Source: Saksenaea vasiformis B4078
Lineage: Eukaryota; Mucoromycota; Mucoromycetes; Mucorales; Saksenaeaceae
Direction of reading: 5' to 3'
Length of the DNA: 64,000 nt
NCBI GenBank assembly: GCA_000697055.1
Contig: JNDT01002413.1
Span: forward strand, 124,001 to 188,000
In this document: positions 1-64,000 of the stretch, one piece after another
Layout of the letters: each line of letters opens with the position of its first letter
Numbering within the stretch: position 1 is the stretch's first letter
Made by a program: the position numbers and the translations under genes
Notes under the pieces: generated by a model
Database searches by the model: none
What the model was told of the DNA's origin: nothing
The model's input: only the letters and a program-made list of their open reading frames with translations

Positions 1-372
1 TACAGTAATTGATATCCAACTAGTTCGCACGTCTTGAGGACAAGCTTCATTGTTCCTCCTTTATCAAGCTACGTTCAATGCAGTAAAGGGAGAGGCGCAG
101 CAGGGAAGTGTTATAGTTCGGCGGACATACATTGTAAACGAATGGCATAAACCGTTATTTGGAAAGACTGTATTATCTGCGATTCAGGAGTGGAGGGAAA
201 GCTCCTCAATTACGTTAACGTTTTCGTTGGACGTTTATAGATGCCCCACACTGGTCCGAATACCATTTAAAGAATTCCGCTGTCGTCCACATGACAATCT
301 TCATATTTGGGCGCATTGGATGAGAAAGAGAAAAAAAAAAGTTTATTTACAATGGCAGAAAGATGGTTCGTT
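1..372. other. no gene recognised (left edge)
   Basis: This stretch lies downstream of the Reg1-like gene. A plus-strand open frame crosses it and continues antisense into that gene; it has no family resemblance and is probably a shadow. Nothing else can be supported. Confidence 0.4.
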
Positions 373-1498
373 TCAACACCTGGTTGTCTTATCTGATGAG
401 ACGCGGTCGGTCGCCGGAAGTTGCCGCCTAAGCGCCTGTCCTCGAAATGTAAGATTCATGGTCCAGATGAATGGCACAAAGCTCTGATACATAAGCCAGG
501 TTGCTGTTAATGAAGCTATCGATCTCATGGTAGATATAAATACAGTGACGAGACCAACCATGTTCTTCGGTCGGGGTTGCAATGAGTCTTTTGATCTTGC
601 ACTTGTTGGTTCCAGTCGTTGTGAAACCTGGTCTAAATAGATATAGGCTGTTCTTTTCAAAAAATGACTAACATCCACTAGTAGAGTCCACATTGTTTCG
701 TCTTCTTCGTCTTGTTCCTCTTCTTCTTGCTGTTGTTCTTGATCAAGCCAACGAGAGATGTCGTCGGGAGAAAAGGATTCTTGTACGGGAGATTCCGGAA
801 AGTATTTGAATTGAACGACTTCAGGGTTGAAGCGTACACCAGGCGATGTTGCTGTACCAGGGTCCGAGACACATTTAGACCAAGGCCGATAGTGTGGTTC
901 TTCAAATGAGTCCCATGGTTCAGATAGTGACGTCGGTAACATCAATTCCTGCCGCAACTGATGCAGTTGCAGCCGTGGAGCTGCATTTGTTCTTCTTAAC
1001 ACAGGTTTAAGTCCAGAAGGCGAAGATGGGAAATCAGTCTGGGTAGCAGTAATAATGGATTCATTTTGGTATAATGGTCCATATAACCCTGTTAGAAAAT
1101 GAGTAAGATAATAGAGTTAGGAGACATTGAAACGTACATGTTATATCGGATTCTTTTTGCCTATAAGTAAAGGCAAAAAAACAAAAAAAGTAGTGAGAAC
1201 AAGTTATCTTTCTATTTAGAGATTCGTTGTACCAATTGACCAGCGATGGGTGAATCATCTGGTTATGCCTACTCAGGTGTGCTGTACATGTCCTTGCCAT
1301 TTGTCTCCAAAGGGTATTCTCAAATCGCACCAGATTATAGCGTTCAAGTCGTAGTTTTTTCACTTGTTTTGAGTCTGGGTTTAATGATAATTTTGCAGTA
1401 TTATTCATCTTTTGTTTTCGTATTTCGCGATATGCTTCGATAAGTTCATTTGCTTTCCAATCATAAGAAAGGTAATCAACACAAATATATGGTTTCAT
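373..1498 (-). CDS. Reg1-like protein with AreA/DUF1752 domain and PP1-binding-type motif
   Basis: Exons complement(373..1088, 1201..1498), 337 aa, ATG at 1498. The N-terminus carries the fungal DUF1752 (GATA_AreA) signature: DYLSYDW near residue 9, a basic/aromatic block ending in RFENTLWRQMA near 64-74, and a closing ITWLYGPL that is only formed across the intron, which validates the splice although the donor (GTTCTC) is unusual. Around residue 160, VRFNPEVVQF followed by an acidic stretch resembles the RVxF docking motif of protein phosphatase 1 subunits. In yeast, Reg1 has this pairing and directs Glc7 in glucose repression. I infer a PP1-targeting or nutrient-signalling regulator, probably cytoplasmic or nuclear. 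The acidic Glu/Gln run after the motif looks disordered. The C-terminal 100 residues are not recognised, and a further intron there cannot be excluded. Confidence 0.72.
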
Positions 1499-2029
1499 TT
1501 TCAATAAGGAGAATAAAGAAGGAAAAGGGAAAAAAGAAAGAGATTATGCGTGTGAGTTGAGTTGTAGAAGGGAAAAAAAGAAAAGGGAAATGAGGATTGA
1601 GTATTTATCGATGTTCCCACCGATCTACAGCAACGCGCACACACACGCCACAAGACTCCTTTTTTTTTAACTTGTGCCAAAACAAGATCAAGCACTTCAA
1701 ATTGTACTGCTACCAACTAAGTTTGCAAGCCAAAAAAGACACTATGCAAGACGGGCAAACTCGGATATCAACTTTCCCCTGTATCTTAATTCATCATCAT
1801 GCGCGAACTTGGTTACATATTTTCCTTGTGTTTCTGTTTCCATGTGGGTCTGTTGATACAAACAAAGCCATGCTCTTTCCGCTTCGCCTAACCATAATAC
1901 AAGCCCGCCCTTTCCCCACGCCGCATTTCCTTCCAAGGCAGATTAACGTGACTGTGCTCGAGTGACGTGGAAGGAACCCTCTCCCACTTTGAATCGTCTT
2001 AACCCTTTCTCGACCAAGAAATAGCCCTC
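1499..2029. promoter_or_regulatory. divergent promoter region, Reg1-like / TAF9
   Basis: A 531-nt gap separates two divergently transcribed start codons, so it should hold both promoters. It is rich in pyrimidine and purine runs (for example T-runs near 1,660 and A/G runs near 1,510-1,590). No clear TATA box or palindromic operator was found. Confidence 0.45.
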
Positions 2030-2840
2030 ATGGCAATCGATTCACAAAACTATCAAAAGCAGCAACCACGCGATGCAAGGATTATAGCCCTGATTCTACA
2101 ATCCCTGGGTGTAGAAGATTACGATCCCAAAGTGGTTCCTCAGTTATTGGAATTTGCCCATCGTAAGTTTACCCACACCCTGCATCACGCCCATACGCCT
2201 GACCCAAGGGAATGTTACCAGGTTATACAACGGATGTGTTTCAGGATGCACTTGTATACGGCGAACACGCGAACAAGACAGATCTAGATCTGGAAGATAT
2301 TCAACTTGCTATTCAAGGCCGTGTGAATCATTCTTTCACTACTCCTCCTCCAAAAGAAGTATGCACAAACCATTCCCGTGATAAAGAAAAAAAAAACATT
2401 AACTTCGTTTTTGCTGGGTTAGTTCCTGCTTGAGTTAGCTCAAGAAAAAAACAAAACTCCCTTGCCTTTGATTCCCGAAAAGTACGGTATCCGACTTCCT
2501 GCCGAAAAATACTGTCTCACAGGACTAAATTTCGCCATCGTACCCGACGTAAGTTATTGACGCCTAAAGAACAAACATCCCCCGCTTTTTTTTCCTGTCT
2601 TTTCTAAACAAATGAAATGAATAGACGCCTCCACCTCCCCGATCGATTTTGGATAAACCTCAGATGTACCTCCAAACCTCGTCTCCTACGGCTCATTCAC
2701 AGGATGCATCACGGAATGATGTAGAGTTTGATACAGTGTCACAAGCACAACAAGCCCCATTTTCTGCAACACCTCAGCAACAACCGCAACAAGCAAAGCG
2801 AGGAAGAGATATAATGGAAGACGACGAATACGATTTCTAA
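2030..2840 (+). CDS. TAF9: TFIID subunit TAF9 (TAFII31) histone-fold protein
   Basis: Exons 2030..2162, 2222..2358, 2423..2548, 2625..2840; 203 aa; all phases agree. The N-terminal histone fold reads PRDARIIALILQSLGVEDY, then AHRYTTDVFQDALVYGEHA across intron 1, then LAIQGRVNHSF. After intron 2 comes the family hallmark FLLELAQEKNKTPLPLI and a GIRLPAEKYCLTG segment. TAF9 pairs with TAF6 through the histone fold and sits in TFIID and SAGA, contacting core promoters and activators in the nucleus. The last exon encodes a Pro/Gln/Ser-rich tail ending in an acidic DDEYDF, less conserved as usual. Length is close to the smaller fungal TAF9 proteins. Confidence 0.93.
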
Positions 2841-4234
2841 GGAATTTTTTTTTCTTTTACTTTGTACATACCAAACAAATTTGCCTATAATACACTCCTT
2901 GAATCTCTGAAGGTGCATTGATGAATGGAAATGATTAGACTGTTATGAAACGGTAGATAGCGACAAAAAAACTGCGGCATGGATGAGTTTATCTGTCATT
3001 GAAAGATTGTTATCTGTAGAGTGCTCCAGACTTCGCAAAAAGTCATGCGCCAATAACTAACCTTTTCGGGTAGCATATGGTGTGGGGTAAGTAGTGTTAA
3101 GACGATCATCCTTACGTGTGATGCTTATTAAGGTCATCGTATTTTGGCGCGCTGCACCTTCATTACGGAGCCCCTTGGAAAACGTTACTCAGGCTTGTCA
3201 GCTGACAGATATCATTACCAGAGAACTTTCCTTCACCTGTATGACAAAGTGTTTAAAGCAGGAGAATGCCTACAATCGTCATAGAGCATTCTCATTCTCA
3301 GCAAAAAAAAAAAAAAAGGAAATCCCCTTATTCTATCAAAAGCTTAATAGGGACATGCAAATCTATTGTTATCCATCCCCTTGACAAGTATTTGTATCGT
3401 CTGGTGATTAGTGAAACGATAAGTTATCAGCTCTCTATTTTGATGCTGTGAGAAAGCCCATCGGTGTGACCTAATTCGGTCTTTATTGTATTTATCCATT
3501 TTGTTTACTTCACTATAGCACTTTTCTATGTAGCACAGCTGTCTGAACACTAGCCTCTCTCGACCCTTTAATTTGCTTACTGCACGATTACCACATGATT
3601 AGAAATAGCTCCGAGGTTTTGTCATAAAAAATGATGCTATTTATGATTGTGATGAAACAAGCATATCCTTCCCAGTGTGATCCAGATGAAGCCTTTCGGT
3701 TCAAAGCAGAGCATAAATGACTGCAGATAATAGCCAGGCAATAAGTCATACAGTAATAAGATTATTTGCATTTGTTACTGGACATCTTTAACAGGAAGAG
3801 GGCATCACTTAAAAAGCGTGTGAGCCGCATAAGATCGCTGATAATGTCAGGTAGAAAAGACTCTTGGTCGACTGAGTGAAAGATAATACCTGAATCAGAC
3901 AAACATGTAACAGTTCGGCATGTAGTGTGGGAAGCTGAAACGATTTGTCATGTTACAAGGAGCCTCTTTTTTTTTAATATATCCAAATGCTTCGATGTTG
4001 TCAGTTAACCTTATGTTGGCATCTTTCCATAAGCATTAATTTTTTTTGGATACATCCTGGTCATGTACGGTTAAATCTCGATACAACCTTCAAGCTTCTG
4101 GGAAGACGTGCTTTGATCATTCGTATACCCTTCCTTTGAGAACTACCGGGATAGTAGCTGGCCAATGCGAACCCACTTTTCAAGCGGAGCAAAACTGCCG
4201 AGCAGGCCACGAGTCACACAAGGCCATTCCTTCC
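2841..4234. other. intergenic, no gene recognised
   Basis: About 1.4 kb between TAF9 and Derlin. Open frames are short, interrupted by A-runs (near 3,303) and lack family motifs. It should contain the TAF9 terminator and the Derlin promoter; I could not place either precisely. Confidence 0.4.
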
Positions 4235-5090
4235 ATGCCTTCTCGACAGCAATCCTCTCTCGATCGATTCAAGCAATGGTACCGCAATGTACCGCCCATT
4301 ACAAGAGCTATCCTTACGCTATCCGTGACAGTACCAACTATTACTGCTGTTGGTCTTGTGGATCCATATGACATGATCCTAGACTGGAAAGCGGTCTCCA
4401 AGCTTCAGGTACATGAGTGCATCATTCATCCACGGAAAAGAGAAGTGCTTCTTACTCATTGTCTTTCAGTTATGGCGTTTGGTGACCAATTTTTTCTGTA
4501 ACAGGTTAAGCCTTGGCTTTGCTATGAATACCTACTTCTTGTATCAATACTCGTTGGAGTTAGAAAGAGAGGTATTCCGCGACAAACCGGCTGATTATAC
4601 ATACTTTTGCCTCGTCACTTCCGCATTGCAGCTGGTATGTTTCTTGAAGCTGCGGTGGTCTGATAAGTCTAATGTTACAAAAAGGTTCTTGCAAGGTGCC
4701 TAGACTTGAATAATTTGAGTGATGGATTTACATTTTCGGTCATGTACTTATGGTCTCAGCACTTTCGTGAGAGAATGGTCACCTTTATGCTCGGGTTTCA
4801 GTTCAAGGTAAAAATGAGAGAGGGCAGCACTAGCAAAGCTTACTTACATATCTATCTAGGCGCACTATTTACCCTGGGCTCTTGTTGGTTACGAGTTTAT
4901 AACTCGAGGCTTGCCTATTTCCGCACTCGTTGGCATATGTGCATCCCACATCTACTATCGTCTTTCCAGAGCCTCTCCCCGCCAAGGACGGCCTCGTTAT
5001 CTAGCAACACCTGAATTTTTGAGACGTCTGTTTTCCGCCGGGGCTCCTGGACGCCATCCATGGGGTAGAGGTTATCGCTTGATTCCCTAA
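4235..5090 (+). CDS. Derlin (Der1-like ERAD membrane protein)
   Basis: Exons 4235..4408, 4470..4634, 4685..4807, 4860..5090; 230 aa; every junction is phase 0. The start is the ATG preceding PSRQQSSLDRF, followed by the Derlin opening WYRNVPPITRAIL. Exon 2 starts with LWRLVTNFF, containing the conserved WR loop motif, and continues through NTYFLYQYSLELE. Exon 4 gives the family segment APYLPW in a variant form (AHYLPWALVGYEF). Derlins are rhomboid pseudoproteases of the ER membrane that retrotranslocate misfolded proteins with the Hrd1/Cdc48 machinery. Hydrophobic segments fit a multi-pass fold, and no catalytic Ser-His dyad is seen. The Arg/Pro-rich tail is presumably cytosolic. Confidence 0.9.
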
Positions 5091-5946
5091 ACTGCTATCC
5101 ACGAATCCCTCTCGTTAACCTAGCTGCAAAGATGGATCTTTGCTAATATTATTCCAGACATAAAGAACACACGTGAACACAACAAATCAAGGAAGTAAGC
5201 AGGCTTCGATTATCTCGGACTTTTGCAATTGTCTTATCACCGCAATAAAGACACTCACTTCAGAAAGAATACTTCTAAAACGAATAAACCCCTCGAGCCG
5301 AAGATACGGAGATAAAACATACTGATGTACACACGCGGAAAAGAGGACTGGTTACGCAATAAATGCTTCACAACATTATCTGGCAGTGTCTATGCCAAAT
5401 GAGGTCTGTCTGGACGGCGTTTGTTGATGATCGCTATCGGAAAAGACATTGTCTATCCCTGAGACTTAATGACGGCATGTCGCAACGCGTTTCATCCAAA
5501 GAAGAAGAAACTAACAGCATGCGTACTGAGTCCACTGACTCTACACTTCGCTTGTCTCGAGTTTAGAACCACGTTGCAGTGTATTACTTGTCAACATTCT
5601 AGAGGAGCTACTCCGGAACCAACGTTCTTTCTTTTCATTTATTATACTTGTCATTTGTTCAAATAATCTAACTTTTCAGATAGATATATTCTCCATTTCG
5701 TTTTGCTTCATAAAAGTGAATCGCGCAACGGGAGAGGTCTGTCTGGAAAGGAGGATGAGCCACTTCCGCGAAAAAAAAACAAAATTGATCACGTCACAAA
5801 TGTGATTTGGGAGGAGTCCAATGTCCGGGGCCTTACTGAAAGGTCAACAAAACTTTTTTCAGCCCGCTACAACCATTCCGGCTGTTGCTCTCCCCCTTTC
5901 CTGCTTATTTTGAACATACCCCCTACTCCTCCCTACTCTTCTGCCC
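5091..5946. other. intergenic with CYT1 promoter
   Basis: 856 nt between Derlin and cytochrome c1, same strand. The last 80 nt before the CYT1 ATG are CT-rich (CTCCCCCTTTCC, CCCTACTCCTCC), a common promoter/leader composition of strongly expressed fungal genes. No other element could be supported. Confidence 0.4.
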
Positions 5947-7366
5947 ATGTTCTCCAGGATTGCTTCCCAAGCCACACGACGCTCTAACCAGCCGATCGTG
6001 AAGTCGGTTGTCCAGGTATTTATCTCGACCTCAAGCTTTGCTTCAGTCCTGGCAGAATGACAACGCGCGATCATGGACGTTCATAACTCATTTTCCGAAA
6101 TGACGAAAATAATTTATTCCTGTTCGCTCGCGTCAAAGAAGTCTTGGGATACGACATGTTTTAACTGGGATTAACTGATCCGTCTTTTTTTTTTTGTCTT
6201 CTTCTTTTGACAGGCTCGTTTCGCGTCCACGAAACCCGCTGCTGCTGATGTATGTATTAAACGAATCCAATGATAGTAGAGGGTACTAATGCCGTTCACT
6301 TCAGCATTCCAAGCAAGTTGCCGGCGTCACCGCAGCTATCGTTGGTGCCACTGGTTTGGCCTACATGTATGCCGATAGCAACGTCTCGGCTAACATGGCC
6401 GACGAGGGTCTTCACTCCCCCTCTTATCCCTGGCCCCACAGCGGCCCTCTCAGCACCTTTGACCACGCCTCGTACGTTATCACTCCCAAGATTGACAAAA
6501 GAAAAAGAAATAATTGATCGACTTAACCTTTTCAACAGTATTCGTCGTGGTTACCAGGTCTACAGAGAAGTGTGCTCTGCCTGTCACTCGCTTGATCGTA
6601 TCGCTTGGAGAAACATGATTGATGTTTCTCACACCGAAGCCGAAGTGAAGGCTATGGCCGAAGAGTTCGAATACCAGGATGGTCCTGATGAGAATGGCGA
6701 GATGTTCATGCGACCTGGCAAGGTAATACAAGAAAATTGAAGAAAAAGGAGCTATGTTGGAACTCATTTTTCTTTTTTGTTGGAAAGCCTTCGGATTACA
6801 TGCCCAAGCCTTATCCCAATGAAGAAGCTGCTCGTGCAGGCAATGCTGGTGCTCTTCCCCCGGATCTCTCGCTTATCACCAAGGCCCGTCACGGTGGTGA
6901 AGTAAGTGTGCTATAACGCGCAATAAAACTAGAAGAATTGCTTAACGATTCTCTAGGACTACGTTTTCTCCTTGCTTACAGGTTATGTGGATGCCCCTGG
7001 TGGTGTCGAGGTTCGTGAAGGTTTGAACTACAACCCTTACTTCCCCGGTGGTGCCATTGCCATGGCCCGTGTGCTTTTCGACGGTGTTGTTGAATACGAG
7101 GATGGTACCCCTGCTACCACTTCCCAGATGGCTAAGGATGTTTCGACCTTCCTTGCTTGGGCTGCTGAACCAGAGCACGATGAACGTAAGAAGATGGGTA
7201 TGAAGGCCACTGTCATCCTGTCTGGCTTGACTCTCTTGTCCATCTGGTTGAAGCGCTTCAAGTGGGCTCCTATCAAATCTAGAAAGATCGTCTACAAGTA
7301 AGGGTTATAGTTTTGCACCATGTGTCTATAAACTCACCTGATTTATTCTTTAGTCCTCCTAAATAA
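5947..7366 (+). CDS. CYT1: cytochrome c1, complex III haem protein
   Basis: Exons 5947..6015, 6214..6249, 6305..6471, 6539..6722, 6788..6901, 6957..7297, 7354..7366; 307 aa. Two small exons encode a basic, Ser/Arg-rich mitochondrial presequence. A hydrophobic sorting stretch ([18 protein letters not shown]) follows. The c-type haem site VCSACHSLD is in exon 4, with [11 protein letters not shown] before it. The C-terminal anchor ([12 protein letters not shown]) precedes the matrix tail. The final exon is only 13 nt and supplies NPPK plus stop, matching the usual YNPPK end; reading through would give a premature TAA. Cytochrome c1 passes electrons from the Rieske protein to cytochrome c in the inner mitochondrial membrane. 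Confidence 0.96.
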
Positions 7367-9207
7367 AATAATCTTGGCCGTAGTTTCCCGATTTTCACGA
7401 TCAACGAGGATATATAAAAAAAATAAAAAAGTTAGAAGCAAGACTTATGCAACACGTATATTATTATCGAGCCATGTTTGAGCATCTACTGATTTGATTC
7501 CGAATATCCAAAATGCATACTTTCTAAGGAACCGTTTGGTGTGTAATGTAAACCCTGGTCTTGAGAGGGTCATTGTAATTGGCGAGCACAAAACGTATGT
7601 ATCAGATGGTATATCCCTTGGAACCCATCTTACGCTCGTGAGCGAAGTTATCTTCTATTGATAATGTAAATGATCAGCATGTCAGCCTTAGGCTCTTGAC
7701 CTAGCAAACAGCGGATGACGGCAATATAGATGTCTTGCATTTTCTACAGTCAAAAATGCTACACTATAAAACCCTTACCGGCTCTTCCTCTCACATAAAA
7801 TACACAACTTTTCGAATAATCGAAGCACATAGCCTTATTTCTTCACATTTTCACATATGTACCATTTTTTTTTCCTTTTAGCCGAAAAAAAAAGAGCTAT
7901 TGTATTTAGCTGTTGCACTGGTGCTTTCTTGTAACATTTTGACGTGTTTAACGAGAGTGAATTTGCGCAGACTCGATTGGGTGGATGCTTTCAATCCGAG
8001 TGAAAATGGAGATCTTATGTTCACATAATAACATAACTGCACGTACTTCATGTCATGTTCATTCAGCTTTAATGATGCATGAATCCAGGGATAACACCGC
8101 GATTCTATACATGAACACCACTGTCTCAGATAGGCAGAGCGTGAAGGGATGCAATGAGGATCATGTTGTAGATGGTTCCTTTATAATCTGTCCAGTAAAC
8201 GTTGCCCTTTTTTCTTCTTTACCTTTTGATTATTCTATTGCTTTATTTTCTCCTGTAAGTGCTGCAGCAGTAATCCATTCATATGAACTAACAGTGCGAT
8301 TGGTAGTTCGAGTTGGTTGAAATGAGCTTTTCGTCCCATAGCCTTCCCACTGTCTTTGTATTTCTTCTCACAAATGACATGTTAACAACACCTATTTTAT
8401 TTTCTCTCAGCAGAAAATTTTATTTATTCATGGACGCAGGATTCATTCGGGACACCGTAAATTTCCACCCGATAAACGGCAAGAAACATGGACAATATAA
8501 TGCACATGTCATCCCAGTTACGATATGCTTACATCATAGACTTACGGCTTCTGTTCCGATCGTGAGGGCGAACGCTGCCGCAATAAAAAAGGAAGCGCTA
8601 TTTGTTTGTTTTTTAATTCTTCCTTCCTTTATCCCGAGAAAGTGAGTAAGGAATGTAAGAGTTCCTAACTCAAAAGCGCAGTACGTACGTTGGCGACCAC
8701 TAAAAGATTACGATAACATCAATTCTCCAATTGCAGTCATTCTTGTGATGAAAGTAGGTCTCGCATTGACCATCGTGTGGAATGTCGCAATTGCGCATAA
8801 AACGCGGTAGGGTGAAGATCCCGAATTCTCGTTGCCATCGTTGCAGCTATCTATACTTTCTTTAATACCGCTAAAATAGTTGGTTTTTTAAACGTGTGGA
8901 CGTTCGTTTCCGTCCACCTTTTTGACAAATGAATAAATGCGTTGTCGAAAGCGGTAGTGACATGAGCCAGGTTGACTTGCGGAACTTGAATAAAAAACAG
9001 GAACCACACCGTTTTTATGAACTTTGGAAGCGCATATAAAAAAATCAGATCGATGAAACCTTTTGAAAATTCTGAGGGACATCAATTATTTTATTTTAAA
9101 AGGACTAGGCTGCTCCAGGCGGCAGGTCAGCTATGAAATTGTCGAGAAAACCAGTTTTCAAACTCCTACGCCATAAGTATTTTTTCTGATGAAAAGCGGA
9201 CTAGGTA
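7367..9207. other. intergenic, no gene recognised
   Basis: 1.8 kb between CYT1 and the tRNA gene. Two overlapping plus-strand frames (7985..8320, 8313..8645) have no family motifs and show no splice-linked continuity. Several T/A runs are present. I see no repeat or RNA gene here. Confidence 0.4.
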
Positions 9208-9302
9208 GCTCCTATGGCGCAATAGGTTAGCGCGCCGTGCTTATAGTCTACAGCTATACCAGAGTCACGCGGAGGTTGCGAGTTCGATCCTCGCTAGGAG
9301 CA
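9208..9302 (+). tRNA. tRNA-Ile (anticodon UAU) with 21-nt intron
   Basis: The acceptor arms GCTCCTA (9208-9214) and TAGGAGC (9295-9301) pair perfectly, with discriminator A at 9302. The D arm GGCGCAATAGGTTAGCGC carries the A box, and GGTTGCGAGTTCGATCC carries the B box. The anticodon stem is CCGTG/CGCGG with one T-G wobble, and the loop reads CTTATA before the break. The intron at 9246-9266 lies one base 3' of the anticodon, the canonical position, and contains CTATA, complementary to the anticodon region. It decodes AUA; the uridines are presumably pseudouridylated in the UAU class. Confidence 0.93.
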
Positions 9303-10844
9303 TATTTTATGCCGCCGCTCACTGAAATTCAGCCAATCAAATTGCAGCATTTGTTGCAGCGCACGAAATTCAATGAACCACCCTTCCGGGCACCGAAGAA
9401 AAAAATACACGTTGCGTCTCTCGACTTTTACTTTCCTAACGCTTACATTGAATTTTCGTCTCACTGCGCCAGTCTGTAGACGTGGGAAGCGGGCTCTTAA
9501 TCGTAAACTCCGGCATGGATAACCTCTCATTCGCAGGAGAAAAACGTTTCCGCTTGATATCTTTTTATCATCGGCCTCTATCTCTGGTTAGATTGTTGCT
9601 TGGTCAATCAAGAGTAAGGAAACGACAACGAATGATTGTGCTATCCCCCTTTTTTTTTTTTTTTTTTGGCTGTAGCTGTTGCCCGGATTTTATGGTCTGA
9701 GATTTTGACTTTCAGGTTAGAAAGATCGACACAGTTGTTTGGTCAGCATCTCGCCAAGGATCTGATTAGACCTAACGTGACAAGCAGACGATTTTGCGTC
9801 TTAAGAAAAAGAAGCAGTTGATAAACGGTATGTGCCAACAGGTACATTTCTAGTCAGAGATATTAGATATTGATCCAGATAAAAGTTTCTGTTATTTATT
9901 TATATGCGATTCGCTTGGTAAACTATAGCTGTGAAAATGTCATGGAAAAGTGAGCTTGACAAATCCCCGGGACTTTACGGGAAAAAAAGCGATATTACGA
10001 ATATCCCGGGAAGGACTGTTCCTGACTCACGGATAGGTTCTCCATTGAAGGATAGTACTATGTTAATCATTCTTTATGTGAGTCAGGTTTGTCGATTCAA
10101 GGAATCCACAATTTTTACAGGTACCTTTTCTTTTTTGGAAGTTCTCTTTAGGACAAACAAGCAGATATCAAAGGATGCATGGTCGTTTTCTTTCTTGAAC
10201 AGATAATGGAAGAAAAAGTGGTATCCTTTGCCAAAAATCCCTCAGAGAGGGATATCGTCATGAACAACAAAGCAAGGTGATTTTGCGTTCCTTGAGCAGA
10301 TCACTACTTGAAAGGTTATTTTAATTTACAGATCTCCAAGGTTCTAAAAACGTAGCAGCTTGTGCGTGTCATCCGTTACATGTTTGGGTCATGTTATTTC
10401 TAGGAGAGAGAAAACTGATGTGAGCTGGTTACACGATGGACAAAAGTGTCACAAAATAAAAAGAAGCTGCGATCCGCCACATCTTTGTGCTACCTGGATC
10501 CGCCACATTGTTTCTGGTCTCCACTACAGTCATTGCACCGACGTCAACAGCAAAAAAACATGAGTGCTACCCAGAATACAGTGATACAGCTCATATCATA
10601 AGCTAATTCAAAGAGATGGTGCTAACAGAATTGAAGAGGAACTTTTTTGTGGCTATGAATGTTTATAAATAGCTTAGCATGCGCTTCCTAAACAGAATGC
10701 CAAGAAGTTTCGACAACTTGACCAGCAGTTGCGGAGAGGAAAAAAAATAGGCAAAGCAAATTGGCAGCTGACCTGGGAGATTAACGTACGTATATTGTTT
10801 CAGTGCTTCGCTGTTTTCTCCTCATCACACCTCTTTCTCTCATT
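9303..10844. other. intergenic, no gene recognised
   Basis: 1.5 kb between the tRNA and the WW-domain gene. It contains a 17-nt T-run near 9,650. Short open frames (for example 9931..10206) have no recognisable motif. Nothing else can be supported. Confidence 0.4.
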
Positions 10845-11838
10845 ATGAATCAGTCTGCACCTTACGCACCACCACAACTGCCAGAAGGCTGGTAAGAGTT
10901 TTGTTTTATTTTGTTCATTGCTTTGAGCATTCATGATCAACTAGGGTTGCATTATGGGATCCGAGTGCACAGCGTTATTACTACCTCCATTCAGCAACAG
11001 GTCAAACACAATGGGAAGTCCCAACTCATCCTTCCTCTGCCCCGGCACCTCAAGGAGAAGCAAACAGTTACGCCAGCAACGCCAACACATATCCATCCTA
11101 CGACCAACAAAATTTGACGGGTTATCCACCCACCACTGCTGCCGGCGCGCAGCAACCCTACTATCCTTACGATCAACAACAACAACAACAACAACACCAG
11201 CAACAACAACCTCAGCAAGCAGGAGGTGACGGTCAAGACCGTGGCCTCGGCTCCATGATTTCTGGTCTTGTTGGTGGAGGACGACCGCACCAAGGAGGAG
11301 GCGGCAGTGGAGGTAATAACTTTTTTTTTTCCGGACAATATAACAAGGCTGATCAAGAAAATGGTTAGGTTTTCCTATGGGAGCTGCTGGAGGCGCGCTA
11401 GCTGGTTCATTGGTTGGGTATGTTTATTTGTATAGAGAATTTAGAGTTTCTAACCAGACGAGTTTATAGCTTTGCAGCAGGCAAACTGCTTGGCAAAGAT
11501 AATCATCACGGCGGTGGCAGTGGTGGCATCGGTGGTTTGTTTGGCGGTGGTGGTCATCACAATCAGGTAGAGTAAAGCCTCTTTCTCTTGACATGTCGTG
11601 TTCACTTACACTATCGGCAGGGTCACTATCCTCCCCCTCCTCCACCGGCAGGCGGGTTCGGTTCATTATTTGGTAAGTCATGATCTATGCATTTTCCTAA
11701 AGCGCGCTCATTTCTGTTCAGGACACGGTAAACATGGTCATCACGGACATCATGGCCATCACGGAAATCATGGTAAGACAACAATTAATCAAAGAGGATT
11801 TTTGCTGACAGGATCTCTTAGGTGGTGGTTGGTTCTAG
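10845..11838 (+). CDS. WW-domain, glycine/histidine-rich protein (Wwm1-like)
   Basis: Exons 10845..10891, 10945..11312, 11369..11417, 11470..11566, 11621..11672, 11722..11772, 11822..11838; 226 aa. Intron 1 splits the WW domain: LPEGW in exon 1, then VALWDPSAQRYYYLHS and TQWEVP, giving both signature Trp residues and the Tyr-Tyr core. A Tyr/Gln/Pro-rich linker (CAA repeats, 11,167-11,218) follows. Next come a Gly-rich part with a glycine-zipper-like hydrophobic stretch (GAAGGALAGSLVGFAAG) and a His-Gly repeat tail. WW domains bind PPxY ligands. The arrangement resembles yeast Wwm1, which interacts with the metacaspase, but that assignment is inference. Six introns in 1 kb is dense for this window. 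Confidence 0.78.
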
Positions 11839-12425
11839 ATAACGTCATTGAAGCGGATCATTCGTTTATGCAACTACTATATATACAAGGTCATCTCCTG
11901 TACATCTTTTCGATATTAAATAAACCGCATGTACGAATAGTGTATCGACTAAAGCGTTACTCGTGAGATTACTCGTTTGTCGTCAACGCTCCATCAAGAG
12001 TATACTTGCTGTGAGGTCGCCTCCATGTCAAGGGTAAAGGAAATCAAATTGTTTTATGAAATTAGACGCGTTTGGGGAATTAAGTAGCAAATACAACATT
12101 TCGGTTCATGGTTCCAGGAATATATACCTTGCTTTCTCTTTAAAGCGCTTTCCTTTCGTCGTTTTGGATGAGTTCTTTATACTTAAATTATGCTGTTATT
12201 CAATCTTCCTTTTTTTTTTTTTATCTGTACAGCACTATGAAGGAACAGGAGGACGTCCTGCTGATGAAGCGCGTGCTGGGACAGCTGGTCTATTTGACTT
12301 GGGTTGGCCATTCTGTGTTGCTTTTTGACGTTTCCGTTGTTTTGACTCAAACTCGTGCCAATCACCATTCACGTCTAGCAAACTAGGTACCATCCTTAGC
12401 GCACACGTTCCATTGACCATTCAAC
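11839..12425. other. convergent intergenic region
   Basis: 587 nt between the convergent WW-domain and Ctk1-like genes; it should hold both 3' UTRs and terminators. A T-run lies near 12,210. No gene is seen. Confidence 0.4.
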
Positions 12426-14605
12426 TTACTTGGCTGGTGGCACAGGTTTCGGTTCTTCATTCACGAAATAATCAAATTCCAATGCTTGCGCTGCCGTTGG
12501 CCTCTTCAGGGGATCCATTGACAAAAGTGCCTCGGAAAGCGCTAAGGCACCTGGTGACAAGAGACTATGCAAATGCTAAGCAAAGGATGATGATAAAGCG
12601 GCACTGAGTTACCTTTCGTAAATTTGTTTGAACCTATTCTCATATACTTCCTTTGGTCGGATAAGTTCATACCAAGGGAGCTCGCTCACCGTAGCCCATG
12701 TATCCGCTGTAGGTGTTCCCATGGTTTTGTATATGCTCTCCAATTGCGAAATCTCATCGACACCATTAAAAGCCGGCTTCCCCGTAAAAAATTCAAGCAT
12801 GATACATCTAACCACAGCGTGTTAACAGGCAACCTAATCTCCAGCTCTCAGCATTACCCTACACTCCAAATGTCGACAGCTGGTCCGTAGGCAGTAGCAC
12901 CGAGCAGAAGCTCTGGTGGTCGATACCAGAGCGTAATGACACGATTGGTATAATCATGTGCTCGGTTTTTCGCAAAGACCCGAGCCAGACCAAAATCTGC
13001 AATTTTGAGCTCGCCTTTGTTATTAATCAAGAGGTTGGAGCCTAGGTATCAGGACGTCTATATATCAGCCGATGAACCCTAAAAGTGAATGGCTCGTTAC
13101 CTTTGATATCTCTATGAAGAATGCCCATGTGGTGGAGATAACCCAACCCTTCCAACATCTGTTTCACCAACGATTTGGCATGCGCTGCTTCGAATTTAAA
13201 ATTTGGATGACCCAATATACCCGACAGATCATGATCCATGTACTCCAGAACCATGTAGACCGAGCCTTTTGAAACCATAATTTGCTGCAATTCAACAATA
13301 CGCTCATGTTTTAACTTTTGTAATAGCTTGATTTCACGCATTGCTGTGATTGGAAACTGTGTGACAAGTAGACTTGATTTTTAGCTATCATCCGCCAGTT
13401 CACCCTGTTTCCTTACCCCGTCCTTTTCGCTCTTCATTCGGATCCGTTTGAGCGCCATAAGGCGCCCAGTTTTACAATTCCGCGCCTTGTACACTTTTCT
13501 ATGAACAGTTCTCGGTTAGAACAGTAGGAGAGCCGGGGTGTCAGCATTACCCATAGGTGCCTTCGCCGACTTGTCCGATCTTTTCAAAAAGCGTGGCAGG
13601 ATTGTCTGATGTCTGAAAGGGATACCCTACATCATCAAGCACGGATTCTGGTACACCGCCTATACAGGACGGTTGCTTTGGAGACATGGTGACCTCAGGT
13701 GCGCGATCGTCTGCCAGAGTCGATTGCTTTTCGGGTGCACTGTCTTCCTCAGTTTTTGGAGCAGTTTCTATTGGTGGTGGATGTGATGCTTGGGACGATG
13801 CAGGGACTGGTGGTGGAGGTGGAGGAGGAATCGATAAATGTGAATAATAGTTCTGATCAGGATGATGGTAATAGCCATGATAGTAAGTTGATGTTGCCGA
13901 GGCGGATTGATCCGCAGGCACAGAGTGTTGTTGTGTTTGCGATGAGGACGCTGGTGGAGGAGGAGGAGGGGGCGTTTGTTGGCCATAGTAGGCGGCATAA
14001 TGCTGCTGGTACTGTTCGTTTGAATAAGCGTAATCCCACCCTCCTGCTGCATTGGGCTGCCATTCCCCAGGTTTACCATAGTAACTACTCCACGCTTGTT
14101 GTTGGTAGAATGCTGCAGGTGCTGTTGGTGGTGCGTCGGATGGTGGGGGATCTGAAGACTTTGCGGAGGTTGCTGCTGCTGTTGCTGTTGTTGTTGTTGC
14201 AGCTCGTTGCTCGGTTGTATTTTCTGAGGATGACTTTCCATAGTCACTTCGTTTACTGTGATTGTATTCATTATAGGATCTACTTTTTCGCCGATGACTT
14301 CTATCTCTGCTTGATCTACGAGAATAGCGATCACGTTCGTGGTACCGCGAGGAATGACTTCGACTATCATAAGCACGATCGTCATAACTGCGCCGTTTCT
14401 CTTCTCGACGGTGATGTCGGTGATGATCGTAATCGTCTCTACTTCGTTTCTCTCCTGCGCCCTTGTGATCTGAAACGCTAGTCCGGCGTGATGAATGCTC
14501 TCTGTCGGTGGAATGCTTTCGATTTCCACTACTCGGTGCTGATGATTTCGAAGAGGGAGACACTCCTATGGACTCCGTTTTGGATGTAGGCGATCGTCTC
14601 TCCAT
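12426..14605 (-). CDS. Ctk1/CDK12-type RNA polymerase II CTD kinase
   Basis: Exons complement(12426..12564, 12613..12807, 12858..13041, 13101..13356, 13417..13498, 13551..14605); 636 aa. The first 340 residues are low complexity: an Arg/Ser/Asp/His-rich RS-like block, then Pro/Tyr/Gln-rich stretches with poly-Pro. The kinase domain starts at [15 protein letters not shown]. It has ALKRIRM (catalytic Lys), a PITAMRE helix, HRDIKGSNLL, ADFGLAR and a CDK12-type activation loop ([15 protein letters not shown]). CDK12/Ctk1 kinases, with a cyclin K/Ctk2 partner, phosphorylate Ser2 of the Pol II tail during elongation in the nucleus. The RS-like N-terminus is typical of CDK12. PITAMRE differs from the usual PITAIRE by one residue. 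Confidence 0.94.
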
Positions 14606-15164
14606 GGGTATCGACTTCAGCGAAGAATTTCAGCTTGACTGATAATGCGGTTAAAGACGTCCAATCTAACCAGTTCAATAACCATAAGATTAAAACCAGT
14701 CCATATACAACCGGTCATGGTAAATAAGGAGGCATGACGTTCACTTACTACTGTTGCTACAGTATTTGGTTTGAAAAAGAGTTCGAGGCGAATTTTCCCA
14801 ACGCGTTGACCTCAAAGATAACAGTCACATTTAGGCTACTGCATGATCGAGGCAGTTGGTTGACGCTTTGCAGTACCTGTTAATTACCCCATCATTTGAC
14901 GCCATTGCTGAATAAAGTATGCTGCATTCGCTTGAAAACTGGTGCTTTTTCAAGCAAAAAGACAATTCGACATCTATCAGTGGTTAATTCCTCTGCGCGG
15001 TTCACTCCAGCATGCGGATTATGTGGATATTCTTAGACAAAAGGAGAGAACTCTGTCAAGATAACTCACTGACGATCATGAGGTAAATCTATCAACTCTG
15101 GTTCACAAAGTGTGAGGGCATAAAAAGCGTTCAATTTTTTTTTTTTTTTGCTGTAAATATATTG
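14606..15164. other. intergenic; Ctk1 promoter and Ubp2-like 3' end region
   Basis: 559 nt between two minus-strand genes. It should include the kinase promoter (right of the Ubp2-like terminator). A 15-nt T-run lies at about 15,135-15,149 just past the Ubp2-like stop. No gene is seen. Confidence 0.4.
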
Positions 15165-18100
15165 CTACTGTAACGTAGTTGGTGCTGGATTGGACGATAT
15201 CAATTCTCGTTCAACTGCTGTTTCCACTAGCGAATCTGAATCTTCGTCCTTGATATATACTAAAAAGTAAGGATTGGCAGTAGAACCAGTTGTATCTCTA
15301 AAGATTTCTGACTCATCCACCTGCGTTACCGCATCAAGGTTAAGTACTTTTCCGTATTTAGGTCTGAAGGTGTTTACCTTGGTGACGTGGGAGTCATTAT
15401 ATTTCCACCATTGATCCTTGGGTTTATCGTAAATATAAACCCAGTAATGACCATAATTAGCTTGACCTATTGCGCATGTCAGAAAATCCGCCTTAAAATC
15501 AAAAGTATATTTTACCTTGATGGATGAAAACTGCGTGGATCCGGTAGGCCCACTTTGTTAAGTCACCGTACTGGTTTCGGATGCGAGACCGAAGATCTTG
15601 GATGTTCTGATTACTCTCTGGAAAAGGTAATAATAGTAACAACATTAAATGAAATGCTTCTTTTTCGTTGCTTCATTCCTTTTTTACCTTCAATGACCTT
15701 CTTTGCTGATTCTGCCTCGTGCTGCAGAACCTCTAAAGCCTTTTCATAGAGCTCGGCATCATCGTTTCGTTCTTTTCTATACTCCATCAAGATCTGCGCT
15801 GTGGCTTGCAGCATCTCTGGAACTGGCATGGGATATGCCTAGGCGTTGCAAAGGTTAGACTTATGGCGTGCTTGTGATCCCGTTCACTTACCTCATTATT
15901 TATCAAATGTTCAATCGCTTTCTTATTGTGATCCATTTCCTTTCGCCATGCAGCAACCTGCGCACGACGATCGGCCAAGGCTTCAAAGTTACTATTACAG
16001 TATCTGTCCAGATATATAATTTTATCGAATTGTACAAATGAATTGGACTTGTAGACGTTCACCGTAGCTCGATCAAATTGAACACGCTTCCATGATAGGA
16101 TAATAAGCACTTCAACGTACTGATCAGCAGCGAGCTTACCTGAACAATGATTTGTAGGACAGGAGGAAACGAACTGACTGTGACTTCGCGTACTGCTTCA
16201 TGACCACCGCGAAAGTTCTCGACATGATCGGCGAAAAAGTACTCGTCTAACCCGTCATACAAATCCTTTCCCTCGCCAGCATCCACGATAAGATGGGAAA
16301 AATCCTCTTCCTTCACCTTTGTAACGCTCTGCGCTGTTTCGGTGTCCTTGTACGTCAAGATTTGCCGGGCTTTTCCATAAAACGTATCACGAACCATATC
16401 GCGAATCTGTTCGCCGTCCTGCGTTTCCAAAGGTTTTAATGCAGCTTCAACAAGATACATGACATTGCCCATGCATTCTACTTGAAATTTAACAAGATGC
16501 GCTCCAAATGCCGTAGCTTACCCGTGACATCTTGTTGTTTTCCGAACATCATGGTAGCCGCATTCGGTTTTTCTTTAGGGCCAAAGACAGGTTGCTTTTT
16601 CTCCTCCGTAATAGGAGGATGATTTAAATTTTTTAGTACATCTTCGTAAGCTGGGAGAACGTCGTCCTCTTGATTCGATCCATTCAGGTTTGGTTTTGGG
16701 TTTTCCGCAGGTGTTGACGAACACTCGCTCTCTTCTTGGACTGATTGTTGATTCATTGTATCTTCGGAATCAAGATTTGGTGTTGATTCAGGTATTGACT
16801 CTTGGAGTTCGCTTTGCGTGGATATCGATTCAGTTGGTGTGAATGATTCTTCTTTCGGGTTGTCTGAAGGAGTTACATCTGGAGTCTCTTTGCATTCCTG
16901 TGATGTAGATAACTCGGCCTTTTGTTCTTTTTGTTCCTTTTCGCGCTTTGCCTCCTTTTCGTTGAGTAATGCCATATAGGCCAGATCATACATAGGTGAA
17001 ATCGCTTTTTCAGTGCTATATGTCAGATTGATAAATAGATCGCGTAAAAGTGAAACAACTACCAAATGAGATGAATGTACTGTCCACTTTAGATCCAAAC
17101 GCTTACATTTTTTAGCTCGCTTAACCTCTGCCTCATCCACCGTGATTCCTCCAATTTTTTTCGGCTGCCAACCTTCTTTGGTCTCATCCTCAACATACTC
17201 GTCCATGCGGATGATCGTTTCCCGGAAAGGTAGCAGTGTGAAGTAGTACTGGGATGATGGTCAACCATGGATCAAAGTACTACCACAAGCGTACCTGAAG
17301 TAAACTATTGAAATAACACGTGTTGCCAATGTTGTTTAATCCTACTGGACTAAAGGCCAATAAAAATGTCAGAGGTTAGTCCTTGATCATACCATTTTTA
17401 TGTTACTCACGTATCTAGCGTATCTAAAGGCGTGGCACGGATGTACGTAAGTGTATAGTTCTTTCCAAATAGCTATGACATCTACCAATACGCGGCCTCT
17501 TAAAGACCTCCTCCTCATCTCGTAGAAAGTCAAACAGCGTAAGACTATTTCTTGCCACAGCAATCATGCGTAATTTTTCTCGATGCAGTACTCTGTCGCT
17601 TGGTTCGTCAACAACCTTTGCACGAAAAGGAAAATAATCCGGTCATTATCCGTTACGTGTATGTATGCCCTACCTTAACGTTGTAAACGGCAATCAACAG
17701 TTTCTCATCCGTATGCTCATCAGCAACGATTCCAAAGTGTTTGTATGCTTGCTCCAGATCTTTTGTCCCAAATTGACCCTTGCTTCGTTCCATAGCAACT
17801 TCAGTCAGCAAGTATTCGTCATTTGTACCGTTTGCAATTTTAGTAAGAGCATCCATGTACTCAAACACCCTTAAACTATCTTCCTCCAGTAATCGATGAT
17901 ATACCCATATAACAAGTCTTGGGCTTGCAGTAGGTGTTAAACCAAAAACAGCGTATGATTGGTATAGACTGTAGTTGGCCGGCATTCTCTCCACCTCTCT
18001 GTTTTCTCCAAGTAACTGTCGGATGGAGGGCTCTCCAGATTGTATTTGGTAAGCCGACGTATCTTTCTGTTGTTTTTGACTAAGATCGTACAAGGATACG

Positions 18101-19125
18101 TGAATTTCTTCGAGTATACGAATCAGCCGCGATCTCTCTGTTGCGGGATCATCTTCGATTGGTGCCACAAAATAGCCATCTTCCAGAATAAAACCAATGA
18201 TTCCCAGCAGCGTTTTGCTGAAATAATTCGAAACAAATCAGTTTGGAAGTCAGGTCATCATGGACCAGTGTTACCTGGTGTCATTCAGCCCTATCCGAGC
18301 TGAAAATGCAGCGTTACTTGTGTTGATATTTCTACTGGTACGTTTCAATAAGTCATTGACGTAAACTTTCAAGGTTGAAAGCATTTCGAACGGTGACGAG
18401 AAATCGGAAGATGTTAATAAATGAATCGGCAGTACTGGGTCTACATATGTAGACTGGATGGTGTAATCACAACCACAACATCGAAAGGTGGTGGAAGACG
18501 ACTGGTGATAGTGATGGGTCAAGTAATTTTCTGCTTGGCATGTGGAGTGAGCCGTAGCATTCTCGGCTGACAGAATTAAGCGAGTATGACATATCCGGCA
18601 GATAAATCGTGTGCTCTGTAATGAAGGACTTGGTGGTGGTAAATTTTCTTTGTCCTCCACGTCGTCGTAGATGGAATCCGTTCGATTATCGGGTGTTTCG
18701 ACATGACAGGCACAAAAAATGTGTTTGTGAATGATGGGGCCAGTTAGCAACTCCGTCAAATGATGCAGTAACGCGGCAGGTGTGTAGGTGCCAGAACCGA
18801 GGTGAACAGAGTCATGTTCGGTCAGACCCGTGCGATGTCTCGGTGGCAGACTGGGAGGAAATGGTTCGTTCATCAATGACTCTAAGAAGTTGCGGAAAGT
18901 TGCTGCATAAAATTGCTCAGCAAAAAAAAGTTCGTGTTTTCGGAGGAGAATGTTTTTCACTGGACTTTCCCTTTGCTCTCTGAATTCCTTTAGCAACCGT
19001 TGATTTGTGCGGATTTTCAATTCGGTCCTACTTATGCTGCACTGACTGTTTGTCTTGCAAACCCAAATGTCATATATGTACCATTGCAAATGGTACCAAT
19101 GAAGAGTGCATCTAACATTTTGCAA
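15165..19125 (-). CDS. Ubp2-like ubiquitin-specific protease
   Basis: Exons complement(15165..15466, 15516..15617, 15688..15838, 15892..16086, 16140..16477, 16522..17058, 17107..17248, 17295..17349, 17411..17423, 17486..17615, 17674..18217, 18275..about 19125); about 1,100 aa, near fungal Ubp2. The N-terminal third holds a Cys-rich segment (FICRICHTR, then FRCCGCDYTI and a DPVLPIHLL stretch) typical of Ubp2. The catalytic Cys box is GLNNIGNTCYFNSLLQ, the His box GQANYGHYWVYIYD. DVTECMGNV across an intron is another USP landmark. Between the boxes lies a charged, Glu/Ser/Pro-rich insertion (about residues 590-720). In yeast, Ubp2 trims K63-linked ubiquitin and opposes Rsp5. One exon is 13 nt; a 48-nt intron (17059..17106) keeps frame if retained. 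The start is unresolved: the frame opens at TTG 19125 without an ATG, so a 5' exon is probably missing. Confidence 0.88.
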
Positions 19126-19987
19126 AATAAACGCTGATATACATAACAGAAACGAATGAAAGCAGATTATTTGGTTGTGGTTTAAAATTAGCAGACTTAT
19201 CCTGCGTCGCTTTTAAATTATTTGGCGTTGTCACCAAATGATCTTTCCGTCAGATGTAGTCCCTTTGGCGTGATGAAGTCTTGAATCTTGCTTGCAAAGC
19301 AGACCTTTAAACATCATCCCAAAGTGCATGTCGCTGGCGGTTTATCGGTCCACTATCAGGTTATTGGTTCGAGTGCTGCAGCATTTGTTTTATACAACAA
19401 GGTATGGTATTTAATGGGACGCATATATCTTTCTTTTCTGTACAGATCTACTTTTATTAATATCCTTGTTCTCTACTTTTGATAAATACGCATCCAGGAT
19501 TACTTGGATCTGTTTTGTGTGTCTCAATTAGCCGGCAAGGTCTTTACCTCGAGCCGTCTTGGCTGTGTCGGCACCCATCACTACAGCAAACAAAATACTG
19601 CCGCGCAGTCGGCATCATTCATTTCCTCCAATAGATAGTCAGACTTTGTGTTGCATCAAGTTCTCTACAGTGCATATTGCTATCCGCCAGCCTTCGCTGT
19701 CCCCGCAGGACGTGGTGGGGTTTCGGCCACCGCCATCGGCCGCATTACCCTTCGGAGGAAGTAAAATAGGATCAAAATATCATCCCGTTTACTAATCATG
19801 AGTGAACCTTTATGCTACTCCATATGGATTTTGTGTCCATTTTAGGACACCCCTCGGGAGATAGAGGTGCGCCAGTGGTGCCCCAAAACCATGGAACGAA
19901 ATTGACTGGGCAGTCACAGCCGGTGACATGCATCCACAGGGAACTCTCACCTTCGTGTCGAAGCCTATTTCTTTTGCCAATAACATA
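19126..19987. other. divergent intergenic region, Ubp2-like / LSM1
   Basis: About 860 nt between the Ubp2-like 5' end and LSM1. It probably contains the missing 5' exon of the protease and both promoters. The short frames seen (19288..19482, 19559..19795) match no family. Confidence 0.35.
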
Positions 19988-20546
19988 ATGGAGATAACAA
20001 CTGGACCCTTTTTTACCACTTCTACGGGACTTATTGACAGTGTCGACAGTATGTGCTCATTTTTTCGACGTAACTAGCTGATCACCACTATTTTAGAAAA
20101 GTTGATGGTTGTCTTGAGAGACGGTCGCAAACTCATTGGCATCCTCCGGTCATTCGACCAATTTGGTAACATAGCGCTCAATGAGCTAGAGACCAGTACT
20201 AACATGTTATGTAGCAAATCTTGTTTTACAGGACACCATCGAGAGAATATATGTTGGCAACGAGTACGGCGATATACCCAGAGGCATATTTCTTATTCGA
20301 GGAGAGAACGTTGTTTTATTAGGCGAAATTGTATATTATATGCTATCTACCATGACTCGCTATTCATCCGCCTTATAGGATTTGGAAAAAGAAGAATATT
20401 CAGGTTTACGGCAGCGATCTGTGGAAGAGATCTTAGTAGCACAACGAAAAGAAATGGAATCAAAACAACGCTTGGAGAAAATTAGAAGCAAGGCGCTACA
20501 TGAACAGGGCTTTTGCGTAGACAATGCGCAAAATGATTTATATTGA
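19988..20546 (+). CDS. LSM1: LSM1, Sm-like decapping activator subunit
   Basis: Exons 19988..20048, 20097..20165, 20215..20330, 20379..20546; 137 aa. The Sm1 motif runs [20 protein letters not shown] then, only after removing a 49-nt intron, [17 protein letters not shown]. Sm2 is [15 protein letters not shown]. The YGDIPRGIF link is diagnostic for LSM1. The C-terminus is a charged helix ([18 protein letters not shown]). LSM1 forms the cytoplasmic Lsm1-7 ring with Pat1, which binds oligoadenylated mRNA ends and promotes decapping in P-bodies. Length matches the family. The intron junctions restore conserved residues, which supports the model strongly. Confidence 0.95.
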
Positions 20547-20880
20547 TATATTACACCATGGCATAGAGATGACGATTGGACGCAATCTTGACGGAGCGTG
20601 AATCAAAAAAGCGACTTGGCCACGGCGCAGTTGAGGCAATGATCTATCGTCATACCATCGGTTGAATGGATTCTGCGCAAAAGAAAAAGTTGTGTGCTTC
20701 TGTGATGTATCTATAAATCAATATCAACGCATAAAGAAAAAAAAACATAAATTGTATTCCTTTGCTCTTTCTATATATATATATTTTCCTTGTAGAATCT
20801 TGGTGGGTTTCACCTGGTATCAACAGTAGTTTATGTATCGATGGAATAACGTTACACATGGGGGAAGGGCTGCTTTTTTT
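20547..20880. other. convergent intergenic region
   Basis: 334 nt between LSM1 and the small minus-strand gene. It holds A-runs and a TA repeat (TATATATATAT, near 20,772). No gene is recognised. Confidence 0.4.
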
Positions 20881-21114
20881 TTATGACTTTGGTGATCCCC
20901 CGAACCATCTTGAGAATTTACGTTGGATCTGGTCAAAGGCACCGCCAAGAGCAGCTAATGGCATGATAAAAATGCCGCAGCATGTGCAATTATTGATTGT
21001 GGATGACTCGCCAGGCGCCGTAAATGGGTCCTGTGTTGGATGTTCTTCGCGTTCCTCTAATGTCGGTACTGTTCCATAATGAGGTTCGGCTGAAGATATA
21101 ACGGTAGAGGACAT
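20881..21114 (-). CDS. small Cys/hydrophobic protein of unknown function
   Basis: A single-exon frame of 77 aa starting at ATG 21114. A longer frame extends upstream, but its extra residues (FFFSLFFFLYS) come from A-runs and are unlikely to be coding. The first half is polar and Glu/Thr/Pro-rich (YGTVPTLEEREEH). The second half has NCTCCGIFIMPLAALGGAF, a Cys-led hydrophobic segment long enough for one membrane pass or a lipidated anchor, then a basic amphipathic tail (QIQRKFSRWFGG). I do not recognise a family. It lies just outside the proposed Fanzor element end, so it may be host or element-derived. Coding status rests only on composition. Confidence 0.45.
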   Translation of the reverse strand: MSSTVISSAEPHYGTVPTLEEREEHPTQDPFTAPGESSTINNCTCCGIFIMPLAALGGAFDQIQRKFSRWFGGSPKS

Positions 21115-21229
21115 GGTACACTTCCTTTCTTTCTGGGTTAACGAATAAAGAAAAAAAAAAAGAGAAAAAAAAAAGAGTATCAACTCAGACGATTTTTGAT
21201 CGTAAAACAGGTGCACTACGAGCCGCGAA

Positions 21230-21324
21230 AATTTCACGGGTAAAGTCACCGAACGTGAATTTGACTGGTTCATACCTAGGCACCTACGGGCGCATGGCCC
21301 AATCCACTTGTCGAGGTGGATTTA
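21230..21324 (-). ncRNA. candidate guide (omega-like) RNA / element-end hairpins
   Basis: Immediately 3' of the Fanzor stop codon, three compact inverted repeats stack within 50 nt: AATCCAC/GTGGATT (7 bp, 8-nt loop, 21301-21322), GGGC/GCCC (5-nt loop, 21288-21300) and TAGG/CCTA (21277-21286). TnpB and Fanzor guide RNAs are known to be encoded at the 3' end of the nuclease gene up to the element end. The position fits; the RNA itself is inferred from structure alone. Confidence 0.35.
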
Positions 21325-24074
21325 CTACTGCAATTGTCTTGAAGGTCTGATAAAGCAAGCTGGCCGTTTTCGATGCGCGAGCATGGACGCTGCAATGGAA
21401 GCAATGTTATGGGCAGCACTCCCATCTCGATGGAATGTACCCCCACAAGCATCGCAAACCAAAACACGAATGATTTCCTTTTCATCACCATCTTCCATCT
21501 GCTCTCCTGGACTGACCGGTCGCCTAAGATATCTTACGAACGAGACTCTTCCGTGCTGGATGCATCGGCAACACACTTTGGACGTGCAGTATTCGTCCAC
21601 ACGGCACACCTGGTGCTGTTCGCCGGAAGCTCGGATATGGAGTTTCAACCTCTCCATTATCCTGCTATCCATCGGAGACACTGCTCCTCGACGATTGCTA
21701 CGGGAGGTGCCATCCACGCCGAACGCGAATACTATCGGTTTTCTTGGTTCATTCACTGAATCTAGAGGACCTGTTGCTGTCCTTTCCGTTGTGGACTTCA
21801 TGATAGTGCTACATGCTTTGTCGAGATTCGAACAGATGGAGAGCGACGTATCCCAAGCCCGACGCATAACCGATCTGCTTCCGTAAAACGAACGTAGCCG
21901 TAGCCCTCGGTCTGCCTCCTGCCAGGCACGGATATACAACAAGGTCTTCGCCATGTTCGAGCTTTGTGATCCACGACTCAAGGCAGTTTCGTCCTCATCG
22001 ATACCGCATTGGCTTTACGGTCCTGTAGCCAAGTAGCATTCATGGAATTTCTACCGTACAATTGGTTGCGCTTTACCATTAACTGGACGCCTTGTCGATT
22101 GGGAGCAGTAGGTAGGAAGAAGGACGCGACGGCGAAAGTCTCACCCAGATCAAGTCCAACGATACCGTCGTAATCAAGGAGAAGGTTTGTTTCAGGTGCC
22201 TCCCTTTCTTGGCTTATTCGTTGACTAAGTGTCCGTATTTCGGGCAGAAAATGCTTCTTCTGCTGAAACGATGACTCGCACCAGTCAGTGTAGATGGTAA
22301 GTAGCCGTACGCCATCTGTCCGGAACATCGATTTGGTTGTGTACCTGGGCAGCTGCGTGCCAGGTATACGTTTGCTGAATTTACGTTTATATTCTCTGTT
22401 GCTTTTCTTCACGCTACCATCTCCACCGATAACTGCCTTGACCGACACGTCAAACAAAAAGTTGAAACAATCTCCTCGCTTTCGTACAGGAGCTGCCTGA
22501 GATTGATAAGTTCGCCACGATTCTTTCAGCCCGCTTTCTGTAATGAGGTATGACATTAACACTGTTCCTAGACTCTTCAGTAGGCATTACCTGTAAGTCG
22601 TCGCCCAACATAGAAGTGCTCGATGTGCGTCAATATCTGTTTCACATGCTCGTTGGTGAAAGGAATAGAGACATTGCGGCTTGGGGCAACGGGGCATAGG
22701 TGAAACGATATCTCTTCTGGGAATTCTTCCAGGAAGCTAACAAGTAGAGGTAAAAATATATGACCTTGGGATGGTTTGTCAGTTTCCTCTTCTTCAGCCT
22801 CTTTTTCTCCATGCGAATGTTCCCCTTTGCGTTTGGAAGGGATCTTTGCTGACGTTGACTGTTCCTTTTTTGGCGCCGGACGAGAGATACCCAAACAATC
22901 AAAAAGATCAATGGCGTGCCCCTGGAATTTTGCAGCCACTTGTCAATGATCCGTTCAGCACCCGAAGTGGAAACCAATACATCAATTGAATTACCTTATT
23001 GCTGATCTTCTTCTGTACCAGATCCTCCAGATGATGTCGGTGAAGAAGTACAAACTCGTTGATCTCGTCTTGAATAGATTCTGGCAGCTGATTCACAAGC
23101 TTTTCAAAATCTTTGCAACCCTCGACATTGATTACTGTCTCTTCCCTCTCGTCCACATCCAATGGAACATGCCAAACTTTGGCGAATATGTGTTCTTGGA
23201 GGATGTCTTCCTTGGGCCAGTTATCTGGAACGGCTGCCTTCTTTCGTAGGCTTGCTGAGATATCCTCCAGCGATAGCTGGTCTCCTTCAGGCATTGCTTT
23301 ACGCAAAAGTTTCTTCAACTCCCCAACGAATTGATTAATTTGCTTGCATACTGTACGGTCAAGGTTTTGAACCATCGCATCAACTTGCTTCAGGGGCTTA
23401 TCCATGTCACTACCATCATCCACTGTTCGGTGCATCAGATACCGAGTAAATTCCTGGTGCTTTGGCCAATCTTTGGGCTGCGTCGCCATGCTTTCCAGTA
23501 CAACGCGGATGTACTTCACAGAATTCTGGATAAAATTGGATAGGGTCGATTGCCGAAAGTTTGTGTCTAGCTCGTCTGCTATTTGCATCACGACGCTTCG
23601 GCGGTAGTCCGATGTTGGAAGTTTGGGAACTCTGCTCCAGTCGTCCTTGTACCCCAGAAACCAGACCTTGCGGGCGTAAAGAAGAACATTACGCAGTTCC
23701 GGAGAGTCGTCTATCAGCATGACCAGTGGGCCAATGCTTCTGTCATCAGGATACGCGATGTAACTGTTCGGATTGTGGGTTATTGCGTTGCATGGCAGAA
23801 CAGGCTCTTCAACAGCTGCTGAATATATGACAGGGGAATGCCGATTTGCCTTTTTTGCTCTATATTCCATGGCCAGATAGAGAATCCATGTCCAGGTTTT
23901 GGTCGCGTTGTCTAACGTTGGCTCGTTACTACGTGTGTCAGCCAAAGCCCGACCGCTTCGGAAAAACGCACCGAAGACTTTTTCTCGACAGGTAGGTTCT
24001 AACGTGTGAGTTGCACGAAGTGCAATGTTCGCCATTTGTAATGCAACCTGTCGCACAAGAGACATATCCCGTAC
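21325..24074 (-). CDS. Fanzor (eukaryotic TnpB-like) RuvC nuclease, one apparent frameshift
   Basis: Coding blocks complement(21325..22537, 22591..22921, 22995..24074). The RuvC fold has all three acidic motifs: GIVGLDLGET (RuvC-I Asp), CRVDEYCTSKVCCRC (RuvC-II Glu, opening the zinc ribbon) and CDACGGTFHRDGSAAHNIA (closing ribbon, RuvC-III Asp). LRSFYGSRSVMRRAWD and the WLQDRK stretch also match Fanzor/TnpB. Fanzors are RNA-guided DNA endonucleases carried by eukaryotic transposons. The 600 residues before RuvC-I are charged and unassigned, with a likely nuclear-localisation block (PSKRKGEHSHGEKEAEEEE region). Near 21,980 the frame breaks after TKLP; one additional base would continue it into LSRGSQSS. 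This may be a real lesion or a sequencing error. The upstream junction at 24074 is in phase with the XPG exons, so this may be the C-terminal half of a fusion. Otherwise ATG 24065 could start it. Confidence 0.85.
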
Positions 24075-25863
24075 CTATTTGTCGAGAACTTCGCAAATGC
24101 CTTCAGCTTGGAGTTTGGCTTTCTGCTGTTCTGATGGAAACCTCGCGCTTGCCGCTGCCAGGACGGACGAATATAGGCCACATGTGTAGGTAGAAGTTAC
24201 TCGCGTCCACTCGTGAAGCTGTACTTCCTCACCGGTGTTTGGATCGTTGTACGACAGTCGCTTTGTATCCTCTTTGCGCTTGCTCGATTCGCCCTGATTA
24301 ATTGATTTCTTTTTCTGCTTCTTACGTTTGCTTCCTGCTGATGGTTTCTTCGGTGGTTGTCGGCCATGAGATAGCGTCCCTTTCTTTTCTTCACGAGTGT
24401 TGGATTCGGTGATCAGCTCTGATTTAACAAAGGTGTATCGGCTCCCTGTGCGTGGAGCTGGGATGTTTGGAGTCAACACCTTCTGGGCGCTTTGTACACC
24501 GTCAACCTGCTTCAAGATATCTTTGCTGATTTCTTTCATCATTCCACAACCTAGGCGAATGCTAGTTCCGTCTTCATGGTAGTTCACAGTTGGAACACAG
24601 AATTGATGCAAAGCGACATCAAATCGATTACGCTGGCTGTCAGAGACATGGGTAAGACCATCAATCACCTTTTACGAAAAGTTAGCCCCTGTTCAAATGG
24701 TAGTAATATTACATTATGCATCAGCTCATCGGCAAGCTCGATTTGTATTGGAGTTTCCCCAGCCATTTTTCGTATCGTAGCAAAGGACACCCGCCTGATA
24801 TTTGGAGCGTAGTCGTTACCAGACATGGATGCGATTACCGCAAGTCGCCTCTCTGCCTAATATTGGCTTTAGCATAAGCGAATTCAATTTCCTTTGCGTA
24901 CCAGTTGATAATTCTGCTCTTCGCCTATTTTTAGCCCAAGCTTTTCCAAAACCGTGGACTTCTTCGTGACGCGGGCTGGCATCTGCTCCTGTTTCCAATC
25001 GATACGCAATATTCTCTACAGACGCAATTAGTCGTGCCGATGGATCATGTACGTATTATCTATACTGGTATCTCTAGGGCTCTACCATACACGAATAGGT
25101 CTCCATCAGGAGAAAGAATGGCGCTTTTTTTGGAGGACTGGTTTGCAAGATGTATTACACAAGGATCAGCTTCGAACGGCGCACGGAGGAACGATGTACG
25201 TTGGTGGTCGTGCGGTGAGTACTCATGGATGTTTAGAACTCCGAAAGTCTGTCATGCGAAAATTGATCAGTTAGTTTTTTGATAATGATAGTCAACGAAG
25301 TACATACCTGTAATATGGCATGCTTAATTTCAGGACTGAAGCGGATACATGCTCGAGCTTGCCTTCCAAATATTTTTTGGTACTTTTCCTTCTGTAACCC
25401 CTTTCTCGCTACCCGAAATGCGGCATTGAACGGAGCTTTAGACGATTGCCGTCGATACTTATGTGTCTGTTCCTTTGCTGGCAATTGTTCTCCATCGAGA
25501 ACCAAGCAAATCTCGCGATTAGGTACTTGAGTGCTGCCGAGTCTTTCGCAATAACCCAGAGCGGCCACAACGAAATGTGAGACTATCATCTGGGGGTTCC
25601 TGTCTGGCTTCTTCAACGCGACACCTATTATACTAGGTTAGCATTACGCTATTAGTCAATAGAAAAGTGATACCTTTAAAGTTGCACAAGTAGTGGGTGA
25701 CAAAATCCACTGCAGCAGTTTCTTGAAGTAGAAAATAGAAAACGGCGCAGAAGTCAATAAAGACTATTTGTACGCCGCCCACATCCAGAAAACCGACAGC
25801 GGAGGGAGCATCTGGATATGCTTCAACGTTTTTGCAAGAGTGATGTAGTCCTTTGACGCCCAT
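23999..25863 (-). CDS. XPG/FEN1-family structure-specific nuclease, N-terminal half of probable XPG-Fanzor fusion
   Basis: Exons complement(24201..24668, 24713..24856, 24902..25015, 25066..25248, 25308..25624, 25674..25863). It starts MGVKGL, with the Gly2 that XPG/FEN nucleases need at the active site. XPG-N acids: VFIDFCAVFYFLL and LVLDGEQLPAKEQ followed by KYRR. XPG-I: APFEADPCVIHLA then ILSPDGDLFVYG, giving the E-x-D and D-x-D pairs. A later SGNDYAPNI supplies the final metal-binding Asp. All acidic positions expected from FEN1 are therefore present. A Lys/Ser-rich basic region (PSAGSKRKKQKKK) follows. From the donor at 24200 two acceptors keep phase: 24155 gives a 52-codon exon ending at 23999 (523-aa stand-alone enzyme), or 24075 joins the Fanzor frame (about 1,346 aa). 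Family members cleave flaps and junctions. A role in transposition or repair is inference. Confidence 0.85.
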
Positions 25864-25917
25864 AATGATTGGAAAATACGAATAGGAGGGTGAAATCGAC
25901 CGTATTCCTTCACAAGT

Positions 25918-25927
25918 CTTATATATT
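25918..25927 (-). promoter_or_regulatory. TATA-like box of the XPG-Fanzor transcript
   Basis: On the minus strand TATATAAG lies 55 nt before the ATG at 25863, a plausible core promoter position. It is inside the proposed element end (inverted repeat near 25,932-25,943). Confidence 0.4.
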
Positions 25928-25984
25928 GTTACCCGTGTAAGCTATATGTTTCACTAATGAAAAAAAAAGCTAGTTAACTGTTAA

Positions 25985-27492
25985 ATGATTACAACGACTT
26001 AACCACCTTCGGGAATTAGAGGGTGACGATGAAAATGAAAAGTTATCATGCGTAATATTTCTTTTCTATGACTCTGTGTGCAAATTATGCCGTTTCGTGG
26101 CACAGACGATGGTCGGAATTCCAGCGATACAAAGCTGAATTCCTCTTGAGCTTGCGTTGCATTATATGGTGGTTCTTGCAGCCGCTGACTAGAAAGCTTT
26201 TTATCCACGGCGCGTTGCACATGCCAGAGACATAACCGAAGTCGGCGACCGTGCCAAGTAGATTCGATGGCATACATTTGTGCCTGATCTTTGTCGGAAA
26301 ACACAAACTTTGGGATGAAGCTTTGATCTGTAAGTTCACGTAAAAACGCGCTTATCGTTGCAGTTTTGGCATGATCAAGTTGTTTGTCTGCAAGTCAAGT
26401 GTCAATAGCAAATATGCAATGGGGATGCCAACGCCGTTCACGTTTCCAACGATCCCAAACAGTTCACATCCTAGTCTGTTTGTCTTATAAGTAGAGTCTA
26501 TGTGAAACTCTTCAACATATGGACACTGCGAGAGCGTTGTGAATAAAGGCGTGGTAAATCCAAATGCAGTGATTCCATTTTCTTGAGTCCAGTAAGCCTA
26601 ATTTTTTTATTTTTTGTCTATTTAATATATTACACTAGACTAACTACTTGTTACCACATCTAACAGCAATAACAAGTTATTTTCGATTCATCGTACCTCT
26701 CTGAATCCTTTGGGATTGTATCTTTCCACCAGCAAACGCGCAGACTATACTTCATCGTTATGGAGCTGATATGATCCTTTATGTCTCACTCCACCAGTAA
26801 TAGACCTGCGATGAAGTAATGATGGACCCAGGGAACTGTTCAATAATTGAACGATATAATGAAGGGGCATCTCTGGAGTGAGCGTTACTGGCAATATACT
26901 CACGGATTTCAGCTGAGATACTAGTCTGCTCAGTAGGCTCTGGAGGTAGATGGGCAGTACAATGCGACACGCTCAAGTGAATGCAAGGACCATCATAGTC
27001 GATAAGACCTTTGATACGTCCATTGCAATTGTATGTCACCATTCTCCTCTGGAACCGCGGACGTTCTGCTTCAGGTACCTGCTGCTGAATGGACCTGGCC
27101 TGCAAGCAATATGCGACAAAAGAGATTGACGACTTCAATGTAGAATCGATAACTGTCATCAGATAGTAACGAAATCCATCACATTGTTCAAATGCAGTAA
27201 CCATCTTCTTAGCTAGATCACCATCCGAAGCAGGCAAAAAGGATGGCTCTAAAAAGATATACCCTTCGAAGCAACGGTCTCCATCCTCATTCCCATTATT
27301 TCGGGGATAATGGTCAGCCAGCTCATCGAGAAAAATTATATCCGCCAGTGAAATGGTCTCCCTAGGCGTCTGGCGATCACGGCAAGTAAAACATGTCTTG
27401 TAGAAACGTCCATTCCTTGCAGCGAATAGGTCGACATTTCTCTCACATTTGCGGCTTGAGCAATATCTAGCGGTGGCAGTAGCAGTGGACAT
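25985..27492 (-). pseudogene. decayed MULE (Mutator-like) DDE transposase
   Basis: The 5' block 26779..27492 (237 aa) has a Cys-rich N-terminus (YCSSRKCERN, CFTCRDR) and the MULE N-domain ending in TSSQVYYWW. Downstream, SARLLVERYNPKGFRE, then after an intron AYWTQENG and the catalytic FHIDSTYKTN, then FSDKDQAQ and LCLWHVQRAV, are all MULE landmarks. They do not lie in one frame: there is a shift near 26,783, an in-frame TAG near 26,750 just before SARLL, and another shift near 26,385. The third catalytic residue region is not clear. This is a class II DNA transposon relic with its reading frame broken at least three times. Terminal repeats were not found. It lies 120 nt upstream of the XPG-Fanzor start and on the same strand. 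Confidence 0.8.
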
Positions 27493-27976
27493 AGTGATAG
27501 ATGAAGAGTGAAGTGTCGGTTAATTGGTTGGATACAACAAACAGGAAGAAAACTTTCACAGGAACAACAAACAAAAGCCTCAGGCCACTTTCACGGGTCA
27601 CGTGGGCAGTTGGCGGACTGTAAATCTGTGATCTTTAATAAACCGAAAATGCTCGTAGTGATGATCTGTGGAATAAGTTGTCCAATGTATTCCTATGATT
27701 ACGCAATCTCATTCATAGATGCATATCGTATGGAAAGCACAGGATGTACATAAGGTAATCCAGGGTAAACAGGTGGCTGATAGTCTGTCCGTAAAATACT
27801 TGACGGATAATCAATTTTTTTGTAGCAGCCACCTGAAAGAAACCAATGGTTGATTCAGGTCACCACCAAAAAGAAGTACATGAATTCATATCCCGCTTTC
27901 TTTTTTTTTTTTTCTTTTAAAAAGGGGACGAGAACCCTTTCTTTTCAACTACTTCTGTATTTCTTTACGTTTACCT
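27493..27976. other. intergenic, MULE flank and methyltransferase promoter
   Basis: 484 nt between the MULE relic and the divergent methyltransferase gene. It contains a T-run near 27,901-27,914. I could not identify a MULE terminal inverted repeat or target duplication. Confidence 0.35.
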
Positions 27977-29099
27977 ATGAACACCATACATCCAAACCAA
28001 TTACTAGATACCATTCACAATCATATCTCCCAAGTGTGGACACTCAAGAAACTGGGCAATCATGACTTACATCAGCACTTGGATCCTACTCTCGATCAAC
28101 TGGACGACCTGATACGCTGGTCTTATGATCGTTACACAAATATTGAGCTTGAGAACGGCAAAGAAGAAGAAAAAGAAGAAGAGAATTACCGTGTTCATCC
28201 GCAACATATTGTTCGGGCAAATCAAATTTCCGGCGCTTTCCTTGTAAAGATTGTTGCCGGTGAAATCATAGTTGGCGATGATAAGGATGACGAACGTATG
28301 GAAAAGGCTGCAAAAATTTTGGCCCATTTGTCAGGTCGAGGAGGTAAGGGGAAATGCCGAATTTAAAGTTTTTTAATCGGCAAATGGAAATCAGCGGCTG
28401 GTGCCATAACACGCACGTGGCATATCCCTTACCTAAATAGAGATGGCGATCGTAACAAGTTCCAAGTAAAGTTACATGAGCCGAGTTTCATTGGCAACGA
28501 TATTGGATTTAAAACATGGGGTGCAGCACCACTGCTCGCAAAGTAAGTTTGATTGTTTCTAACGGAACCTTTCATATTGAATGTCCTGATGTAGGAAACT
28601 TGTCCAGCAAGATATTGTTACCAACTTGTCAACAAAGCGCGTACTGGAACTTGGTACAGGAACCGGCATGGTCGGACTAGTTTGCGATATGTTGGGTGCA
28701 AAAGAAGTGCATGTGACGGATTATCATCCAAGAGTGTTGGAAAACGTCGCTATCAATGTCAAACTCAACGATTCCAAAGCAACGATCTCAAAACTTGATT
28801 TTATTGAAGTTGCGACTGGTAAATCGCCAGAATGGCAAGGAAAGAAGTTTGATCTTGTCATTGCAAGCGACCTACTTTATGAAATGGAACATGCTGAATA
28901 TCTTCCTGTCGCAGTCGAACAATTGATGGAGGATGAATTTATTTTCATGATTCCCTTGAGAGATACGCATTGGCCAGAAGTTCATCGATTCGAGGAGAAA
29001 ATGCAACAAATAGGTTTGGTTAAACAACGTGCAATCGATTCAGAAAGACAAGAAGAAGAAGGCATGGTGCGATATCGCTACTATGAATATACTCGATGA
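27977..29099 (+). CDS. METTL21-like (family 16) protein methyltransferase
   Basis: Exons 27977..28343, 28395..28542, 28595..29099; 339 aa. A polar N-terminal domain (about 1-120) contains an acidic run (ENGKEEEKEEE). The class I SAM fold begins with FIGNDIGFKTWGAAPLLA, where the family-16 signature GxxxW sits. Motif I is VLELGTGTGMVGL, the acidic ribose contact is HVTDYHP, and the post-II motif is FDLVIASDLLYE. Relatives methylate lysines of translation factors, chaperones and other proteins; the substrate here is unknown. Exon phases all agree, and introns are 51-52 nt. The C-terminus ends in YRYYEYTR, a beta strand typical of the Rossmann-fold end. Confidence 0.85.
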
Positions 29100-29329
29100 C
29101 AATTCTTTCATATACATTTCAGTACATACAATGGATTGATACAATAATACCTATGTGATTAAATGACCATATTTGAGAATATGCTTTCAAGGCAGCGATA
29201 GTTATCAGAATAACTATCTTTGTCCAATGATGTTTTTAGTCTTAAAAATAAACATAACCCGACGATCTCCAAATAAGAAAAAAAAAGAGAAAAAAAGAAT
29301 ACGTCAGGCGCCCCCTTTTTTGTCTACTT

Positions 29330-32300
29330 TTATTTTTTTTGCATATTTCGCCGTCGTTGTATGATACGAAGATTATTTTGCGCATATGTGTTTCCTTGAT
29401 CTGCCGCCTTTGTGTACCATTCAATCGCTTTGGAGTAGTCGACATCTACACCATATCCTTGGTAGTACATGACTCCAAGACTGTTTTGCGCATCTGCATT
29501 TCCTTGATCTGCCGCTTTTGTGTACAATTCAATCGCTTTGGAGTAGTCGACATCTACACCACGTCCTCTTCGGTACATGAATCCAAGACTGTTTTGCGCA
29601 GATGCATTTCCTTGATCTGCCGCTTTTGTGTACCATTCAATCGCTTTGGAGTAGTCGACATCTACACCATATCCTTCATCGTACATGACTCCAAGATTAT
29701 TTTGCGCATATGCGTTTCCTTGTTCTGCCGCTTTTGTGTACCATTCAATCGCTTTGGAGTAGTCGACATCTACACCATATCCTTGGTAGTACATGACTCC
29801 AAGACTGTTTTGCGCATCTGCATTTCCTTGATCTGCCGCTTTTGTGTACAATTCAATCGCTTTGGAGTAGTCGACATCTACACCACGTCCTCTTCGGTAC
29901 ATGAATCCAAGACTGTTTTGCGCAGATGCATTTCCTTGATCTGCCGCTTTTGTGTACCATTCAATCGCTTTGGAGTAGTCGACATCTACACCATATCCTT
30001 CATCGTACATGACTCCAAGATTATTTTGCGCATATGCGTTTCCTTGTTCTGCCGCTTTTGTGTACCATTCAATCGCTTTGGAGTAGTCGACATCTACACC
30101 ATATCCCTTCTGATACATGAGTCCAAGATTATATTGCGCATCTGCATCTCCTTGATCTGCCGCTTTTGTGTACAATTCAATCGCTTTGGAGTAGTCGATA
30201 TCTACACCATATCCCTTCTGATACATGAGTCCAAGATTACATTGCGCAGATGCGTGTCCTTGATCTGCCGCTTTTGTGTACAATTCAATCGCTTTGGAGT
30301 AGTCGACATCTACACCATATCCCTTCCGATACATGAGTCCAAGATTATATTGCGCATCTGCATCTCCTTGATCTGCCGCTTTTTTGAACAATTCAATTGC
30401 TTTGGAGTAGTCTCTGTCAAATCCGAGACCATATAGGTACATGAACCCGAGGCTGCATTGTGCATCTGCGTTTCCGAGATTGCTCGCATTTTCACACCAC
30501 ATGGTTGCTTTTTTGCACCATTCCATGGCTTTTTCTTCGTTCTCTTTCACTCCTTTTCCCCAATAGTATAACTCGCCAACTCTGACTTGGGCAACTCCAT
30601 GCCCATTATCAGCCGCCTTCCTATACCATCCCATTGCTGCGGCATAATTCCGATCTATACTTTGACCGTATCTGCAAATATCTCCAAGTTTGATGTATGC
30701 ATCACTGTTGCCCCGATCAGCTGCCTTTTTATACCATTCAAATGCTTGCTTGAAGTCTTTATCTACACCCTTCCCAAAATAATACATATCTCCACGATGG
30801 ACATGCGAATCTGCGTCGTCCTGTTCGGCCGCATTCCCATGGGAATTGACATCGTCGTTGTCGGTTGGACTCCAATGACCCTCGTCCCTGTCGGAATCAT
30901 CCGCCGGATTTTGCGTATCTCCGAGCCCAGGATCAACTGTCCTTTCCGCCACCTCAATCTTGTATAAGTCGGATTCATACATTCTACACCTAGTGTTGTT
31001 CATATCTTTTGGTTCATTTCGGGTAACTTCAGCTTCGCAATCAACTATTCCTTTGTCTAAGTTATTACTGCTCATATTGAGCTTATCTACGATATCCCTG
31101 TTGCTGCGTTTGTTGTCGTCTTTGTTCCGGTCGTCTTTTTCCTTGCTATGAACGTCTTTTCCTTGCAAGGAAACGTTTTTTTCGTGACCCATTCGTTCCC
31201 ACTGATCTTCTTTCTTTCCAGATTTGCCTCGGATATCTCTAGTTTCCCGCTCACTATCGTTAGGAGCTCCAATATATCTTATATTTACTGCTGGGCTAAA
31301 GTTGTGATCGAAACAGCACTTATCGTACATCTCCTTTACTTGAGCACGTTCTTGTTCCTCAAGAATATCATACATTGGCCTCATATCTTTGAACTGGATC
31401 ATTGCAGGATCCAGTTTAGTAGTCTCTTTCCAGTTTTCCAGTCCATCCGCAAAAAAGGAACTGATGTCACCACCTACCAAAAAGTTGTTTAAAAGTTAGA
31501 AGTAGTATACACGGAAAGCTACCTATGATCTTCCAATATGTGCCGTCCTTGAGGGCTTTTGCTATGCTTTCAGCTACGTCATTGCTAGCATTATCTTCTT
31601 CACACAGTTCTTCCACTTCAGCTCTGTTCTGGATTTTTAGATGCTGCTCCGTGCAAAGTAGACCGCCTAAGTCAGGATATTACATTAGTACTATGCACCT
31701 GGATATGTGCAGTACCGAGTAAGATTCTTGAAGGGTAATAATATCCAAATCGTCCGAAAACGACCTGTAACGCTTCATACTTTTCCTTGCTAGTTCCTTC
31801 CTTTAAAGCATCTTGCACAGCATTCTTGAACGCAGTAGTAGATTTGACGACTTCCGAGGAGACATGCACCTAATACGAACCACATTAACAGGCATACACA
31901 CGAGACGTCCGGACAATTTCTTACTTCTCCCCAGGAAATATAAGACACGGTGTATTTGACCGTATTATCTGGGACCAAACGCCGATTATATTTAAAGGAG
32001 TAACAACAAATTTGGGCAGCAATGTCGTACACAAATGTTTTGGATGGAAGGGCGTGGAACTTGTCGTCGAGGAGTAGCTCATCCATGACGTTGTTCGTGC
32101 CGATGGTTCTTGTAGTTGTGTATTCCACGAATGGCTTCTTGCAAGAATATACATGAAGAAGTCTTTGCATTTTATCCTTTCCATATTCGATCTCTATAGC
32201 AGGGTATTCGGCCGTACGACCATCAAAATGGAAGCCGCGCGTGCATCGATTGGCAACGTCATATGTTAAAAACGAATCAACCTTTTAGATGCATCGAATG

Positions 32301-32605
32301 AATATATATATAAGAAGATAGATGTAGCTTGTTACGTTAAATGTCTTCTCGTGTACTATGTCGGAAGAATCCATTGAAAGTAAAGAAAGAGACGTGGCGG
32401 TATATGTAATCCATCTTTTGAGTTTAATGCTCGGAATGGCGCCGTCCGAATTCCGCCGAGCTTGTGCCAAGCCAATGCCTGTAACAGAACATACATGATA
32501 GAGTCGTAATGAAGCTTTTGTCATTCTGAGCAAAATTCTGTCTATGTTTGCAAGATACATACATTGGTAACTAACTGATACAGCGCAGAAGTTATTACTG
32601 GACAT
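29330..32605 (-). CDS. Sel1-repeat protein with MACPF-like N-terminus
   Basis: Exons complement(29330..31473, 31523..31666, 31716..31869, 31925..32281, 32336..32478, 32563..32605); 994 aa. The last exon encodes about 13 Sel1 (TPR-like) repeats of 36 residues with the consensus LGxMYxxGxGVxxDYxKAIE..TKAADQGN. Sel1 arrays form superhelical scaffolds for protein binding. Two consecutive 324-bp blocks (three units each) are nearly identical in DNA, implying recent duplication. The N-terminal 330 residues (SYISWGEVHVSSEVV, FGRFGYYYPSRILLGG) resemble the MACPF-like domains that precede Sel1 repeats in Mucoromycota/Glomeromycotina proteins; I rate that as tentative. A charged Lys/Asp/Asn linker lies between. 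The start ATG at 32605 uses a 43-nt first exon whose splice keeps phase. The function is unknown. Confidence 0.8.
29360..30015. repeat. two tandem 324-bp blocks of 108-bp Sel1 units
   Basis: The marker CCATATCCTTGGTAGTACAT occurs at 29,451 and again at 29,775, exactly 324 bp apart, and the sequence between follows the same order in both copies. Each block has three 108-bp Sel1 units. The near-identity at synonymous positions indicates a young duplication or gene conversion. Confidence 0.85.
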
Positions 32606-35600
32606 AAAATTTCTGTTGCTCTGTATACAATATGATCCAGTTTGTATGATAATATCAATCCAGAAAACGCCTTCGTCGTTTGTTGGCGTTTGAGCCTCAA
32701 TGAATCAGATCTGCAGCCTTACACTGTCGCAGATTGACTCATGGGGGTGAGTTGGGCTGTATTTCCTCAGGGAGGTTAGCTCCAGCCATAAAAAAAAAAC
32801 AGTCAGTTCTGCACGATTTCGCGCAATCAAACCGCTTGCATTCCGCATCTGAAGTCAACGCTTTGTCTAAACCAGCAAGATTATGAGCCCTGACTGTTAG
32901 GCCTTCTTCTTCTTGGCAGGATCAAAATTTTACCTATTACCATGAAGCGTTTACCAAATATCAGAAGTCAAAACTGAAACCTCATCTTTCCGAAAAATAT
33001 TTGTCGGTGTGGGGCGTAAAGGCACTTCCGAAAAATTCGAAATGACAGAGTCAGCAACCCCCTTGATTTCCCGGAAGATAGCGTCTTGTGCATTCCTTTT
33101 TCTTCCTCTTTCTAGAGGATATTGTATTTCACTATGAATGGTGACAAGTCTTTCGACCATAACCTCTCATTTACCTTTGAAGCAATATAATGCATCGTTC
33201 ACAGTACCATCGAACGTCTCGTTATGGTGGGTCTCTTCTGCAGTAATATCTTTTATAACAGCGATGAAGTCTTATCCATCTGAGTCGCAGAAACTCAAAG
33301 CCATATTGGGCTGTAACAATAATGACTCACTATGGCGGCGGGACACTGACTGGCTAAGAGCTTAGCCTTTCATATCAACGTTATAGTAAAACAGGTCACC
33401 GGTTTATTATGTAGGTGTTTTCCCCGGTTGATTATATATGCAGTGTCCCAGAAAAGCTACACTTGATCTCAAGCGAGCTTTTTCTAAAGCAATGTGCCCT
33501 TTTTCATCGAGTAGGGGTACAGTCTTGCAACTCAATACGATATTTTTCTCGCCATTGAGTTGTCTATTATGTTAGTGACATATGAAATTCTATATCTCAT
33601 CTTGAAACACCCTAAGTTCAAAGGATACGTTTCATCCCAAAGAATCATTATGTTTGGAAAAAAGCGCAATTATCGCTGTCTTTTTCTTTGACTCAATGTT
33701 CCAAAAAGTCCTAAGAAGCAGTTTAATTTGATACATGCAAATGACTTGCGCATTTTATGCGCCGTCGAGTCCGCAAAATCTCTTCCGCGAGGTGCTTCGA
33801 GCAGTTGCAAATTGTTGACGTTTCGCCAAAAAAAAAAGTGAAATTTTCATCTACGTATCTTTAAATCAAATATAACAAAGTCAAACAGATATGATCACGG
33901 TTCAAGCCCTCGGCAGAGAGTTTACAAAAGGTTCACTACTTGACATGTCGATGTAGGTAACACCCCTCCTTCGCCTCACTGTTCCAGATACGAAGATCAT
34001 TGCTGCTAACGGGGGACCGTATCTTACAGAGATAGGTGGATGTATGGAGAAAAAGTTCAGATATGTTACGGCTACGGCTATACTCTTCAACAGATTGAGT
34101 GAGTCACGTATAGACCAAATTCTATATTGCTTGATAAGAATCCTAATATTGGTTACACAAATCTGATCTTTTCTTAGTGCGACCTTGGACCAGATCGACA
34201 CACTTTTACCTACAATCGTGTAGATATACTTTCTTAATGAGCAGCGCGGCATAGCCCCATTACTATACAAACAGATCGGCACTGGTTGCTCTGCAAAAAC
34301 TAGCATACATCATTCTTTTCATAGGAACACGCGTGGTATAGGTCTTAGCCTAACGTAGTAAGAGACAAATCTGAAGTAGCTTGTATTATTTACACGTTAC
34401 TCACATGATGCAGTTTCATATTTTATATGCAACTATTGTGCTTGACAGTCGATCGAAGACGTTTCTGAACCCCTCGTATGTAACATCCTTGTGTTTTCAG
34501 AACCTCGTGCTCGGTACTACCTTCTAAGGTCAGCTATGCAACTATATCTTTAAAACTTGCGTAAACCTAGTCCTCGCTGATATCTATTACCATTCGGTAA
34601 CGGCTTTTGAGGAATTCTGTTCAAAGATACAGGGCACTTGAACTTTCCCACAATATATGTACGATCTAACATTGCACCATTGAATCGGGAGCGTGATCGG
34701 TCTCTATTTGTTATTATCCTGATTACAAACAATTGAAACTTATGATATCATCTACTTTTCTTTGAAGGATTTGTGCCAGGAGACAATAGAAAATTAGCTC
34801 ACCATGCCATTCAGTGTACTTCTTCATAGTCATTTATGTGTCAATCCGTAGACTGATAACAGAAGCTCGACGATAATAGAAGTGAAGAAAGGATACTTGG
34901 CACCGTTAACCAATAAGGTGCTTGCTAATTAGCTTGTACGTCACGGTACTCACGTTTTTGGCCCAAGTCATTTGCCTCGCTTCAACCGTGGGGATAGACT
35001 AGTTATTTTTGCACAGCAATGTGCGTCGCCAAGAACTCATTCGTACTTAACAGTGTAAAGAGAAGAAGAGATGTTTAGTATTGTAAGATCATTTGCAAAA
35101 TTTCCAATACAATACATAACGGCGTGAATGCAATTCGTCTGTCATATTAGCACAGCAGAAGGGATTGGGAACAAGATAGCAAGTAGATGAGAGAGGGGCG
35201 GGGAAAAGTAGTCTATGTCAAATTGCATCTTTTCTATAGGCTATTTGGATGAAGACACCGAGTAAATAGTTTTCTTTATGAAGAGGTGTCTATCCTCATC
35301 GATACACCAATCACTGTTAGTGAATAAGATTGCGCACGCCCGCAAAAAAAAAGAAAGTGGTTATTGTCAAAATCAGACGGTTCAGTAAATGAAATTCATT
35401 CGTGACGGGAAGGGGTTATGCATGCAAATCTTATGGTAACGAAAAAGAAAAAAAAATCGCCAGACAATGACATTACTACGTCATTTTCTGCCTCTTGAAT
35501 TTTTTTTTTTGATTTTTCTTATTGCATACCAAAAGGAGAATCTCTTGTCTTTCTCTTTCCGCTCGCTTGTTCGCGACATAAGTTCCCTCCGTTTACCGAA

Positions 35601-35607
35601 GACATTG
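32606..35607. other. 3-kb intergenic region, divergent between Sel1 gene and bHLH gene
   Basis: No gene was recognised in 3 kb. Short frames (32951..33160 -, 33138..33365 +, 33902..34306 -) have no motifs. A CAGTGTCCCAGAAAAGCT sequence at about 33,441 resembles the ends of Tc1/mariner elements, but no partner end or transposase was found. The last 200 nt before 35,608 contain the bHLH promoter or leader with T/A runs. Confidence 0.35.
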
Positions 35608-36589
35608 ATGTACAACATCCAATTCCATTCGCCATTCAATCCACAACAACAGCCACAGCAGCAGCAGCAGCCACAGCAGCAGCAGCAACAGCAACAACAA
35701 CAGCAACAACAACAAGAGGATGTTACATCGGTAGCGGCTGCTGCTGTTCTGGGTAATGACCACAAAACCTTTGCACCTTCTCTCGACTCAGCAACGGACG
35801 ACACTGGTTTTCGAAAACAGTCATTTATGCCGCCGCTAGGTGGTCGAAGCTCACCGAAAAGTGGGCGCCAGTATGATATTCAGTCCTATAACACTACACC
35901 AACGCCAAGCTACAAGCAGCATATGCCTATCCCGCAGCAAACCAGTTCTCCGAAAAAGGAAGGCCAGACTACTACTTCTTCCTTTTACCAAGCACCGAGC
36001 GCAGACGACTGGATTGAGGCCTCCACTTCGGAGAATGCCTTTACTACTCAGCAACAGCAACAACCGCAGTCACCGTCCGAAACCAACCTGGATGATGAAA
36101 TGCAGCAACGACAGTAAGTGTATGCGTTGTAATTAGGACGGGGCGGAAAAGCAGGGGCCACGTGGTCCCCACAACATGGCTCAAGACTTAATTGCCTATT
36201 TTGGTAGCATGCAACTGTTATTCGAGAAGAAAAGGCGACGGCGTGAATCACACAATGCTGTGGAACGACGAAGGCGAGATACCATAAACGAACGTATTTT
36301 TGAACTTTCGACCTTATTGCCCGAGCGAGATGCCAGCAAAAACAATAAGGGCACCATTCTGAAAAAATCCGTCGATCACATCCGATTTCTACATGAAGAA
36401 ATACGACAGTACCAACACAGGACTCAAGAACTCGAAGGCATGTTGGAGATGTATCGCGTTCGAATGGGCAATCTTTTGGAACGACAACCACCGCCACCAC
36501 CACCACCACCGCAAGCGATGATACCTTCCGGCCATCCATTGGATTTATCTGGAATGCAACCACACCCTCCCTACCGTCGCGATATCTGA
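35608..36589 (+). CDS. polyQ bHLH transcription factor, MiT/TFE-like
   Basis: Exons 35608..36113, 36208..36589; 295 aa. The ATG before YNIQFHSPFNP is chosen because the longer frame upstream encodes T-run-derived Phe. A long Gln/Pro tract (about 11-35) precedes a Ser/Thr/Pro-rich region. Exon 2 carries the bHLH: basic region SHNAVERRRRDTINERI with the E-box residues His, Glu and Arg (H-x3-E-x3-R), helix 1 FELSTLLP, the loop, and helix 2 NNKGTILKKSVDHIRFL. KGTILK-SVD-IR is the MITF/TFEB pattern, so binding to CACGTG-type sites is expected. A leucine-zipper-like helix (ELEGMLEMYRVRMGNLLE) follows, then poly-Pro. Relatives control lysosome, nutrient or lipid genes; the target set here is inferred. 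Confidence 0.88.
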
Positions 36590-39500
36590 TATCTTTTTTT
36601 TTTTTTTTTTACGTATATTTTTTCTTACCGCTTCTTCCTATGTTTTGTTTCTTAATACCCGTGACCGTTCCATGTAACTTTCTTTTTATCTCTCTCCCTC
36701 TCTCTCTCTATTGTCTCTCTCTCTCCATGTATCTTTAACACTTACCAAATGTAAAGTACTACCTCTCGCTTGAGTTATAGCTCATTTGTTTTTTTTTGTC
36801 AAGTAACAACGCAATGCGTATGATTGGTTCCTGTTGCTGATGCGTAGACCGTGTGACTCCTATGAAATCACTCACGCTCCACTTTTTGTTTAAAAAAAAG
36901 AGGACCTTTCCTTTTTCTGGTGGCGGCTCTGTATCCATTTGATCTCATGCAATGGACTGCAGCTGTTATCACCATCACAACCGGGCTAGTCGTATCTAGC
37001 AGCGGTTTTTGGCTGGTCCGCAAAAACCGTCTTTAATGCAAATCGTACTGGTCTGTTCAGCCTCTACATCATTCTAGCCACAAACCCACCAATCGTTTTA
37101 GCCGCCATACACAAATGTTACAAAATTTGCAGATGATCACAAACAGCACCCGTGTCTTTGGCTCAGATGGACATAATTTCAAACCCTCTCTTACATTTCT
37201 CGGTCCACAGTGATAATGCTTAATGTAAATTGATCCTAATTTAACCGCAAACACGACATATATAACAAGTACTATTTTTAAAATTTCTGTACTTGACTGA
37301 ACAGGAGATTAGCGTCTCCTTTGTTTCTTTACCAAACATACTATCTTATTATTAAAAGAAGTTGAGAAAGAAAACTGATCGAAAAGCATGTCCATGATCC
37401 GCTCCTGGAATGCAATGTACCTCATTATGCCAAGTTTAGGTTGTAATGGCTAGGTGATGCAAAATTTAGTGTGCAAGGCAAAGCTGTAGCAGTGGAATGC
37501 GGGGCGTGGAAGTTTTGGTCAGAAAGGTTATGCAGCGGCCGAGATCGGTGCAAGGGCCCCCACTTTTTTTTTCTCGTACATGATCTTTGCAGATGTCCGT
37601 CACCTGTACCCCATCAACATAATTGCCACTCTCATTTGAGGCAACTTCGGACCATTCGAGCGCTTTGCTATTTTTCATGTTTTCCATGGACCATGAAAAC
37701 TAGAATAGATGGATGGCCGTAGAGGGGACAGCGATTATGCTATATATGGGCAAAGCTATCAAAACAGAAAAGGCGAAAGCACAGACGTAAACCAAACGCA
37801 GTAAAATTTAGTATGACAGTTAGGGTGTGTGTAAAAAAAAAAAAGGAGGCCAGGGATGACAGCCTGTAAAACAACGTGGCAAAGTATTAGAGGTGACTAA
37901 CTATCTACCACTCAGCGTCAATGAACACGTCATAATGCATCGTCATTGCATACAATGCCCTGGTTCCTGTACATACTGAGATAGTACTTAAAGAAAGAAA
38001 AGGGTTGAAAAAGACTGTTCCCATTTGGAAGGAAGTAGTTTCAACTCTGTATAAAACATTAGGTTTCACAAGGAAGGTAAGCAACAAATACCAATGCACT
38101 TGACAAAGGAAAGATATAAAATTTATGCAAGAAAGATGGCTCTCAAGTGACAATAGTTAACTGAAAGTTTCCTGGAACGGAGCAGTTAGTAAACCATTGC
38201 CAGGAAAAAAAAAGAAAGATGTCAGAATCATAATGACTTCAAGAATAAACAGAATGCACTTTTTACTATACTAAGCAAGCACATCGACAATCAAGAAAAA
38301 AGAGACTCAATTCCAAACAGATGTAGATGGATCCCAAGTTAATATGCTATGCAAAGTCTATCACGATTTGGCAGCGGCGAATCTTAAATTTTGTTGCGCG
38401 GACGCGGGCATACTGCTGTTTCCAACCCCGACCCCCCCCTCCCTTTCTTTTAGAGGTACAACTGAAGAAGCAGAATCTGAGAAACAAATTGCGACTACTT
38501 GTTAATTGTTGCAGATGAGTAGCAACAACCTCATGTTTTGAAAGTGTATCAAAGGAGTCAAGAGAGATAGAGATGGAGGTCATTTCTACACGGAGATTTG
38601 GCGCTGACGGTTTCCGAGGTAGAATGATGAAAAATAATGCAATGGTGAGACCGTATGCATATCTCTGATTATGATTATTTACGTGATGCGTAATTAATAA
38701 CCTGAATTGGGATTTGGTCGATTCTGCTATGCGCTCAGTGATGTACGTCTTATACCACGTCCTTTGGTTTGCTTCATTTTTAACCCTAACAACAAACTCG
38801 TCCTGCCACATGTTGGAGCTAAAAAATGAACTAGCGTTACAACTTTATTTCATTAGAATGAAGGCCTGTCTTCCGATTATGTAGCTACAGGATTTAGTAT
38901 TTGCTGAAAGATTGTAGAATGAGAATATTATTGTTTTCCTAGAACTATCAAAACTTGCTGTATTCTTTGATAGTTTCCGCGGGCTTGATGAACAAATCCA
39001 GCAGGATGATGTAAGAATCTTCATTCCGTCTGTTCGATCGCACAGACAGGCTAACTTGATTTACCCCCGTTACAATATGAATGACTCCTCTTTTTTTTTC
39101 TCTTTTTCATTGGAACGGGCGATTTTCTAAAGTAAAAAAGTTGATTGTGCCGATGGTACGCGAAGGAACATATACGCACATGCGTTTACCGAATTGTGGG
39201 AATATGAGCCGCTGTCAGAGCTTAGACGCTTTCTATAGAAAAAAAAAGAAAAGAAGAAAACAGGGAATGCTAGCTCTGCACTTACAATCCACATTAGTTT
39301 CGTTTCGAGGCTATTCTGGAGAATTCTACGATAGATTTCCTTGCATAGAATGTTACTAGCATACATACACCTGGCAAGGATTGTCGTCGTCAGACAGCGT
39401 AGGGTAAGATGGGAGATCCCATCGCTCATGGGAATTCCTCTGGCTGCTTGATGTTCCCCTTAAACAGTTAGTAACTAAAGGTAAGCCGCACCGTTAAAGC

Positions 39501-40936
39501 GGGAAACAGACATCGATAAATTTAATAAAAATTATTCATGCAAGCACAGACTATGAACATTAGTAATCCAAATCACTTACCAACCTTTAAGCACTGTCAT
39601 CGTCTAGTTTGAGTTATCCATGCAATTGATAATAACTAAACAACAGGCTTATATAGACAACATCGCCACTCTGAAATAGCTTCATCGTGATAGATTCAGG
39701 TTGGCTGACCGTTCGGACGCCGTCTCATAGACGTGAGGTTAGTTCTCTTGCGTCATGAGATTTTCTGCCATCGCTTTACTGCAATACGGATTTAAATAGT
39801 TAAGAATAACTATATTGAACTCTGAATTGTTACGTGAAAGGAATTGACTACATCTATCACTGCTTTCTCATGCAGAAACATTCTCTTGTCTTGTAGACTT
39901 GGTGATATCTATAATTTTGAAACAATACTGAACTACCGCTGGAGCAGTTACTGCATCCATCGCACATAGATCTTAATTTACTAACATTGCCGAAACCCGC
40001 ATGTCATTATGCATCATGTATGTAAAGTTATGCACTGTGTAACCGCTTCATTGATAATGTGATGTGTTTTTGCCTCCATTTTTCTTTCTCGAACGTATTC
40101 TAGTACCACCTGCTTAGTCCACTAATGAACTTTATCCCGTTACGATTTTGTTATTTCTACTGCATTGTTGCTACACATGTGCTCAATCGGCCTGGAACTG
40201 CAGTGAGGATACCAGCAGTGAAAGATTGCTAAAATAGGCGAGGCGATTGACTGCAATGGCCATCAGAGAAGGATCAATACTATCATCTTATAAAGAGCCC
40301 TCAACGAATCGAGATATATCAGTCCAAGACCAATTTTGTCAGTCGCCCACATGAAGAAAAATGAAAGTCTGTCAAGAGTCCCAAACAATAAGATATGTCC
40401 ATATGGAGAAAAAGCTGTGTTGGACCGAGAAATTTACGCATGGTCTTCGTCCAGTAACAAACAGATGAATTGGATAATAATTCCGAATGTCTGACACCCG
40501 CATTCAAAGGTACCAATCCTCATTCGTAACCAGGTGCACTATGACAGAACAGGAAATCACAGCTGGTGATCATGGACATCAATACTACATTTGCACGGAC
40601 TTTAGGCTCCAGTGTTATGTTAAGCCATTGCGCTGTGTTTTCTTGTAGGGAAAAAAAAAGAAGGAAGCTACACTGTATAGTTTGCGAACTCCATTCGTGA
40701 GATACATAGCTTCTGGAGGGAAGTTCTGCTCAAAGGTGATAGAAACGTTCTAGGTAATACATGCAAGCCTGTGATAAGCTTCTGAAAGACAATGGAGTTC
40801 GTTTATTGATCTTGTAACAGGGTGTGTCGAGTCAAACATGGGAATCTCTCTTGCTAATGCTGCTGTATGCTTATTTATCACGATACAAAAAGATATCGAC
40901 GTTCTACAGGTGGATTTCAGCCATCCGATCCGTGGT
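36590..40936. other. 4.3-kb region without a recognised gene
   Basis: The longest gene-poor stretch in the window. It has a 14-nt T-run right after the bHLH stop and a CT microsatellite (about 36,690-36,725). The one longer frame (38347..38811, minus) lacks any known domain and includes a poly-Gly stretch from a C-run. No RNA gene, transposase or tandem array was seen. Confidence 0.4.
36690..36726 (+). repeat. CT-rich microsatellite
   Basis: An imperfect (CT)n run, TCTCTCTCCCTCTCTCTCTC and beyond, lies in the presumed 3' UTR of the bHLH gene. Confidence 0.8.
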
Positions 40937-41746
40937 TCACTTGGTAGGCGTACCTGACGAAGAATGTCCGAAATAAGAGACCTCAGCAGGTTGCAACAGC
41001 TGCGATTTACTTTTTAGCAGTTCCAGCTCTCTTGGACAAGATTGAATGAACTTCAAAACGCAATCCACGTCCTTATGGAGTTCATGGCCGGTCATCCAAT
41101 CCGACAAGCAGTAAGGGACCCAACCACCCGCAGATGAACGCTGGACGCAAATCCATTCTACTTTCTTCTCGCCATCTTCGCACACGATTTCTCGAACACG
41201 TTGCCATGATTCGTATGCTCCTCGGATATAACCTTTGCGCAACGGCACACATGAAGTTTCAACAGGTTTAGCCACAATCACAAATTGACGGTTTGCAGGA
41301 TCCTCCTGCGAGACAATGAGTTGCACGAATTCACGGCAGTTCGCCATGGTTGCTTTAAATCCCAGCCAGTACACGCCAGCGTGGACATCAAGCTTCCTCA
41401 GTTCAACAGCTTCTGACATGCCCTCAACGTACTTGGACTGATTCAATGCATGATTGACCATGAGTATTAATCGTAGCTGATCATAAGTGCATTCCTCTTT
41501 AGAATGAATACTATGGCGTCGGAAGAAACGATGCCCATTTTCAAGCTGGACATTGCGTCTCGTAACTGTGTTTCCGTTGTACGAAAGTACTGGCCAGTCT
41601 GCTGATCGCTGGATCATCCAATCTACTTCTTCAAGTAAATCATTTAATTCGTTTGGTTTTCTGTCATCCTCTAGAAGCTCTGCAATGACGGGAATCATTG
41701 AACAAGACCAACGTGTGGACGGTGTCTCAGGTTTGCAGTTTTGCAT
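40937..41746 (-). CDS. START-like lipid-binding domain protein (DUF3074 type)
   Basis: A single-exon frame of 269 aa from ATG 41746. The middle and C-terminal parts read like the fungal DUF3074/START-like fold: VYWLGFKATMANCREFVQLI, FVIVAKPVE, YIRGAYESWQRVREIV, then WICVQRSSAGGWVPYCLSDW and a closing amphipathic helix (DVDCVLKFIQSC). START-like domains form a hydrophobic cavity for sterols, phospholipids or other lipids. The N-terminal 100 residues are not recognised. The frame ends shortly after a possible donor (GGTACGCC), so a small 3' exon is conceivable. The ligand is unknown. Confidence 0.65.
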   Translation of the reverse strand: MQNCKPETPSTRWSCSMIPVIAELLEDDRKPNELNDLLEEVDWMIQRSADWPVLSYNGNTVTRRNVQLENGHRFFRRHSIHSKEECTYDQLRLILMVNHALNQSKYVEGMSEAVELRKLDVHAGVYWLGFKATMANCREFVQLIVSQEDPANRQFVIVAKPVETSCVPLRKGYIRGAYESWQRVREIVCEDGEKKVEWICVQRSSAGGWVPYCLSDWMTGHELHKDVDCVLKFIQSCPRELELLKSKSQLLQPAEVSYFGHSSSGTPTK

Positions 41747-42671
41747 GATGATTCATCGGCTGTCCTGTATCAGGTCGATAGCCTGTATGATTTTTATCCA
41801 TTGGTATGCTCTGTCTTTCGTGGATAACATGTGATGAAAGCCATAGCAAAACTGTCAAAAAGTGAAAATGCACCCCATGCATATTCTTTATCCACATGCT
41901 CTCCCAGTCTCTGTGTATGGGGTTCTTGCTATGTTGGAAGAACTGAATGTACACGTACCGATGTAATAGAGGGATGACTTGGTCTCAGCAGACAAAAGTT
42001 GTCAGTTTGACATCGGCTACCGTTTCTGATCTTAGATCTCCGTGAAAATGGAAAACGAGGATCTCAGGTGGATTCCACTATTTTAATGTCATCCAGCATT
42101 GGAGCATCAACCACTTTGCTACGTTATTATTATTCTTTTTTTCTTGAGATTCTCCGGGAGCTGGGGTTTTTTAGTTCCATCAACTGACTATCATAAAGCG
42201 ACGAGAACGGCAATTTTTTCCTTTACAAATCAACGTTAGTCATTCATTTGTTGCTCACTCTTTCCACTCGAGACAGGATGATCAGCAGATAATGATGAAT
42301 TTGTTTTTCTTCATTTTCGTGCGTAGATTCAAACGTCAACCGCTCCAGCCGCCGTGAATCGTTTTATAACAAACAGCATAACCTGTACATGTTGTTTACT
42401 TAACGCTGTTTCATACACACACTTGTTTCATTGGCAACCAACTTCCTTTTTTTTCTTCCTTTATAGCGCACATCTATGCAAACAGTGTATATTTGAAGGA
42501 ACGAGAGAAAAAAACAACAACAACAACAACAACAAAAACAAGCAGAGAACAACACAAAGATCTTTGCTTCAACTACATGTATAAAAAAAAAGAGAACATA
42601 CAAACAAACCAAAACACCAATCCACATAATTACACCGTTTGTTTGTTGCACCACTTGTTTGGTTACAGCAT
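41747..42671. other. intergenic, START-like promoter side
   Basis: 925 nt between two minus-strand genes. It contains an (ACA)n/(CAA)n microsatellite at about 42,511-42,540 and several T/A runs that create false open frames. No gene is seen. Confidence 0.4.
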
Positions 42672-44051
42672 CTACTTCTTCTGATCTTGTTTGAGCTTCT
42701 TGCAGACGACCTTATGGCTTCTCTTATAATCTTGCACTTGACATTCACGCGAGCAGTACCAGATGGTCTTGCATGCGCCACAGCAGAGAAGCGGCTTCTC
42801 AGGCTGATCCTTCAGATGAGCTGCACCACAGTTCGAGCATTGCTTGGGGTTGGGAGGATAGGGAGAAGCAAGGATGCCAGCCTTGATCAGTTCTTCAATT
42901 TGAGCATTCTGCTTGGGAGGCAAGCCGTTGAAGAGAAGCTTATTTGCTTCCTCGGGAGACTCATACTGCAATATCGCGTCGCGTTTGGCTTCGCTCATGC
43001 TAGTGCTTGTACCATAGAGGTATTTGAATCGTACCTCAGCCTCCTTAGCCTTCTGATAATACTGCTGAGCTTCGGTCTTCTTCTTCTGATGAAGCAGAAT
43101 AGAAAGAGAATAGTAGGTGTTCACTGTATCAGCTGTGTCAGGGTGACCATTCTGGAGGTACAATTTGAAGTAACGAACTGCATTTTCGCGTTCGTTGAGC
43201 GACATGTACACTGCACCGAGCATGCTGTATGCAAGGACGAAGTTGGCATCCTTTTCAAGACATCGTTCCAAGTCCTTGACACCGTTCCTGAATTTTTTTT
43301 TTTTTTTTGTGGGTCAGCATGAGAGAGCCTGGATTTCATAATATATATATATATATATATATTTTACCTTGGCTTTCCCAGGGCGAAGTAGCATGCTGCA
43401 CGAAGGAAGAAAACTCGGGCCGGCAAGTCGTTGTAGGTATCGATTGCAAGTGTAAGGGTTGTCACGCTTTCATGTACGAAGTTTTAGTTCAAGATGCCCT
43501 TTTCCTTTCCCTCCATCCCCCATGCTTCCTAGTCCTTACCAATGCTGATACTGTCTTCCTACGTGAAGAATCCAGGCAGAGAACAAGAGACTTTCCTTGA
43601 TGAAGAAGCCATCCTTCTGTTCTTCAGGAATGTTCTTCAATAGGACCTTTTCATACTGTTGTCCCAGAATCAAGACGCGTTCTGACATAGGGGCAGCCTT
43701 GTCGTCCATCAACCAGGCGTTGACCATTGTCTCAGCGGCATCTTTGATATCCTCTTCATACTTTTCCAAGACCTCCTCTTCCAGTGTACGTGGAATGGTC
43801 ATGCACAGATCGTAACCCTTACGGAACAGCTGTTTTGCTTCCTGGTAAATCTTCACATCAGGATCGGTTGTCTCGCTAGACTTGCCGCGTCCTTCCAGTA
43901 AATCGTAAGCGATGATACTGGAACCACCCTTCAAGAAACGATCGTGGTATTCTTCTTCCTTTTGTTCTTCTGTCTTTGTCTCAACAACTTGGTCCTGAGC
44001 AGGGGCAGGGGTAGCATTAGCAGTAGCGGTTTCGGCGTTGGATTGGGTCAT
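42672..44051 (-). CDS. TPR protein with C-terminal MYND zinc finger
   Basis: Exons complement(42672..43287, 43368..43466, 43540..44051); 408 aa. An Ala/Thr/Gln-rich start is followed by helical repeats resembling TPR: YDLCMTIPRTLEEEVLEKY, VTTLTLAIDTYNDLPARVFFLRAACYFALGKP (split here in description across exon 2), and VLAYSMLGAVYMSLNEREN with YYQKAKEAE. The last 50 residues have the MYND pattern C-x2-C...C-x2-C...C-x3-C...H-x3-C: CSNCGAAH, CCGACKTIWYCSREC, HKVVC. MYND fingers bind Pro-rich peptides and occur in many fungal scaffolds. Intron 2 carries an (AT)12-like repeat and a 16-nt T-run near its acceptor. The specific role is unknown. Confidence 0.85.
43339..43362 (+). repeat. (AT)n microsatellite inside an intron
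   Basis: About 12 AT units lie within the second intron of the TPR/MYND gene. Such runs can vary in length between isolates. Confidence 0.85.
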
Positions 44052-44553
44052 GGTGGAAGGAATAAGAGGAACGAAATAAGAGGATGGTGACTCAAAAATA
44101 TAGGTGCAGTCGGCGCAACAAGGGTTTATGGACCAATGAAGTTGTGCCGTGGCATTCGGGATTGCGCTCAGCTGAACCCGCCTGAATTTTTGTCATTATT
44201 TGATTTACTCTTTTCTCCCCCTTGAGAAAAAGTAACAGCTTCATTGGACTTGTTTGTGTGTCTCAATGAGAGGTGATATTTTTCAGGGACATGCCTGAAC
44301 AATTCTTATCCACGCGGGAATGTTGCATGTTCTTTCGGTTTCTATATTGAAATTCGATGCATCTTTAGACCCCCCCAAAAAAGTAATGAGTACAACAACT
44401 CATCATGCTCTTCATTATTATTATTCACAAGTGATACAAATCTATCCCAATTTGTCGCCAAGGCAAAAAGTATTGTTCCTCTGTGTGTGTGCGTGTGCGT
44501 GTGGCGTACCCACGGTATAAAAAAATACTACTTTCTCTTTTCTTTGCTAAAGC
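44052..44553. promoter_or_regulatory. divergent promoter region, MYND / Pex24-domain genes
   Basis: 502 nt between two divergent ATGs. It includes a short GT-rich tract (TGTGTGTGTGCGTGTGCGTG, near 44,481). No TATA box could be assigned with confidence. Confidence 0.4.
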
Positions 44554-46074
44554 ATGTCCACATCCTCATTGCCATATCTCCATCGTGTTGTTCAAGCTGC
44601 CGGTGGATTAAAGTACATTCAATCAGGTATCACTTGGGAATCCCCACGGTGGTCATGGTTATTGTTAATGGTCTGGTGGTTCTTGTGCTTCCGTTTCTGG
44701 TCTTTCGTAATCTATGTGCTACCGCTAACACCACTTCTGTGGACAATACGTTCTTGGCGGTGTATTAACGACGACGGAGACGGAGACGACAACAACAACA
44801 CTGAGAAACAGGAACCAGCAGCAAGTCAGCAGCAAGTTGTCCTAGACGCTCTCGCAATAATGGAAACGAAATTGCAAACTTGGTTTTATTTCCTCGAATG
44901 GAAAAACGCTGGCCAAACACGCCAGACGTTTATGATGTTATTCTATTTCTACGTCTTTTGGATTTCTGCTCATCAGGTGGTCGAGACACATCGCATCATG
45001 CTGGTGCTTGGAACCCTGGGATTGATATGGCACAATTCATACATGACACGTTTACGCCATTACTTCCTGGGGACCCTCGCCTATTCTATCCTGACAACGG
45101 TTTTTCTCGGACCGGTGCAGCAGGACGAATTGCAATCACTTGCACAACGTGCTGAGGAACATCGTCAGAAAATAATTATGCAGGAAAAATCACAACAGCA
45201 AAACACATTCATGTTTATTCTGTACGAGAACCAGGTAAATGGCAATAATATAATAAAACCATGGAAAGCTGATGCAAACTGACAGCGGTCGTCGGTCTTT
45301 GGGCAATGGGATACTCCACTGTTCTTTGAGAGGGCATCTTGGTCAGATGAGGCCAACAACCGCACGCCGCCAAAATCCAGATTCTCTCTACCTTCGCCGT
45401 TGGAAACCATCATCACCGATCCTCAGCGTCTTGACCACAGCTGGAAAAAGAACTGGATCTGGACATGGGTGGATCATGACTGGCGACTCGATCTGGACAA
45501 CAATGTCGACGATCTCGGATGGCAGTACGGGACAGCTGCCTGGACATTATTCGACCAGCATCCGAAAGGCTGGCTATCCACACGACGTCGTCGATGGATC
45601 CGTCTGGCAAAAGTGGATTATCGAGTGGAAGTGCAGCAACAAGGACAAAACGGGCTGTCAACAGAAGGCCATACCTCTCCTTCAGACATTCTTCATCGTC
45701 CAAAGATACCTCAACCGAGCTCGCTCTTGCTGTCACTGGCAGATGATCGCTCTGAAGAACGTTTAGTTTCCCCTTTATCACCTTATGGAAACGGTTCATT
45801 TTCGGACGATGAAACATGGTCCCCCACAGAAACAACTACTTCCCGACCTAGCCTTGTTAGTAGTATGGATGAAAGGGTTGTACCAACACGAAGCAAAAGC
45901 TCTACATTAGCAGCCACTAGCGAAGCGCCGTCAACTGTCAGCGTCGGTTCCACGATCGACGGCTGGCGGTCGCGATCATTATTTGAACGGCGCAGAAAGT
46001 CCGAGCGTCGCTCATCGACTGGACAGAAAAAACGCGAGGCTGTATGGAAAAGCATCGTTGTGTCACGTCCATAG
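44554..46074 (+). CDS. Pex24/dysferlin-domain integral membrane peroxin
   Basis: Exons 44554..45234, 45286..46074; 489 aa, intron phase 0. Two hydrophobic blocks (SWLLLMVWWFLCFRFWSFVI near 33-53; FMMLFYFYVFWISA and VLGTLGLIW near 127-160) look like a reticulon-like or hairpin membrane region. The intron sits inside the dysferlin domain: ILYENQ then RSSVFGQWDTPLF. Exon 2 continues with DHSWKKNWIWTWVDHDWRL, GWQYGTAAW and RRRRWIRLAK, the dysferlin C-terminal pattern of the Pex23/24/30/31 family. These ER/peroxisome membrane proteins control peroxisome number and ER contact sites. The C-terminal 150 residues are Ser/Thr/Arg-rich and probably disordered. Which paralogue it is cannot be told from sequence alone. 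Confidence 0.88.
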
Positions 46075-47808
46075 CTTCCATTTTCAAACAGTCCCATTAG
46101 GCAAAACACGACTGTTACAAAAATAACGCAGTTTGTCACACCATTTCCCTAAAAGAAAAATACATGCACTCGTATTCCTAAACTAGTCGGTCTGTGTCAA
46201 GTCCGAAGGCAAACTGACTCGTTAGAAAGAGAGCATTATTACCCCAATTAGGACGATTCGTAGGAATTAGAAACGTCAGTTGGAATTAACTCTTTATTAT
46301 TATTATTATTTGTTTGATTTAAGAGATGACGGTGAATTTCCTTTGGACAGTCTGGACGTTTTGTAAGAGAGATAAGAACGGCTGTTACTCTAAAGACTAT
46401 TACTGAACCCCTATCAATTGGAACCTGGGTTAACTCCTGAGAGCAAATTATCCCCCGATCAGCATGTTTTTGTAATAGTAAACGGCCCGTTTGTTTAGCT
46501 TCCGAATTGAAAGATCGAAACTTCATTTCTCGACCTCTTTGACCAACCCAGAGGTCAGAATTTACACAGGAAACTCCTGAATAGTATATACTGAGAGACT
46601 ATATTTACCAGCATGATGAAGGGCCCTGATGTAAGCAGTACTTGTATCATTATTTGACAACAGCTATGATCTGGAACGTAGCTGTTGCGTTACTAGTAAA
46701 TGGATCATCCAATTCCTTCCTAGCAATTTCAGCAGCACCGCCTGAGACTCACGAGTAGGTTGATCGTTGTTTGCAAATGTAATGGAGGCGCATGACGACG
46801 GAACCTCTGTTTTGAATGTTAGCCCTTTCCATTGTTTCTCCCAGGAAAAAAAAATGATCCAGCATGTTTAGTCATATGCTAATGGTAACAATGCACCTGT
46901 TATCCTAAAATGGGACGACTTGGGCCCATGTCACATCACATCGGTCATGTCAAATGGATTCCTACTTCTCCTAGTTAAACATTGACTCAATGAAAAACCT
47001 GAAAGCCTCGGTACGTTCTGACTTACACATCGCCTTGTTTTTCTTCTTTTGTACCAAGGAGTCGACCTCTTAAGGATCCTTATTTCGTAGATTGATGCCG
47101 TACAATCTAATTATCATTACTGATCATCGTTTATTATCATCATGATCTAGATTTCAATGTTCCGCTCCGTTGCTAAATATGGATCAATCGGTGTCTGATG
47201 GGACCTGTCATCTTCGGTGAAACACTGCCATCCTTGTTTTGTCACAAGTTATTGTTCCCTTGTTCCTGTCTATGCATGAAACAAGGCTGAGTTGCATACG
47301 TCTTCATTAAAAAATGATGTGCTCTATTGTGGTTCTTCCCAACGTGCAAGTCATCTTACTCTGCACGTGGAATACGAAGTGACGCGTCGTGAACGCACGG
47401 TCATATTCAGAGTATGTATCCGCATGTACTTTAAGATCCACTGATTTCCAGAGTACCATCTGATTTCAAACATTGCGCTTCTTATTCTTCTTCGTCTTGC
47501 GTAAAGTTCAGTCAAATACTGAGCAAACAGTCTTTATAAAGGAGCTGCCGAACGGGTCGATAGTAAACAGTTACAAATTACATGTCATTTTGGCACATCT
47601 AGTGTGGACCACGCATCTAATAGTAATAATATAAAAGACAAAAAAGGAAGAGGATATAGAAGATGTCGCGTATGGATGTGGCGTGAAAAAAAGACGTGAC
47701 GACTAGAAAAGAGGAGAGAAGTCCGTGTCACCGTCCAGGGGGTGTACCAGCAGCACTACAGTAAATAATTTCGTTAGGAAATGCATTGACGCATTCGTTT
47801 TATCTTCT
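46075..47808. other. convergent intergenic region, no gene recognised
   Basis: 1.7 kb between the converging peroxin and phosphatase genes. The 92-codon minus frame 46248..46526 includes Asn codons from a TTA repeat and has no motif. Nothing further is supported. Confidence 0.4.
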
Positions 47809-49331
47809 TTACTTTATCTGCTTATTTTTCTTGGCGCGCTCCTTCGCGAGAGGATGGTCTGCAGGTGTCAAAAGCTCAAAGCTGCACAGCAGCTCTTCAC
47901 TGACACTCATGATGGCTCCAAAGTTGTCGAATTCGCCACAGTAATTTGGTGCAGAAAAGACGGTGACAAGGGTACGTTCATTGAAGAATTCATAGCCGTC
48001 TTCGACGACCATATGCGCTCGACAAACCAAATCAAGATCAAAACGGGCAAGGAAATCGTTAAGCACTCTTTTGCCAAAACAGTAAGAAACACCGCGTTCG
48101 TTCTCTTCCCAGTCAGTAGTTGCTTCGGATGGATCGGACCATAAGAGGTCGTTTAGCAGACCATAGTCAGGTACATCCGTGGGTCGCTGAATGCTACGAA
48201 TGGCATCCATACTATGTAAGGAAGGTGAAAGACCGCCATGAACACAGAAGATTTTGCCCGCGACAAGTCCAGCAATCGGCAAAGTGTTAAATACATCGAC
48301 AAAGGTACGCCACATCTTTGGACTCAATCGACGTTTACATTCGTCATAAAATCCATAAACTGAAAGAAAATTGAGTATGTCATTCTACGTAGGTATGGTT
48401 TCTCTCTCTCTCTTTTTTTTTTTTTTACCTTTAGTTACGTTAGCACATTCATGGTTTCCCCGTAAAAGAAAGAAGTTTTCAGGGAATTTGATTTTGTAAC
48501 ATAAAAGCAGGAGAAATGTTTCCAAACTTTGTTTCCCGCGATCAACGTAATCACCGAGAAATAAGTAGTTACTGCTTGGTGGAAAACCGCCCATTTCGAA
48601 AAGTCGAATCAGATCCGTGTATTGGCCATGGGTATCGCCGACAACCTTGACAGGTGCACTCAATTCGAGTAGAGTCTGAGTTGCAAAAGAACCATTGATA
48701 AAAATTGTTGGTCATGAATTAATCGAAGGGAACAACGTACCGGCTGACTCAAGAAGATCTCCATTGCAGCATGACAGATGGCCAAAACATCTGAATTTTT
48801 TAAACATAATTGTCTGGATGTTTTAGCTGCATAACCTGCTTGATACAATCGATGGATATATTCATCAATCTGAGTATAAGTACTGGAGGATGAATGGATA
48901 GTAAGTTGATTGACAGATCCCACAGTCAGCTGATGATTATTATTATTGTTGATATCTGGGTCTGGTATTTGTTTTTGTGGAGGCCAAAAATCAGAAGTAG
49001 CAAGTAATTTATGTTGTTGAGGGTTTATCACCTTGCCCTGGAATGGGTCAGTGGCATGAACTGTACTGTCTTCTTCCTCAACATTGTTTTCTTGTGAAAG
49101 ATAGTCTGGGTTTAGTCGAGCTATAGCAGAGTCACCTGTAGTGGTAGGTGATGTTGCAGGTACGGAATGGCGTTGTTGTTGTTGTGAGATGAGTATGGAG
49201 TTAACAGAATGAGCTGTGTTTGTACTGTAGTAGTTGTTATTATCCGTTATTTCTAGTCCGGAACTCTTGGTTTTGTTGGTATTTCGTCGTAGTAGTTTTG
49301 CCCCATTTTTTTTCGAGGCAATATTACCCAT
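47809..49331 (-). CDS. PPZ-type serine/threonine protein phosphatase
   Basis: Exons complement(47809..48359, 48429..48675, 48741..49331); 462 aa. The start ATG at 49331 gives MGNIASKK, a good N-myristoylation signal, as in yeast Ppz1/Ppz2. About 155 disordered Asn/Ser/Gln-rich residues follow, then a PP1-like catalytic core: [20 protein letters not shown] across intron 1, GDTHGQY, GDYVDRG, RGNHEC, HGGLSP, and [13 protein letters not shown] near the end. PPZ enzymes regulate cation homeostasis and cell integrity and are fungus-specific. The first metal motif is GDTHG rather than the usual GD[VI]HG; the metal-binding Asp and His are retained. The N-terminus is shorter than in yeast Ppz1. Confidence 0.92.
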
Positions 49332-49537
49332 GTCTTTTTGGTTTATAAAAAAGAAAGGAAGGAAAAAGCAAAACTCTCGCGGATAAACCACTAAAATTTC
49401 TGAAATACAAAACCCGCAAACAAGCTCATAATCCTGAGCATCTATTGGAACAGAAAAGAAAAAAAAATAACAATAGGTATGTAGTAATAGTGATCGGATA
49501 CGAACAATTAAAAAGAAGTTTTCTTTTTTTTTTTTTG

Positions 49538-51452
49538 CTATTTCTTGTAAAAATTCAGGGGTACATTGTCATCATCGTCACTGTCGTCCGCTGATTGTGT
49601 CTTTTGTTGGACGTATCTTGATTTTCGGAGTGATGTTGCACCAGTGGAATTCTTGGGAATAGGGGTCGCATTGTTTCGTTGTATTGCCTGTTGTTGCTGC
49701 TGTTGATGTTGCTCACGGTATTTCTTACCGGAGGAGAATATTCGGCTCATCGGTTTCTTTTTGGGTTCTGCTTGAAAATAAGAAGGGGCATTTTCCACCG
49801 GTGGTTGTGATTGTGTATGATCAATCGAAAGATACCAAAACATAAAATTAGAGATGAGGACTTGATGATGCAAGGGACGACGGGGATTAGAAAGTTTCAT
49901 GTGAGAAAGACGGTATATAGCACGTTCAATATGAATGGGTAAACGACAAGTATCAAAATACTGTGGGGGTATATCCAGCCTGCTGGATCGCCTTCTTCCT
50001 GCTGGTTCTTGTTGTTGTTGTTGCATTAGTTTTGAGGCGTTCTTAGGAGAAAGAGATTTCATTGACAACGACCTGGCAAATAGGGAAGCCAAGGAGGTTC
50101 TTTTTGGCAAGAGTGCTGATGCCGAATTGGCCCGAGAAAGTGCTGACTTTTTCTCGTGAAAAAGACGTGTTGATTTACTGGTCTCTTCGTCGTCAACACG
50201 GCGGAAACAAAAATGGTACTTGGTTTCATGGAATAGGCCTGCCAACCATGATGGTTTCTTTTCTTGTTTCGTACGCCTGATCGTCACTAACTCCGACTGG
50301 TTCAAACTGGACCGATCCGCACGAGCTTGGTCTACTGCTACTACGGCAGGGGCTGTTTGCTCAGGTACAGGTTCAGGAGACGGAGATGGATGTTCAAGAT
50401 GCTGTTCCGTTTGCAAGACAGGTGTTTTCTCTTTCTCCTCCTCCTCCTCCTTATTTTGACCTTCCAAGAGCTGCGAGAATAATTGCGATTCGGCATCGTG
50501 AACGCGTGAAAGAATCCCTTGTTGTGAATCATCCGAAGAAAAACTAGCACTGCCTAGATCAATCCATTCACTCATGCTAACAGGGCGATCGTACAGAGAT
50601 ACTCCTTCGGGTGGAACCTGTCGCACAGTATCTGCAGGTGATATGGTCGGTGTACTGTCTTGACTGTCAAGCGGCTTTGGTCTCTTTTCTACTTCTTTAT
50701 CAATGGATCCCTGTCGGCCCCTTCGTCGGGCCGAAAGAGCAGAACGACGAAGTAAAGAACGGCTGTGTTGAGGAGCAACGACTCGAGAATCATCGTTGGA
50801 TGCGGAATGGCGATCAAATGCATTGGACGGTTGGATAGTATTATCTGTACGCAACATGTCATGAGAACACACACACAAAAGTAACGAGGTTATCGTTTCT
50901 ACCTTCTTCGTTAATTATACCAAGAGGTTCGTCGTTTTTCTTCCTTCTAGAAGACACTCTTCTCGTTTTAAGAGAAACTTTGTCTTCCTCTTGTCCTCCT
51001 CCTCCTCCTCCTCCTCCTTCTTCGTCACTTTCATCTTCAGAAGTATGAGATACGGATAATTGCGATTTTCTTCTGCGAACACTGGAGCTACGTCGTACAG
51101 GGTCGGTGCCATTCGTTCTAATCCATTCTGAAAACTCGCTCGGTGCTATCTGTGGATGTTTGTCTGCAGGAACCCTGCAAAGTGAATGGAACGGTTAAAC
51201 AAGCATGTACTTATTATCTCCTTCCATGCTTTACCAAATGAGACTAGGTAGGTTTCCTAGTTGTTCGTTAGTGGTTTCCGTAGTAGACGAGTCATATAGT
51301 AGGGATGGCGGCGATGGTGGGGATGATGGGTTCTGTTGATCGGGTAGGTTGATCAAGTGTGTGTCTGAGTCTTCAGTCGACTTTGTAGTGTAAATCACGT
51401 CACTCATGGGGGTCGGCATTGGCACTGCATTGTCCACATGAGTAAGAGCCAT
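49538..51452 (-). CDS. Zds1/Zds2-like protein (Zds C-terminal domain)
   Basis: Exons complement(49538..50844, 50903..51174, 51235..51452); 598 aa. The protein is mostly disordered, with Ser, Arg and Glu runs, a seven-Gly run in exon 2 and Gln runs near the C-terminus. Near residues 470-515 is the Zds_C domain: LPIHIERAIYRLSHMKLSN, then RPLHHQVLISNFMFWYLSI. A short conserved-looking SEFSEWIR motif near residue 85 recurs as MSEWIDLG near residue 235. In yeast, Zds proteins bind PP2A-Cdc55 through this C-terminal domain and steer mitotic entry and polarity. The gene lies upstream of, and parallel to, the PPZ gene (about 200 nt apart). I attach no functional meaning to that. Confidence 0.9.
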
Positions 51453-54121
51453 CGTTTAAAGAGTATCGGACCGGGACACGATTGTTAAGATCCTGAACCA
51501 GGAGAAAAAAAAAGACTTGCAGAAAAAAAATGTTGCCGCGCCTTTATTTTTATTATTATTATTATTATCCCGTCACATGTCTCAAAAAGCAGCAGCCAAC
51601 CACCATAGTTGCGTAAAATACCTTGGTAGCCATCTCAATTGAGGGCAAGGAAAAAGGGTATCACAAGGTGCGTTGAATTCTGTCCCGGTGTTGTACTTTT
51701 ATGGTAACTGGCCTGGCCCCACCCAAGTTACACTTAAATTTAGATAGTATATAACTCACCATCATACTCTAATCATTGCAGGTATATCCGTCATTGCCCT
51801 ATTTGAAATTGTTCTTCTTCGCCTTGAATTCTATAAATACTGTGAAGATAGCGAACCAGAATTTCTCCACGAAAAGAAACTCTGGGTTACACGAACATGA
51901 ATAGCAGAGGCTTGACAATGAATAGCGGGATCTCAAACTTCTAAATCTTAACGTGGAATCCACCACACTTAATTTGGCCCTGAATTTCGCGCTGTTAAAC
52001 CTTAGTCAACCACGTAACAGCAAAAATGAACTCTTGGCAAAGCAAATAGCTATGCCCAAACCAGGACATCTCTGTGACATCAATAAACGGTACTCTATTT
52101 CGATGTATTATCTAGAGTCCAAGCAAGCAACATCACAAATGCAAGACATGTTATTGGCTGTGCCAGCGTTAATCTTAAAAGGAAAATGCAGTTGGTACCA
52201 TTTTCTGGGACCGTTATATACTGCGTCTTTTAAAGGAGTTTTACGCGGGGTGAAATAAATTTTGTGGGTCAACCGTCTTGCCAAGTTCGCACGCAACAGT
52301 CTATATTCGCGGTACACATGTAATCTTCCACATACGATTGGACTTACCTAAACGTGGTCCTGTGTGACGCAAAGTTCGTCTTCCCAAAACATAAACATTC
52401 ATAATGATGGGTACATCTGATATGACACTTGAACGTATCCTTACTTACCATTAGTGTAATCCCAAGGGTGCAGGATTCGACATCGCAACTTGTCAGTGGC
52501 TGAATATGGTAGAAAGGGAAAACGACAGCTTTGAAATTGCCTGCTTTTGTGTGGGGAATTACTATAGACGCTCAGGATCTAACACTTAGGGACACTCGTG
52601 TAACGTTGTTTGGCCGGAGGCTGGACGCATATCTTATCGAATTTTAATGCAAAACCAAATCGCGGGTATCTGTGAACCTGGCATCCATAAGACGAATGTC
52701 TATGAACTTAAGTGTTCAAAGTTAAACCCTCATCGAGCGCCTAGAGATAGATATCGTCATGTTCATCTTTCTGAGCCTAAGCAGACGATCCACAGAGATT
52801 CAAGGACCCGTCCGTATTTGTATATCATCAGTCTTTTATTAGAGAATTCTAAGCTATCTATCTAACATTTCTCTAAATTAGGTTACATAAGCATCCCTGG
52901 CTGGCAGACAATGAGCGTTCGTAGCAGTTCCCTTCATGTGTGAACGGTAACAGACTGTAGCCAAAAAAAAAAAAGACCACTCGCTGCTTCTACATCGTGA
53001 TCGATGGTATTTGGTACCTCCCTCGTAGAACGGGTATCAGTAGTTGAGATGCATCAGACTGTTGTTTACTGAGACGGTTCTCACTTTTCAAGTGTGTCCC
53101 TCCTGTATCTTTGGCCGTATGACTGGTGGAAAGCAGCAGAAGTAAGGCTGCGACGTAGCGTATTCATTGGTGATGTCTACAGTCGCATATCTTCTGTGTC
53201 TGCGATGTAACTGCCCTCCTCCACGCCTAGTGTCCTGAGATGCATGTTCCTTGAAGACCAGCGTGTGTTGTTCTGGTAAATTTTCGCGCGGTGTGTTCTT
53301 GACACGGCTGTTTCACATCCGTCCAGGGCTGAATGCTGTAACAAGCGAATTTTACTTTGCATCGTGAGATGAATAAATACTTGTCCAAGGCGAATCTAAC
53401 ATATTCTCGCTATTGACTGACAAAATTATGACAAGCGCCAAACACCTTTTTGAGTAATTTCGGCGGACGTACGCCTAGTTCTTCCGCTTGATCCAAGATG
53501 CCTCTTGGAAGTCAACTTGTTTTAAGAAGCTCTTCCTTAAAATCGTCAAATTTGTCCTCCAGTCCGTCGCCAGACAGATCGGACCTTTTTTCTGCTGAAC
53601 TCTTTGCGTGGATCTGTAAAGATTATTCAAGTCATGACTAAACGCCAATTGCATGCTATGTTTGGCATATATCGACATTTTGTCGCCCTGGAGATTTCTC
53701 ATGACTGCAACGCTTCAATGGCAATCGAATCGAATTGTCTGCATTTCTTGGTGCGGCTGCATTGCCGTTTGTTTGACACAAATAGTGTGGATATTTACTA
53801 GTTAAGTCCTAGAAGAAAAAAAGAGAGAAGAGAATTAAATATATACAATAGACTATCAATCAAAGTTTCAAGTTTTTCATGCTAATTATGTCATCCGAGG
53901 AATATAATGGCACATGAATGATAAATTGAGTAAGTGATAAGTAAGAAACTCCCACAACAGCCGGAACGGCTCAGGGCAGATGTAGCGCAGCCTATTGCTG
54001 GTGACACACAAGTCATAGCATTACACGGTTCATTTGGAACAAATGCCCAAATTGCCTTAAGCGGAGAGGAAAATTTTAAAAAATTCTCGGGGATCCTGCT
54101 TCCACAGTGTCTCGTTTAATC
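51453..54121. other. 2.7-kb divergent intergenic region
   Basis: No gene recognised between Zds-like and neurochondrin. It includes a TTA/ATT microsatellite (about 51,547-51,570) and an A-run near 52,965. Open frames (51953..52258 +, 53475..53702 -) have no family features. Confidence 0.4.
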
Positions 54122-55745
54122 ATGTCAAGTAATGTTGCCAGTTCAGACCAAGATCGGATAGCTCAGATCGATCGCTGTCTCGAGCTTATCTCCCCTTCCG
54201 CCTCCGATGAGTCGAAATTTGTAGGCATGATGCTCCTCCCACGCTTGCTGAAGCAGGACGATGTCGCATCGATTCAGCGTGTCTTCGATGGAATGAATTT
54301 CAAATTCATTGAACGGTTACTGCGTAGCTGTGAGTTATTGGATCATTGGGTCACGATGATTGCTTAACTTTTTCAACTTAGCACAGCAACCTGACGCCGA
54401 GATCCCCGAATCAGCACTTAAAGAAATTGGTGTCAGCATTCTTGCATGCTTTGCCCATTATGACGATATGGCATCGAAAAAGCAGATGGTTGAACGCATT
54501 CCGGCGCTTTCGACAGTTTTGAAAGCAAAGTAGGATGTACAGAGAGGTTCCTGGCCGAAATCTAACCTTGAGGTAGCGATTCGACAGACGTAACAAAAGA
54601 ATCTTTAAACATCCTTCTTTGCACAGCAATCACGAAAGAAGGACTAGTTAAAATGTTGGACCCCGATGTATTAAAAAATATCTTTGAAGTGCTAGCGGAA
54701 TCCGAGAACAGTAAGCGTCCATGTTGAAAGTAAACTGTGGTATGTAACTCATAGTTCATAGAGAATGAGCGGGATCTCTGTGTCCAGGTGGTAAAATCTA
54801 CCTACGGACGTGCTTGCCACGAATTACATCAAAAATCAACCCCAAGTCTTGCATCTGCTCTCAAATATTCCCTCAGAACAACCATGTCGATCTGCTCAAA
54901 CATCTTTAATACGGATCAAAACAGGCTGAAATTTATTGCACTGGATATCCTCAGCCAGATTTTACCAGATGTTCCATCAGAGGTACAGAGAATTCTTCCA
55001 CAAACGGCTGTTGTTGCTTACATAGTAAAAAAAAAATAGATTATGCAAAAATTCAAGTACGAGGTGGAAAAACTGTCAGCTCAATGGCTGGAAAGTATGA
55101 GATCTGGTCTACGACAGGTTTTGGGCAGCAAGCTCGGTATGCTATTTTTGCACACGTTGCCTCCAAACTGACAATCACGTAGGGATCGATATCCGCGATC
55201 AGGCTATGCTGGTGACCGCATGTTTATTGCGATACTTTGGTTCTGATTGGTTGTTTGCGTCATTACAAAAAACCAGACTATCGCGAAAACGAAAAGAAAA
55301 ACAAGCGGATAGACGTACAGATGAAGCACATGCTGACGCCAATTTTCCAGCATTACTGATCCATCTGGTTGCTGTGGAAACACGTGTCATCGTTGACGAT
55401 ATCAATGATCATCTACACGAAGTTTATGAAGGAAGAAAAGAGGATGTTATCGACGAAGCCAAAAAAATACGTCAAGACACGATATTACCTGTCTTGTTTG
55501 AGATTTTAGAATCCGCGATTCATTATCTGTCCACACACTATAGCGAAAAAGAAGAAAGTGGAATGGATCCAGAGATGTTGCTGAAGATCAGGACCTCATT
55601 GACAGACACGATGGATATAGTTATGGAACTGTTGCAATTCATGCAAAGAACGTATAGTGATGATCAATTAGAGGAGAGCATGGTTGCGCAGGCAAGTATG
55701 CGTATAGTTGCATTATGGTTGGCAGAAGAAGGGTACGAACTGTGA
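54122..55745 (+). CDS. neurochondrin family protein
   Basis: Exons 54122..54329, 54382..54529, 54577..54710, 54762..54982, 55040..55136, 55183..55745; 456 aa. The ATG before SSNVASSDQDRI is chosen. The sequence is alpha-helical throughout and matches neurochondrin: KFVGMMLLPRLLKQDD, ALKEIGVSILACFAHYDD, ESLNILLCTAITKEGL, then ALLIHLVAVETRVIVDDIND in the last exon. Animal neurochondrin is about 730 aa and binds signalling and Rab/dynein partners; fungal members are shorter and poorly studied. The armadillo-like solenoid is inferred. One intron removes a nine-A run with an in-frame TAG (55,026-55,039), so mis-splicing there would truncate the protein. Confidence 0.87.
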
Positions 55746-56857
55746 ATAAAAATTGTAATGACGAGAACAAGGAATGACTGCGAGTAGACGGATTATATTG
55801 TCGTATGAGGTAATTCTCTCTTTATATGGATTCATACTCTATCGCATAAGCGTGAATTCTATAAGCTTCCTCTTGTCCCACTTTTTTGACTAATGTCGAC
55901 AATGTGCTCGGAAGTAAAAGTCTGCGTTATCTATAAATGTAGCCATTAACTGAGTATGAAAATGATCCCTAGAATAGGCAATCGAAATGCGCTATGCAGT
56001 GGATGTATGATAACAGACTGACTTGAAAACGGAATTTTCTTGAAAACCAGATATCCCGCCGAATAAGTTTGTTAACATACTAGCGTGTGTATCTGTCTTG
56101 GTGAGACTCAGGAAAAGGTAACAATAAGAGCTCTATGGCACTCTCTGGGTTGTGAACAGAAAATTATGGATAAACAATGCAAGATAGTAAACGCAGCATT
56201 CGGATGCATCCTGTGGATTAAAGCCAAAGGAAATCTGGAGACAGAGAATGAAGGAAATTAGGTTTTGACTACCAGAAAAACTTACTTGCTCAGTACCGAT
56301 GTGTAAAAAAAAAAAAAAGGAAAAGGGTGAGACCAGGGATGCAGATAGAAATGGAAAAAACATGTGCACGATGCTGCACTAGCATTTTAACCGCGACCTG
56401 AGTGCCTTGGTTCCAGATGAAAATGACGCCCTTGAAATAGATTTTTGCTACTTATCAGAAGCTTGAAATGAACCGAATTTGGATGACATCGTTTGTAGTG
56501 CAACGAGGGCGTTATCAAACTAAGGCGGGACTAGAAATATTGTTTTCTTTTTCATATCCAGGGTCGATCTTATGTCAAAAGATTGCCATAGAAAATGAAT
56601 AGAGAAACGAATTACCAGGTAATAAACAAAGCAAAGTAGAAGATCATTCATAATTTATTATCTAAAAAGTATTTCATAAACAGTATTGGAAGTTTGGCAG
56701 CTATATCAAGCTACTATGTTTCACTAAACTCAGGTCAAATTGCGGCTAAAAAAGGAGATCGACAAAATTGCCCAAATGTAGCACAAAGGTAATGGTTAAA
56801 TGTGTCAACTGCTTTGGATACGGGTCTTTTTTGCTTTCTTTCCGTCTCAGTCAAAAG
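55746..56857. other. intergenic, no gene recognised
   Basis: 1.1 kb between neurochondrin and the glycosyltransferase-like gene on the same strand. It is AT-rich with an A-run near 56,305. No promoter element could be fixed. Confidence 0.4.
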
Positions 56858-58366
56858 ATGTCTCTTTGGACGGGAAGACCACTGCAGCGCTATGTCATGC
56901 TTCTCTTTGTTCTTCTTTGCACCGCCTGCATTGTGAATGTCCATCTTCGCACCAGCAGAGCCATTGCTGCCGTCATTGCAGATGCCCATCGCAATCATGT
57001 TCCAATCACCGAGGATTCAGGGGTTTATAAGCAGTATACTATTCACAATACAAAAGACCCCGAGATTTTGCGAAGACAAATCGATCAAAAGTACTGTGGA
57101 CGCGACAGGTGTCGGTTTGTGTTACCGATCTCTATCACGGAACAAGGTAAGAAAAAAGGAAGTTTGAAACTCTCGATAATTAACGAAAGAGATGTCTAGA
57201 ATCCAAAGCGCAACAGCATTTTCGACAAATCGCCTTTTTATCCGGCGCTTTAGATCGCACGGTGGTCCTCCCGAATGTTCATAGCTCTCATCTAGGTGCA
57301 TGCCGAGCACATCCTTTCGATTTTTATTACGATACCAAGTGGCTAGATGAAAATAAGAATGTCTTCAGCTACATCACGATGGAAAATTTCCGTCGCTGGG
57401 TTGAAGAACGAAAGCAAGTTCAGTTGATACCAAGTGGTCAAGAAGTCTCTCTTGAGCTTGCTGAAGACACTCCCTTACCAAATAACTGCTTCAAGGATTC
57501 ATTCGATTTTACTTATCGTCCTATCTCGCGGTTTCAGATGCAAGACCTTGAATCACCATCTCACCGCCATGGAAATTATACCGATATTTTCTTGCATAGA
57601 CTCAGTGACGAAACACGACGACGGGAGTATGTTGGTCCATCGTCAGACGTTCCACCTGTGGATGTGATCAACTTGTACTACGATCGAAGGTACTTGAGAA
57701 CGCGATCATGTGTTTGATTTATCACTCATGTCGGTGGGTGTATTCTACAGGTTCACATTTATTGAAAACCACAGAGCAGATATGCCTTTGACCTACAACA
57801 AAAGATGGACGGATCTTGCTGATCAAATTGCTGACCAGCTTTCGCCATTTGTCGCCGTTCACTGGCGTATGGAGCGACTGGAGCCTCTAAAAAACATGCT
57901 ACCATGTGCTCAGCGTTTAGTTGAGAGAGTCGAAGCGCTTTCACGAAAGCACACGTTAAATGTGTTTCTCTTGACAGACTATCCACACTTACTGATGACC
58001 TCTAAAGCAAAGCCGGAATCCATGTCATTCAAGTTGAATGAATTGCACCAGGAACATCATGATGCAGTGAAATACGTGTACGACCGGCTGAATTTGACCC
58101 TGACGACACTTCACCGTTCTAACGACCCGATACCTTACGACGAACTGCCTGCATCGTGGAATCTGATACCCGTGGATCCGCAGACACGTCCAGCGGATGC
58201 TAGCGTACTCGGAATCATTGATAAGTTGGTTGCTATACGTGCTCAGTGGTTTTTAGCAGGTGAGCAAGGAAAATGCGGTAAAACCAGCAGCTTCACACGT
58301 CGTATCATCTCTGAACGGCAGTCTTTGCACAAATCGGTGGCTACGTTCAAACTTCCCCGAAAATAA
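56858..58366 (+). CDS. type II membrane glycosyltransferase, O-fucosyltransferase-like
   Basis: Exons 56858..57146, 57200..57689, 57751..58366; 464 aa. The ATG before SLWTGRPLQRY gives a short basic cytosolic tail and one signal-anchor (VMLLFVLLCTACIVNV, about 13-28), typical of Golgi/ER type II enzymes. The lumenal part has FLSGALDRTVVLPNVH and CRAHPFDFYYD, resembling the opening Rossmann half of protein O-fucosyltransferases, then FVAVHWRMERLEP near residue 305, resembling the conserved nucleotide-sugar-binding HxR region. Paired Cys residues (YCGRDRC; CAQR) may form disulphides. Donor and acceptor are unknown. GT65/GT68 relationship is inference; the gene may instead belong to another fungal GT family with the same fold. 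Confidence 0.7.
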
Positions 58367-59940
58367 GCAGATATCATAGTACCTTTTTTTTATTTGATTT
58401 GATTTTATTTGTTTCATTTCGATAGCATTCTTCATTCATTGTACCTTTTCATCCTGCAATCGTTCATAAAACATCGTCAAGTGCATGAAAAAAATAATGC
58501 TCTCAATCTCCGGGAGGGAGTGCTTGCTTTTGATTGGTCCACGATCAAACTCCATTATGTTGGATGGTGCAGCACGCTTTTTGTCATTCTTTATAAAGAA
58601 CGTCGTGCTTGAGCTACAGTATACTTGGAAAGGCATCCGTGCGCGATGCTGGTGATCGAAACATAAGTGACACAAACGCGATAAAAAGTTCATTTTTCCT
58701 CGTGACGGGAATGGATCCATCCTTACAGAAAGACTGAGATTAAAATCATGCACCCCAAGGTAACATGAAAAAGGCAGTTTATTGAGTGAGAGCCACGTTT
58801 CTGGTTCATTTTAACGCTGTTTTCCTTTCCAAACCTGATGATGATTTTTGAAATTTTGCATGCGACCATTTGACATGGGAAGCCATGAGTATGACAAGCG
58901 AAAATAGCAACAAGCGAGTGACAGATGGAATTAGTCTAGTATTCCCGCAATCAACCTAAATTCGCAAAGATTTGAAGAAGCGTCGTCACGGAAGATCTGC
59001 ATAACGTAGATCGTCTTCTCCAGCTACGCCTTCTAACGCATAATTTACTTCTTTCTCGCTCCCTCTCTTTCTCCCTCTTGTTCAAGAATAATCGACGAAT
59101 GGAATGCCTTGACAATGTCTTGGTGTATGCATAGAAACATTTCACCTTGAAAAATAAGCTCCTTTCATTCGTTATGTTCTATCCATGCAAAATATCAAAC
59201 ATGTACCTGTCCGTGGATTGCATCCTTGGTGCATGGAACAGGCATTCTAGCTTCACAAATCTTTCAACTTTACTGCCACGCTGCTTGTTTATTATGCATT
59301 CAAGCGAAGTGTACGTGAAATAAAAAGGTGTTGATAATCCCTATCGCATGAACTCTATTTGAATCCGGTAGATCGAGTTATCAGAAAAACAACGTGTACA
59401 GAAAGGCAATGGCTTCTTTCTCGTCATACTTCTTGTAAGTCGCACTTAGTACTTTAGAAACGCTGCTCATCTTCTCAAGATGGGCTAGCATTGCAAATCA
59501 TGCTCTTAGTTTTGTAAGATCGCTTTCCTCATGAATGGATGCGGATCGTAACAGCGAACACAGGTAATACATGGTGAACGCCTCCATTACCGCGTTTACG
59601 GCTATCCGATGGTGACGTAAGGAAGAGGAGAGGGAAAAAAAAAGGGGGTCAAGGGAAGACAAAACTCCTTAGGAGGAAAAGCGGTTACGATGGCATACAG
59701 TAAATGACACGATGTAGCAGCCTTCCTCGTTACACCATGTACCTTCTGGCAACTTGTCCTGAAAAGGCGGTTCCTCTCGCCCCGCTGCGGAGTTGCAGTG
59801 ACCTCGTGCGTCGACGAGCGCTTTAAAACCACCTTGCAGACACACTCTTCCTCTTCTTTTCTTCTTTCTATATCGTTCTTGTCTCCACTTCCGCACCACT
59901 TTTTTTCCCTTTTTTTTACTCATCTCGAAACAGATTCATT
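58367..59940. other. intergenic with beta-tubulin promoter
   Basis: 1.57 kb. The 90 nt before the tubulin ATG are strongly pyrimidine-rich (CTTCCTCTTCTTTTCTTCTT at about 59,848 and more), typical of highly expressed fungal genes. A minus-strand 84-codon frame (59669..59923) overlaps this leader and looks like a shadow of the CT-rich tract. Confidence 0.5.
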
Positions 59941-61846
59941 ATGAGAGAAATCATTCACATTCAGGCCGGTACGTAACGACGCGTTAGAACTCAGTTGCTT
60001 TTACCTGTCACAAATAACTCATCTACTCTCATCATAACCTTTTCATTCAACAGGCCAGTGTGGTAATCAGGCAAGTTCATCTTTCACTTATCGTGAAGTC
60101 TTTCTTTTTTTGGCTTGAGTTTCGGGGCATTCCAAGATTCTCACTGCAGGAGTTTCGAGAGCAAGGGAAAAAAATTGAAAGCCAGTGATAGGTGGACCAG
60201 TAGAAAGAGGTGCATCACCAAGTGCCCACTTTCGAAAAGGAAAAAAAAAAAAAAGAAAAAAGATAGCATGATGATGATGTAGAAGAAGGGGGTTTCCTCT
60301 CTTAAATTAGAAGACAGCAGCTGATGATGCTTTGATTCTCTTTTACAGATTGGTCAGAAGTTCTGGGAAACCATTAGCCAGGAGCACGGTATCGATTCTA
60401 CTGGTGCATATGCTGGCGACAACGATTTGCAGTTGGAGCGTATTAATGTGTACTACAACGAAGGTTCTTCTGGAAAATATGTCCCAAGGTAATAAGGGAA
60501 AAAAAAATATAAACGCAAGAGGAGTTGCGTGACGCTTAACCGTATTTGATCAGATCCGTCCTTGTGGACCTTGAACCCGCTACCATGGACGCTATCCGTG
60601 GCAGCACTTACGGTGGTCTCTTCCGTCCAGACAACTTTGTGTTTGGCCAGTCGGGTGCCGGCAATTCGTGGGCTAAGGGTTATTACACCGAAGGAGCTGA
60701 GTTAGTTGAGGCCGTCTTGGATATCATCCGCAAGGAGGCCGAACACACCGATTGTCTCCAAGGTTTCCAGTTGGCTCACTCTCTCGGTGGTGGTACCGGT
60801 TCCGGTCTGGGTTCGTTGTTGTTGTCCAAGATCCGTGAGGAATACCCCGACCGTATGTTGTGTACCTACTCCGTCGTGCCTTCGCCCAAGGTCTCCGACA
60901 CCGTTGTCGAACCCTACAACGCCGTGTTGTCTGTCCATCAGTTGGTTGAAAACTGTGATGCTACCTTCTGTATTGATAACGAAGCTTTGTACGATATCTG
61001 CTTCCGTACACTCAAGCTGACCAACCCTGGCTATGGTGAACTCAATCAGTTGGTGTCGGCTGTCATGTCCGGTGTCTCCACCAGCTTGCGTTTCCCTGGT
61101 CAGTTGAACGCTGATCTGCGCAAGTTGTTCGTCAACATGGGTAAGTGATTAACTAGTCGATTGATTGACATGAACACATTCTTACTTGTTTATATAGTGC
61201 CTTTCCCTCGTCTTCATTTCTTCATGGTCGGTTTCGCACCCTTGACTGCCTTCAATTCGCAACAGTACCGTAACTTGAGCGTGCCTGAATTGACCGCTCA
61301 GATGTTTGATGCCCGCAACATGATGGCTGCTTCTGATCCTCGCCATGGTCGCTACCTTACTGTTGCTACTATCTTCCGTGGTCGCTTGTCTACCAAGGAA
61401 GTTGAGAACCAGATGTTGGCTGTCCAACAGAAGAACTCGGGTTATTTCGTCGAATGGATTCCTAACAGCGTCAAGACTTCTCTGTGTGACATCCCCCCTG
61501 TCGGTCTTAAGATGTCTGGTACCTTCATTGGTAACAGCACTGCTATCCAGGAATTGTTCAAGCGTGTCAACGAGCAGTTCACTGCTATGTTCCGACGCAA
61601 GGCTTTCATGCACTGGTACACTGGTGAGGGTATGGATGAGATGGAGTTCACTGAAGCCGAGTCCAACATGAACGATCTTGTGTCTGAGTAAGTTTTCTAT
61701 CTATCTTACATGGTTGTTCACCAATACTCAACTTTTTTCTTTCTTAATTTTATAGGTACCAACAATACCAGGAAGCCACTGCTGAAGAAGAACTGGAAGA
61801 AGATGAAGAGTACCTTGAGGAAGAAGATCACATCATTGAAGACTAA
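59941..61846 (+). CDS. beta-tubulin
   Basis: Exons 59941..59968, 60054..60070, 60349..60488, 60554..61140, 61198..61687, 61756..61846; 450 aa. It begins MREI, the autoregulatory N-terminus of beta-tubulin mRNA, then QAGQCGNQIGQKFW. The GTP signature GGGTGSG is present, as are [21 protein letters not shown]-type [13 protein letters not shown] and [15 protein letters not shown]. The acidic tail ([15 protein letters not shown]) ends in HIIED. The second exon is only 17 nt, and its downstream intron must begin with GC (CAG|GCAAGT) because the alternative GT donor would delete the invariant Asn-Gln. It pairs with alpha-tubulin in microtubules and is the target of benzimidazoles. Confidence 0.97.
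60071..60348 (+). other. GC-AG intron of beta-tubulin
   Basis: The donor is CAG|GCAAGT and the acceptor TTTTACAG|ATTGG. All codons of the NQIGQKFW junction are restored. GC-AG introns are a minor class spliced by the major spliceosome; this one is also the longest intron in the gene (278 nt). Confidence 0.85.
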
Positions 61847-63018
61847 AATACGTAAGACCCTAATAATATCCGAAAAAAAGGCTATTTCATCGCCTCATTA
61901 AAAAAAAAAAAGAAAAATACAAAAAAAATGCAGAATGAAAATGAACGTGTATGACCGATTTCCCAGATAGTAAGATCACCTCTCCAACCCTCAATTTTTT
62001 TTTACTCTTCTATGTTTTTTCACAAGTTTCAATAAAAACTCAATGTAGCTTTGTTCAAGTTTTTAGTTGTTGTTGTTGACACGTTGCTATGCTTCCGATT
62101 CGGAGATCCAAACCGCGCATCCCGGATCACCAAGTCCTCGGCTTGCTTTGGTTCCACTACCGTATCTTGTGTAGCTCAAACTGAACACAAGTTGTTTCTT
62201 TTGTTACCTTTCCAATACAAACAAATGATTTCATCGCATACTTGTAATTCTTGAAATCGCATAGTCGACTTCGATTCTCATTGGAAATGAGATCCCTTGA
62301 ATATTTATATGCAGCGATCCTTTGACTACAGAGAACTCGAGAGATAGAGAAATAAGGATACATAAATGTCTGCGATGCATGCACGTACACAGGACAGAAG
62401 CCCGAACATCCTTCACGACACGCCATAAGCAACCAAGGGGTAGCAATCTCTTAACTTCGTAGCTGAATTGCCATCCTGATATGTTTATAGAAGCTAATGG
62501 AATGTATTAATTAAAAAAATAGTATAGAGCAGGTAGCCTTTCTCATGCAAAATAATATAGTGAAGAAGATATGGATTTTGAATTGGCAGACAACTGGAAC
62601 AGAAGTGACCACCTCTATTGTGTCGTCTCAATGGCTGGAGAGCGGGCACTGTTGACTAGCACAGCCGTACAGGATGCTCGATCATGTTCTACCATATGTA
62701 TCCATGCTAAGGTACACTCAAGATCTTCCATCGAACAATTGCATGGCTTCGATTTGTTGGATAAACACATGCAAGCAAACTATTCTTACAAAAGCCGCAG
62801 TGTCCATGCGAAGCAAGTTCAGCATTTTTTTTCTCATAAATCTTCGCCCGCAGTACTCTTTCATCATATCTTTTTTTCTCCTCCTAGGCAACTTCTATTA
62901 TCAGTTTCCTTTGCGTAGTGATGCAAGAAAAGCTATCGTAAATCATGTTTTCCTGTTTAATGAACATAAAGAGTTGAAGAGTAAGAAATCCTTTCCATTG
63001 TACTGGTTGCTATCATCT
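61847..63018. other. convergent intergenic region
   Basis: 1.17 kb between beta-tubulin and the converging BSD-domain gene. It contains A- and T-runs in the presumed tubulin 3' UTR. The frames at 62571..62918 and 62674..63207 carry no motifs. Confidence 0.4.
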
Positions 63019-64000
63019 CTAGAGACTTTCGCTTGCTGCCTTTCGCAATTCTCGTTCCCATTCTTCCATTTCCTCATACTCCTGATCTTTCTTGTCGGTA
63101 TCATGCGTAGTTTTCTCAGCGGTCGTTGCAGGTTTTTCCTGCTCTTTGCTCGCAGAGATTGGTTCGTCATCGGTATCATCCTCATCATCACCTGCAAAGT
63201 CGAATAACACATCATCCTAGCAATATACTTCAGAGACCACTAGTTATTCTTCCGTTACTAGGTACCTTGTTTGGGGTCGGGTCAGGTTCTGTGGAGCTCA
63301 AAACAGATTGCTTCACGCGTGTTACCCGGTAGAAATAGTTTCTCCAAAAGGCGGTTTCGTTGACACTAGCATCCGTTGCATGAATTTCATTTCCCAAAAA
63401 GAAGAAATACCTACTGTTGCGGAACTAAAAGAAATCGCATCTTCGATAGCTCAGGATCCTCCTTAAGAACGGCAGCAGCATTTTGGCTGTAGGCTTTCAT
63501 GTCAAACTGGAAACAGGTATCTTCTGGAGGAGGAATGAGAAAGTTACGTTGATCCTTTTTTTTTTCCCCAATGTTAGTTGCTGCAACTCATAGATGATAA
63601 ATCCTTCTACCGTTGAGATTTCCAGAATAGCCTTTTTCATTTCCTTTTCATACTGATCACCATAGCCTACCCAAGGTGCAACAGGTTCTGCACATAAGAA
63701 AATGCGTGAGTAAACTGCTGTTGACGAGCAGACATTATAACGGACCTGAGCGGTAGGTATGTGGCAGTTCATCACTATCTTTACTCTTGATAAACTGGTC
63801 ACGTTCTGATTCAAATGTTTGCGGCAATTGAGCCAAGTTGGCTGGTAATTCACGAGCGCGTTTCTGCACCGTTTGTGAAAGTTCATTGATTCGCTTCATT
63901 GTCTCTGGGAGCGCCTTGCTTTGTAGCGACTGAGACAATGAACTAACCGTGGAGGTGACATTGGAGAAGGAGAATAGAGATCGTGATGGTGATACAGATT
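63019..64000 (-). CDS. BSD-domain protein, 5' end beyond the window
   Basis: Exons complement(63019..63216, 63266..63365, 63415..63554, 63611..63687, 63746..>64000). The visible part starts inside a Ser/Leu/Gln helical region (SLSQSLQSKALPETM). It reaches EPVAPWVGYGDQYEKEMKKA and, after splicing, DQRNFLIPPPEDTCFQFDM. The BSD domain core follows: DPELSKMRFLLVPQQ, then NETAFWRNYFYRVTRVKQ, with the Phe-Trp pair that defines BSD. The tail is acidic (FAGDDEDDTDDE) and ends in an ERELRKAA helix. BSD domains occur in TFIIH p62, synapse-associated and DOS2-like proteins. The layout (BSD with acidic tail) fits the fungal DOS2/SYAP1-like class; that is inference. Confidence 0.8.

Follow-up and report, generated by a model that had tools for sequence, protein, structure and literature searches.

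Among described systems, the Fanzor1 nuclease SpuFz1 (PDB 8gkh) resembles the locus studied here in its RuvC D-E-D residues, C4 zinc ribbon and RD motif, in its DNA-transposon host, and in a structured right-end RNA, a candidate in the present case, into which the terminal repeat extends. Most of the Fanzor1 proteins described so far have 600-700 amino acids (PMC11423790), whereas the present gene comprises about 1,390 codons and carries an additional N-terminal XPG-family nuclease. The MuDr-type Fanzor1 elements ROr-4, PBl-3 and MCi-4 of the Mucorales likewise possess terminal inverted repeats (TIRs) and 9-bp target site duplications (TSDs) and, like copies C277 and C618 of the present family, no transposase (PMC3627910). 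They differ in that some of the present copies also carry a MULE transposase, and in that no XPG domain has been recognised in them in print. PpFz1 of Parasitella parasitica is also a Fanzor1 of a Mucorales fungus; its extra domain is a cyclophilin-binding insertion in RuvC, unlike the N-terminal XPG domain found here, and an XPG domain is not mentioned for it (PMC11423790). In the open-licence literature no paper was found that combines Fanzor with XPG or Fanzor with Mucoromycota, and the only paper found for XPG together with TnpB concerns Cas12a. Certain viral proteins have been termed 'Fanzor flap endonuclease homologs' (PMC11071296), a wording that may or may not denote a fusion. A further parallel is man-made: in cells, a construct joining Cas9 to residues 1-352 of human EXO1 shifted repair from NHEJ towards HDR (PMC11107001). 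This hExo1-Cas9 shares with the present gene the combination of an EXO1 catalytic domain with an RNA-guided nuclease, and one of the four arrangements constructed was N-terminal; it contains Cas9 rather than Fanzor, however, and the best arrangement there was C-terminal, the opposite order to the present fusion (PMC11107001). A fusion of the kind built by hand in gene-editing laboratories appears to occur naturally on jumping genes of a fungal genome.

The window analysed is a stretch of 64,000 nucleotides from Saksenaea vasiformis B4078. The gene lies on its minus strand, as do all features given below, and extends from an ATG at 25863 to a stop codon at 21325-21327. Six exons make up the XPG half and its continuation: exon 1 (25674..25863) with the MGVKGL start and the first catalytic Asp; exon 2 (25308..25624) with DGEQLPAK..R, which contributes the gateway Asp, Lys and Arg; exon 3 (25066..25248) with the FEADP and SPDGDL acids of the XPG I-region; exon 4 (24902..25015); exon 5 (24713..24856) with the GNDY loop; and exon 6 (24078..24668), which encodes the end of the XPG core, a basic linker and a conserved TSTYTCGLYSSVLAAA segment running into the Fanzor half. 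The translation of 24258..24350 is the Lys/Arg-rich linker, a possible nuclear localisation signal. The Fanzor half consists of an N-terminal region (22995..24074), presumed to correspond to REC/WED, a middle exon (22591..22921) and the RuvC exon (21325..22537) with GLDLGET, the DEY motif and zinc ribbon (VDEYCTSKVCCRC) and HRDGSAAHNI. The head-to-tail order of two nuclease halves on one strand, which the sequence-only reading had described, was borne out by the motifs expected of each half, including the XPG-N and XPG-I acids. Its statement that every intron of the XPG half is phase 0 applies to four of the five, the first being phase 1; two further introns in the Fanzor half are of phases 0 and 1. 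The single frame of about 1,346 residues with one frameshift was correct as to the frameshift, which falls where the frames 21978-22586 and 21325-22014 overlap (approximately 21978-22014), but not as to the length, nor did it allow for an in-frame TAG (24075..24077).

This TAG is private to the window copy. A phase-0 splice from 24,201 to 24,074 had been proposed to join the halves. It was rejected, as the 41 codons removed by it are conserved protein in sister copies, with far fewer amino-acid than silent changes, and are followed there by GAA, a coding codon, at the position of the TAG; the window copy therefore contains an in-frame stop and no intron at this position. Ten group-B copies were read across the junction. 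Nine have GAA (Glu) as the junction codon, the window copy being the exception, and in all ten the XPG and Fanzor halves are one codon apart. Conserved stop-codon readthrough had been suspected from the constant gap of three nucleotides and was dropped because of the GAA in the nine other copies. In the second subfamily, group A, three copies read through the junction in single open frames of 775, 783 and 519 codons. Outside this genome, an annotated 1,036-aa protein of Apophysomyces ossiformis comprises the XPG I-region, the junction and RuvC-I, and a 597-aa protein of Apophysomyces sp. BC1021 crosses the same XPG-Fanzor junction.

Within the S. vasiformis genome, the RuvC half was matched in 20 contigs, and in 16 of them the XPG and Fanzor matches agree in contig, strand and order, with XPG upstream. 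Together with the one-codon spacing in ten copies, this co-occurrence is above chance. The sequence-only reading had named Fanzor copies devoid of an XPG partner as evidence against a coupled system. Four of the 20 contigs (C434, C419, C391 and C319) are of this type; of the two that were read, C434 is internally deleted and in C419 similarity is lost at 7404. The family almost certainly encodes a single XPG-Fanzor polypeptide, which may be cleaved post-translationally, and sequence comparison identifies the fusion as its ancestral state. The proposal of one polypeptide thus stands for the family, as seen in the sister copies, group A and A. ossiformis, but not for the window copy, which is a decayed fusion interrupted by one in-frame stop and one frameshift.

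In profile searches the N-terminal half matched human EXO1 with an E value of 3.7e-6 for the whole sequence and 6.7e-5 for the stretch; the single-sequence search gave 0.014. Like members of the EXO1/FEN1/XPG family it begins with MG-x-x-GL, and in the alignment to EXO1 (3qea; residues 1-238) the seven acids and the positions of Lys85 and Arg92 are all kept, numbered as in EXO1, where the acids bind metal and the Lys and Arg belong to the gateway. These acids and the gateway Lys/Arg are retained in the aligned sequences of both subfamilies. Pfam matches occur in the right order and place, each 3-8 bits under the curated cut-offs (XPG_N, 19.3 versus 22 bits; XPG_I, 22.1, 18.6 and 16.5 versus 24.9 bits). 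The present nuclease departs from the family in these scores, in being transposon-borne and in its fusion to a predicted RNA-guided nuclease. By these similarities, the N-terminal half is classified as a putative XPG-superfamily 5' nuclease with EXO1 as the closest solved relative.

The C-terminal half is, by its motifs, a Fanzor1-type RuvC nuclease predicted to be RNA-guided. The published Fanzor1 motif, D-X(125,275)-[TS]-[TS]-X-X-[C4 zinc finger]-X(5,50)-RD (PMC3627910), was complete in all three copies tested (C289, C618 and C238, with gaps of 181, 187 and 197), and RD is located five residues past the last Cys in each; the frameshift of the window copy falls inside the motif and divides it there. 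SpuFz1 was the best solved relative (E value of 0.0011 with a profile of eight RuvC-half sequences, 0.13 with a single sequence). AlphaFold models were poor, with a mean pLDDT of 47.8 for the A. ossiformis fusion protein and 32.9 for the C238 RuvC exon. When the former model was used for fold comparison, mainly a helical stretch (806-880) was aligned, to unrelated proteins, and no Fanzor, TnpB or XPG chain was among the best 50 matches listed.

For Fanzor1 guide RNAs, published predictions show three stems and a sequence that takes in the TIR (PMC10711439). In the window, a candidate non-coding omegaRNA scaffold (21208..21322) starts two bases past the stop codon and ends at the right terminus of the element. 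Its structure comprises 22 pairs, with 96.4% of cells paired across nine right ends. Six pairs changed on both sides, as compared with none or one when the structure was slid along the alignment; further pair types were no more numerous than in shuffled alignments, 303 of 500 of which reached the count. Helices 1 and 4 were also predicted by RNAalifold, which placed a different pairing in the region of helix 2 and gave no helix 3. The support for helix 3 comes from folding the window copy by itself and from a single pair that covaries in two related copies. The alignment covered nine of 14 right ends; C501, C283 and C257 were left out for internal deletions, and C653 and C435 because their right ends have no Fanzor coding tail and do not retain the 5' arm of helix 1. 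C419, a further copy, was omitted for its truncated end. An Rfam search of 20800-27700 yielded no match. The covarying structure makes it probable that the right end just past the Fanzor stop specifies an omegaRNA.

The gene of the window subfamily is carried by MULE-type DNA transposons. With TIRs plus a TSD of 9-11 bp as the MULE/MuDR criterion, TIRs and TSDs of 9-10 bp were found in four of eight copies tested (C618, C277, C401 and C545), the TSD of C401 being an AT repeat and hence weaker. Two of these four elements contain MULE transposase frames, whereas C277 and C618 showed none. In the window copy, the right terminal repeat maps to 21208..21240; the left end was sought and not found. 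Upstream of the fusion gene, the window contains a transposase-like gene whose N-terminal frame (26779..27519) has no Pfam match and has related frames elsewhere in the genome, followed by the first (26352..26597) and last (25999..26394) parts of a MULE transposase domain, with E values of 0.0011 and 0.00056, both under the Pfam cut-off. Related transposase frames are present at C401, C265, C501, C57 and C545. Group A elements have termini that differ from the MULE-type ones; no TSD was resolved in these copies, and simple inspection of the listed upstream frames revealed no recognisable transposase.

In the mechanism that we propose, the right end of the element would supply the omegaRNA, so that the guide would be the DNA immediately outside the element. 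An empty site might arise by transposase-mediated excision or exist on an element-less sister chromatid or homologue. The Fanzor part would make a guided cut at this site. Its EXO1-like partner, brought along in cis, would resect the 5' ends of the break and thereby steer repair towards homologous copying of the element and away from end joining. The explanation as a whole, a decayed transposon-borne fusion of EXO1-like nuclease, basic linker and Fanzor1 with a right-end omegaRNA and a cut-and-resect function, is favoured slightly over even chances. The cut-and-resect role taken by itself is put somewhat below even, and a natural RNA-guided enzyme by which the transposon would both break the empty site and, through an integral EXO1-like domain, resect the ends so as to promote homologous copy-back a shade lower still. 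The role suggested by the sequence-only reading, a guided cut with end processing during insertion or excision, is plausible; with EXO1 as the closest solved relative, end resection would be no less likely than the processing of flaps or junctions. An EXO1-type 5' nuclease on Fanzor would offer a specific and testable answer to what use Fanzor is to transposons, namely control of the repair of guided breaks. If true, the cut-and-resect enzyme would be a natural counterpart of the engineered EXO1-Cas9 editor, and genome editing would gain a lead in a guided nuclease that has evolved together with a domain for end processing.

XPG-family enzymes act on single/double-strand junctions, and the catalytic residues of the family are present here. 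The XPG part might recognise the junction of the Fanzor R-loop or of a staggered cut, trim flaps or R-loop borders and complete or widen the break; purified XPG cut the 3' flank of an R-loop in earlier work (reported by PMC7286691). This function is considered rather unlikely, the closest profile relative, EXO1, being a 5' exonuclease. EXO1 also has flap activity, and for that reason sequence does not separate resection from flap trimming. The gene resides in MULE-type elements, several of which include transposase frames, and this could instead point to a task in transposition such as hairpin opening, end trimming or processing of gaps left by the MULE transposase, with the fusion to Fanzor serving co-delivery only. 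As the fusion is shared by group A elements, which have other termini and no recognised transposase among the listed upstream frames, it is not apparently tied to one transposase, and such a task is unlikely. The weak single-sequence family scores, and the fact that activity is predicted from sequence, would suit a catalytically dead XPG half acting as a DNA-binding domain; with the acids and gateway Lys/Arg kept in aligned sequences of both subfamilies this is improbable, and both nuclease centres are likely to have been functional in the ancestor. Read by itself, the window sequence would specify two proteins from adjacent genes, as XPG ends at the TAG at 24075 and a Fanzor ATG follows nine bases on. 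No stop interrupts the junction in nine sister copies or in group A, and eukaryotic mRNAs rarely re-initiate after such a stop, which makes two proteins highly improbable.

Substitution patterns were compared between and within lineages in addition to the segment preceding the junction. Between lineages, silent change far exceeds amino-acid change on both the XPG and the Fanzor sides, the Fanzor-side values for C289, C401 and C501 being inflated by unaligned length differences. Pairs within lineages have few differences and near-neutral ratios (0.43-1.07), so recent copies may be decaying. With the out-of-frame row of C401 set aside, stops or frame breaks are present in several copies.

In the 38.7-Mb draft genome, in which C numbers denote contigs and the copies on them, the window corresponds to C662:124001-188000. 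The gene joining an XPG half (an EXO1/FEN1-like 5' nuclease) to a Fanzor half (an RNA-guided RuvC nuclease) starts at 25863 on the minus strand. Its XPG half is interrupted by five introns of 44-59 bp each with phases 1, 0, 0, 0 and 0; the sequence-only reading had placed all of them in phase 0, which applies to four but not to the first. After 513 codons this half reaches a TAG codon at 24077-24075, and the Fanzor half follows in the same frame from 24074. The latter contains two minus-strand introns, 22994-22922 (phase 0) and 22590-22538 (phase 1), followed by the RuvC exon, which ends with the stop codon at 21325-21327 and harbors the one frameshift that had been claimed for the joined frame.

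Ten copies of the subfamily to which the window copy belongs (group B) were read at the junction. TAG was present in the window copy only, while the other nine (C567, C545, C57, C277, C618, C289, C401, C265 and C501) carry GAA. With 99.8% similarity, C567 and C57 possibly represent a single copy that entered the assembly twice. C545 is closely related to both, as are C277 and C618 to each other and C401 and C265 to C289. Because of this closeness, the nine GAA copies represent four lineages. In a second subfamily (group A), whose fused exon shares 26-28% identity with sequences of the group B type, the junction lies within one uninterrupted frame of 775 (C238), 783 (C376) or 519 codons (C428), and C232 is also continuous over 100 codons read. 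The proposed single XPG-Fanzor frame is thus borne out by the sister copies but not by the window copy. The phase-0 splice from 24,201 to 24,074 that had been invoked to join the halves was rejected: the final 51 codons on the XPG side include the stretch to be removed, and between lineages their amino-acid differences (pN 0.08-0.34) are much rarer than silent ones (pS 0.56-0.94). On the Fanzor side, length-matched between-lineage pairs gave pS 0.62-0.88 versus pN 0.24-0.28. Within lineages, ratios were 0.43-1.07 with few differences, as expected for decaying copies.

A profile of three XPG halves found human EXO1 (E 3.7e-6; 6.7e-5 for the stretch). The alignment spans EXO1 residues 1 to 238 and includes Asp30, Asp78, Glu150, Asp152, Asp171, Asp173 and Asp225 as well as the gateway residues Lys85 and Arg92. 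XPG_N and XPG_I occur in the correct order and place, with single sequences scoring below the Pfam cut-offs. The XPG_I cut-off is passed by five loci (34-105 bits), presumably repair genes of the host, which are situated either on different contigs or at other positions of C662; the XPG domain of the element is thus not a recent host copy. The published Fanzor motif was found in the Fanzor half of all three copies tested, and SpuFz1 is the nearest solved relative of this half (E 0.0011).

Among the close relatives to which the reach of protein searches is confined (7,997 best-sharing candidates scored in the P0008 search), all named ones are from Apophysomyces (Mucorales). The A. ossiformis protein P0008 (1,036 aa) extends from the XPG gateway past GNDY and across the junction as far as VGLDFGE. 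In its annotated form, the initial portion of the XPG domain and the RuvC motifs further on are missing. The BC1021 protein (597 aa) comprises XPG tail, linker and junction, and P0011 is one further match outside the genome.

Searches of the genome's contigs yielded matches to the RuvC half in at least 29 places on at least 20 contigs (E up to 0.001) and to the XPG half in at least 85 places on at least 29 contigs (E up to 1), all counts being lower bounds. Among the matches listed, XPG is present on 16 of 20 contigs with a RuvC match, always upstream and on the same strand, and 13 contigs have XPG without a RuvC match. C57, C265 and C280 nevertheless match the N-terminal half of Fanzor, and C57 and C265 are cut by contig ends. 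C637 and C226 end directly after the XPG match and are therefore not evidence for XPG without Fanzor. The follow-up covered these five of the 13 contigs, the other eight being C380, C562, C451, C551, C542, C475, C88 and C257.

Terminal inverted repeats (TIRs) and a perfect target site duplication (TSD) delimit four of eight group-B copies tested: C618 (about 5.6 kb; GTTGTACAAG), C277 (6.0 kb; CGAGAAAGA), C545 (8.1 kb; TTTCTTCAT) and C401 (6.2 kb), the last being a weaker case as its TSD is an AT repeat. They were not found for the window copy, C501, C161 and C283; coverage ahead of the right end was below 3 kb for the latter two. C401 and C545 contain MULE transposase frames, on the same and the opposite strand, respectively. 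In the window, C265, C501 and C57, such frames are located upstream of XPG, and none was seen in C277 and C618. The MULE transposase-like gene of the window (25999-27519, minus strand) adjoins the XPG start upstream and shares 77% DNA identity with C42 over 26094-26940. No left end with a TSD was found for the window copy, so this gene and the fusion may or may not belong to one element. Group A termini differ from those of group B (left ATACA.., right ..AGTAC). The group A elements C428:129279-136890 and C232:18321-about 25860, each about 7.6 kb, have inverted ends that are short and imperfect, with no TSD apparent, and none of the upstream frames listed for group A was recognized as a transposase. 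Given these differences, at least two kinds of element seem to carry the fusion.

A candidate omegaRNA is formed by the terminal 115 nt, which begin just past the Fanzor stop and extend up to the right terminus of the element. Over these positions, the window is 74-83% identical to four copies, whereas identity reaches 58-70% in the region ahead of the ATG and 56-59% with shuffles. In a four-helix structure on nine right ends, 96.4% of the cells are paired and six pairs are changed on both sides; the latter number dropped to 0 or 1 when the structure was slid by one to three columns. These six pairs were matched by 6 of 500 shuffles, the covarying cells and covariation score by 0 of 500, and the number of further pair types by 303 of 500. 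Compared to shuffles, the sequence of the window copy gave the better fold (z -2.53). RNAalifold backs helices 1 and 4 but not the proposed helices 2 and 3. These findings agree with published Fanzor1 guide RNAs, for which three stems and inclusion of the TIR are predicted (PMC10711439). Right ends without a Fanzor coding tail occur at C435:93458-93564 and C653:108219-108330; in both, the 5' arm of helix 1 is missing, and they are perhaps comparable to the stand-alone 'ghost' loci of a figure legend in PMC10432273.

Fanzor1 enzymes are known, as are MuDr-type Fanzor elements in Mucorales (PMC3627910), and no description of an XPG-family fusion to Fanzor was found in the literature searched or in passages of Fanzor papers. 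The guide may be the flank of the element's right end, in which case the target would be the empty site. The RuvC part would cut this site, and the EXO1-like part would resect the cut ends, favoring homologous copying of the element. According to PMC11107001, Cas9 fused to EXO1 residues 1-352 increased HDR and decreased NHEJ in human cells; both domain orders were built, and the best was opposite to that of the window family. As the main rival to resection, the XPG part might cut the R-loop border or a flap.

Elsewhere in the window, a tandem array at 29369-30412 repeats a 108-bp unit about 9.7 times (90% matches; 324-bp period also present). It possibly codes for SEL1/TPR-type repeats; related sequence is present on C476. 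A plus-strand frame at 28590-29099 contains LELGTGTGMVGL, which resembles a methyltransferase motif.
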